DNA of 54,472 nucleotides from positions 90,080 to 144,551 of the forward strand of contig KL197757.1 in the NCBI GenBank assembly GCA_000697665.1, given 5' to 3'. Origin of the DNA: Jaapia argillacea MUCL 33604 (lineage: Eukaryota; Basidiomycota; Agaricomycetes; Jaapiales; Jaapiaceae). Position numbers and translations under genes: made by a program. This document shows positions 1 to 54,472 of this stretch, piece by piece. Position 1 is the stretch's first letter. Each line of letters begins with the position of its first letter. The notes below the pieces were generated by a model, which worked only from the letters and a program-made list of their open reading frames with translations, ran no database searches and was not told where the DNA came from.

Positions 1-103
1 GAAAGTTATGGGAATGCTGATGTAAGTATCTAGGGTTGTAGCCCCCATCTAGGAGATCCTAGAATGGGCACCCTTACCTCATTTGATACACCGTACCTCT
101 GGC

Positions 104-439
104 AAAATGCAAAAAGATTTCAAAACAGGACACTTTTGCATTTTGTATGGCTTGTAGCTGGTCAAGTAACAATGCTACAAGTAAGGTGGTTGTAGATTTG
201 GGTTCCCCTGCCTTCAGGCTATCCGATGACACCTATATTATATAAACTTCCAAATTTGGTAATTTCCACATTTGGAGTCTATCAGGGGCAACACACAAGT
301 TCTAGAATCACAGACTAGGCCACCATATCTCTTACAAGATGTAAAATGCAAAATGTTTTTGAAACACAACACTGTTATACTTTGTGCCTTGTAGCAGGTC
401 AACCAATGATGCTATAACCAATATGGTGACAGATCCAGG
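104..439. repeat. Diverged duplication, two copies about 239 bp apart
   Basis: Positions 104-202 and 343-439 are similar along their length. Both begin with an A-rich word containing AAAATGCAAAA, pass through a CTTGTAGC-GGTCAA block and end in a GTAGATTTGG or CAGATCCAGG-like block. The copies have drifted strongly and carry no convincing ORF. This is probably an old non-coding repeat whose family I do not recognise. Confidence 0.5.
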
Positions 440-2036
440 TAGGCCTAGGCCTAGGCTATCTATTCAGACCAACATATTCAAAAATTTTACATTGCAATAT
501 TCTACTTCCCATCTCCTTGACCATCTTTCACTGCCCTGCACCACTGGCTGCCCGATTACACAAACCCTCACCTCTGATAGACCGCCTACCCATACCACCT
601 TGTACTTTGAACAGTACCCAATTACATCACATCCAAGCTGATTTTATTTGATTTATATTGATTTAATTCCATTTGATACAATCCTTATAGGGCTGTCATG
701 ATGACCCCACAGTCTTGTAAAATGTTCATTGCAATTGTACAATATCCTACATCAACAAAGTACAATGAAGCTCCAGCGTATTGTACAAGAGAGTATTGTA
801 GAAATCTGTGGTGTGGTTTACAATCTTGCTGTGGTACCATAGGAGATGGACACTCTGGTTTATGAGATGTGTTCCAGTTATTGTATAAAGTAGGGCCAGG
901 ACCAGTGCTGGAACGCCCTTACACACAGACGATGATGCCACTAGTGATGGTATGGTGATTTGTATCAATCAGTGATATTAGTGCTCATAGTGATTATATC
1001 CAGTGAGTGGAGCCTCAGGAAAGCGTTGCAGACGAGAATCCCAAAACCCAGATGGGGAGGTGCCAGGAACTGAGGGGCATCACCAAGCCATGGTAGACAA
1101 TTTACAACACATTCAGAATCAGGAGATTAACTTTCTGCAGGACACTAAAACCCCCACGCAATCAACCTTCTCGAAGGGAAAAGGGAAGGAAGCCACTCCG
1201 ACTTGACCACTGCCAGAGTGGAAAGTTGGATGGTTGTCAGAGACCCAATCTTATTTTTCCATCACGCAGAAAAGGCCTTGTGGATACCGGCATTAAAGTT
1301 GTTGGAAATTGCTGAACCCTTGGGGATAAAGGGGATGCCTGTGAGTGTAATATCAATGTGATATTATGGGATTTAGTTCATGAAATTGTCCTAGGGTTTC
1401 TCAGATGGCGTTCAACCTGCCACCATGGAGGTTGATAGCAATGGTGAACCTGAGTCCGATTCCACTCTGGCCCTCCCTGGCACCTTCTCTATGTGTCGAC
1501 AAGTAACCCACTGCTCACCTGCAGCTGATGAATACCATGATTCAGGGGCAGACACAGATGATGAAGATGTTGCAACTGGCCCAGCTCCCTCAGGCTCAAA
1601 CCTCAACAGGTATCCAGTATGTCTTGGTATCTCTTTTCTATCATGTTCACCTTTGCTCAACCAACTCAAGAACCCCAGTGTTGCAAGTAAAGCAGATATC
1701 TGTGATCTAAACAAAACTCTTCATCAAGGCTTTGAAGCATTGTTGGCCTCCCATAAAGCAATGGGTGAAAACTTTGCCAAACTCATCGACTGAATGGAGA
1801 AATCAAAGATAGATGACTCCAACCAAATCTCATCTTCATCCTCAAGTAGGAAACCAAAGAGATGACGAAGCCATCAACGTTGCCTGCCAACAGCGGTGGC
1901 ACTTGCTGTGTGTTGTCTTTCATCTCCAAGTTGCAAGCACACAACGTGACCTATTATGAATTGACAGGATGTAGTTAGAATCCACCTCAATAACCTTCTG
2001 AAGGGTGCATCACCTTTAATCCCTACTGTCAATCCT
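440..2036. other. No recognisable gene; short decayed ORFs
   Basis: Only short ORFs are present. One at 1003-1206 (+) encodes a basic, Gln/Lys-rich peptide ending in a KGKGKEA stretch. One at 1425-1793 (+) encodes a 122-residue peptide with an acidic middle and a possible helical end. Neither matches a family I know. They could be the 5' part of the pseudogene that starts at 2037, but I could not connect the frames. Confidence 0.35.
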
Positions 2037-2838
2037 ATGGAGTCTTCTGCCTTTTCCGTTGCTTGGATGGCCTCCGACGGCACTGAAGTGGCATGTGAAG
2101 CAGACAGCTTCCACATTGATATCTTGGGCACTCCACGATCACCCTGGAATATTTCTGTGGGTCGTATCTTTGCTGCAACCCTGATTTCTGCTAATGGCTA
2201 TCCCAACACTGAAGATGTCATAGAACAAATTCAACATGCATTTGTGACAAGGATAAAGTCACTGCGGCGGGACTATCAAGTCTCACAACTGGGTCCAGCC
2301 CAAAAACAATAAGGGAGATCTCAACACAACCAATCTGAGCAGAAGATTAATGTGAGGGGCCCTTGTCAGTCATCTTTGTGCTGTCTAATGATTTGCAGCT
2401 CTTCCACTGTCGTCGCAACATTGCAAAGAAATATGATGGTCTTCGCCATCACGTAGCGATGCTTGACCGACTGGGGCCTGATGGCATGTCCAGTAACGAG
2501 TCAGAGGTGGATGCTCAAGGGAGAAACTATGTTGTCCAGCGACCCCTGTGGCGAGCACCAGAGTTGTGCCCTTGGCTTGGTATCTTTGACATCTTCCATG
2601 TGTACAATCACATGGCTGGGAATGGTGGGCTTGGTGACGGGGATCAATGTGGTGCAATTCCTCACCAAAGGCAATTCAGGAAAGATCATGTCAGTACATC
2701 AAGTTGAGCCCCAGGAGGTTTGCCAGTTGACGCATATAACATCAAGTGGCTGGTTGGGAAAACCAAGGTGTGGCTGGATAATGTTCTGAAACCCAACCCA
2801 AAACTGTATAATTTCGTGCATCTGCCCGATATTCATGT
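2037..2838 (+). pseudogene. Decayed copy of a multicopy Agaricomycete orphan family
   Basis: The first block (2037-2312) ends in a helical segment reading HAFVTRIKSLRRDY. After a break the second block (2363-2707) reads RRNIAKKYDGLRHHVAMLDR, then LGPDGMSSNESE, then RPLWRAPELCPWLGIFD. After a frameshift near 2700 the plus-strand frame continues with GLPVDAYNIKWLVGKTK and KPNKLYNFVH-like sequence up to a stop near 2840. This order (a basic helix, a DGMSSDE-type acidic hinge, a W-R-P block, then a GLPV-Y-W block with a Y-F-H ending) is one I know from highly repeated hypothetical proteins of Agaricomycetes. Its function is unknown. At least one frameshift and one gap in the frame make this copy non-functional. 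Confidence 0.55.
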
Positions 2839-2839
2839 G

Positions 2840-4087
2840 TAAGCCCATCCACTCAGGCCGATTGATATGCACCTGGATTGACCCTTTGAGTAGATTTGTG
2901 CAAGATAGGATTTCTTTGTTGCTTTTACGGTAGTGTGAAGTTTATTGGCTTCGTACATGCATGTCATCCAATTCCAAAATAAATATATTTTATTGCTTCT
3001 CAAGTCTGTCCATTCATCAATACCAACAGGATGGAGCCTCAAACCTCCATGACTTGCACACTAATGATCTCCCTTATCAATCCTTCATCAATGTTCCTCC
3101 TGATATCACTACAAATCCCCTTGCTGCTTCCTCAAAAAGAGAAACACACAGACTGGTAGACCAGAGCCTGCACACCAGCAGAGGGACTGAAGTGAGCTGA
3201 AAGATGTGATACAGGGTGAAACAGGACTCACAATGGCTTGTGGATACAAGGATCTGACTGCCATCACTCAACCTGTCGTGCATCTCCATGTTGTAGCCCC
3301 TACCCAATTGAAGACCCACAACTGCTGAATCCTATAATAGGATTGTTGCTCCGCATCAGTTGTCTGGTGTCCAACTCTGAATCCTGAAGCCACCTATTCC
3401 ATCCAACCCCATGGTCAATCAACAAACTATCATCCACCTGGTGATTGAACATCCCATATGACCACCTTTTCTGCATCAGATTGCCACCTCCAGGAAATGG
3501 AGAAGTATCAGGAGTGATATCAGTAGAGGGGTAGATGGAATGAGTGGAATGCATGGATGGACAGGCATGATAAAGTTCCTGCAGGTGCAGGGAAAGGATC
3601 TGCTGCAAACAACTGGGGTTGAATGTAAGGTTGGACTGAGTCATAGATTAAACAGTGTGATTACCGGGTGTCAGGACAAGGCAATTCAATTGAATGTACC
3701 TTATTCAGATCTTACTTAAATTTGAGCACCCCTCACTGTATTTACCCTGAGTATGCTGCCAGATGTTGAAGAGGAGGATATGGGTGGAGGAATTGGGCAA
3801 GTCCAATGTTGATGATATAATGGGTTGAAGGGTGAGGACACAGTTGTGGGCGTAACCATCCCACAGATGCCCCAGTACACCTAGTTTAGATGCTCTCTCT
3901 CATTCTTTCCTCATAGCTTTGAATCATCTCAGATCTGAATTTCTTAAGGCTTTGATCTTCTGCTTGGAGCGCTCTCCTGTGATTCTCTTGGAAACTGGAA
4001 GGATGCACAAGCCTCACCAAAACCTCATGGTGTCGTCGGTATCCCAAACACTGCCAACAATGCTGCAGCACTTTACTTTGTCCTCCC
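2840..4087. other. No recognisable gene
   Basis: The longest ORF here is 3300-3644 on the minus strand (114 residues, His/Ser-rich). It has no motif I recognise and no supporting splice sites. I see no clear repeat or RNA gene. Confidence 0.4.
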
Positions 4088-5712
4088 ATGGCAAAATATC
4101 AATGGGAGAAAAGTATCCCTGGCCATATTGATTCCATTAATGCCCTTGCCTTCTCCCATGATGGGCACTACTTTGCAAGTGGAGCTGACGATGGACTGCT
4201 TTGCATCTTCTCTTGGAGGAGCTATCATGAAGTTCGTCACTTTCAAGCAACATCTGTGATCACTACCATCATCTGGAATGAGTGCTTTGGTCACACTGTT
4301 ATTGCTGGTGATTGTTGTGGTGATATCCATACCATCAAGATTGGTGATGACCCAGTGAGAACTGTCCTTGACTTGGAAGCTAATACTGTGTTAACTTCAG
4401 AATTCGTTCAGGAAGAAGATCTTGAATGGACATAATCAGTTCCAGGTTCAATTCATTGCATGGCGTTGAACAGCATCATGCTGGTGGTTGGTTTTGGCAA
4501 CTCTGTCATCCTCGTTAAGCAAGGAACACTATGTGTGTAACTGCTGTCTCTACCCCTATTTGCAGCATTAACATCACTTGATACAGTGGCTTGGGACTAT
4601 CAAAAGACCCTTCCTGAACCACCCAAGTTCCCAGAACTTGATATCAACCTCCCCAGCAACATCATTAGACTTCCTTCCAGAGGAAGGGCTACTCTTGGTC
4701 ACTTATATCAAGCACGGAATTGTGTGAGCTTCCTTGGATTGCTCAATCTCTTCTGAACTAATCGCTGTTTCGTACACAGTGCTTGGAGTACAGATAGCCT
4801 TGAGGTGAGATGGCATATACGTCCACGTTCTTGTTGAATGTAAGCTCCTTTCTCCCGACCATCTATAATTGGTTGGTTGAGCTCTCATATTATTTAGCAG
4901 GGCTTTGTCTCTCTCACCGTGCTGGGATTCTATGGCTGTCACAAATCTATACAACAGAATCAACTGGTATTCTCTCAAAAGACAATCTTTTGCACCCAGC
5001 TCCTTTACCCACACAACTGTGCACCCGATCCGAGACAATGTGATCATCCTTATTATACATATTCATGATGGATCTGCAGTTCTTTGTGGAAGCTTGGGTG
5101 GCAGCTGTTGAATCATCAGCATTCATAGTGGGGACACAACTCAGATTCTTGAACATGATGATATGTACCTCATCTACGACTTTTTATGATTCTGGGACCA
5201 GCTGTTAATACTCCATAGCCCAGGATATTGTTCAAGCCGTGGTGTGTGTTACCATGATGATATCCTCCCTTCCTGACTTCCCAAGTAATTCAGGCATATT
5301 TGCAAATTCAGGGTCAGAATTACATCGTCACAGGAGTCTCTGAAAGGGCTTCTCAGAGTCTAATTTGAGTATGGGCCACAGCAAAAGAGCAAAGCGAACT
5401 TGTTGTCAGAGAGGTGCCCCCATCAACTACCCAGGTGATTTTACCATTACTCCTCTGTTTCCCTGGATGCTCATTGTCTTCTTCAATGCTTCTATGGACA
5501 AGACTTCATTTTCATGGGCCAATCTCTTATTCTTTATCCTCATTGCAGTCGCTGCAGCCCTATGGGCGCTATCCCACTCTTCGAAACCTGAGGTCACTTT
5601 TGCCTCATGGGCTGCAACAAGTTATCCAAATCTCCATTTGGAGGATCCAGAGGTCAATAACCCGCCATCCATTCAACAAGAAAGTCCTACCATCATTCAG
5701 CTAAATCATTAG
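4088..5712 (+). pseudogene. WD40-repeat protein, decayed
   Basis: The open part (4088-4435) carries a typical WD40 blade: HIDSINALAFSHDGHYFASG followed by ADDGLLCIFSW. A second, weaker blade reads ATSVITTIIWNECFG and then VIAGDCCGDIHTI. After the stop at 4433-4435, other frames continue the family. Around 4440-4540 the sequence reads GSIHCMALNS, and around 4610-4680 it reads EPPKFPELDINLP, a block common in fungal WD40 proteins. Near 5420-5610 a hydrophobic stretch (FFILIAVAAALWAL) would form a C-terminal membrane segment. Intact family members propose a scaffold role in protein-protein contacts. Here stops and frame changes break the gene. The extent to 5712 is an inference from order and spacing. 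Confidence 0.55.
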
Positions 5713-6482
5713 GAATCTGGGTTGCATCTAGTGGAACATTCGACTACAGTGTTGTGATTCAGTGTTCTTGGTAATTGTGAATGAAAGTGCTGTGTCAGAC
5801 ATTCATAATCTAAGAGTTGAGACATTGTGAGGTCAAGAGCTGAGGTATGATCAACAACCCAGTCAAGACATCAGGACATCATGAGTCAGGACATCGTGAT
5901 GTCGGGTGTTGAGTCAAATATGTGCTCCAATGGGTGCAGGGAGGAAATGGTGATGGCATTTAGAATTTGGTCCACCTTGGCTTCTTCATGCGTCCAGCAT
6001 GCCCTTTCTCAATTTGGGCGTGGAGTCCATGTGGATCAAATCATGACTCACATTCAGAATTTGATCCCTATTTGGGTGGTGAGCAAATGCTGATTGCCTC
6101 GTGGAACTCATACACAATGAAATCCGAGTTTGTGCAGCACACAAATCGTGAACAAATGGAGAGCAAGTTCTTAAATCAATCAGAGTGCATTCTCGATGAC
6201 CTTGGGGCGCACATACTGGATCGAACTCCCAATTTAAGCAGCCATTCAAATTGTGAATTGGTTCCAAAATTTGCTCTGAGGTCACATCCAGATGGCATTA
6301 ATACTGTGCCTGCTGGATAAATACGGATCTCATCATAGAGGACTTTGAGGGTGTGTTCACCATGGAACCGGGGGGGAAATAGTGGATGAAACTGTGATTT
6401 AATGAAGAGTTTCTTCATCATTTGCTTGGGCCACTCCCCATCATCAAGTTGTGTCTATAATTGGCATGAAATCACAATGAAA
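5713..6482. other. No recognisable gene
   Basis: Short overlapping ORFs occur on both strands (for example 5967-6320 + and 5986-6285 -), without motifs. A small cluster of CAGGACATC words lies at 5868-5900. The 3' end of the Harbinger transposase would be expected just left of 6483, but I did not find its C-terminal block. Confidence 0.35.
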
Positions 6483-7440
6483 TCAGCAATTACACTGGGC
6501 TTTGCCCGCAGTGCTTGCAGGTCTGCCATTATCTTCAATATAGTACTGGCTTGTTTTCACTGATGAAAGATAAACACACCTGACAGCTGCCCGTCCCCAC
6601 TCCTGGAGGTCATAGCGAACACCGCGGTATGGAACAAGCAGCAAGTTGCATATTCCAAACCCAGCATCAGCCAAATAGTATCTTCCTTCAGGAATTGCCA
6701 AGTCACACAGCCATGCATCATTGAAGATAGATGCATCTGCAGCTGATCCATCCCAGCCCATTGTGAGGTGCTGAAATATTGCATTGAATGAGCAACATGT
6801 GAGACAATTTTGGGTGATAGCTTCTTTCCGATTTTGGCAAGTTTCTCGCTCAAGTTGATAGGCAGCAATCAATTTGAGTGCCATCCATTGCACTGAGGGC
6901 ACTGCAGAAATACAGAAAGAATTTTGGGTTATTAGTGATTTTGGGAGGGACAGGACTGTCTGCAGGAGGGAGGTGGAGGTAGCAGGGGTAGAAGGGTGGG
7001 GATGAAAGAGCAATGAGAATACGGTGAAAGTAGCTGATGTAAATGTGAGGATATATACAAGAACATACAGATAGGAACATACTGTGATATAGTGTCATTT
7101 GCATGTTGAAAGTACTCACTGAGATGGTGAATTGACAGGCCAGTCATGGAAGCATACAGGAAAATTGCAAGCTGTTCCTCCAGGGACACATGAGTTGATG
7201 CTCTGAGGCCACATTCCTGTAGCACTGCTATCAACTGCTGAAAGACATGCAGTCACATCCCCAGCTCTGTTTTAATCCGGTCAGGATATCTGTGTATCAG
7301 CTCTTGGACCCAACTGTCCCCAGTTAGAATAGAAGTATGATAATCTTGTCTTCCAAGGATAGGAGTCAAGTATACAAGTGCTGTTGCCACAACCACATTG
7401 ATAACAACAGCTGCTGTGCTCTACAGTACACAACCATGGG
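6483..7440 (-). pseudogene. PIF/Harbinger-type DDE transposase (HARBI1-like)
   Basis: Reading leftwards from about 7440, the protein has a region reading YHTSILTGDSWVQELI and then RYPDRIKTELGM. An in-frame TGA (7253-7255) follows, where related proteins have arginine, and then HVFQQLIAVLQECG. The block HVSLEEQLAIFLYASMTGLS at 7150-7200 is the diagnostic Harbinger N-terminal helix. The first catalytic Asp lies in SAMDGTQID (near 6890, in a separate frame). A GWDGSAADASIFND block lies near 6750, and the third acidic block YYLADAGFGICNLLLVPYRG at 6640-6700. A pyrimidine-rich stretch at 6920-7020 separates the parts and may be an intron. The usual C-terminal LRNVIER block is not found. It would cut and paste DNA as a DDE nuclease, but this copy has a nonsense codon and looks truncated. 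Confidence 0.75.
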
Positions 7441-9241
7441 CAGACGAAGGAGGCATCACACTTATGTAACTACACTATAACATTGAGTCTCCCAGAGGTC
7501 CACCATCTTTTAGCCACATTCAAGAATCTGGGCAATAATCCAGGTCAAGAATCTTGGATTATTCTCTGCCAAACAGGGCCTAATATATTTCTCTTTGTAG
7601 CCATCACAGAGTATCACCAGGGTGATGGCTAGATAGTTCAATACTGTTTTAGTTGCTGACAAAACACACAGTTTTCTGCAAAGGACAGATTGCTGATAAA
7701 TCAGGTAGGAGGGGTGCCGCTGAGACGATTGACATAATGAATGAGGAGGAGGTGATTCAGGCTATTTGTTCAGTGGTCAGGACTATTGATCCCTGGCTAT
7801 TGGGTCAGTAGTTGGGGTAGGGTGGCATGTGGATATGTTGATTTGGACATATTTTCACTGTTCATCAGTAGAAGCAGGTGATCAGAGTCACTTACCGAGG
7901 CAGATGTCATGGCTCAGAGGTGTATCTGCTGTTTATCAGTATGGAAAGGCTGGGTATCAGGATTGAGGTGATTTTGTTGTTCATTAGGCTGGGGGGCTGG
8001 TCTTAGGACAATTATTGAAGTATATAAATAGCTCAGAGGGTTGGTTGTTCTGGCAATCCATTTCAATGTCAGTGGAGTTAGGCTTGGTGCATTCACATAT
8101 GTCTTGTAGCATCACCCATCCATCATAGAATGCTGATGCAATATTGCTGATGATAGAGCAAAATAACCAAAACCTGTGGAAGTCCAACTGTCCCATCAGT
8201 AGTACCCTTCCACAAGCCTTTGGTATGCTTAAGATGATCACAGTCCCAATGGCTGCTCCATGTCTGTCTGTCTGCTCTCTAAACTTGCTCTGAGAGGTGG
8301 GATAAATGATGATATTATACCAAATATAACATGATATATGGGTTTCTGAACATTGCATTTGGAGAGAAACATCATAGCCTTGTAGCATTGGGGCCATTAA
8401 GTAAGATTACCAACAAGGGACATCATATGGCGCTGCAGAAGCTGAACAATCAGCATAACAAGTTTCACACAGTTGACTGCCAGTCGAACTGCTTATTGAG
8501 GTTAGCCACAGGGATTGGAAACATGCAATTGGACAGGATTGGAGGCTGCTAATCAATGGCTCATTGAGCATTTTATTTTCAGCATTGAATCCGGTGTCAA
8601 GCCAAGTCCTCGGAACGGACTTGGCATATAATCATTCCAGTGATAATCTCCCTACAGGTGTGAGAACAGAGAAAAGCATTGCAATTGCCTAGCAAAAAAC
8701 AGTGTAATACAGTGTACTTGATCTCAGAGGCATCTATTCTTTCATGGGGTCCATGTGATACCTTTCAAGACCCTCATACAACTTCACTAACATCCCCCAG
8801 ACTTCAAAATACCTTGCTGTAACCTCTGGTTGGGCATGGTGATGAAAAAGTAGCCTGCAGAGTACATGCATCTGCATGCCATCAGTAAGGTGGGCTGAAA
8901 AGGAGTTTGGTTGAGACCCTGAATTTGGCCAAGAAGCCTGGATGGAGATTCTTGGGTGACACAAGTGGCTCTGGGTGTGAGACAGGTAGTGATGTCAGGA
9001 AGGGCCTCAATCTCCCTCAAGATATGATCCATCTTCAAGTGCTCATGGTCCCAGCACATGAAACAAATGTAAGGATGTAAGTGTCAGCAGTAGAGGAGGG
9101 TAGCTCACAACTGAAACCTGTCAGGGGTTCTCAGCACGCCACTGCTAGGTCATGAGGTCATGCTCCCAAGAGAAAGTGGTTCTGGGGTTTGAGGCAACAT
9201 GGGGTCGGAAGGTGTCTGGAACACCTTCGACACAAACCCAT
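7441..9241. other. Unassigned; short ORFs only
   Basis: ORFs at 7984-8397 (-, 137 residues) and 8787-9059 (-, 90 residues, starting MCWDHEHLKMDHILREIEA) are the longest. Neither carries a domain I recognise. The second lies directly downstream of the ORF split by solo LTR 1 and may be part of the same decayed gene. Confidence 0.35.
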
Positions 9242-10193
9242 TCAATTGAAAAGAGTGACAGTGGTTTGGGTGGTCTCCATAAACCAGGTGTGGGCAACAT
9301 CTACACCCCATTTGGTGATAGTGAGTGTCTTCCTCATGGCATGGAGCTGGGGACCATCTGTGAACCAGGAAAGAGTGTAGGTGTTATGAGCGCCTTAGCG
9401 TTAGCGTAAGGTAGCGAATAAGGCTTGTAAGTCTTTTGGATACTTCTTGCTAACTGGTACTCAGGCTACGATGTTGAAGAGTAGAGGATGACGAGGGAGG
9501 AGCGAACCGGTTGAAGGATACAACTAAAGCGCTGTATTGTTCAAGTGGACAAGCTACCGAATACAAAGTAGGTAGGTGTCCTTATATACTACAGGAACAA
9601 TGGAATATCGAACAATGTACTATAGACAATAACAAACTAGACAATGTCTAAGGACAATGATGAGCGAGTTAAAGTTCAGAACAATGACGACGAACAATGA
9701 AGATAGAACAATGAAGCAGAGAACAATGATGAGGCTGTACGAGGCTGTACAAGACGAGTCATTGGATGATATAAATAGTACAAGGTCCTAGATAAGATAA
9801 TGTCCGAGATAAGATAGGATAAGATAAGATAAGAGGAACGAATGCTAAGTATCATAGACAAGGGAAATGATACGAAAGCGAATGAAGTCTAATAAAAGAA
9901 TGAGAACAACAGTAAATCTACAAGTCCAGACGTGTTCACAACAGTAGGTGTTGTTTAATGCCCTCCTGCAAGCAAGGACCTTGGTGAACGGGGTATTGAT
10001 GGGCAAGATATATGCCTGTTGGTTGGACGGTAGAGCATCAAATGCCTCCCCAAACAAGACATCTAAACCACAATTGGCATTTGTCTACAGAATTGGTAAG
10101 CCACGTGGAATAACATTGGGGACAAAGTTGCTGACAGAAGTGACAGGAGAATGTGTGCTTCACCATGTATCACCTAGGACATGCCTCTCCTAA
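9242..10193 (-). pseudogene. Unrecognised ORF split by solo LTR 1
   Basis: On the minus strand the segment 10193-9949 reads through VLFGEAFDALPSNQQAYI and LPINTPFTKVLACRRALN. On the far side of the LTR the same frame continues as TLSWFTDGPQLHAMRKT and TKWGVDVAHTWFMETTQT until a TGA at 9242-9244. Removing the LTR and one 5-bp target copy rejoins the frame exactly, so the LTR landed in sequence that still reads as coding. Upstream there are an in-frame TGA and a TAG, so the gene was decaying or its introns are unrecognised. I do not recognise the family. Its upstream end lies within a few bases of the candidate Helitron 3' end at 10198. Confidence 0.45.
9382..9943 (-). mobile_element. Solo LTR 1 (562 bp), target duplication GTAGG
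   Basis: The element reads TGTTGTGAAC...GCTCATAACA on the minus strand. It is flanked by direct 5-bp copies of GTAGG at 9377-9381 and 9944-9948. No internal retrotransposon sequence or second LTR is attached, so it is a solo LTR left by recombination between the two LTRs of a full element. Comparison by eye with solo LTR 2 shows a single base difference over 562 bp, so the insertions are recent or have been homogenised. The 5-bp duplication and TG...CA ends fit a Ty3/Gypsy or Copia element. Confidence 0.93.
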
Positions 10194-10197
10194 GAGA

Positions 10198-10225
10198 CTA
10201 GTCAGGGAGTGGGCCAACAAGTGGC
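10198..10225 (-). other. Candidate Helitron 3' terminus (hairpin plus CTAG)
   Basis: On the minus strand a short hairpin GCCA-CTTGT-TGGC (10225-10213) is followed 11 bases later by CTAG at 10201-10198, and then by T. Helitrons end in a hairpin 10-12 nt before CTRR and insert between A and T. The stem is only 4 bp, so this is a tentative call. Confidence 0.3.
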
Positions 10226-10242
10226 AGGTATGATTCCCAAAT

Positions 10243-10692
10243 TTAGTTCCCCCTCCATCTTGTGTAAATTAGAGCAGTTGCATATTTACTATTCTTTTGA
10301 TTTAAATCATTTCTGTTAAATGTGGATATATGTCCTTCATAAATTGAGTTTTCACCTGTTACAATACCATTGTTGAACCATATATCTCCATTTGCCTGAA
10401 CAATTCTTGCATTGTAGTGAAAATTTCCAAAGTAAATTATACCTCGAAGACTCATTTCATCCTCAGCTGTTATCTTGATGTCTTTCTCAATCAGGGTATT
10501 ATGATGAGTATCATTTAAATCAAGGACCATTATGTCTGGAATTTTGTCATAGTCTATTTTTACTGTAGTTTTACCTGTGCATCTTGTTTTAATACACTGG
10601 GTAGAATTTTGATGAAATATAGTTTGTATCCATGTTGTAGATGGATTAATGTTATTTGCACTATTTAATAAAGGATTACAAATGACAACCAT
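10243..10692 (-). pseudogene. USP-like (ubiquitin-peptidase-like) segment joined to Helitron helicase
   Basis: This 149-residue ORF reads MSLRGIIYFGNFHYNARI, then DIWFNNGIVTG, and ends in KYATALIYTR. The order (a beta strand with an L-G-I-I-Y-F-G block, an H-Y/F-x-A-R-I block, then a W-x-x-x-G block) resembles the C-terminal His box region of ubiquitin-specific peptidases and matches a protein type I know beside fungal Helitron genes. The N-terminal half has a small Cys cluster (QCIKTRCTGK) and a PDIMVLDLN strand. No catalytic Cys box is visible, so it is a fragment. It begins exactly where the upstream helicase stops after the block WNMPHSLTEH and lacks its last motifs. It may be a captured host exon or a fused domain. 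Confidence 0.4.
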
Positions 10693-10693
10693 G

Positions 10694-12565
10694 ATGTTCT
10701 GTTAGTGAATGCGGCATATTCCATAAAATATCCTGCAATGTTGGATGTATGGTATTCAATGATGTGTGTGGATTTTTCAATTGTCTTCTTTTTAATAATC
10801 ATATTCTTCCATTTGCAGGATCACTAGGTGGAGCCCATGTATCATACAAGAAAAACTCACGTGTTTCTTTTGTAGTATCTATAGAGTATTGTTTGTATCC
10901 CATTTCATTTATTCTATCTCGTTGTATATTTCTTGCAGTAATAATAGAAACATGTCGAAAGTCCCTGTTTCCCATGTTAGGGTTTTGAAATTTCGACCTG
11001 CTACCCTTGTTTGTAGTAAATTGATATCATCTTGTGTGCATGACTTATACCTCATATTTTCCAATGCAGTTCTAAAAGCTTGGTCATTAGCAGATTGTGA
11101 TCTTTGTCTCATGTTTTTTCTAAGTATCACAACTGTTGTTACTTGGTGCCAAAGTGCTTTACCAATTGTGGCTTCTTATTGATGCATATTCATTTGTTGA
11201 TTGAGTTTAGTGGAGACTGTTTCCTGAATATAGTGCATGTTCAGCTCCTACTGGTGGTAGTTGGGCAAAGTCACCAGCAAATATCATATTCATCCCACCA
11301 AATGGTTCAAAAAAATTATCAAAGGCCATTGCAAGGTGATGGCTTATATTATATAAGGCTTCACAAGATAACATGGATATCTCATCAATGAATATGTATT
11401 TCACACCTTCCAGATGTTCCTTCAAGTCATTGATGGTATATTGGGTCACTTTGCTCCCTTGTCTTATTCCTAACATTGAGTGATAAGTTGATCCATCAAT
11501 AATCGCAGCAGCTGACCCTGTAGGTGCCAATACTACAAATTTATACTTCTCTTCACAAGTTGTGAAAAAATGAAGTAATGCTTTAATAACTTGTGACTTT
11601 CCAGTACCGCCCATACCTCCCAAATGCATGTTCAACTGTTCATTATTCTTTTCTGTTACATGATTTGCAACTATTCTAAAGGCTCGTTCTTGTTCTTCAT
11701 TGAGACTAAATTCAGATACAATGGAATCTATAATATATTGGTCATTTTTGTTTGACACCTTGTAAGATTTTGTTAAAAACAATGATTTAACAATTCTGAC
11801 ATCATTTGGTGTTAATCCTGGTTACTTTGTTGCCGTACCTATTGTAGACGGAGCATCAGAGTTTTGTACGGTACTTTGTTGTTGTATTGCTTTTGCTCTT
11901 TCTGCAAGTACCTCAGCTTTTTTTTGTGATAAAACAGATGCCCAATTAGTGGAGGAGTTGTTCTCTACAGAACCACCATGGTCAATTTCAGTATCATTGA
12001 AACGACCTGAATTCCATCCAGCCAATTTCAATACATTTTGTATGTGGTTCATGTCTTGCATCTGATTCCATGCATGCTTACCATAGCTTTCTTGAGACAG
12101 TTATCCATCATCATTAGTTGTAAATAAATCAGTATATGTGTTAATTTCCATGTCAAAGTCCATTTCATTTCCAGAATCAGATTCATCAAAAAATTTAGAT
12201 GGCTTGCCATTAAGCTTACGTCTTTGTGCCGAGAAATCATCTCTAGCATCATTACACTCATATCTGACATTAAAATATTTCATAAGTTCTTGCTGTCTAT
12301 CTGTGAAGTTGTAATTGTTGAATACTGATTTCCATTGTTGTGTCTCTAATTTCAGATCTTTGCCAGATCTCCAAGGTTTGAACAATGTTAGCATTACACT
12401 GGAAGAGAATTCTTTACTTCCTTTATCACTTCTTGGAAGACTTCCACCAACAAAATTTGGTATTAATGCATCACATTCTGGTCTGAGAAAGGCATAATGT
12501 GAATTGTACTGTGGGTGATCTTGAAGAAACTGTGGAGGTGAACTAGGATGGTTGTGCCCTTCCAA
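10694..12565 (-). pseudogene. Helitron linker and Pif1-family helicase domain
   Basis: The linker (12565-12101) contains IPNFVGGSLPRSDKG, MLTLFKPWRSGKDLK and YFNVRYECNDARDDFSAQ, which are conserved between Rep and helicase in Helitrons. The helicase follows with LNEEQERAFRIVANHV, Walker A GGMGGTGKSQVIKAL, Walker B YIFIDEISMLS and a later motif MIFAGDFAQLPPVG (11782-11207). A block FRTALENMRYKSC and then FRHVSIITARNIQRDEINRMG continues to WNMPHSLTEH at about 10705. The final VPGMPV-type helicase motifs are absent. The enzyme would unwind DNA during rolling-circle transposition. Stops near 12101 and 11822 (both TAA) and at the 11207 region interrupt it, although one frame is kept from 12565 to 11207. 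Confidence 0.8.
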
Positions 12566-14172
12566 TTGACATTCACCTCCATATTGAAGCTCATAATTTT
12601 AATGTCATTATCATCATCTTCTTCATCTCTATTTTGAGGATTATTGGGGATTTTTTCCTTTTGATAAAATTGCATCCAGTCGTACAATGAACATGCTTCA
12701 TATATCAACGGTCGGAAGATGTAGTCCATCACAAGTGAAATTCCAATATATTCTTCATTGGATCTCTGAATTACTATTCGTTCTTTTTCCAATGCAGATG
12801 GCATATCTTCATCATTATTTTCACCTGATGATGTTGACATATAATGATAGTCTTTCAATGCTTCTTTCAAAAATGATTTCCAATAAAAAGTTTTAAATTT
12901 GCAATTTGTATAATGGTCCTTCTTTCCCATAAGAAACAAGGCAGCCATCAGTGCTCCTATTTCCATTTTGACAGTAAATGCATTGGTTATTTTTGTTAAT
13001 AAGTGTCTTCCTCTTTCAATTGGATCCAATGTCCCATTAAGAAACTCACTCTTTCTCTCCACTATGTTTTTGACTACATCAAACATTACATGAGTTTTCA
13101 GAGATGACTTTGTTATGTAATCAGTTACATAAGCTATGACAGCTTTCACTGCAGTTCTACTGAGAAGACATGTAACATCCGAATTGCATCTTAGTAAAAA
13201 TGTCACAACAGGGCTGAAGAAGTTTATGTATGGTTCCAATTTTTTCATATTGATGTGACCTGTTTCTTTGTCAACAGATGAAGTTTCATGTACTTCTCGT
13301 GGAAATCTAGCTTTACATGTTGCATCAGATTTTACTTCTTTACACCACCCAATTTGACAAATATGTCTGTTGAGATGATATACCAGATGATTTACTGTGT
13401 TTTTGAAAGCTGCCATCCAATTGTTTGTTTTTGTACATTGAGAACACCCCATGCATTGTCTTTTTTTACACTCTACTGGAGGTTTTATTGGAAACAAATA
13501 GGCTTCTGAGGGAACATCAGGTTCTTTTTCTGTATCCATTTCATTAGAGTTAAGTTCATGTTTCATATTATAGTTTTTTGACTTAACTTTGTGGGCAACT
13601 TCGTTCATTGTTGCATCCAAGAATACTCCCATGTGAGAATTTTCTAGATAGTCAATCATTGCTTTTTCAAAATCATTGTCACGACTCATTAGTTTATCTC
13701 TGATTTCTTGAGGGGTAAGAGTATTTGTAATCCACAATAGCAGGTGAAGGTGTAAAGTTAGGTGACCTTGCTGTTCAATAGTACCATAGTAAGCAGCAGT
13801 TTCACCATATACTCCTTCTTGTACTGAATCGACTCCAAGTATATGACGGATAAAGAGGTTTACTGCAAAGTCAAAAAAATGTGCACCTGCAACAGGATTC
13901 TGTATGAGTAGTTTACGGCACTCGTCTTTCATTGGGATTCAAATTGGGAAATTTTCTTTTGTTGAAGCAAAGTATAACGAGATAGGGTAGGATGTATCTC
14001 TGGGAGTGAAAGTTATAAACCAATTTGGAGCACCTCTATAAGCAATAACAGACCATATCTCATTTCGACTATGTTGTTTGCTTGTATTAGATCCTGGAAT
14101 TTGTTGAGCAATAATGTTGACATCATGAATAACTGCAAAACACAATTTTTCAGCATCTGTTTGAGGTATCAC
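12463..14172 (-). pseudogene. Helitron Rep domain (HUH endonuclease)
   Basis: The first part (14172-13939) holds IWSVIAYRGAPNWFITFTPR, the start of the Helitron Rep domain. An in-frame TGA (13941-13939) separates it from the 489-residue part (13932-12463), which begins MKDECRKLLIQNPVAGAHFF. In that part the metal-binding HUH pair is H61/H63 in LHLHLLLW. A Cys-rich insertion CKKRQCMGCSQC lies at 155-166, and the two nicking tyrosines Y268 and Y272 are in AYVTDYITK. All core catalytic residues are therefore present. The domain nicks the element end and joins it to the target. It overlaps the linker ORF by about 100 bp in another frame, which marks a frameshift near 12560. Confidence 0.85.
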
Positions 14173-14460
14173 CTTTCACCATGCTTTAGTCTCCTCACTA
14201 GAGTTTTGTTTGCTTGCTGTTAAAAAACCTGCTGTTGTACACTGCTTGATTTGTTCATGGTGCAATGCTAATAGAGGCTACTGAGGTTCCAGTTGAAATC
14301 GTTTGTCATAATACATTAATAGATGCTGCTTCTGCTTCAGTTCAGAAATGTTTCTTATTATTTGCTGATTACAGAGACCACCTAAACCATATGGGAATAA
14401 CCATGGGAACATTTGAGGATATAATTGAGGATTGTTATATATGGATTGCATTTCATTATC

Positions 14461-15856
14461 TCACGATATTGCTAAAACCATTCCATTATTTTGTAGGTGT
14501 CGAAGACCTGTTGCTTTCAGTGTATTGACTGACATTCCTGCATATTCCTCACCAGAAATACCATGTACTGCAAATGGACAATTTCCTTCATCAAAACCTT
14601 CTTCTTCATCGATATTGTGTGTTGAAGTTGACTCAGGATCTATATTATTATCTTGAGTTTTGTATTGAATGGGAACAGGGATTTCATCATTGACATATTC
14701 ATCCATATTTTCATGTGATATCTCTAGATCAGCATAGTCTATATGGTTTAACTTTAACCATTCAAGTGCATTCATCACTTTGTTTTGTCTCACTAGCAAA
14801 GGAATTCGTTTTAAATCATCCTTAGTGGGTTTGTGAGGCCCAGTGAAAATAATTGCTAAGATCTCTTCCAGATCTTTTTTCGGTGGAGGTAAATGTTTAT
14901 AAATTTTTGCAGAAGGATTAGTAAATATTATAGCATTCACTTTCATTTTGTAACCCCCTCAACCCATCGATACTCTGGTGATGTAGTTGTTTGTCGAAGC
15001 TCTTGATATAAGAAGTCGTTCTGCCCATGTTAAGTTTTGAGCACTTCGGGTACATCACCAATCCACATTCCATCGGCCAATGACAACTTAGGTATCTTAT
15101 TCTGCTTCAACTCTTCTTCACAATCTTTGCATACTTTGGCACATTTTGATGCTACTATTGGTCCTGTAAATTCTTCAATTGGATCAGATGAGGATTTTCT
15201 TTCCTTTCTTGTAATATCTTCTCCAGGTTGAGCTAGAATATTCCAATCAATGTCTAACAAAGTTTCAGATGTTAATTGAGTGCCAATGGTTAGTCTTCCA
15301 CAAACTTTACAACCCCTTTCTTCATAGTAACTTGGTTCTAAGTTATCACAGTACTGTCTGACAATTTCTCTTAAGTGACTGTCTTCCAAAGGTTTGGGTG
15401 GAAACTTGTTACCATCATTAATGATATTTGCAGAGATTGTTGGCATGTCTGTAGGGTACACTGGCAGATTTTTTTGAGGTTCTTTTTTTTTGACTGTCTG
15501 TGTCTTTTTTTTTTCTCATGAGGTTCAAAAATAGTGATATACAATGTACATATCCAACACCAATGAAAGTCAAATGTTCGTTGATTGATGTTATGTGGTC
15601 CCCTCAGATTATAAGTCAAATTTTCATGTAAGTCAGAGATTTTCTTAAGTTCTCCTTTTGGTAAAAAATCAAGGAGTGAACTGGCTCGAAGTTGACAAAA
15701 TACTACTCTCATATTTGTAGGGTATTTTTTGATGGCAATCTCATAAGGAAGATAATCAAGAAAACAGAAATACTCATGTTCAAAGTCATGAATGAAATGG
15801 TGATTCCCTAGTCGTGTATTGTGTTGACCCCCTGTGTAACTTTGATGGTCCTTCAA
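14461..15856 (-). pseudogene. Helitron N-terminal region
   Basis: This region has three pieces. Piece 15856-15371 reads YPTNMRVVFCQLRASSLLDF. Piece 15461-15030 has a Cys pair CKVCGRL, a second pair CAKVCKDC and the conserved end LSLADGMWIGDVPEVL, which is typical of the zinc-binding N-terminal part of fungal Helitron proteins. Piece 14946-14461 reads MKVNAIIFTNPSAK and NALEWLKLNHIDYADLEIS, the region that precedes Rep. The pieces are in different frames, so the copy carries frameshifts or introns. A poly-T run at 15476-15515 lies at one of the breaks. Confidence 0.7.
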
Positions 15857-15945
15857 TTATTAATAGATTTCCTTCTGCCCCCAAGCTGTGAAATTTTTGA
15901 TGTTGGATCCTGGGTTTGCTCAAAAGAATGACCCTGTTTTAGAAC

Positions 15946-16728
15946 TCAATAATCTATTGTATCATCAGTTAAGAGGGTCTGAAGAAAACATTTCCATATA
16001 ATAGTACTTAAACATCGAATGACCCGACACAAGAGGAGTTCACTGATAATTGGATAGGATTGATTGTACAATGCAACTGCATAGTCGTGTTTATAAACAT
16101 AACATTGGGTTAGAAGGGTGTAAGCAAATTGAATTGTTCTTTCAACTGATTGATGTGAGTAAGTCATTTGTATTAAAAAAGGTACATTTTCATTCATACA
16201 TGAGATGACACTAAAGATGTTCACTTTTACAATGTAGAAACTTTTGAGTGAAAGACAATTGGTCAAACCATGACTGGGATCAAGTCTTTTGCAACATTAG
16301 AGGGTATCCATGGAACCTGGTTCAACCACATAAAAAACATGACTTATCTGATGGTCTTTTGAGATATTACCATACCATTTCCAGGAAGTTGAACCATTTC
16401 CAAGGTTAGCATTGCTTTTCTCCTGAAAACAATCAAAGGCAATACAATGAAATACTGGATCTAATTCTGTGAATTGTAATTCATGATCAGTATGAAACGA
16501 CACACATTTGACATTTACAGTGATTAAGGTGGATGTGAAGGGAATACTTCTTGAAAAGTAATATACGAGAAGCAGTTGTAGTTGGATAGTGATAACAAGG
16601 ATGAACAGTAAAAATATAAACTTTCTGAATTTCCAATTTTTTTGATCATAGAGTGTAGTACACAAATTTTCATATTCAAGGTAATTCAGGTTCATTATTT
16701 CAATAGATGATTGTTTATTTGGTTTCAA
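15946..16728 (-). pseudogene. Orphan single-pass membrane protein, interrupted
   Basis: One frame runs from 16728 to 15946 with a single TAA at 16299-16297. The protein starts MKPNKQSSIEIMNLN and has one clear membrane segment at about residues 35-60 (FIFLLFILVITIQLQLLLVY). After that comes a soluble part with SWKWYGNISKDHQ, and after the stop a Cys/Tyr-rich tail. I do not recognise the family. It lies directly behind the Helitron N-terminus on the same strand, so it could be Helitron cargo or the host sequence beside it. Gene status is uncertain. Confidence 0.35.
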
Positions 16729-17204
16729 GTATGGTGGGAGAGCTATCGATGAAGTATGGGTGATGGATGTAGGTGGAAGCGTTGAGATTACATCAGTCTC
16801 AGATGACTTCTTATCTTATATATGAGGAAATAAGGTTGTGTCATATGACAAACATTACATGGATGTCATGTGATAATGTATGAAAATTCAATCAGTAAGA
16901 GAAGTCTGTATGTGATGTCATATTGATGACATAATCATATGAGGTGATCAGAATGGTTGTTGTATCACAGTTGCATCGATATACATCATCACCATTGAAC
17001 TCATTAATATGAGCAATTCATACAAACCCACTGGTGTTAGGATGAGGATAGAAGACTTGTGTGTTGAAGATAGACTTCCTGCATATGGATACCTTTCTTT
17101 GGTGGAGATCAATATGAACATAAGAACGGATTTTGAGCATTATATGAAGCAATGCTGATGTTTCATTTAATTATTAGAAAACATGGATTATCACCTCACA
17201 GGAT
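16729..17204. other. No recognisable gene
   Basis: AT-rich sequence with no ORF above about 60 codons and no repeat that I can pair with another part of the window. Confidence 0.35.
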
Positions 17205-17664
17205 GATATAATACATTATCCACATATGGTGGAAGTCTCATTAGATGATATCCAAGATAACGATATGATCCTCGCCATCAAATTCAAATCAACAATGGTT
17301 GATCTTGATGGTACCAGTGAAATACCAGATTCAGTGGGTGGTGGGGTGGTTGTATATACGTTGATGAAAGAAATAGTGAAGTATATTGTTTAATATGATT
17401 TACATCACATTGACTATTTATATTCATTAGAATGTTAAGCAGGGTGAAAATGATGTTCTGAACTTCAAAGGTTCAGTTCAACAGGGTTTGTTGGGTCCAA
17501 ATCAAAGCAGAGTGTCTTGGGAAGCTTATATGCCCTTTCTCGAAACAAAGGATGAATTTTTGCAGAATTGTGATGCACTGATTATTCATCATTTTTTTCA
17601 TGTGCCATATGAAATGGAAGTTAATATGGAAATTACTTTAGTAACATTGTCCTTGTCTTTGTGA
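17205..17664 (+). pseudogene. Partial paralogue of orphan gene D
   Basis: Two blocks match the gene at 49520-49950 on the other strand. Around 17220-17350 the reading is VSLDDIQDNDMILAIKFKST and then EIPDSVGGGVVVYT. The other copy has VPLDDLQEHDLLLALCFSST and ILPDNVDGAVYVYG. Around 17520-17664 the reading is WEAYMPFLETKDEFLQNCDA followed by a HHFFHVPYEMEVNMEITLV block. The other copy has WEAYVPICETKEELDENYVA and HHQFDVPHEM. Only the C-terminal half of the family is present here, and I found no upstream half, so this is a truncated copy. The family is orphan and its role unknown. Confidence 0.65.
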
Positions 17665-18326
17665 TGTAGTTATCTCATGTATTGAACTTCAAGAAAAGCC
17701 AAAGATTTTGAAGGAGTGATTTGATTAGCTCTATGAACTCAGTATGTCAAAATATTGTTGTCAACCAACTCACAACTTCAACATCACAAATGAATTGATT
17801 GTCCCAAGGCATTGATTGTGGTGTCCCAACAAGATTGAGAATCAACTTACTTCAACGCAATGAGGTTGCTATTCCATTACACAGTTTATCATTGAGTTAT
17901 GACTCAAAGCTCAATAAAATGCTTGATTGATACGAATCTACAACATAATTTTAACAAAGAAAAATTGAATCTATACTCAATGGTAATTCATTTGTCCGTG
18001 GTATATATGTACTATACAACCCCACTACCATGAAAGAGGATGTATCACAGGTCAAACACAGTTGTAACTTTAGAAAATGACAACAAAAATTGAGGATGTA
18101 GGAGTATACCCAAGCAAATTCATCCCTAATCCCTCATCTCAGCATCATTGGATTTCTCTGACCTTTCACTTGCACCCTGGATGACTTCAAGCATGAATTC
18201 AATGTACTCATCCACCTTGTCATACATCTTCATCCTGGTTTCTTCTATCTTTATCTTCATTTGCATGTAAGCTATCTATTGTGACACCCCCAATATCAAA
18301 CCCATCCCGTGTGACATCAGCCCATC

Positions 18327-18711
18327 CTAGCTATCAAATATGTCGTCCAGGGTCTTGAGTATGTCTACCAAACTTGCCTCATACTGCTTCATCTTGGCTT
18401 CCAGCTCTGCAAGCTGGATATCCCTGTTTCTGCTCCTATCCTCTCGTGTCTTCTCTGTTGTCTTATCCTGTCCCACAAAAAGCATCTGAGTACTTCTACC
18501 ACTGATTTTGGGCACAAATACTGCTTACCTGTTGCTTCCTGCACTCCCCTCCATTTTTATTTGATGGTACAGCTCTATTGCTTCCACTTACATTTGGTGT
18601 GGGGGCATTGGACATATTTGGCTTGTTGGTCAGGGCTAGAGCTGACTGAGATGGTTGATTGAAGTGGTGTGGTCTTCTTCCCACTTTGATCCCTTCCTTT
18701 ATATAGACCAT
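18327..18711 (-). CDS. Small two-exon orphan gene with C-terminal coiled coil (113 aa)
   Basis: Exon 1 runs 18711-18529 and exon 2 runs 18485-18327, joined in phase 0 across a 43-bp GTAAGC...CTCAG intron. The predicted protein is 113 residues. The N-terminal half is Asn/Ser/Pro-rich and basic (IKVGRRPHHFNQPSQSALAL). The C-terminal half, AELEAKMKQYEASLVDILKT, is a probable coiled coil. The start at 18711 is the first ATG of the open frame; further exons upstream are possible. I do not know the family. The clean splice and stop support a real gene or a recent fragment of one. Confidence 0.4.
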
Positions 18712-19275
18712 GCAGTTTAAGGTTCACTCTAGTGCCTGTTGTGCAGATTCAAAGTTTGATACATAACCTCCCTTGTGCCTGTCCTCATGCCATTGGATTT
18801 GTTAAATGATGTGTCATTGGATATGTCATTGTGACTGTCACCATGTGTCTTTATTGTTTTTTGTTTTGGTGCTTCTAGCCAACTCTTTCTTAACCTTTAC
18901 CTTGTCTCCCCTTGTCTTGAAGTTTGATCTACTCACGTTCTACTTAGTTCACTGCACAAAATGCAAGACACAACTGATTACAAAACCCAAGATAGGGTGA
19001 ACTGTCTGGTTCCAGCCAGAAACCCAATCAAAGATGGTGAAAAGGTTCACTTTCAACATGAACTCTTGGGTTTCGGTCTGAAACCTGATCCCACCAAGGG
19101 TGAGTGTGTTTTCCTTGCTGAACCCCCCCTCCTGTAAAAACTCATGAAGATCTTCAGTGGTCAAGATACTCATGGATCCAACAAAGTGTGAGTGGGCTCA
19201 AATTCCAGGGAAGTTGACCTTTCTCATTGATTGCTAGGGGTTCATTCCAATGTGTGGTAAATTATCTTATGTTTT
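18712..19275. other. Unassigned, with one short minus-strand ORF
   Basis: An ORF at 18949-19173 (-) encodes 74 residues, including GGIRFQTETQEFMLKVNLFT. It has no known motif. Nothing else is supported. Confidence 0.3.
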
Positions 19276-21636
19276 GTGGTAATCATCACTTGGAGCGAGA
19301 TGATTGAACACACTGGAGACGCTGTGGTGACGACATTTTGGGTACCAGCCATGGCTCCATTGCTTCACATCAACCATTACTTGCATGTGAATGTCTTGGT
19401 GGTATTGTCGGAGATGTTTGCTTGGGAATTTCCTGGCAGGTTCCATCATTTAGATGTGGGAGGTTCTGAGGATGAAAAGTGTGGTTTTGGGTGTAGGAAA
19501 ATGGATGGCCTGGTAAAATTCCATAAGAAGGTGGATAGGTGGGTGTTGGCTGGTGTTCAATACACACAAGCCAGAATGTGTCGCTGCCAGGAATTGCTGG
19601 TGTATAACTGGGGTTGGGTGGAGGAGGATGAGCTTCTCTCTTGCCATTCCCTGATGCACTCACTGCAGTGTCTGGTTCTGGTCGATGCAAACCCTTCTAA
19701 GGTTTGGTTCATACTGTTCCACTTGTCCAATTCAAGAACTTCAAGCACCTGGAGTTGTATTCTCGGGCTTGGGATATCAAGTGAGTGATCCTTGTGATAC
19801 ATGTGAAAGGGCTTTCTATGCTAAGAATCACACTGCGCTACGCCTATTTTCATTTATCTTGTTATTCGACACTCCTTGCGGATATCTGATCCTTCCATAT
19901 ATGGATCATCAAAGCACTACGACTATGTTCCTCCTGAACACAAGGGACAGGTTCATATCCCTTCGACATCCGTCCAGTATATCCTTATCTGCGACCATCC
20001 GATCACTAGTGCATATCTGCACACTCGACCCCATTGTACTCAACCTCCGTCATCTGGACTCCTTGTCACATCCATATTTCACCTTCCAGTATGACCTGGG
20101 TCATGGACTACGAACCCCTATGTCTCTGACTCATAGATCAGACCATTGACTGTGGACTACAGACTACGGACCCCTAACTACGGACTCCTATCTTTCTGAC
20201 TCACTTCAACTCATGCTTACTACTGTCTTACTACTGTCTTATTCATTGCTACTATGGACTATGGACTGTGCTTCACCTCAGTATAAATACTTCCTTGTAT
20301 TCACTAGTATTCCCCATCTTGTTCACTTTGTCAATATAGATTGTTATCTCTATTCGCATTGTTCCAACTTGATCCCTGTCTGATCATCTGTCTGGAAATC
20401 TCTGATAGTCTCTCATCCTCTTGTCGTTCTACTCTGTGGCTGTAGCCTAGGTAACATCAGAGAAGTATCAAGTCTTTCATTGTATATTTCGTTGAAGTAA
20501 CAATCTTAACATTCTAACTCCAATCATTTCCAATATTTTTCTGATTCAAATCATTTTCAATCTCTTTTGATACCAGTCGATCTCCTGGCGACATTGCAGG
20601 CTTACGCCCATACCAGGTGTTGGGCTATCCAAAAGAGCTCCAATCTTATAGACCCCCCCCTTCCACTCTCAGGACAATTACCCTCGATGTCAATCTGCAT
20701 GGTCAGAGCCCCCACCCTTGCCACAATTTCTCCACAGATGCTGAGGATGCCTTGGATTATCTGCATATACTTCTGTGGTCGGAACTTTGGGATATATCAT
20801 TTCCCAGGTTGAACTACCCTTCTTTATTGGCAGAGGAGGCCCTTTGTAACTTGGGGTCTACTTTTCAAGTCTGTATATTGAGGTTGAGCAGGGTTGTCAA
20901 TTTACCAGACTTCCTTCGCTGCTTGGAAAACTGTCCCCACCTACACACCCTACACATACACCACTCACCCAAGGACTTGGACACAATGGGTCACATTTCA
21001 CCCAACCTCCCCTTGCTAAAGGTCATCAGTGTCCCCAAAGCTCTTCTCATTGTCTTGTGCAGGTCGCCCAACATCACATCCATCTCCATCGAGTCGGACT
21101 CTGTTCCATACCCACATTGGTCTGGCACTGCCATTGGGACCCCCTGTGAGTACAACTTAAAGAAGGTGGTGGAGCAGATTCCAGGGTATGTTCAGATCTA
21201 GCTTGAGCATCTCTCATATGCTATGTGGCACCGGGGTGATGTAGACTCCTCTCTGGTGATCAGGTGCTTTGCGGGATTAAAGAGTGTGGAGATTTGCCAA
21301 CCACACCATGTGCAACCAGTGGTGAGACAGGTGCTTCATTATTTTTCTATTTTCTGAGTTGTTTCTGACCAAACGGATAAGGACTGGGCCATCACGTGCT
21401 CTGAGACTTTAGGTCAACTCAAGAAACTGGAATGTGTGGTTATCACCAGTGTTGATTCAAGAAAGGTGTGGTGGCAGTGTATGGAACACTTGGTGGTCAT
21501 TAGAAGACAATTTATCACCAATGTCAAGGGGTTGACACGGTTGGTGGTAGATGGACAATTTCTGGTTGATGGTGGAGAACTGTTTCATCCTTTGATGAAG
21601 TGGGAGAAGAGGTGCTACAATTGGGATCTCTAGTTG
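19276..21636 (+). pseudogene. F-box/LRR-like gene, decayed, with an insertion
   Basis: Fragments in order along the plus strand look like leucine-rich repeat sequence of fungal F-box proteins. They are FKNFKHLELYSRAWDIK just before 19790, STLRTITLDVNLHG near 20680, NLPDFLRCLENCPHLHTLHI near 20900-20970, SPNLPLLKVISVPKALLIVL near 21000-21055, RSPNITSISIESD at 21065-21100, LEHLSYAMWHRGD at 21205-21240 and LKKLECVVITSVDS near 21420. A GTGAGT donor follows WDIK at 19781, and an ATTGCAG acceptor lies near 20600. The intron between them is enlarged by the 767-bp insertion described separately. Stops at 21201 and 21356 and the lack of a visible F-box at the N-terminus mark it as a pseudogene. Intact relatives would be substrate receptors of SCF ubiquitin ligases. 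Confidence 0.5.
19801..20567. mobile_element. Probable insertion in an intron (767 bp), TGATAC at both ends
   Basis: TGATAC occurs at 19795-19800 and again at 20568-20573, bracketing 767 bp that split the LRR-like gene inside an intron. The inserted sequence is rich in GGACTAC/GGACTATG words (20145-20270) and has a TATAAATA box near 20283. It has no coding capacity that I trust. The ends are not TG...CA, so I cannot call it an LTR with confidence. Similar GGACTAC-rich sequence recurs at 53287-53345. Confidence 0.35.
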
Positions 21637-22113
21637 AGAGGAACAAATGTTCAGGCACATAGTGTGCATGATGTTCTCTTCCTTTCACATTGGTAGAAAA
21701 TGGCCAATCTGTGTTTGAATCCAAAGAACTTGAGGGTCATTCCAACCACTTGAACCTCCCCTGAACCTTTCAGACAGACAATGTGATTATCACAGGTGGT
21801 GGTAATAGACTTCATCCATGATAGTATTGTCACATTATTGTATACATGCATTACCTGGTGTGACGACATTGACAGGGTGAACATCTACTGATGGACCATA
21901 AGTCAAATACTTGTTTTTTTTAAGTCAAATACTTGTTTTTGACATTAGAGATGCAGAAATCATAAGAAAAAGTGCCGTATACATTGTTAAAAGTTATTGG
22001 AATCATAAAGCATAGTACATTTGAAATTGAACATTTAGAGTATTATCATCTGGTTGAATGAAAGATGGATCATTGTATGCACTGTCTGCCATTCTCATAT
22101 TATAGAAAAAAGA
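21637..22113. other. No recognisable gene; small tandem duplication
   Basis: A 22-24 bp unit containing AAGTCAAATACTTGTTTTT is present twice in tandem at about 21899-21941. Otherwise the interval holds only short ORFs. Confidence 0.35.
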
Positions 22114-23336
22114 TCATCTTCTGACAATGTAACAACACTTTTTATATGGCATGAACAGATAAGAGGCGACACATTGCAGACTTTCCTCAATTGAGATAAA
22201 ATTGACTGTTACAAATCTGTTATATAATCTCCAGCAGATGTCATAATGATAACTTACCTGGACACTGTCTGGTCTTTCAATGAATATATTCCATTCATGG
22301 ATGCAAGGTACTGCAAGCATAAACCATGGAATACAGAGCCTATTGCTAAATGTCACTTTGATTGACTCAACTCCTTGACCTATATTGTGTAACATCCTTT
22401 GCAAATCTAGACCAAGACAGATGATGGATTGTAATTCCCCATGCAACATGGTTGATCAACGTGATTGGGATGTGGATATGAGCGAGCTTCAAAGGAAGCA
22501 CCATTTGAGTAAGATTTGGTATAGGTCAATTGATGGAAGAATATGACTCGATTGTGAATGATTGTAGATTCTGAAGTGTCAAGAGGAACAATGCAAAAGC
22601 ATCCCATGGAGGTTCAATGTGGGCAATGTTGAGTGATGTCAGGTTGAAAGGAATATGTGATGAAGTTTGTGGTTCATCTTGGAGATATGCAATGAGGAAA
22701 CTTGTAAAGTTACATATGAGAGGTGACGGCACATGTTTTTTGCCAACTGTGGACATGGAGAGACTTTGAAGGGAATGCCAAGGTATGGCACCCAACATTG
22801 CTTTCAAGGTGTGATCATCATCTTGTGCAAGTCAATATTTTGCTGCGATATACAGATGCTTTAGAGTTGTCTTTTTTGTAAAGGTAACAGAGGTAGTGTG
22901 TGTGTTGTGGAAGCCCATATAAACCTGAATGACGTAAGAGCTGATCTCTCCTTGTTGGAACCACAGGAACTGTTATAGGATGTTCATTTATGCTGTAAAG
23001 AGAGCTGAATCTTGTCAATTTAACCTGCTTCAATTGGAAAGGATCACACACCTTTCCCTGCGTTTCAGTACCTTCAAAAATGGTAAATTTCCAGCAATCT
23101 GAAGAATATCCCATATAAAGTCGGGATGTGCATCTGAGATATCGAGCTCGGTTAAGTTTATGGCAAGCTTCAAGATTTGAATTGCATATCCTCCAGGATG
23201 ACATGGCATAGCATAGTTGTGAAGGTGAATAGTGTCAATGATGTTGGGATTGTGAATAGATGCAATGTAGTGGGCTCTCATTTGATCAGAATCGATAATG
23301 AGGTCACTGATCTGTGCAGGCATGATGGCAAAATAC

Positions 23337-23413
23337 TGTTGTCAAGGGTTCAGCGCAGGGGCCTGATAACTTGACTATCAACTGTGGAGCCTGGCAGTCA
23401 AGGTGATCACACA
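23337..23413 (-). repeat. Remnant of the Copia 3' LTR (77 bp)
   Basis: This stretch matches 24621-24699 with a few substitutions and a 2-bp indel, and then runs straight into the gag-protease frame. The sharp loss of similarity marks the inner deletion breakpoint. Confidence 0.8.
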
Positions 23414-24543
23414 GTAGCCCGTTGTCCATTCACCATCGTGTAGCCAGAAACTGTGCCAGTACCCAAGTAACTGATCGATGTTTTAGCCTTGTCCGCCAAA
23501 TGAACCACCAAAGGCGAACATAGGGGCATGTAGTCGGATAAGTTGGAGATGTTGGGCATCATATGCTCAGTGCAACCTGAATTGAGCATCCAGGCATGGG
23601 TATCACTCAAGCCACACCAGAAAGAAGTGACATTGGCAACCTGAGCCTCACCAGTGATGGTGGCAACAGCAGGCATGGTAGCAGTGTTTACAGTGGGTGT
23701 AGATGATGAATTTCCCCTCCCCCCTCCTCCTCCTCGATCTCCTTGGTCCTTCTGCTTCTTCCTGCACTCGTTCTCCCAATTTCCATCCTTCTTGCAGTAA
23801 TGACACTTGCCAGGTTTCTTCTTCCCTTTGTCCTTCAATCTGGATGCGGAGGTAGTGACAACAGCGGCAGAAGGGTTGGACTTGCGATGGGCTTCCTCAG
23901 AAATGATCTTCTGGCGAATAGCAGCTGGCTCAAGTGCACTGGCTTTGATGACCATGAGGATAGCATTGACAATGTTGGAGTATGAGTCAGGTAAAGCGAG
24001 TAGCATGACAAATGCGAAGTACATGTCGTTGACGATTAAACCACCAGCAGCGATGTCCTGCTTCAGCTTGGTGAGATTATCCAACTGAACACTCATGGGT
24101 TCTGACTTGGTGAGAGTGAATCAGAAGAGCTGCTGGAACTTTAAAAAGATTTGAAGTGCACTGCCCTTGTGGAAGAGTGTCGAAAGAGCGGTCCAGAGCA
24201 AGTGGGATGGTTTGTCGTAGTCAATGAGGTAGTAGAGTGATTCATGTAAGAGGATGGCGAGTGTGGAGAGTGCTCGCCCATCGGCTTCAGTGAAGGCATC
24301 CTTATCAGCTTGAGTGGCAGAAGAGGTAAGTTTGACTGAGTCGTGGTTGATGATGTATGGCCACAACTTGTTAAGTGTGAGATAGGCATGAGTGGTGACG
24401 GCCCAAGTAGGGTAGTTGGTACCATCAAGCTTCATGATAGAAGAGATGGGGATGGGTGACGAACTGGAGGATGTGGACAACATGGCGGGTGGTGAGGGTG
24501 TAGGTGTGGTTGACCTTGTAGTCAGTTGGCTAGTACTGGACAT
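23407..24543 (-). pseudogene. Copia Gag (UBN2-type) with start of protease
   Basis: The protein starts at 24543 with a Ser/Thr-rich leader, then LDGTNYPTWAVTTHAYLT and ADGRALSTLAILLHESLYYL, the usual Copia Gag (UBN2) core. A single TGA at 24123-24121 interrupts the frame, which then continues as FTLTKSEPMSVQLDNLTKLK and LLALPDSYSNIVNAIL. The zinc knuckle reads CHYCKKDGNWENEC, with Asn in place of the usual His. The protease active site reads WMLNSGCTEHM, with Asn in place of the catalytic Asp. The frame ends at the deletion breakpoint after GYTMVNGQRAT. The nonsense codon and both changed residues make it inactive. Confidence 0.85.
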
Positions 24544-24620
24544 GCAAGAGGTTGGTCAGATATGACTGATGGAGTGATCGGAGGTCGAGCTGTTACAGGC
24601 GAGCACTGGGGCTCATAACC

Positions 24621-25081
24621 TGTTGTCGAGGGTTCAGTGCAGGGGCCTGATAACACTCGACTATCAACCGTGGAGCCTGGCAGTCAAGGCAATCACACAG
24701 GATAGGACCTAGTAAGTGTACAAGTGTTAGGTCCTCAGTAGCGCAGGAAAGACTGTATTGGTATACCTAGTAAGTGTACAAGTGTTAGGCTAGGTAATGA
24801 TCATCAGGATTGTAATACATTGTAAGGAACACAACGAGTGATTTACTCCTCAGTAGTGCAGAAAATACTGAGAAGCTGTACAGGCAAGACAGGTCTTATA
24901 TACTGGAAGGAACGTGGCAGTGCCAAGCAGTGCAAAGGCAGGTACAACAATAACAAGGGAAAGGCAGTCCATATGCAGTACAAAGTATGGGAAGGAATGG
25001 CAGTGTGTGGAAGAATGAAAAAGTCCAAAACGGAACAACGGAACAATGAACCAATGGCAAGGAAGCTATTCCTCAACAACA
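24621..25081 (-). repeat. Copia 5' LTR (461 bp)
   Basis: Reading on the minus strand it starts TGTTGTTG and ends GACAACA. Its outer end abuts the target duplication AATAC and its inner end abuts the primer-binding-site-like sequence. It contains two copies of a CCTAGTAAGTGTACAAGTGTTAGG-type unit (near 24708-24735 and 24764-24790, plus strand). Confidence 0.85.
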
Positions 25082-25153
25082 AATACAGTCCACTTGATTT
25101 TCCAAGTTGGACAGCCATTCGATGTCGCAAGAGTCCAGGACATGGACACAAAG

Positions 25154-25715
25154 TGTTGTGAACACGTCTGGACTTGTAGATTTACTGTTGTTCTCATTCT
25201 TTTATTAGACTTCATTCGCTTTCGTATCATTTCCCTTGTCTATGATACTTAGCATTCGTTCCTCTTATCTTATCTTATCCTATCTTATCTCGGACATTAT
25301 CTTATCTAGGACCTTGTACTATTTATATCATCCAATGACTCGTCTTGTACAGCCTCGTACAGCCTCATCATTGTTCTCTGCTTCATTGTTCTATCTTCAT
25401 TGTTCGTCGTCATTGTTCTGAACTTTAACTCGCTCATCATTGTCCTTAGACATTGTCTAGTTTGTTATTGTCTATAGTACATTGTTCGATATTCCATTGT
25501 TCCTGTAGTATATAAGGACACCTACCTACTTTGTATTCGGTAGCTTGTCCACTTGAACAATACAGCGCTTTAGTTGTATCCTTCAACCGGTTCGCTCCTC
25601 CCTCGTCATCCTCTACTCTTCAACATCGTAGCCTGAGTACCAGTTAGCAAGAAGTATCCAAAAGACTTACAAGCCTTATTCGCTACCTTACGCTAATGCT
25701 AAGGCGCTCATAACA
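25154..25715 (+). mobile_element. Solo LTR 2 (562 bp), target duplication CAAAG
   Basis: It begins TGTTGTGAACACG and ends GCTCATAACA. It is flanked by CAAAG at 25149-25153 and 25716-25720. It matches solo LTR 1 in reverse complement over its full length with one visible difference (T at 25697, where LTR 1 and LTR 3 have C in a CpG). No internal region is attached. It lies in the coding path of the LRR-like gene, 72 bp from the Copia insertion. Confidence 0.93.
25264..25516 (+). promoter_or_regulatory. LTR U3 promoter: GATA cluster, ATTGT array and TATA box
   Basis: Within solo LTR 2, 25264-25307 holds six TTATC and one CTATC words, i.e. GATAA/GATAG on the other strand, the core of fungal GATA-factor sites. 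From 25369 to 25502 the word ATTGT occurs nine times, mostly as CATTGTTC (GAACAATG reversed), which fits the HMG-box core. A TATATAAG box follows at 25509-25516. LTR 1 has the same layout in reverse, and LTR 3 keeps nine ATTGT words but fewer GATA words. Confidence 0.5.
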
Positions 25716-26179
25716 CAAAGCAAAAGCTTCATAGAGATCTTGAAAGATGTGTTTGCTGATAATGCACAGTATGTCAAAATTTTCTGCCAATAATCAATAA
25801 AACTCATCATAGTTGCAGTATCAAGCATAAGCATTTACCTTCTTCAGCAGGCATTTGATGGCTATGTATAATAAAAGATTTCAAATTATGTTGTTTATGT
25901 TGAATGCCTGTGGAAGAAAGGGTGTAAACAAGTCAAGATTTGTCATTCACATGATCAAGTCATGTGATTTTCCACGTTGTTATTATCAAATATGATGTGT
26001 AGATTTGTCATTTTTTCATACACAATATTTGTTTAGGGTGAAGGTAGAGGGAATACATAGGATACATTGTACATAGAAACAATTATCGGAAAATTCAACA
26101 ATTCTAAAGAATCATTTTTACAAATCACATGCCACTCGAGAGGAGTCAAAGTACAATTTACGAATACATAGCTACAAGT

Positions 26180-28607
26180 TTATACCAATACAGCAACCCA
26201 GTGTAGATTAAAAGAAAGTGCCAGACCATTTGTAGAGTTATACATGTTTACGGTAAAGCAGACAATACCAGGTTTGGTAGAGGGCACCTCAGCTTGAGAG
26301 TATCTCGGAATGTTTGTCATGTTGACAATGGAAGGAAAAGGAAATTTGCCCATAGATGCATCATAAATCGGGACTTTGCAACAGCGTTTGATTAACAAAT
26401 TTTATGTGGCAAACACAGGCTTACCTTCATCAGTTGCACTTAATGCACCATGGTTAGATGTTGAGGGGGACGCAACATTCAGTCAAGACTTGTAAGTCAC
26501 TCCTTGCGTGGGCGAGGATTGTGCTAATGGAAGAGATCAATCAAGAAAAGAAAAAAGCAGATTTGGAATGATTGAGAACGTACAAGTGCCACTCTTGGCA
26601 GATGGTACTGTCTTGAATTCAAGACCACCATTCCACATGGGGATTGAGATGGATTTAAAATTGAATACTTCACCAATGAATGCTATGCAGCGTTTGTATT
26701 CAACAGGAATCGGCATAATTTGGATGGACTTGTATTCCTTTCCATCTTGATTTCCCGACATGGGGTGTGGAGTTGAAATATTGCTTGTAAGAACCTCTCC
26801 CACTATCATGCACTCAATGACACCTCTGCTTCTTTTGCCAAGGTATGGTGCCCTGCTGATTTGATTGACTACAAAATTAGCAGGATTGGCTTGAGATGGA
26901 TTTATGAACCCATCACCCAGTTTCTTTGTAAGGATGATCTTCATGATGTAACTGGATGACAATGTTAAATGTGAATCAGGAGTATGATACTCGAATACTT
27001 ACTCCATATCTACACCGTCTGCTTCCCAATCTTTAAGGGACACCATTTTTTCATCTGATCCAGACGTAGATGTCCTAACAGCCAGTGCATTTAAAGGTGG
27101 TAAGCCAGTGTATGAATCTTCCAAGTATTCATCTGCGTCATCAACTTGTGTAACTTCACAGGTCTTGGATTGGTTACTGAGATAACACCCACTCATATTT
27201 TGTATCAGATAAACATAATAATTGATGGGCACATACCTTTGCTTCCTAGCAATTATGACGGGACTGCGAAGTCGATTAGTTCCTTTTGGTGATCTGAGAC
27301 GCTTTTGGTCATAATACATATGAGCCAAATTTCAAAAGTTTACACACCCTTGACTTGTATCATCTTTTTCATGAGTATCATGAAATCTGGGTTTTTTCAC
27401 ACTGAGAAAGAGGATAGTTCATTGTTCCAGTTATAAATCAGATTTGAAAATAAAGAGACCCCCTACATTTTGGGCTTGGTGTCGCTTGCATCAGACACCA
27501 GCTCCCTAGTAAAAAATTATTGGAAATGCAAAATTCAGACGTTGTTCGAAACTTGTACCTCTTTCTCATAGGAGTGTGAGGGATAGACATGCCTGTCTTT
27601 TCACTCTTCTCGATCAAACGTGCAGGTTTAGTATAGGTGTCTTCATTGACTGCGTCGTCTTCATCTCTGTTGTAAATTTATATGATTAAATCAGATTAAT
27701 TAATAAGTTGAAAAAAAAAATTGCAAATAACATACATGACAGTCTCCACATATGCACACAGCTTTCCAGATGATTTGGTGATGAGGGGTTCCCTGAAATA
27801 TTATACATGGGAAGCCTTTTTTTCACGAAAAAGAAATTGCTCACTCTCCAGAGGAAATTTCAACAATCGAAGGTTCCCTGATCACCAATTTTCTGTATGG
27901 GAGTAAAATTAGTCTCAAGTAACAATAAATGGTATTCCCATTTGGGACTGACTTCAGGGGTGCATTCCGGGATGTTGATCTATGACAAATTAGCCTCAAT
28001 GTCATTATAGTTCCAGGTTTTACTCACTTTTCCACCAGCTTTTCATGTTGAGAGGCCCTTTGCTTCCTGGAAGTTTCTTTGTCAAGATCTTTTCTTCGCT
28101 GTATGGATGCTTCAGATAGCATTTCTTCACTAATGCAGAAAGGAATTGTCAGCCAGTATGATAGAATGAAATGATATGCAGAGACTCACTCCTCATCTGG
28201 TGTGTGTACCATTGAAAGGCTGAAGATTCAATACTTTAATTGAAGATAGACATTGATAACTTAAGACATACTCATCATCACACTTGTCATCATCATCTTC
28301 TTCATCCTCTCCAACTGAAGCGTAACTTTCATTATCCTCAAGTTCTTCATCTTCTTCTATAAATTGAGAATCATCATTGTCATCATCTATGTCAGCATCA
28401 TTGTTTTCTTTGACATCAGATGGATGAGTTTCTTCAATCGCCTTGATTGCCTTTTTATTTGGTTTTCTTGCACATTTAAATGTCAGAATGGAAAGAGAAA
28501 GGAAGATAAAGTATTATAAAAAAAACTTTAAAAAAACAAACTCACTTTGATTTCAAACTGACTGTGCCAACTGAGGGTGTTGGATTCCGCTTCCTGGTGT
28601 CCGACAT
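26180..28607 (-). CDS. Orphan gene A: acidic N-terminus plus conserved C-terminal domain, multi-exon
   Basis: The start at 28607 gives MSDTRKRNPTPSVGTVSLKS. It is spliced (donor GTGAGT at 28545, acceptor CAAG at 28467) to a Lys then Asp/Glu-rich exon ending DEEDDDDKCDDE at 28272. Further exons include SEASIQRRKDLDKETSRKQ (about 28030-28120), DEDDAVNEDTYTKPARLIEK (about 27600-27660) and a block at 27330-27000 ending LKDWEADGVDM. A GTAAGT...ATCCAG intron joins this in frame to YIMKIILTKKLGDGFINPSQ. The C-terminal domain continues with PVEYKRCIAFIGEVFNFKSI, and after another break VPIYDASMGKFPFPSI and ALSFNLHWVAVLV at 26180. I know this order as a large Agaricomycete family of unknown role. The consistent splice sites suggest this copy may still be functional. 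Confidence 0.6.
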
Positions 28608-29824
28608 CAGAAACAAATCACAAGAAAAAAAGTGTATATACTGACTTAGACATTGATGTAGATCCCTGGGATATTGAAACAGCTTTTCCTTTACCCTTCT
28701 TGGCATTCGCTCAAGTCACTCAAGGTGAAGCAGGTATGCTATCAAAATTGTCAGATGTTACAGTACAAAGTACAATTCATCAACTGACGATTGTGTGTTT
28801 GAACTCTTGCATTTGGGAGGCATTTCAACGAAGAAGGGTTGAGTTTATCAGTAAAGGTTATGTTAGATGGACAGAGTGAATTAGGAATGTGATCTGGTGA
28901 ATGTACAGTCTGTGGGGGTCAGGGTTTATAAATCCATGTGCGTATTTTGAAATCAACTCAATCTGCTAGAAACTGATTGTGACACCGGATTGGTGGAGTC
29001 GCTTTGGATCTAAATCAAACTGTAAAAAATCTCATGATTTTGTTTGACAATAAAACAATAAGAAAGAAACATCCGGATCTCACTGCATCCTGTTGCAAAA
29101 CACACCAGTCCAGTTAGGACCAAGACACACTAAGTCTACTCCATTGAATAGGATGGCATCAGATTGATTTGCATTTGGACAACTTTGGCTGGATGTAGAA
29201 ATGTCACAAGGCCTCAAAAGCACCAGGTTACAATTCAGATGATCAGGAACATACCTACAGCCTCCATTGCTTGATTGAAGAAAATTACTATGAGCACAAG
29301 AGGTCGATCAATCCGATTATTTAGGCTATGAGGCTTCTATGGTCATTGATCAGAGTTGAGTATACACGTGGATGAGCTTCATCCCAAGCAATCTTTCAAC
29401 CATGTACATAAGCAAAAGCAGAGAACAAAAGAACATAGCCATGTGTGTCAAATTGATACCCATCAAATCACGGATGCAATTGCAGGAAAACATACGTGAT
29501 TCACATCCTAACTACTGAGTCTGGGAGATGACCACACACATTACCATTTAAATCAACAAATCAAATAGTCAACTACCATTTTACTGTCTCTTTGATTTAT
29601 AGAAGGTTGGAACTGACTTACTAGAGTTGGCAAATAGAGTTAAGGTCTCCTTGTAGCCCAATGTTGAAACACTAGTGACTTCATTGGATATTACGGATCA
29701 CAACACAAGCTTCGCCAGTTCATGTGAATGGAATGGACACATCTACAAACTTACACCAAACTGATCTATGTGAACACCATATTAAGGTGGACACGAGAAT
29801 CGCTTCAGTATTGTAACTGTCGCA
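28608..29824. other. Intergenic region between divergent genes A and B
   Basis: The plus-strand ORF at 28577-28879 overlaps the start of gene A. It contains VDPWDIETAFPLPFLAFAQ but has no motif or splice support. The rest has no ORF worth calling. Promoters of A and B should lie here, but I cannot define them. Confidence 0.35.
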
Positions 29825-31094
29825 ATGCCCGTTGAACCGTTTGACGTTACAAAAACTGATTTGCTCGATGTCGAAAAGTCAAGTAAGTCTACACATTTCG
29901 CTTCTACTTCAGAATGGGATTGACATGTCTTAGCACATTGTCTGGAAGAGTTTACTGCAGATGTGGAGAAGAGGTCTCCAGAGGATCAGTTGTGCCTTGT
30001 TAGAAAGGTAAATTCTACTTTGCATATCCTATGGTTGTCATCTCCATTTAATTTTTGCAGAACCATACATTGCAACAATCGATGAAAGGTATTCTGTGTG
30101 GTACACCACCAAGAATTCGTCTCGGTGTCACAAATGAAAATGAAGTTGAAGAGTGTGTGTTCCAACTGCAAGGCTTTGTGGTCAGGGTCTCTCTTCCTCC
30201 ATATCTCAACCAGCACAGGTAAGGGTTTCACACAGTATTTCATCTTTGTTTTTCATGACAGATACTTAGCTTACCTGAGAACTTGAACTATTTATCTCAA
30301 TCCATTCATATTCACGGCCATGGACTTGACTACTTTGACAAAGCAGTTGAATCTATGTGCCAAATTTCTATGGTACTCACTCAAGTTGTCCCCTCTGGAC
30401 TTCTTGATGCCTATGTCATTGATAAATTCGCTTACTATGGATCAATTGAGTTTTCTAACTTATTGTTTTGCCCATCCAATTTGGTCACACCAATCAACGT
30501 CATCAAGATGTCAGAGAGCATTGATCCTCATCAGATACTGAAGAAGAAGAAAAAGCATTGGTTGGTCCATACTCCAGATAACATTGTTCATTACATGGAG
30601 CTTGCTGAAGGTGTGGCTGAGACGGAAGGGTAAGAGAAACATTTATCAAGAATCTACTGTGTTTTTACCTGATAGGGCCAATAGGTTTCATTGCAGAAAG
30701 AGTTGTTTCCCTCACACCATCCGTCCAGGCCAACTTGTTGAACTAGAGGTATCCTTTGGTGCAGTTCGACATCATCAAGGTGGCAGTGGTCACAAGTTGC
30801 TCTGCACTTTGAAGTCAGTACTGGTGCTTGAGAAAGAGCTTTTAAGGGTGGGTTCAGTCTACTTTCCAAAGTTTGTATACTGAAAGACATCAGGATACTT
30901 GGCTCAGACACTGTTTCTCATCTGCTCCAGTCCAACTCAAGATCATTAAACAGAAAGATAGGGACAACGATGGGGGTTCAATTGAAAGGGAAGTGAAAAA
31001 GATTGCAACAAGTGTCAGTAAGATGTGTTTGGATGAGCCTGGAGAACTTGAAGATGAGTTGGATGTAAACACTAATCAGAAGGCCACTACTTAA
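29825..31094 (+). CDS. Orphan gene B: five-exon gene of a multicopy Agaricomycete family, frameshift in last exon
   Basis: The exons read as 29825-29882, 29934-30007, 30061-30218, 30270-30629 and 30697 onward, all with GT-AG introns and matching phases. The protein starts MPVEPFDVTKTDLLDVEKST. It continues EEFTADVEKRSPEDQLCLVR, then GTPPRIRLGVTNENEVEECV, then KKKKKHWLVHTPDNIVHYME, then TIRPGQLVELEVSF with CTLKSVLVLEKELLR. The TIRPGQLVE-V-SF block followed by a LK-rich tail (VQLKIIKQKDRDN, then SKMCLDEP) is typical of the family. Near 30860 the frame shifts: one frame stops at 30883, while the tail is in the frame that ends at 31094. This is either a real frameshift or a sequencing error. The function is unknown. 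Gene A lies upstream in divergent orientation. Confidence 0.6.
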
Positions 31095-31336
31095 CAGTTG
31101 TGGAATCCAGCAACAAATGTTTATATTGTTATTGTTGTATTTGCTTCAGTTGTAATTGTATCTCGATGAATGGGATTCCAATAGTGTTCATTTAACATCT
31201 TAAAGGGTTTCAGAACTGAAGTTAAGATATATTAATATTTGTGCATGGGTAATTGAGCAAGACATTGAGTGTATATAGTTGTACATAAAGATGTCAATTT
31301 TGGTAATTTACAGTCACTATACACCCACTATTAGAC
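31095..31336. other. Probable 3' flank of gene B
   Basis: AT-rich sequence, no ORF, no repeat recognised. Confidence 0.3.
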
Positions 31337-31948
31337 TAGATCTGCAGTGCCACCTTGTATGAGCCAGCTTATTGCAAGTTTCAGCTGTTGCAGAACAACA
31401 TGTGTTCCCACCACATTCACCTACCACCCATCTCCCTTCATTCTTACCACCCCCAATTCTGTCCTTTCTCTCCTTCTCTCTTTTCCCTCCCCTCTCATTG
31501 ATTTCCCCCACCCATATCTCCATTTACACTCCTTTTACCACCACTTTTTTGCACTTCCCCATCCCCTCCTCCTTCCTTCATCATCCCCCCATCCTTCTCC
31601 CCTTCCTCTTATCCTCCCATCTCTTTCTTTCCTTCCCTCTTCTCCTTCCTTCTCCTTCTTACTTCTTCCATCTCCCTCCTCTCCCCCCTCCTCTCTTCTT
31701 CCCTTCTCTTCTTCCCCTCCTCCTTCCCTCCTTCCTCACATCCCTTTTGCCCATTTTATTACCCTTCTCTCTCCCCACCCATCAAGCTCTCCCACCCTTC
31801 CTATTTTGTCCCTCCTCCTCCTCCTCTTTCTCCATCCTACTCTTCTCTCTCCATCCTACTCTTCTCTCTCCATCCTACTCTTCTCTCTCCATCCTACTCT
31901 TCTCTCTCCATCGTCACCATCCCTTCCCATGTACCTTAGATCTGCAGT
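31337..31948. repeat. Polypyrimidine tract of about 500 bp bounded by a 12-bp direct repeat
   Basis: From about 31415 to 31925 the plus strand is almost only C and T, with A at intervals and very few G. TAGATCTGCAGT occurs at 31337-31348 and again at 31937-31948, exactly 600 bp apart. Inside, a 19-bp unit CTCCATCCTACTCTTCTCT repeats four times without change at 31830-31905, and a fifth copy begins. ORFs through this tract are Ser/Pro/Leu low complexity and should not be read as genes. The mirror-like purine/pyrimidine bias could allow triplex structure. Confidence 0.8.
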
Positions 31949-31979
31949 CAGCTGTACAGTAAATAGATCTCCAAATTGA

Positions 31980-32795
31980 AGATATTATCACTCTCCTCTC
32001 ATGCCAAATGAATAAATCGATTTTTTAACTATTTGATTCACCCTATGATACAATGGTACAGTTACACATCCCAACCTCGAGATCAAGACATCTGATTATG
32101 TACGGGACACCCATACCCTTCATATGAGCCAAACCCCACGAAAATCGATGAATATTTCGCGGCAATACAAGAGAATTGTTGTCACCATCATCGACAATGA
32201 GGAGGAACGAAGGTTTGATGTTGTGACAAGCCTCAGGAATGCAGTGGGAGTATTAAGTACCTGTAAGATGCCTAATCTCAACCCTTGGAGTCACTCAAGG
32301 AGAACCGTTACCCATCTTATATGGATAAGCAGTAACTAGCACGAGAGACACAAGAGTACGAGATAGAGGCGAGGGAGACAACAGAGTGAGCGTAGCACAA
32401 GGTAATCTGGCCAATCTGAAGTCGCTCTTGCAACAGACAAGAACTCAGTCAACACAACAACCAACAACAGTCCATAATGAGACCAAGGGTCCCACGACCC
32501 GTCCACCAAGGACCCACGTCCCTACATCCTCCCCCATTAGAATCACTTCCACCAGGGGATCCAAATGCTTGAGGATGCCTGCAACAATGATAATAGAAAT
32601 GAAAAAGACGACGGCTGGCACAAAGACACGATCGAGAGAGCGCAATGCTTGTGACGCCCAAGACGTCCAACTTTGATCAGCTCAGTTACTGCCGTCGTCC
32701 ATATGCAACTCAGGATTACCCCCTGATTCGACGTTCTCAGGATTGGGGGGAATCAACCCAGCAGTGGTAGCAAGTGCAGTGAAAGCCATGCCCAT
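31980..32795. other. Unassigned; expected 3' end of the Gypsy element
   Basis: Short ORFs at 32124-32339 and 32386-32676 on the plus strand have no firm family match, although their Pro/Arg-rich text could be a scrap of another gag. The 3' LTR of the minus-strand Gypsy element should lie here. I could not find its TG...CA ends or a match to 42264-42875. Confidence 0.35.
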
Positions 32796-34602
32796 TCAGC
32801 CAAGGGACTGGGCCTCCTCCAACAGTGATATGTCGCTGTCATCATCGTCACCATAGTTGACCCATTCACCCATAGGGTCGTCTACACCAGTTGAATGAGA
32901 CACTTCATTCGACCGGTTCCCTTGGATCGATGTCAAAGCAACCAGGGTGATGTTAGAACTAGGAGCTTCGGTACCCTGACGAGTAGAATGCTGGAGAGCG
33001 TTCCGAGTCTGAGCAGTAGCACGATGGTTATAGAACTGTGTGAACATAGCGGCTTGACCCAATGTGATTCCCAAGTCATTCCAATACTCGAGTACGTTGT
33101 CTGGGGAGGACGGATCGCCACAGAATTGGGCGATAACAAAGTCTTCCACACATGGGTTCGCTTGACAGTAATTAGCGAACGTGCCAGGGGTCCACATAAT
33201 GCTGAGGGTATTGGTAGTGAACAACTGATGCTCCTCCCTTGTCAGGTGATCGGTGGCCTGGTTGATCCACAGCCACACCTGAATCATGTTGTTCTGGTCG
33301 ACGCTACTCTCCAAGGGTATGCCAAGAGGCCTTTCTCCTGGAGACTGCTTGAAGTAGGCCAACCATTCGCGTACGTCATTGAAGTTATCAGGTCGGGTAA
33401 ATGGGATGGGACGGACAATGTCAGCGTCATTGTTATGACTGATTGCCGTACGACGGGCTGAGTCTTGATGGGCTTGAGTTGTTGACTCACTGGAAAAATC
33501 ATATCGTAACCCTCCCCTGGTAGAACGATTTCCATGGGTGGAGGTAGGTTGGGATGCACGATTACAATCATCAACCGCCGTAGTACCTTCGACATGTCGA
33601 CGCTCATTAGTCAACGCCAGTTCTGCTGTGTTATGACGCCCAGACTGCTGGTCGCCACTATTCGCAGTGGGAAGGGTGGAGGCTGGGTTGGGAATGTGGG
33701 TAGTACCTTCTGGGGCACGAACATCACCTTCCTGATTGGCGACGGCCTCAGAGTTGCCCCATCCTTCCGTATCACTCAGCTCCCAACCGTAATTGGGAGG
33801 TTGGGCTGGTTCGCTGGAGCCCCAGCCACCAGTCGAAGATGAGTCATTAAGCGGTTCGACAGTGTTGCTGCCAGAGGCTGCAGCCAACGTCTGGTTCCCT
33901 CCTCATCATCCTCGATAAGGCCGACGGGGTCCGTAACCTCGTCGATTTGAGAAACGATTCAGATGGTCTAACTGACCCTGCAAGTACGCCAATTCTCCAG
34001 TGCCTGTGGTGATGCGAGCCTGGGCCTCATCGAGGCAGTGCTGAGCCTCAGCCAGGGCGGTATTGGCTTGTAGGTTAGCAGCCTCCCTTTCACGGGCTTC
34101 TGCTTCCAACTCGGCTATTCGAGCCACTAATCCCTGAGCACGAACCTCATTTGCAGCTGCCTGAGCTTCGAGGCAGGCCATAGTGGCTTGTAACTCGTGA
34201 AGAGCATCGGATGAGGACTGGATGGCCTCAGCTTGAGTGTCAACGTGTGTGCAGAATCAAGCTTTGTCAGTGATCCTGTGAGTGAAATATCAACTGCAGA
34301 TAGAGCAGTTCTCGTGTAATGGGACTCTGAATATCTGGCTGTAAATCCAAGCTGACTGACCCTGGGCACTGAGCTCGTGCACCCGATTTGATCGAGACAA
34401 TCCCTCCCCACGGTCGTGGTGAGCAGAACAGGAACAACTTTCAGACTTGGAAATGTACAAACTAGTAGGAATGGAGCGATCGTACTCCTCAGAACTTGGG
34501 GACGGTCCCCTTTCGCTACGTTGACTGGCCCCGTGGTGGGTCCTAGAACAAGAACGAGGAGAACAGGAAAGATGGCGCTTCTTGCCATACCTGTCTTTTG
34601 CC
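32796..34602 (-). pseudogene. Accessory ORF (ORF3) downstream of Gypsy integrase
   Basis: One frame runs from 34602 to 32796, interrupted only by TGA codons at 34292-34290, 34259-34257 and the tandem pair at 33908-33903. The start reads MAKDRYGKKRHLSCSPRSCS (basic, Ser-rich). A long Ala/Glu-rich coiled coil follows, including LEAQAAANEV and LVARIAELEAEAREREAANL (34200-33950). After that come an Arg/Gly-rich linker, a disordered region with repeated W-G and W-N motifs, and a folded-looking C-terminal part. That part reads FTRPDNFNDVREWLAYFKQS, then LFTTNTLSIMWTPGTFANYC, then YWNDLGITLGQAAMFTQFYN. I know the C-terminal pattern from many Agaricomycete hypothetical proteins next to Gypsy elements. 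The coiled coil plus a helical, capsid-like part suggests a structural (Gag-like) role. That is inference. Confidence 0.55.
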
Positions 34603-34760
34603 ATATCAGAAATTAAGAGAATGTAAAGGCAATGGGACAGTAGAGAATTAATAGGAAAATCATCAGCCCAGGCAGTCAAAACAGAATAGAGAGAGAGAGA
34701 GAGTTTGGTATGCACACATATCAAGTTCCGGAACTGTACAGTATTTGTCATTGTGGGATC

Positions 34761-36056
34761 TTAGCCTTTTAAGGTAACAGCCTTTTTTGGCAGTCCCAAG
34801 GCTGAGGCAACACCGCAGAGGGTAAGGTAGTCATCCAGGGCTTGAAGCTCATCGCAATTAATCAGAGGCTCCCATGTTTCATTGCCATAAGTCCAATGCA
34901 TGAGCAGCTGTACTTTCCCTCTTGTCCAACAGTGGCCAGCTATTTCCTCAACCATCCACTGAGTGTCATCGTCATTCCTGAAGTCATAAAATACTTTAGT
35001 CTCCCAGTGAGGGAACATGACTTTGTCATTATTCTCATGCCTCCATAGCCGGCTGACATGGAATGTAGGGTGAATACATTGAGACTTAAGGGCATCTGGC
35101 AGCTCCAACGTATAAGTAGACTCGCTGGGGTTCGCCTTAAGGATCTTATACAGCCCTACGAATTTGGGCATGAGTTTCCTGGCTCTCCCCTTTGGAAGTG
35201 ACAAATTCTTGGTGGATAGGAATGCTAAATCCCCTTCGATAAACAGTTCGTTGGGTCTAAGCCGTTTATTGGCGTGGTAGGCCTGATTGACTCGGCTTTC
35301 CAGAATAGTGTCGTGTGCCTTGGCCAAATTTTCCAATGCTTTAATAGCAAAATCCTTTACTCTGGGCATGACGGTGATGGGGTTAAGTTGTCAAATCATG
35401 GACAGCATCGGTCCAACTAATTTGAATGGCACAAATCCCGTAGTCCGGCTGACACTGGAATTCATAGCGAACTCGATTAACGGGACCTTCTCGATCCAAT
35501 CCAGTTGATCGGGTTGGACCAATGAACGCATGACCTGATTGACAGTGCGGATAGCCCGTTCAGAAGATCCGTCGGTCTGGGGGTGAAACACCGTGGACAT
35601 CAATTGCTTCGTTCCTAATAGTCAATGGAGTTCTCTCCAGAATCGTGATGTGAATTTGCTGTCACGATCGGACACGATAGAGTCAGGAATACCATGATGT
35701 CGAACATATCTATCAAGATATATCCAAGCCAGTTCGGATGCCGTAACTGTTGTCAACACTGGTATGAGATGAACCATGGCTGTCAAATGGCAGATAATAA
35801 CCCACTAATAGTCGAAGCCCCCTGATGGAGGAAAAGGCCCTACGAAATCCATCCCAATCAAACCCCAAGGCCAGGTAGGTATAGGGAGTGAATGAAGCTT
35901 CCCCATGGGCTTCTGGTTCCCCGTTTTCGTGGTAGCACACATGTTACAAGTATCACAGTATTTTTCGACCATGGTGGCTAGCTTAGGCCACCAATACCAT
36001 CTGCGAATATACTCCGAGGTCTTGAAACACCCCAGATGACCGAGAATTATTATTTG
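34761..36056 (-). pseudogene. Gypsy integrase with chromodomain
   Basis: The N-terminal zinc-binding domain reads GHLGCFKTSEYIRRWYWWPK followed by YCDTCNMC (HHCC type). The catalytic core has the first Asp in GLIGMDFVGPFPP, the second in IVSDRDSKFTSRFW, and the Glu in HPQTDGSSERAIRTVNQ, so the DDE triad is present. The C-terminal part includes KLMPKFVGLYKILKANPSES and the chromodomain, VEEIAGHCWTRGKVQLL then WTYGNETWEPLINCDEL. Three in-frame stops occur: TAG at 35807-35805, TGA at 35624-35622 and TGA at 35393-35391. The frame is otherwise intact. The enzyme would insert cDNA into the genome. Confidence 0.9.
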
Positions 36057-36563
36057 TGTTGTGAACGCGTTCGAACTTGTATATTTCCTTTTGTATTGTT
36101 TGTATTTTCACTGGACTTCATTCGCTTTCGTATCATTTCCCTTGTCTATGATACTTAGTACGACTCACCTCTATCTTATCTTATCTCAAATCCTGTACAG
36201 CCTCGTACAGCCTCGCCATTGTTCTCCATCTCATTGTTCGTCCCTCATTGTACTTTATCATTGTCTCAAACTTTAACTCGCTCGCCATTGTCTGGAGGCA
36301 TTGTCTCACTCGTTATTGTCTACAGTACATTGTTCGATATTCCATTGTTCCTGTAGTATATAAAGACACCTACCTACTTTGTATTCGGTAGCTTGTCCAC
36401 TTGAACAATACAGCGCTTTAGTTGTACCCTTCAACCGGTTCGCTCCTCCCTCGTCATCCTCTACTCTTCAACGTCGTAGCCTGAGTACCAGTTAGCAAGA
36501 AGTATCCAAAAGACTTACAAGCCTTATTCGCTACCTTACGCAAACGCTAAGGCGCTCATAACA
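36057..36563 (+). mobile_element. Solo LTR 3 (507 bp), target duplication ATTTG
   Basis: It begins TGTTGTGAACGCG and ends GCTCATAACA, with ATTTG at 36052-36056 and 36564-36568. It belongs to the same family as solo LTRs 1 and 2 but is 55 bp shorter and more diverged, with the largest difference in the GATA-rich U3 segment. It is nested in the Gypsy element, in the opposite orientation, at the junction where RT/RNase H is missing. Confidence 0.92.
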
Positions 36564-39500
36564 ATTTGTGGTAGATGATGATGGGTGAACTTTTGTGGAC
36601 TCTTCAAAAAAGAAGCTCCCCGATGAAGGTTCACTCTGACCTGTCTGTCGATGCAGAAAATACTCATCCGTAACTTCTTCCACCGTAGTTTTGCGAGTCT
36701 TTGTGGGTGGTGGATTGTCGCCCACGGCCTCGCTTCACCTCGGGTTATTCCTTTGACAAGAAACCGGCTTCTTGTGACTGATGCCCTTTCCTAGACCTGA
36801 TGTGGGTTCAGGAGACAGCTCTCTGGTAGACTGAAATGTAGCACCAGCATCAAACTTCCGACCATGATGATTGCCCTGAGGACCCTCTCCCCCGTTAAAT
36901 AGGGAGACAGGAGTAGATCCCGATTTCAATGTTCTGTGTTTAAAATCCAATGAGACTCCCATTTTGCGCATGAAAGCAGCACCAAGTACCGCGTTGTATT
37001 GGTCAATGTTGACAATGTCAAAGTAATGTCGTATTGTGTTATGACCGAACATGATCTCAGCTGTGGTACCAAACTGAATCGTGGACCGGCTACCCACGCA
37101 TCCCAACTGCAATGGCACCAGAGTTTCCAGCTCCGAAACTGGGATGCCCGATAGGGTCACGAAGGTTGGACTGAGAGAGTCTGTAGTGCTCCCTGAGTCA
37201 AGTAATGCAAATGCTGACACTCCTCCAATATCCATGTTGCAGCACATTACTTCCTTGGTGGGACGACTCATGTTTGGTCGGGTGATTTTCCCATCTAACT
37301 TATGCATACGCGCTCTGGTCACCATTTCCTGTATTGGGGAAGGCTTCATAGTGAACATAGCGGGTTTGACTGACCCAAACTGAGGTACTGAATCCTCGTC
37401 TGATGAGTCAGACACCTCCTGAAGTTCAGGTAGCCTGTTGAACTGGTCTACCTGTTCACCGTCTGATTCTACTACTCTCATGGCACTAAGCCTGACCGAG
37501 CACGCCAACCTCGAGTAATCCGATCCGTAACGGTTATAGTAATCAGATGGACTTGACGAATTGTAGGATGTATTCAGGTAGTCCTGCCTAGAGGAAGACT
37601 GTTCGTTGCCTCGTCAACTGAACCGTGACCGGTCTGAGTCTGACTGTTCACCACGATGATCACTACGACGGTTATATCCAGTGTCCGTAGGCAGCAGTTG
37701 ATCTGTTGAAGGTCCTGAATCCCCAGTTGTAGTAGGCTCCGTGGATGGCTCCTCTACGTTAGCAGCTCATAGTTGAGCATCTCGCCAAGGGGAGGGACAT
37801 TGCCTCTGCATATGACCCTTTTTACCACAATTGTAGCAAGTGACATCCGCCGATGCATTCACTTGATAAGGCCGGGATTCATTAGCTTGGGGAGCCCTGG
37901 CAGGCCTTCTTCCATCACCATGCCGGTCGTAACCCAAAGGTCTGTCATCCCTTTGGTGATCAACTCTCTCACGTCGCTGGTCATCCTGTTTAGATGAACA
38001 GTAGCCTTTAGACTTGTAGTAAGACAAAGGTCGGTTGTCTCGGCCTCTCGAGTCATGATTACTGCGTTTTCGTCGAGGAGAGTGATCTCATGTATCCCTT
38101 TGATTGTCATGGGTTCGGTCTCTGTGATCGTCCCGATAATAGTTGTGAGAATCTCAGTCCTTTGTGCGTCTATTAGACGAGGATTTACCCTCGCCCTGCC
38201 TAGCGCCATTGAGCTGCCTCTGCCTAGCCATGAACTTAAGAGAGGTCTCCATCTCGATTGCCTCGCGATACATGGCCTCAGAGGACATGAACTCAGCATT
38301 GACTCCTCGATTCTTCATCAACAGGTCCCTGATCTCCTCAGGGATCCCAGCCAAGAATTCCCTATGGAATGTATAGTCATTGGGGGCGACCACCATGCGA
38401 CCAGCATTGTGACGAAGAGCATTATAGTACATGGCCACACCGGTTTCTGAGCTGAATTTGCAGCCAAGGAACTTATGGACAGCTTCCTGAGCTGTAGCTT
38501 TGTGCAAGAATCGAGTGTGCAAGGCGCAGACAACTCTTTCGAAATTCAAATCTCGATTGTAATAATTGGGTGTATCAATTTCATAGTTAAACCACGAGAG
38601 GGCTTGTTTACGAAGGAACTGTCCCAAGAAGTCCACTCTGGTGCAATTGTATTGATCGCCAGTTAGTCCTTGCATCGACATCCATCATAACAGGAACTGG
38701 AACCAATTTTCAAACTTCTCAACATCGTCCTCACCTTTCCAATGATAGGGAGCAGGGGTTTTGACACCCTTCGGCAAAGGTTGGCTGGGCTGGCTGTGAT
38801 TAAGCCATTCTCAAATCATCACCCTGATCCGTGTCAAGGATTCTTCCTCATAACCATCAGGGTGGTCCACAATCGCAGTAGGATTTAGGTACGTATGAGG
38901 AGTACTGGAGTAAGCATGGCTCATTCTATTGGGTCTCAGACGTCGTGATGCTGAGCTCATCAGGTCATTCCCAAGGTCAAACCTAACGTTAGAAGGGCTG
39001 TAAGACGGCCCTCCACAAGGTTGATCATCATTGTGGGATGAATCATCGTCATCATTTTGTGGAGGGACAGGGGGTCCACCCCCGTCAGGGGGCCCACCTC
39101 CTCCACTGGGAGGCCTTCTGCTTCCTCCAGGAGGTCCAGTCCCAAGTCCACCAGGAGCTCCTCCTCCTGATCTGTCTTTGGTTGGAGGAGGACCACTCCT
39201 ATTTGAGTTACCATCATTCGATCCGTGGTTGCTAGGCAGCGGCCTTCGACTGTCACAGTCATCAGAGTTAAAACAATGGTGACTGGAATCCGCACTACTG
39301 TTACTAGAACCGGGAGGAGGAGGAGGAGCAGGAGGAGCTCCTCCTCTCCCACCATTACCTCCGCTTCCTGAGGCAATAGGAGGGGATCATTGATCACGAG
39401 AACTGGGAGGACGAGCAGGAACAGGAGGCACTCCTCCTCTCACCCCATCATTTCCACCTCTTGATGCAATAGGGGGGGAGCATAGACCCTGCGAGATTGC

Positions 39501-41081
39501 AGGTGGTGCATCACTAATTCTCTTAGTCCCAAAGGGATTGGTAGGAGCAGTCCTCTGTGGTTCTCTAAGCATCCTAACCAAAGGATCATCCTTACTTGTA
39601 TGAACTGGTGGGACTTCTGCTCGATAGTAATCGTAATGCGGAACCTCGGGTCCCTTACCCTTGTCTTTGGATGGGTTCTCTCGCCCACCCTCGTATCCTT
39701 CGTCGTGAGAGGGAACAGTGTCGAATTGAGTAGTATATTTTCGTATGGGGTTTGGAAGGATCCAGTAAACTGGTCTCGAATCACCACTGGCTCTTTCGCA
39801 GCAAACTGATGTGGGGGTCCGTCTCTAGCGAACCCTCCACTATTGGGTAATTTGGGTAGCCCAGGTGGCCCTGAAAGCCCTCTTCTACCATTCGCGAATT
39901 GATGGGAAACTGGCCGCGGGGCTAACCCAGGAGGAACAGCAGGTAACATGCCTCCATCATCGTTCATTCTAGGGACAGTTTCTTCGACATGATGACCTCA
40001 CTCTATGAATGGCGTTGACTGAACTCGAGCCATGTTTCTTTGACATGATGACCTCGCTCTATGAATGGCGTTGACTGAACTGAGCCATTCTTTGAGCTGC
40101 TGCTCAGCAACATTCGTATTCCAACGCGCTTTCGTTCGGCAGACGATGATCATCGCCCAAGCGCGATACCGAAGCCATTATGTTGGCGTCGGTAGTATCA
40201 GGTCCCGGGAATGGGGTTTCAGGCACCCAAACAGTACCTTCCGCCCTCCCAGAAGCACGGTCAATGAGGAATGAACAAGGCGAAGCACTGCTGTCCTTAG
40301 ACGGAACCCTAGATACGGGGCCTGCCAGTAGGGACTCAATGCTAGGTGCAGGGGATGGGATGACAGCATAACCACTGCCACTCCCCGTAGCGTACGAGAA
40401 TACGCTCGATACATTGTTCTGACCAGACAGAACGAACTCAGTAGCGTCCAGCTTGACCTGGAGAGCTCTGTTCAACTGGTGATACTCAGCCCACATTCTG
40501 GCCAACTTCGATTGCAATTCTACACTCACCTTAGTAACTTGAACTAGGGCTCCTGCGATCTCATCCATGAACACGGCCAAGTCTTGATCAACTTTCACCC
40601 AACGATCGGTGGACCACTTTCACAGCTTGTTCAGCGCGAACATTCCAGCCTCGGCATTGGTATCGACCGAAGACAGATGCTTCGATGAGGCAACCATACT
40701 AGGGTGTCGAGATCCCGTTGCTCCCACTGATGGGATACGAGGGTCCACAAGCATGGATATTCTGGGAGATGGGCCTCTCCCAAATAACTCAGGTCCCAGT
40801 ATGTTCAAAGGGTGCTCACCGAAAGACATGCCCTCTTGTTGGGCAGGGAATACCGCTCCCTGATCACCACTAGGCATTACCAACTGATCATCGTCAGTGT
40901 CATCGCCTGACCGTTGTGGGGAACCCAATCCGCCTACTAGCGGAATCGCACCATTATACCGTTTCGACTGTAACTCCATCGAATCAAGTATACGACATCC
41001 CATCTCTTTGGATCGAGTTGAACTCACCTGTTTCATACGATTTCGGACCCGACATCCCATTCCCTCACTCCTGACAACCAC
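36564..41081 (-). pseudogene. Gypsy Gag and aspartic protease, one frame with TGA stops
   Basis: Downstream of a poorly conserved N-terminal part (41081-40104), a Pro/Gly-rich low-complexity region fills 39950-39050. The capsid-like Gag core follows: YHWKGEDDVEKFENWFQFLL, DRVDFLGQFL-like sequence, LRKQALSWFNYEIDTPNYYN and GCKFSSETGVAMYYNALRHN. A zinc knuckle CYNCGKKGHMQRQC lies at about 37830-37790. The protease reads DIGGVSAFALLDSGSTTDSL with the catalytic DSG motif, then YNAVLGAAFMRKMGVSLDF. In this single frame, TGA stops lie at plus-strand positions 40620, 40104, 39387, 38811, 38685, 38154, 38088, 37767 and 37614 (lowest base given). One TAG (40059) sits in a 56-bp tandem duplication, and a frame change lies near 39800. 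Confidence 0.88.
39985..40096. repeat. 56-bp tandem duplication inside gag
   Basis: GACATGATGACCTC followed by CTATGAATGGCGTTGACTGA appears from 39986 and again 56 bp later from 40042, with few differences. Since 56 is not a multiple of three, the duplication shifts the gag frame. A second frame change near 39800 brings it back. Confidence 0.75.
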
Positions 41082-41269
41082 ACGGCACTCAGTCCCATCT
41101 CAAACGAAACTCAACTCTCAGTAATTCGCTCCCTCGTCATTCCGAAATCGGAAATATCCAAACGTCCGAACGCACGCCCAATTCTCCTAACGATTCGATC
41201 GTATTCTGGATGACGTCGGAATTTCCTATCTGCTCCAACTCCGAGATTCCTCCTGAGACCAGATGTCCA

Positions 41270-42263
41270 NNNNNNNNNNNNNNNNNNNNNNNNNNNNNNN
41301 NNNNNNNNNNNNNNNNNNNNNNNNNNNNNNNNNNNNNNNNNNNNNNNNNNNNNNNNNNNNNNNNNNNNNNNNNNNNNNNNNNNNNNNNNNNNNNNNNNNN
41401 NNNNNNNNNNNNNNNNNNNNNNNNNNNNNNNNNNNNNNNNNNNNNNNNNNNNNNNNNNNNNNNNNNNNNNNNNNNNNNNNNNNNNNNNNNNNNNNNNNNN
41501 NNNNNNNNNNNNNNNNNNNNNNNNNNNNNNNNNNNNNNNNNNNNNNNNNNNNNNNNNNNNNNNNNNNNNNNNNNNNNNNNNNNNNNNNNNNNNNNNNNNN
41601 NNNNNNNNNNNNNNNNNNNNNNNNNNNNNNNNNNNNNNNNNNNNNNNNNNNNNNNNNNNNNNNNNNNNNNNNNNNNNNNNNNNNNNNNNNNNNNNNNNNN
41701 NNNNNNNNNNNNNNNNNNNNNNNNNNNNNNNNNNNNNNNNNNNNNNNNNNNNNNNNNNNNNNNNNNNNNNNNNNNNNNNNNNNNNNNNNNNNNNNNNNNN
41801 NNNNNNNNNNNNNNNNNNNNNNNNNNNNNNNNNNNNNNNNNNNNNNNNNNNNNNNNNNNNNNNNNNNNNNNNNNNNNNNNNNNNNNNNNNNNNNNNNNNN
41901 NNNNNNNNNNNNNNNNNNNNNNNNNNNNNNNNNNNNNNNNNNNNNNNNNNNNNNNNNNNNNNNNNNNNNNNNNNNNNNNNNNNNNNNNNNNNNNNNNNNN
42001 NNNNNNNNNNNNNNNNNNNNNNNNNNNNNNNNNNNNNNNNNNNNNNNNNNNNNNNNNNNNNNNNNNNNNNNNNNNNNNNNNNNNNNNNNNNNNNNNNNNN
42101 NNNNNNNNNNNNNNNNNNNNNNNNNNNNNNNNNNNNNNNNNNNNNNNNNNNNNNNNNNNNNNNNNNNNNNNNNNNNNNNNNNNNNNNNNNNNNNNNNNNN
42201 NNNNNNNNNNNNNNNNNNNNNNNNNNNNNNNNNNNNNNNNNNNNNNNNNNNNNNNNNNNNNNN
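41270..42263. other. Assembly gap (994 N)
   Basis: A run of N. The 5' LTR and leader of the Gypsy element should lie in or next to it. ORFs that cross it are artefacts. Confidence 0.99.
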
Positions 42264-43170
42264 GACTTCTTTACCTTCGGGATTTCCGATCTTTCTTACT
42301 TTTGACTTGTGTTGACGTTTCCCGACCTTCATGTTCTATCTCAACGCTTTCTTTTCGATTCATTCCGATCTTATTTCGTTCCGATTAGTGTTTTCCTTTC
42401 GTTCCTATCCCGACGTATTAGTTTCAGTCCATTTCGATTTGATTTCTTCATTTCCCTATCGTTTTAGTTTGTTTTTGTCACACGTCTTACAGTTAGTTTC
42501 ATCGTATCGTATCCTTAGATTTCTGAGTAGTCCGACTCGATTCCGGACGTTCCGGACACCTGCGCGAGTACTCGCCGTAGCGTACCCTCCCCTCGGGATT
42601 ACTCCTCCACTATCGCTGTGTCGAGTTGAGTTTCCTTTTGTGTTCTGATTACTGGACACATCAATTCCAGACCTTACAAAGTCTGTCCTACGCATTCCCA
42701 CATCCCGAAACACTGATCCCTCCCATTCTTCAATTTCCATTGAGGACGAACAACTACCCCTCACTCGGAACTCACGCACCCCAAGTACCCCACACCTTAC
42801 CCCATCCGCTAGCCTAAGCCTAATAATCTAGCTTAAGCCTAATAAAAGGCTAGATTCGGTGATCCTCATGTGACAGAACCCTATTTTAAAGTTCTTACCC
42901 ACAGAACGTCAAAGAAGACACACTGCAGGAATGTCGGCGGAAATGCCACATAACTTATTCACACATCAAACACAACTGAATAGGTCACATGATCAAAAAT
43001 TCTCATGAATGACATTGGCATCACACGCTCCCATGTTCCGAGTTGCCGTTCTCGGCACTCAGAAATGTATAAAGGTAGAAACAGAACCTGATGAGTCTTC
43101 ACAAGATGAAAGCATCTCGAGGTTAACCGCCTAGAGACCTTGTTTTTTCTACCGACTCATCTGTGCTTCC
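42264..43170. other. CpG-rich sequence, probably Gypsy 5' LTR/leader, then unassigned
   Basis: From 42264 to about 42620 the sequence is unusually rich in CGA/TCG words compared with the rest of the window, like 41100-41269 on the other side of the gap. Both could be Gypsy leader or LTR. A small hairpin lies at 42825-42856 (arms AATCTAGC and GCTAGATT). A possible LTR edge is ATGTGACA at 42868-42875, but no partner was found. From 42880 to 43170 I see no gene. Confidence 0.35.
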
Positions 43171-44998
43171 TCACTTCAAATCCCCCCAAGTCAAACTTGG
43201 GCATGTGGGAGCAATTAACCCAAAAGGACACCAGTAATGGTCAGACTGAACCAGACTCATGGTCTTCATGAATTGCCCTCCCGTTGCTGCATCTGTAAAT
43301 GTTGTTGTCACAGAAACAGGGGAGTGACCGAGAGCTTGAACATCAGCGCCGAAAGCCACTTCAATGGCAGCAAGAATTGAATAATTGTAGGTGACGGTTA
43401 AGGAGATAGCTTTGGTTAAATTTAGGGCGATGTTGTTTGGGACAACGGAACCACCACAGAACGCAACAATAAAAGAGAAGTAGTCCATGTTGGTATTGAC
43501 AGTAATAGATAAGATCTGTAGAATAAATAACAATGATAAAATGTGAACAACTGACTTTGCCACTAAAGCCTCAACTCTCCTGCGAGAGTTCGTGATGGAC
43601 ATCAGATGACTGCAGGTAAGGAAGAATATGCCCTTCCTTGCTAACTTGATAGTAGAAAGCAAGTCGAACGGGATTGGACCAAGATAGGCTTTGAGTAATG
43701 AAATTGACATGGATTAGTTGACCCATCCATGCTTTGTGAAATTAGATCAATTGTATGTCAACAATGTTCCCTGACTTATATCCCTTGCTTGCTGAACCTC
43801 CATATACAAGATTACCAGTCAAAGTTTTGGCGTGCGAGTCCCAGAGCAGGTATATGTCAAACTTTTCTTGGTGATCCTTTATAAACATCCTAGCTTCCAC
43901 AGTGCCATTGTCTGCTTGATGAGATGTAGTCATAAGGACAAAATCCTTCCAAAGCAACTGTTTGTTATCAATGTTAAAGAAAAACATAAATGTGACAACA
44001 TGAAAGAGACTTACATAATCGAGTTTATGTCGATACTCTTCACTAATGACAAGACTTGCCAACAACCTCAGAATCAATCCTCAAATGCCTTGAGTATACA
44101 TCAAAATGATGGTTGGCTTCAAGGTCTTTCCAAGAATGTAGCATTCATACTCTGACCAAAGAATCTCATACTAAAAGACATGAAAATCAACGTCAGTTGC
44201 ATTGACACAAATTTTTTGGATCAAAGTCGACACATCTGGGGGGCAGTAACTCACGTTTGGAAAAGTAGAGTTCTTAAGGTGACACAAAGGACACCAAAAC
44301 ATTTTCCTATCAAACTCATCTTGTATGTTGCTGTGCAGAAGCAGGCACCCAGAAGAAACTGGACTTGTTGCGATGTAAAGACATATGCAACAGATGCAAC
44401 AGTCCACAATATCGCCCACATCACCACAGGCAGTGCAATTCTGTGGATAAGAAAACAAAAAGTATAAAATAAAACATCAGAGGTCATCCAACAGTCGCTT
44501 GTGTATTGACACACACCAAATGAGCCTCATTGCCCTAACAAGTGAACTCATCAATCATAAATGTTAGTAAATTAAGGCAAAAGAATGCACCATCTTACTC
44601 TTAGCAATAGTCGGCTTATGCATATAATCCAAATAACTCTTTATTCGTTGTTCAACTAAAAAAAGTTAAGAGTTAAAAATACGGCGGCGAGCCATACACT
44701 ATACTAACCAAGACCAATCTCCCTTGTTTCAGACTCCACCAAATATTCATCTTCATCTTCCTGAACCACTATAGCAGCAGATGATTCGACTTCATGGTCT
44801 TGAAAAGTAGGAGGGTTGTCTAAAGAAAATTACAAGAACACTTATCAATAAAGCAATGAAGCAAGACAATTGACTGATGTGCAACATACCTTGAACATTT
44901 AAAGGACATTCTCAAGCCACAACAGAATGAGCATTTGTGCTTGCTTTCTTAGGGGTGGTAAGTTGAGTAACTCAATCGATTCTTCCTCGACTCATAAT
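43171..44998 (-). pseudogene. Orphan PHD-like zinc-finger gene, multi-exon
   Basis: The minus-strand start at 44998 reads MSRGRID, then a TGA, then VTQLTTPKKASTNAHSVVA, then a second TGA and ECPLNVQ. Both stops look like former CGA arginine codons. An acidic exon follows, DNPPTFQDHEVESSAAIVVQ with EDEDEYLVESETREIG (about 44820-44710). The exon at 44458-44171 has a Cys-rich PHD-like finger: CTACGDVGDIVDCCICCICL, then a spacer, then FWCPLCH. The downstream exons (44077-43742 and 43710-43171) include KFDIYLLWDSHAKTLTGNLV and VSVTTTFTDAATGGQFM, and end SDHYWCPFGLIAPTCPSL. PHD fingers often bind histone tails, but whether this one does is not known. The order resembles a repeated Agaricomycete family. 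The nonsense codons suggest loss of function. Confidence 0.5.
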
Positions 44999-45206
44999 GA
45001 TGGTGGATGATAATAAGTATCAGACGGATTAATGTTTACACAGCCACAGAAAGAAGGACATAATACAAACAAATATAAACAAACACAATGGACATGAGAA
45101 TATTCAGAATGCGGTATTGATCCATTGTATCCAACACATCAGCAAGATGCCGCTGTGATCCAAGAAGTATCATGTATTAGGCCCCAATTTCCCAAAGAAC
45201 ATCAAC
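44999..45206. promoter_or_regulatory. Short divergent intergenic region (PHD-like gene and gene C)
   Basis: The two genes are transcribed away from each other, with about 210 bp between the PHD-like start (44998) and the first readable exon of gene C. A shared promoter would be expected here. I could not assign a TATA box or factor sites with confidence. Confidence 0.3.
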
Positions 45207-46802
45207 TTGTTGCAGATCAGAAAGGAAGCTCATGCCTTGTTTTATGCAGATGCTGACAATGTCAACAAGGATGGATTAGTTCCCATCAAAAAGTTGACCA
45301 TTCATAACGTCACACTGAATCTCGTACTCAATGAAGAAGGAGAGGTACCCACCTTGATGATACCTGCAGGCTACGTGGAACATTTCTGTTTTGCAAATCA
45401 TCTCCAACTATGCTCCTACATATGGTCAGTAATCAGAGATTCCTACAGGTCTGCCAAGCTACAGTACTGGCGAGATACAGCGATGTACCATTGCCTCATC
45501 GTTCGCCACTTCATCCACATTGCTTCGATGCAGGCAACAATGACAAAGGATTGGAGATGTGGGGCCTTTGATGATTTCATAATTCAGGAATTCTACACAC
45601 TTCCCCATAACACAACCGAATTAAACAAAGCCATGAAGGTGAAGAAGGCCTTGAATCTTGAGCAAGATCCAAGGAACTTAGGTAAATGTATTTTATATAA
45701 ATTTGACTGTCTCATTCCCAATTAACTGACTGATTCATCAGATTGGAAGCAGTATGCAAGAGATTTTCCCATAGATTTTGGAGTTGACAACAACGGGAAC
45801 TCGATCCCATTTTGGGCTGACGGAAGAGCATCCATCATACTCGGCCAGATCAAGCGTGAGTTCGAACTTATGAAGAAGGAGGAAAAAACCACTGATGAGG
45901 AGGATGAAGAATACTCACCAGTACCCAAGCCGAAGACACAACGGAAAGGGAACAACTACACAACCAACTTCCTAATAGATTTTGGAGCTGATGACAATGG
46001 GGACCTGGCCCTGTTTTGGGCTGACAGAAGAGCACCCATCATCCTCAGCCAGATCAAGCACGAGTTCGAACTTACGAAGAATGAGGATAAATCAGAGGTG
46101 GCCAAGGAGAAGAAAACTTACATTGAGGAAGATGAAGAATACTCACTGGTACCCAAGTGGAAGACACAACAGAAAAAATGTGAGAGAGACATAGACGACG
46201 AAGAAGTAGTGATCCCTCCAGGTCAAATCAAACGCAGGCTGATTCCTGCAACCAAGCGAAAAAAAGGTAGAGTCCCCCAATCTTTGCTAGAATGTATGAC
46301 TCAAGCTTACATTACATTTTAATGATATAGGTGTGAGAAAGTCAACGGCCAAGTCCCTTCCTTCTAAAGATAAGGAAAAGAAACTCACCGAAACGAGTGG
46401 TGAGTAACAACATTTTCAATTCAACAATTTAAGCTTATCCTATGTTTAAATGATGTAGTTGCCAAGAAGTCTAAGGCCAAGTCTGTTACTTTTACGGATG
46501 AGGAAGACGAACTTGCCGAAATGAGTGGTGAGCAACGACATTTTCAATGTAACAGTTCAAGCTTATCCTATGTTTCGATGATATAGCTGCCAAAACATCC
46601 ACAGCCAAATCTGTTCCTGCTAAAGGCAAGGTACATGAACTCACTGAATCAAGTGGTAAGTAATGAATTCAACAGCACTGTATCACATTGAGATAAAATG
46701 TTAATTCATGACACAGAAGGAGAGGTATCCATTAAGGAAAGCCGGATCCACTCCCCAATAGACAATAATGCTGGAGTTAAACCCACAATACAATGTAATT
46801 GA
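45207..46802 (+). CDS. Orphan gene C with duplicated segments, multi-exon
   Basis: The first exon (to 45681) reads KKLTIHNVTLNLVLNEEGEV, then PTLMIPAGYVEHFCFANHLQ, then LQYWRDTAMYHCLIVRHFIH. Exon 2 (45742-46266) starts DWKQYARDFPIDFGVDNNGN and contains a 68-residue unit twice. After it come three 69-bp exons (46331-46399, 46459-46527, 46587-46655) that are tandem copies, each encoding a Lys/Ser/Glu-rich stretch such as KSTAKSLPSKDKEKKLTETS. A last exon begins at 46717 and stops at 46800-46802. All introns are GT-AG and in phase 1. The true start may be upstream, since the first exon opens at an acceptor-like TTGCAG near 45215. The first-exon pattern belongs to a repeated Agaricomycete family of unknown role. 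Confidence 0.6.
46331..46655 (+). repeat. Three tandem copies of a 128-bp exon-intron unit
   Basis: The 69-bp exons start at 46331, 46459 and 46587, exactly 128 bp apart, and each is followed by a 59-bp intron with the word AAGCTTATCCTATGTTT in the middle. Splice sites and phase are the same in all copies. The intron just upstream of the first copy (46267-46330) has a similar 3' half, so the duplicated unit included intron sequence. Confidence 0.9.
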
Positions 46803-46853
46803 TCAATCTTTATGTATATGGTCAAAAGTTGAATAACCTTTTCCTTTCCCAGG

Positions 46854-47603
46854 TTATATAGTGCCAGATAGAGTCATCCTCGAGCATGTCTCTGGATGGC
46901 CTAGAAAACTCATTTCATTGGATCTTCCACAAGCTTCTATCAGCCACAATGTATTCCATCCATTTATTTCACCTGCAATTGAAACACACCCACCACGTAG
47001 TACAATTGAGACTTGAGAAATCAAGTCAATTCTCAATCAACCTCAAGGATTCCACATGGGTTAAAGTCAATCGGATTTTGGATTGACAAGCCAGGCACTT
47101 TGCCACACATTATCCTCGAGGTTATGGATCGATGTGTTGAGTTGGAAGAGATTAGTGTGGACATAGTCGATGGTACCTATGACAAATTTACAAGTGATAT
47201 TATCGAGGTCAGCTAATTTTAATGTTTGTTTCACCAATATTAACATTGTACTGCAGGACTGGGTTGCAGCAATGTTGCTTCCATTCAATCAATATGGAAT
47301 TCAAGACATACACTTGTTGCAGATCACTGGACTCTTCATAAATTCATCATTCAGGATTGAAGATTGCATTTACATATCACAACCCCCTTCTCAAGTTCGG
47401 AACATGATTGTGGAGGCATTTTGAGAACATCCAACATTGAAGTTGATAGTTATCAATCACATGGTGTGGCATTGGAATGGATGCAAACTGGTGTGGAGCA
47501 TAAATCCAGGTCCAGTTTATCCTAAAGATAGTCTTGTAGATCCTCAAGGAGTGGACGCATGGATGTCATTTCCAGGACAGGTTGGTTTGCAATATGTACA
47601 ACA
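46854..47603 (+). pseudogene. LRR/F-box-like gene fragment
   Basis: After a CCCAG acceptor the frame reads YIVPDRVILEHVSGWPRKLI then SLDLPQASISHNVFHPFISP. Other frames continue LKDSTWVKVNRILD, GTLPHIILEVMDRCVELEEI and SVDIVDGTYDKFTSDIIE. A CTGCAG acceptor then leads to DWVAAMLLPFNQYGIQDIHL and, after a TGA at 47422-47424, LKLIVINHMVWHWNGCKL. The leucine and isoleucine spacing resembles LRR-containing F-box-like fungal proteins, but no F-box is seen. It may be the downstream part of a fusion with gene C or a separate gene. Stops and frame changes mark it as decayed. Confidence 0.35.
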
Positions 47604-47705
47604 GTAGATTAATAGGTTGTTTGAAAGGTTGGCTAGTGGTTTAGTAGTCTCTATGGTCATTAGTTGTCAATGTTTGTCGATGCAAGTATTGATAGGCATT
47701 ATATA
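47604..47705. other. Non-coding flank
   Basis: No ORF. AT-rich sequence leading into the hairpin. Confidence 0.3.
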
Positions 47706-47789
47706 TATATTCTCGTAACGTGTGAAATTTGTTCACTTCCAGTGTCTTGATATCAGATGTGAACAAATTTCAAATTTGACGAGAATATA
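47706..47789. repeat. Strong inverted repeat (hairpin), 84 bp
   Basis: The outer arms TATATTCTCGT (47706-47716) and ACGAGAATATA (47779-47789) are perfect 11-bp complements. The inner arms GAAATTTGTTCAC (47724-47736) and GTGAACAAATTTC (47759-47771) are perfect 13-bp complements. Seven bases on each side separate the arms, and the loop is 22 bases. It could be a tiny foldback element or a folded RNA. Confidence 0.85.
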
Positions 47790-47992
47790 AATAGAATGTT
47801 CAGGTATACTACAGTCAATGACTTTTGATTAGTTCTGATACCATTTTACGAACTCCACACAATCTTGGCTTTTGAGACACATTCTACAATATACACCAAT
47901 ACTTACTGTACCATTTTGATCACTTTGGCAGGGCTTGTGACCTGTGACCATGATGTTTCAATTCATCATTTTATTCTTAACTACAAATCGAA

Positions 47993-48820
47993 TCATGTGA
48001 TGTTTGCTCAATGAGGCAACTATGGGTGAAGCAATGCGAAATGGTGTATAAATGTGCTTGAGCCATCCAAGAATTCATTGTGGCCCAAAAACATTTATCT
48101 TTTGGCCATAAAATTCCAGGGCTCTTGTAGAGTGTTCATGCTCATAATTAAGCAGTTTGTACAAACCCTATACCACAATTTCCAGTGTTTATATAGAGTT
48201 TCTATGAGTCATAGCGACTTTCACAGTCCATCTCCTCACGGATTTCTACCAGGACAATATTGTTGTCTATTAGAGTAAATTATTACCTACTATGTGTGAC
48301 TGCATTGCCATTCCTCAAGTGTAGAATTATCCAAAGTATCCAATGTCCAACTCAAAGTAGTTGTAACAATACTTACTTCACTCCAGCACGCTTCACAGAA
48401 TGTCAAATAACTTACAAAACCAGATCCAAGTACTAAAACAACACAAGTTACAGGAAGTCATGAGGAGTTGTGTAGCACCACCTATTCAAGTCTGAGTGCG
48501 CCCCAAATGACTAAGAGAATGTCTCAGCCACTCGTTTCCGTATAAGAAAGGTTCAGCCACTCACCTTCCTTAAACAGAAGTCACAGCATGTGATGTTTGC
48601 TCAATACAGGAACTGTGGCTGAAGCTTCGTGAGACGCTGCCTCATGCTCTCTGAGCCACTCAGCCATATGCAGCATGCCCAAACTTGCTCCCCTTACTTC
48701 CATGATATTCTAGGACTATTGTAAAATTTTCCTACTTGTACTTTAGCTGCTTACTCAGTCCCTATAACTGATTTTTTGGTCTTTCTGTAGCATTCTATGA
48801 GTTATGGCCTCAAGTACATA
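47993..48820. repeat. Two diverged direct copies of an unknown repeat
   Basis: Copy 1 (about 47993-48215) and copy 2 (about 48588-48820) share CATGTGATGTTTGCTCAAT at the start, an ATTC(C/T)AGG block in the middle and TCTATGAGT(C/T)AT at the end. The differences indicate age. I see no coding capacity or terminal structure. Confidence 0.6.
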
Positions 48821-49519
48821 TAAATACCTGTCAGTACAAAGCTGTAGAGTACCAATCAACTTGCATACCAGCCACCACCACCATGTGAAATCTCTGAGAG
48901 TAGCCTACACACCTTGATCAACCAACTAAAATGATTCCTGACTAACTACATACAGTATTAGTTTAGGATCCTGGTAGTCCTAAGTATTAGACTGTGCATG
49001 CAGCACCAGTGGACGTTACAAATATCTCCCAGACATTGCAGTATCTTCCGGCTATCATTGTAAACATTTGAGTAAGTATGTGAAGTCTATTCTGTCCAGT
49101 TAGTTCTCCCGATTGGGAATTTCACTAAAATCTCCAAAAACCAAAGATTTATTCCTACACTCACTCTAATCGCTTGGAATAAGTCTTCATTCATTGTGCT
49201 ACCTAGGGTTAGTGCTACCTTCCTTTCCCAAAGACCTTCACCTGTTGCAGTATCTACTGCATCTTACATCTAGTCTATCTACTTGAAACCCCAGTTCCAT
49301 ACCCGTTGTAATATCTATAAAGTAAGGAAGAATCCAAAGATTATACTACTCCTCAATTGCAATATCACTCTATAAACAAGCTCATGACATCCAACACCAC
49401 ATAGATTTCTCCCAGGCCAGCATTCAACTTTCATAAATGCAGACACTATACAAAAACTGAGGAAAGCAACCAATTGTACAACATTTACAATGCCTGATAC
49501 CAAATCAGAAGACAGTGTC
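48821..49519. other. No recognisable gene
   Basis: Several CTACTGCATCTTAC-type and CACCTGTTGCAG-type words occur, but no ORF with support. A short minus-strand ORF at 49315-49503 has a hydrophobic centre (VVQLVAFLSFCIVSAF) and nothing else to support it. Confidence 0.3.
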
Positions 49520-50965
49520 CTAAATACTAGTTAAAACAACCAATGTAATCTCTGTCATGACACACATCTCGTGAGGAACATCAAACTGATGATGAATCCT
49601 CAAAGCCACATAATTTTCATCCAGTTCCTCCTTGGTCTCACAGATAGGAACATATGCTTCCCAATGCTTTTCTCGACCACTCATGCGACACCTTCCAGTC
49701 AAAGCAATGCCTTTGCACTGACAACAAGGATTAGCCACAGTTCCAGCCTAAAATCACATTCAATAACAACATTAGTGCCATGAATCCCGTAAACATATAC
49801 AGCACCATCAACATTATCAGGAAGTATTGAACCACTGTCGAAATTCATGATGGTGGAGGAGAAACATAAGGCAAGTAGAAGATCATGTTCTTGAAGATCA
49901 TCTAAAGGCACATCTAAAATGCCAGCTTGATTCTCCTCATCATCTGGAGATGCATTCCAAGAAGTCTATGGAGACAATCAATTTTGTATGGTCTGTATGA
50001 CAGATATGAAGAACACATACAGGAATCTGATATTGAGTGAGTCGACAATAGGTTCGTCAAACATAACATCCCAATCCACAGGCAATCCAACTGGATTAGA
50101 TAGATGAGCCATGTTCTTGCAAGTTACCATTGAGAATGGGGAGCAATAGTGAAGTGTATCGTGAAATGAATGGTGACTCCAAGTGTTACCAGCGTGACGT
50201 GCATGGAAAATCATAAGTGAGGCCATGCATGGCAAAAATCAGTGATCCCGACTGAGTGTGGGAACAGACACCCTGACATCAGCAATATTAAAGAACAGTC
50301 ACACGCTCAATGAAATTGAAACTGTGAGACAAAGTCTGTGAGAACTTTTGACACAGTAAGGTGTTGCAGCTCTGAACCAGGGAATAATGATTCTTTTCCT
50401 CGTACCTCAGGAATTGTAAAAGCATTCTCAAGGGTCAAATAAACCCTAGGCCTGATAAAATCCAGAACACAAGCATGCATGACCCATGCAAGTGTGTCTG
50501 ACTATGATCATCAAGGATAAGAATAGGAGGTCACAGTGAATCAAATACTACACACATTCAAGCTGGTGGTGGCCAAATAGGCAGGGACAGATATTTTAAC
50601 ATTGGCATTGGACCACCAGTGGGGAAGGGCCATGAACAAATTGAAGTCCACCAACTCCTCAAACAGCTCTGGCTGGAGAGCTTCATGAAGCTTTGTCTAG
50701 ACTGGTGGAACTGAGACAGCATTCAAGTGAGTGTCGTCAAAAAAGAATTTGTAGATCATGTTGAAGTAGGGTGAGGGTCAGACATTGGTGTATCCAGCAG
50801 TGATAGCACATCTGTAGACAATGTTCCCAATGGTCTGTGCAAAGTCTTCAGTGTTGGCCCCACTACCAGGAAGAGAGACATACCAGTCCCACCCACATGC
50901 CAATAACCCATGTTTCTCTCACCAGATGCTGTAGTGGAATTGTAATTATGGGTAGTGGAACTCAC
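49520..50965 (-). pseudogene. Orphan gene D, multi-exon, with in-frame stops
   Basis: Upstream (50900-50560) the frame reads EDFAQTIGNIVYRCAITAGY, then a TGA (50780-50778), PSPYFNMIYKFFFDDTHLNA, a TAG (50699-50697), and LFEELVDFNLFMALPHWWSN followed by ANVKISVPAYLATTSLNV. This is a conserved pattern I associate with repeated Agaricomycete genes. Later exons read SLMIFHARHAGNTWSHHSFH and LSNPVGLPVDWDVMFDEPIV (50235-50030). A GTATGT...CATAG intron then leads to VPLDDLQEHDLLLALCFSST and ILPDNVDGAVYVYG. The last exon reads CKGIALTGRCRMSGREKHWE and VPICETKEELDENYVALRIH, ending at 49520. The function is unknown. A truncated paralogue lies at 17205-17664. Confidence 0.55.
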
Positions 50966-51605
50966 ACCTAGAATTGGCAGAGTTTAAATGCCATGACATG
51001 TCAGGAAGCATGGGTTTGGGTACAATGACCTCATCAAACCAATATAATCTCATCTTCCTGAACAAAAATATAGCCTTGTTGGCTCAGTCAAATGAATTGT
51101 CTGAATTCAGAACATTCCCCCAGATGCCATGGTTGTGGGTTCTGATCCCGTTGGTGGTATATATTCTGTGTACCATAGGGGCCTATATTTCATTTTTTGC
51201 CTGCCTCAGCTCAGTGGCAGGGGTCCAAGGGGAACACCCTGGTCAAAGAGGGGTATGGGGGGAAACAAAGTGTCCCCCCATGAAGTGTCATGGCTGCCGC
51301 CGCAATCTCTACCAGAATTTTTACACAGGATTTATCTACTGTAGACATTCTTTCATACCATGAAATTACATGCACATAAATGTACCAACCGACACTGCAA
51401 CTTGTGACTAAAACTTGTGACTAACAATTAAGGCAGGTGAAATTCAAACTCTGAGATCCTGGGTGCAGGTTGCATTCCTGTAATTATGCCAGCAAATGGC
51501 TAGGAGTGTATAGCAACAAACTCCAGCAAATCTATTGCAATAGTCCTAGGTCCTCAGGCAGCAGCATAGCTTGGCCAGCTAGGGCCTGCTGAGACCTGAC
51601 TTTCC
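50966..51605. other. No recognisable gene
   Basis: The plus-strand ORF at 50974-51363 has a membrane-like stretch (LWVLIPLVVYILCTIGAYIS) but no support beyond that, and its frame overlaps low-complexity G-rich sequence. A 19-bp word at 51177-51195 recurs exactly at 54407-54425. Confidence 0.35.
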
Positions 51606-53250
51606 TTGTCTGGCAACCACCACCACCAAACTTATTCCCACAGTCTAAAAACACTAGTGAGGTTGATACAGTATTACAAGGACTATGGAAATCGAGGGTG
51701 GGTACCCCCCGTTCTTGATCCTGCTGCTATAATACATCCCAGTGGACCACCTATGAACCCAAGTTCTGAAACAGGACGCCGGAAATGACAACTACCACCA
51801 GCAACCCTGACCAAATCACGCATACAATGAAATTCAATGCCGTCATTAGACAAAAGCAAATGGCAGAGAGTTGCTCCATCCCATAACATATCTCCAACTC
51901 GACGCTCCACAAGTACTACGATGTGTGATCTTGATGGAGAAGATGAGGGGGAGGAATTGGACCTGGAGGACAAAGAGGCAGGAGAATTCGAGTTCAATAA
52001 GGCAACCATGGAAGATATGACCAGATGAGTCGCATACAACATTGACAAAGAGGGGAGATTCTGCACAACAAGGAATGCACTCAAGAGTGCAATCCTGGCT
52101 ACAGGGAACATCTTGATGCACAAAATCTGGCCCAAAGATATCCAAGATCTCACAAAGCGAGTCTTCAACCAAATCTGCAGTGCAACACAGGCAGAAACAA
52201 GCAACTTACCAAAGAAAGTGAAAGCTCCTACAGTGACCTCTGTCTCAGATGGAGATAGGCTATCAGCGATAGAACAAATGCTTGAGGGACTCATTAGCAA
52301 GTTTGAGACCTTCACCAGAGCACAGGACAACAGTCAAACCCACTGAACAACAGAAGTTCCACTGTCAAGGGGCAATACTTCCATGCTACCAAAGAATGTG
52401 ATTGCAAAAGGGCCCATCATCACGCCCACTCTGAAACCAACCACTTGAGCAGCCAACACTAAAGCTGCTGGACCTACATCTATGACACCAGCGCCTATAC
52501 CAACTCTGAAAACTCCACGATCTCTATACCATCCATCCCGACTCATTGTCATAGTGAAGGATGGCATTGATGCAAGACAACAACCACTGGAACTTAATGC
52601 AGTCCAAGAGATTAACCAGAGACTACAGGCTCACCCTGAGGCTAGACACCTCTGGGTAGTGGCAGTAAAATACAACCCAAACAATGTCACCATTGTTAAC
52701 ACATGGATCGACCAGTCAGCCACTGACCTAGCCAGATACTTCCCTCTATTCGCAGACATTCTCAATGTTGGGGGCACAGCGAGATGTTTTGTCAACGAGA
52801 AGTGGCACAAGGTCCAGATCCACAGGATTGATACTGGAAATCGCAAGAGCAGGATTCGTTCAGCCAAAGAAGTATATGCAGAACTCGTAGACAACAACCC
52901 AGAGCTAGGTGGAATGGAACTTGTTGTCCCACTGCAATGGATGAAGCCTGAACACGACCTCCAAGGTTCAGACTACTTATTGGTAGTACTCACACCGAAA
53001 CATGAGAATGACGTGAAACTCCTGAAGGAGCAGGGGAGCCTAGCTGCCTTTGGTAAGCACTGCCTAATCCGAACCCATGCTGATAAGCCTCCCGTCCTCC
53101 AGTGTTCGAAATGCTGGAAGATTGGCCATCACGTGTCTCGATGCTGCAATGAAGTTCAATGCAGATTGTGTGGCAAAAACCATGCTAAGAAGGACCATAC
53201 TGGTGCAATGAGACAAGGGACAGAGGACTGTTACAAACCACGCCTCAGTA
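51606..53250 (+). pseudogene. Non-LTR retrotransposon (LINE) ORF1 with zinc knuckles
   Basis: One frame runs from 51606 to about 53250, interrupted only by TGA codons at 51786, 51828, 52026, 52344 and 52446. Contexts such as MEDMTR-stop-VAYNIDKEGR fit lost arginines. The N-terminal part is acidic (DLDGEDEGEELDLEDKEAGE). A helical segment LSAIEQMLEGLISKFETFTR follows, then a folded RNA-binding-type core, HLWVVAVKYNPNNVTIVNTW and GTARCFVNEKWHKVQIHRID. The end has zinc knuckles CSKCWKIGHHVSRC and CRLCGKNHAKKDH. This is typical of ORF1 of fungal Tad-like LINEs, which binds the element RNA. ORF2 (endonuclease and reverse transcriptase) is absent because the sequence changes to an unrelated repeat at about 53250. 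Confidence 0.8.
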
Positions 53251-53397
53251 GGAGTATTTTCACTTTTCTTCACTTCACCTCGCTTCACCTATGGACTATG
53301 GACTGCGGACTGCGGACTACGGACTACAGACTCCTATTTTCCTTTGACTCACCTTGACTCCTGTTTACTTACTCATCCTTACTACGGACTTACTCAT
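53251..53397. repeat. GGACTAC-rich segment at the LINE/Gypsy junction
   Basis: TATGGACTATGGACTGCGGA and then GGACTACGGACTACAGACTC lie at 53290-53335. Words of the same kind fill 20145-20270. The segment replaces the expected continuation of LINE ORF1 and precedes a Gypsy gag. It could be part of that element's LTR. Confidence 0.4.
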
Positions 53398-54116
53398 CTC
53401 GACTGTGCTACCCTCCCTGAAGGGTGGACACTCCCCACACTTAAAACCGTCCTAGAAAACCTACCTGATCCCATTTACAATCTCACCTATGACTCCATTT
53501 ACGACACCCTGTGTCTTTTCAGTTCTCCTATTATAATACAAACAGGAGAAAAGCCAGGTTGGGACTACCTACCAAAGGAAAACTATCCACCCCACGAGAA
53601 TCTACCTAAATTAAAAGATTATCTCAATCAGTTGGTTAAACCAGGACCTTCCAAACCACGAGTGGCCAAAGACAAAGCAAGGAGAGGAATTAGTGAATCA
53701 TCTTGTACATCACAAGCTACAACCCTGATTTCCCTCGAAGTTCCACAAACTTCATCACCCTCTCCTATTACATTTGGAGGATCCCCAACACCAGTAGTAC
53801 CAGTACAAACCTTTGCTGCATTTGCACCTACAGCAGGACCATCCACGGTACCCATTATTCAAGAACCAGCTCCTCAGTATCCAACTGGTACACCTATTGT
53901 CACACAGATCCCTCATCACTTTGGATCATATCGTCCTCCATCTGCTCGATCTCCATCTCCCGATCCACCTAGAGGATCTCCCAACCCTAACCCTAGTCAT
54001 CAACCAGACGATTCAGATGACAATATGGCAGGAGATTCGAAAGGACCAATACTAATAGCGTATCTGTGGGCCCATAGTCCACAAGTATATCACATATCTG
54101 GGCCCATCATCAAATG
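53398..54116 (+). pseudogene. Gypsy-type Gag N-terminal part (second element)
   Basis: The frame reads LPEGWTLPTLKTVLENLPDP, then IYNLTYDSIYDTLCLFSSPI, then LPKENYPPHENLPKLKDYLN. A Ser/Thr/Pro-rich part follows (SPSPITFGGSPTPVVPVQTF), then RSPSPDPPRGSPNPNPSHQP with DDSDDNMAGDS. The acidic DDSDDNMAG after a Pro-rich linker is typical of the region before the capsid in Agaricomycete Gypsy Gag. Capsid, protease and pol are not found here. The frame runs into the GGGCCC array and stops at 54114-54116. It lies on the opposite strand to the Gypsy element at 32.8-41.3 kb and is a different family. Confidence 0.5.
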
Positions 54117-54472
54117 ATTTTCCATCCTGGTAGTAGATCCATGGGCCCATGTTCCATTCATAAACTACACATATAGGCCCAGAGTACTAAATCTCTATTT
54201 CTATTGATGGGCCCATTTTTAAAGAACAATGATCAACTCATGGGCCCAGATAGTTCCTCCTCTTACTACACCCATGGGCCCACAGTACTGGTTTGCAATT
54301 CCTATATAATGGGCCTGTACTCAAGCCTCGTACCCCACCCATGGGCCCATTATCAATGGTCTGTAATCAACCTATGGGCCTGGATTTTCCTGCTTCTTAA
54401 TCATCCAGGGGCCTATATTTCATTTACAAACTGCACCTATTGCTGGTACACAATTTCTACCTGTGGGCCCAT
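54066..54472. repeat. Periodic array of a GGGCCC palindrome, about 33-bp spacing
   Basis: The core ATGGGCCCAT or a close variant is centred at about 54070, 54102, 54145, 54177, 54211, 54244, 54278, 54313, 54345, 54378, 54411 and 54467. Nine of the eleven steps are 32-35 bp; the others are 43 and 56 bp. The sequence between cores is AT-rich and mostly different from unit to unit, with scattered AGTACT-like and AAACTRCAC words. The array continues beyond the window end. Confidence 0.88.

Follow-up and report, generated by a model that had tools for sequence, protein, structure and literature searches.

TGA-biased premature stops in a Gypsy element of Jaapia argillacea point to mutation at CpG

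Jaapia argillacea is a wood-inhabiting fungus that belongs to an early-branching lineage of the Agaricomycetes. The window analyzed here, a stretch of 54,472 nucleotides from contig KL197757.1 (positions 90,080 to 144,551) of strain MUCL 33604, carries a Gypsy element on its minus strand, together with LINE, Copia, and Helitron-like sequences (Table 1). The window element has a CCHC match and a Tf2-type SH3 match; its protease was identified by eye from the DSGS motif, and its integrase core gave a weak match (E=0.0025) with a score under the family cut-off. The domain order is that of Ty3/Gypsy elements (CCHC gag, protease, reverse transcriptase, RNase H, and integrase), with the reverse transcriptase and RNase H seen in a related copy (L016). 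In the window copy, the roughly 2 kb carrying these two domains is absent and about 510 bp of other DNA stands instead, and the initial annotation's description of the frames as otherwise intact does not hold. The 55/56-bp tandem duplication moves the gag-pro frame by one, and a single-base difference at 39763 restores it; we read gag-pro in frame 1 across the shifted stretch and left the frame-0 stops from 40033 to 39764 out of the counts. The TGA at 32798 closes the open stretch of ORF3, and one relative has a sense codon at the same place. A search for long terminal repeats in 9 kb of the C4 copy (L013), which may not span the whole element, found no direct repeat of 40 or more bases.

Table 1. 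Features of the window, with the positions of their in-frame stop codons
Feature	Position	Strand	Content
Gypsy gag-protease frame	36735..40914, start beyond 40914	-	CCHC knuckle, aspartic protease DSGS; 10 premature TGA
gag-pro TGA codon starts	40622, 40106, 40000 (shifted frame), 39389, 38813, 38687, 38156, 38090, 37769, 37616	-	
55/56-bp tandem duplication	40034..40088	-	contains TAG 40061; shifts frame
Junction TGA	36735..36737	-	gag-pro/pol boundary; invariant in 5/5 copies
Site of missing reverse transcriptase/RNase H	36050..36560	-	about 510 bp of other DNA; about 2 kb here in L013, L014, L015
Integrase and C-terminal SH3-like domain	34761..36047	-	TGA 35624, 35393; TAG 35807
ORF3 (downstream of integrase)	32796..34604	-	TGA 34292, 34259, 33908, 33905, 32798
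LINE ORF1	51606..53250	+	five TGA: 51786, 51828, 52026, 52344, 52446
Copia gag region	23161..24660	-	one TGA (24123) inside Pfam match
Helitron-like N domain and DUF6570 readings	12466..15087	-	one TGA in each Pfam match (13941, 14961)

We counted 16 premature TGA codons and 2 TAG codons in the whole Gypsy element of the window, leaving out the TGA that closes ORF3. The nine frame-0 TGA codons that the initial annotation listed for gag-pro were all found, as was the single TAG (40061) within the tandem duplication, but a tenth TGA (40000) in the shifted stretch had been overlooked. Its counts of four TGA codons in ORF3 and five in LINE ORF1, with no other stop in either frame, were recovered in full, and two LINE copies combined have nine TGA codons and no other stop in the ORF1 frame. 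The near absence of TAA and TAG that it described stands for 16 of the 18 stops in the element, although the integrase TAG at 35807, along with the TGA codons at 35624 and 35393, had gone unlisted. For the Copia gag region it gave one TGA, which indeed lies in the Pfam-supported part (24123); eight more stand in the stretch outside that part. The Harbinger transposase and the PHD-like gene lay outside our stop counts. A scan for stretches broken by a single stop type returned 60 for TGA, 16 for TAA, and 9 for TAG; as many of these stretches are out of frame, we do not take the scan as proof.

The contrast between TGA and the other stops is weaker than it appears, as TGA accounts for 52% of stop triplets on both strands of the window and is thus the most frequent of the three to begin with. 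Measured against this share (0.52), 16 TGA codons out of 18 have a probability of 1.1e-3. If C>T and G>A changes were equally frequent on the CGA, CAA, CAG, and TGG codons that the C4 copy contains, the expected TGA share would be 0.38, and the probability falls to 1.4e-5.

We compared the window copy (W) with copies obtained from searches of the J. argillacea assembly itself. The relatives of gag-pro are the C4 copy (85%) and L014, L015, and L016 (72–73%); those of ORF3 are L026 (91%), L028, which is the ORF3 of the C4 copy (87%), and L029-L031 (73%). The match L007 belongs to the L016 copy; L006 and L008-L010, which are shorter and more distant, did not enter the counts. The initial annotation had proposed that the TGA codons often stand at former arginine (CGA) sites. 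We found CGA in the C4 copy at 8 of the 10 window gag-pro TGA sites (one exception being a TGA in both copies, the other a different codon) and at 4 of 4 ORF3 TGA sites, so that this relative of the Gypsy element carries CGA, rather than other codons, at most of the sites. The proposal is less well supported for the integrase, where CGA was found at neither of two TGA sites (relatives about 75% alike; the C4 copy is without most of the integrase), and for the LINE, with CGA at one of five (relative 76%). At five ORF3 sites, L026 has CGA at two, a shared TGA at two, and another codon at one, and L029-L031 have CGA at 1 of 10 comparable ORF3 sites. Direct evidence for CGA in these alignments therefore comes from gag-pro and from the ORF3 of the C4 copy.

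Across the five gag-pro copies, 45 premature stops comprise 44 TGA codons and one TAG, with the junction codon, duplicated codons, and gapped codons left out. These fall at 33 distinct sites, 32 of which are TGA (P=1.3e-8 if the expected TGA share is 0.52). Another copy has CGA at 28 of the 32 TGA sites, and CGA occurs in any copy at only 54 of 1,428 gag-pro codons. The pol stretches of four copies hold 14 TGA codons, one TAG, and one TAA; one of these TGA codons was already counted with gag-pro, and part of the stretch used is frame-shifted in L013. Base composition alone, with TGA being simply the commonest stop triplet in TA-poor DNA, agrees with the triplet share of the window but not with the 32 of 33 distinct sites, nor with their CGA counterparts in other copies. 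The copy comparison refutes it as the whole cause in the Gypsy element, and we give it practically no chance. At many sites, CGA, TGA, and CAA are found in different copies, as expected if either strand of one CpG mutates. We rejected a change of the genetic code on account of this alternation.

The differences between copies are concentrated at CpG. In four close pairs, CpG changes make up 76–86% of the differing sites (W/L026, 152/177; L014/L016, 231/276; L014/L015, 267/338; L015/L016, 254/335), the last three pairs sharing copies and thus not being independent. When calculated for each cytosine and lineage, the CpG rate is 23.1, 19.4, 15.7, and 12.2 times that of transitions at non-CpG cytosines in these pairs. 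The 23.1-fold excess is that of W/L026, the other three close pairs lie at 12 to 19-fold, and the bootstrap intervals fall between 8 and 38. The excess is only 2.6-fold in the older pair W/L013. Equal transition rates at CpG and at other cytosines, which the initial annotation had named as evidence against its reading, were therefore not found for the Gypsy element. The non-CpG transitions number 5, 7, and 5 at CpA, CpC, and CpT in W/L026, and 55, 60, and 27 in the summed L014-L016 pairs, so that the CpA preference typical of Neurospora-type RIP is not seen over CpC in the close pairs; the context had rightly been given as CpG and not CpA. A preference for TCG was also looked for and not found; in the close pairs, changes at CCG are somewhat more frequent (148 of 440 CCG sites changed versus 204 of 910 TCG sites, in a sum of eight directed comparisons that are not independent). 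The TGA excess is thus real, and most of it is explained by CpG mutation.

We analyzed the codon positions of these changes in the L014-L016 pairs, W/L013, and W/L014. In the L014-L016 trio, CpG changes are flat over codon positions (chi-square p 0.42–0.67 in three pairs; 0.38, 0.36, and 0.40 by position for L014/L016), and so are other changes (p 0.10–0.41), so these three copies decayed after insertion, without visible selection. In W/L013 and W/L014, CpG and other changes both favour third positions. This deeper divergence thus accumulated in working elements, and, given the third-position bias of the W/L013 CpG changes, some of the CpG had already been lost before the window copy died. Observed/expected CpG ratios are 0.63 for gag-pro, 0.66 for ORF3, and 0.36 for LINE ORF1, versus 0.31 for the window outside the Gypsy element, so the Gypsy insertion is less decayed than the surrounding DNA. 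Seven pooled host exons have a ratio of 0.94, six of them lying at 0.89–1.12 and one, from a DNMT1-like gene, at 0.45. In four sampled loci, two of which were less than half covered, three ratios are 0.85–0.91 and that of L022 is 0.39.

The initial annotation had left the cause as either deamination of methylated CpG or a RIP-like process acting at CpG; the CpG specificity was borne out, and we judge deamination the likelier of the two. Neurospora-type RIP acts before meiosis on duplications, and one round of it gives strand-polarised changes. A RIP-like process in Jaapia would be a repeat-triggered, CpG-specific, active mutation of duplicated DNA, for example before meiosis, by an enzyme of the DNMT1 family. 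It is favored by the high CpG/non-CpG ratio in the four close pairs (12 to 23) and by a CpG change per cytosine that is similar across these pairs (0.19–0.23) even though their non-CpG divergence varies. A reading of this kind was considered for Rhizoctonia solani (PMC4014442) and for Tricholoma matsutake (PMC6980582), in the parts of those reports at hand. Against it, runs of TG or CA products on one strand show no excess (p_low 0.08–0.93 in ten directed tests), which leaves a single-strand burst unsupported and a single round unlikely. In addition, the three DNA methylase loci, a number that is a lower bound, are DNMT1- or DNMT5-like, with the RID type not seen among them. The strand test opposes a single-round burst only, and a CpG-directed RIP-like process acting over multiple rounds would leave nearly identical marks. 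We consider a RIP-like origin possible but doubtful.

DNA methylase matches were found at three loci in the genome (on contigs C4, C5, and C2). At the C4 locus, the match is to PDB entry 7r76 (listed as Rad8; E=2.2e-85), which we take to be the Cryptococcus DNMT5. At the C5 and C2 loci, DNMT1 is the nearest match for the catalytic part, and an RFD match lies 2.4–2.6 kb upstream (25.1 and 24.4 bits versus a cut-off of 22); we infer that the catalytic and RFD matches form one gene at each locus. The genome thus holds methyltransferase matches of the Masc2/DNMT1-RFD type and would encode two DNMT1-RFD-like enzymes and one DNMT5-like enzyme. Judged by nearest solved relative, none of the three loci is of the RID type, in a search that gives a lower bound. 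The set resembles that of the basidiomycete CpG methyltransferases as described in the accessible part of a review (PMC13297926).

The best explanation, to which we assign a probability of roughly 0.7, is CpG methylation of the element copies followed by deamination of 5-methylcytosine. After insertion, DNMT1-RFD and DNMT5, acting as maintenance enzymes, would methylate the CpG sites of the copies. In the course of many generations, 5-methylcytosine would turn into thymine by deamination, affecting either strand and a single CpG each time. A mutated coding strand would convert CGA (Arg) into TGA (stop), and a mutated opposite strand would convert CGA into CAA (Gln); a single CpG change could not give TAA or TAG. 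The methylation of these copies is presumed here, as is spontaneous deamination, and not an active enzyme, as the source of the change. Passive deamination fits the CpG context, the mixing of strands, the lack of visible selection, and the methyltransferase genes. Several observations count against deamination. The CpG effect on mutation in mammals is roughly tenfold, and the ratios of 12–23 appear to lie above it. Further such observations are the third-position bias in W/L013, the LINE and integrase TGA sites, which are mostly non-CGA in relatives, and three of the five ORF3 sites in L026, which are likewise non-CGA. The CpG-poor DNMT1-like exon (0.45), the low ratio of L022 (0.39), and RFD matches just over the cut-off belong to the same list.

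One TGA differs from all others. The codon at 36737 lies in all five copies inside an exactly shared motif of 14 bases; a pattern search of the genome found this motif intact at the five copies and with one mismatch at a sixth place, and a reversed control gave one match. The same frame is coding on both sides of this TGA, and beyond it the variable columns are distributed over codon positions as 12/54, 4/53, and 26/53 (p=5e-6). The first ATG downstream of the TGA differs in position among all four copies that have pol. The initial annotation's reading of the TGA stops as decay therefore fits the sites that vary among copies but probably not this invariant codon, which is more likely a programmed stop. 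The shared TGA, the coding frame beyond it, and the lack of a shared ATG suggest that Pol is probably made by bypassing the UGA. An alternative is a spliced intron: the junction region is left out of two gene models in the database (P0001 and P0002), with joints that differ when read by eye. RNA folding after the TGA in three copies gave a similar small stem with energies hardly better than those of shuffled sequences (z -0.4 to -1.5), and we claim no recoding structure at the junction. The Tca2 element of Candida albicans is a Ty1/copia element, unlike the Gypsy element here. Like the junction described here, Tca2 has an in-frame UGA between gag and pol, for which a similar bypass is discussed, and, as far as the accessible part of that report goes, its own flanking sequence alone gave no readthrough in Saccharomyces cerevisiae (PMC2194720).

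We also considered whether the TGA codons in general are decoded as an amino acid or read through, and hence functional. The invariant, coding-flanked junction codon is what such decoding would produce; the other TGA codons vary by copy and alternate with CGA and CAA, and three close copies are without visible selection. General decoding of TGA is accordingly very improbable. A more speculative combination, which we regard as a long shot, is that host bypass of the UGA at 36737 and decay through UGA only could together let mutated copies produce small amounts of full-length Gag-Pol and remain mobile. The two TGA sites common to L014-L016 would in that case be stops inherited from a master copy, and not parallel mutations.

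The phenomenon is already described in other basidiomycetes, and Jaapia is a strong, well-resolved new example of it. As in the CpG-type decay of basidiomycetes, its C>T changes are concentrated at CpG without a CpA preference. The comparisons that follow draw on the parts of the cited papers at hand. In R. solani AG8, another Agaricomycete, a CpG to TpG excess is reported and TGA is stated to be the primary nonsense product; the data there are heterozygous SNPs that distinguish nuclei, in genes as well as repeats, whereas those in Jaapia come from element copies in one assembly, with six of seven sampled host exons CpG-normal (PMC4014442). Amselem et al. (2015; PMC4352252) described basidiomycete transposons with a CpG-only signature together with a class IIA Dnmt1 (Masc2-type) and proposed deamination of methyl-cytosine; their basidiomycetes are two rusts and Microbotryum, each having a single Dnmt1, whereas Jaapia has two DNMT1-like loci and a DNMT5-like one. 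T. matsutake is, like Jaapia, an Agaricomycete with CpG-biased repeats, and has two masc2 copies and no rid or dim2; no premature-stop analysis of the kind given here was encountered in the available part of that report (PMC6980582). In Heterobasidion parviporum, the authors relate a CpG to TpG bias to TGA being the commonest stop, in population SNPs and gene stops and not, as in Jaapia, in transposon decay (PMC5870257). Neurospora-type RIP, as described in two of these papers (PMC4014442, PMC4352252), shares with Jaapia the C to T mutation of repeats but has a CpA preference, not seen in Jaapia, and RID, not seen among the methylase loci found, which number at least three. Three of the reports, in their accessible parts, do not decide between passive deamination and a RIP-like defence as the nature of CpG decay in basidiomycetes (PMC4014442, PMC6980582, PMC5870257). 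A literature search of incomplete coverage found no earlier description of CpG decay in Jaapia.

Overall, our findings provide a clear and quantified example of CpG-directed transposon decay from Jaapia and show how the type of premature stop can point to the mutational context. They also caution against reading every in-frame TGA of such elements as decay, the junction TGA probably serving the expression of Pol.

At the junction TGA of the Gypsy element, comparison of the five copies (the window copy and four others in the same genome) showed that the coding frame runs on in frame past the stop. We consider bypass of this UGA the probable reading, with an intron at the junction less likely. 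Two further gag-pro codons, homologous to window positions 37991 and 37280, are TGA in each of the closely related copies L014, L015 and L016, a pattern that fits inherited stops as well as parallel CpG hits.

Further features of the window
Feature	Position	Strand	Observation
Junction TGA	36735-36737	-	gag-pro/pol boundary of the Gypsy element; same TGA in 5/5 copies
~510 bp of other sequence	36050-36560	-	occupies site of RT/RNase H segment
TAG in integrase	35805-35807	-	relatives L014 and L015 encode leucine at the same codon
Third ORF, downstream of integrase	32796-34604	-	relatives in several other copies (L026-L031)
Helitron-like and DUF6570 readings	12466-15087	-	one TGA within the Pfam match of each

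The integrase TAG is a stop without a CpG-change explanation. Where the window holds the ~510-bp sequence, other copies carry a segment of about 2 kb that includes the reverse transcriptase and RNase H domains. The open stretch of the third ORF in the window copy had no Pfam match. The TGA codons of the Helitron-like and DUF6570 readings are additional to those of the initial annotation.

Of the two DNMT1-like genes, one sits in CpG-poor DNA toward its 3' end (second half of locus L039, contig C2): CpG observed/expected runs 0.77, 0.71, 0.39, 0.18 and 0.32 in 600-base steps, as though this methylation gene itself were decaying or a repeat adjoined it.
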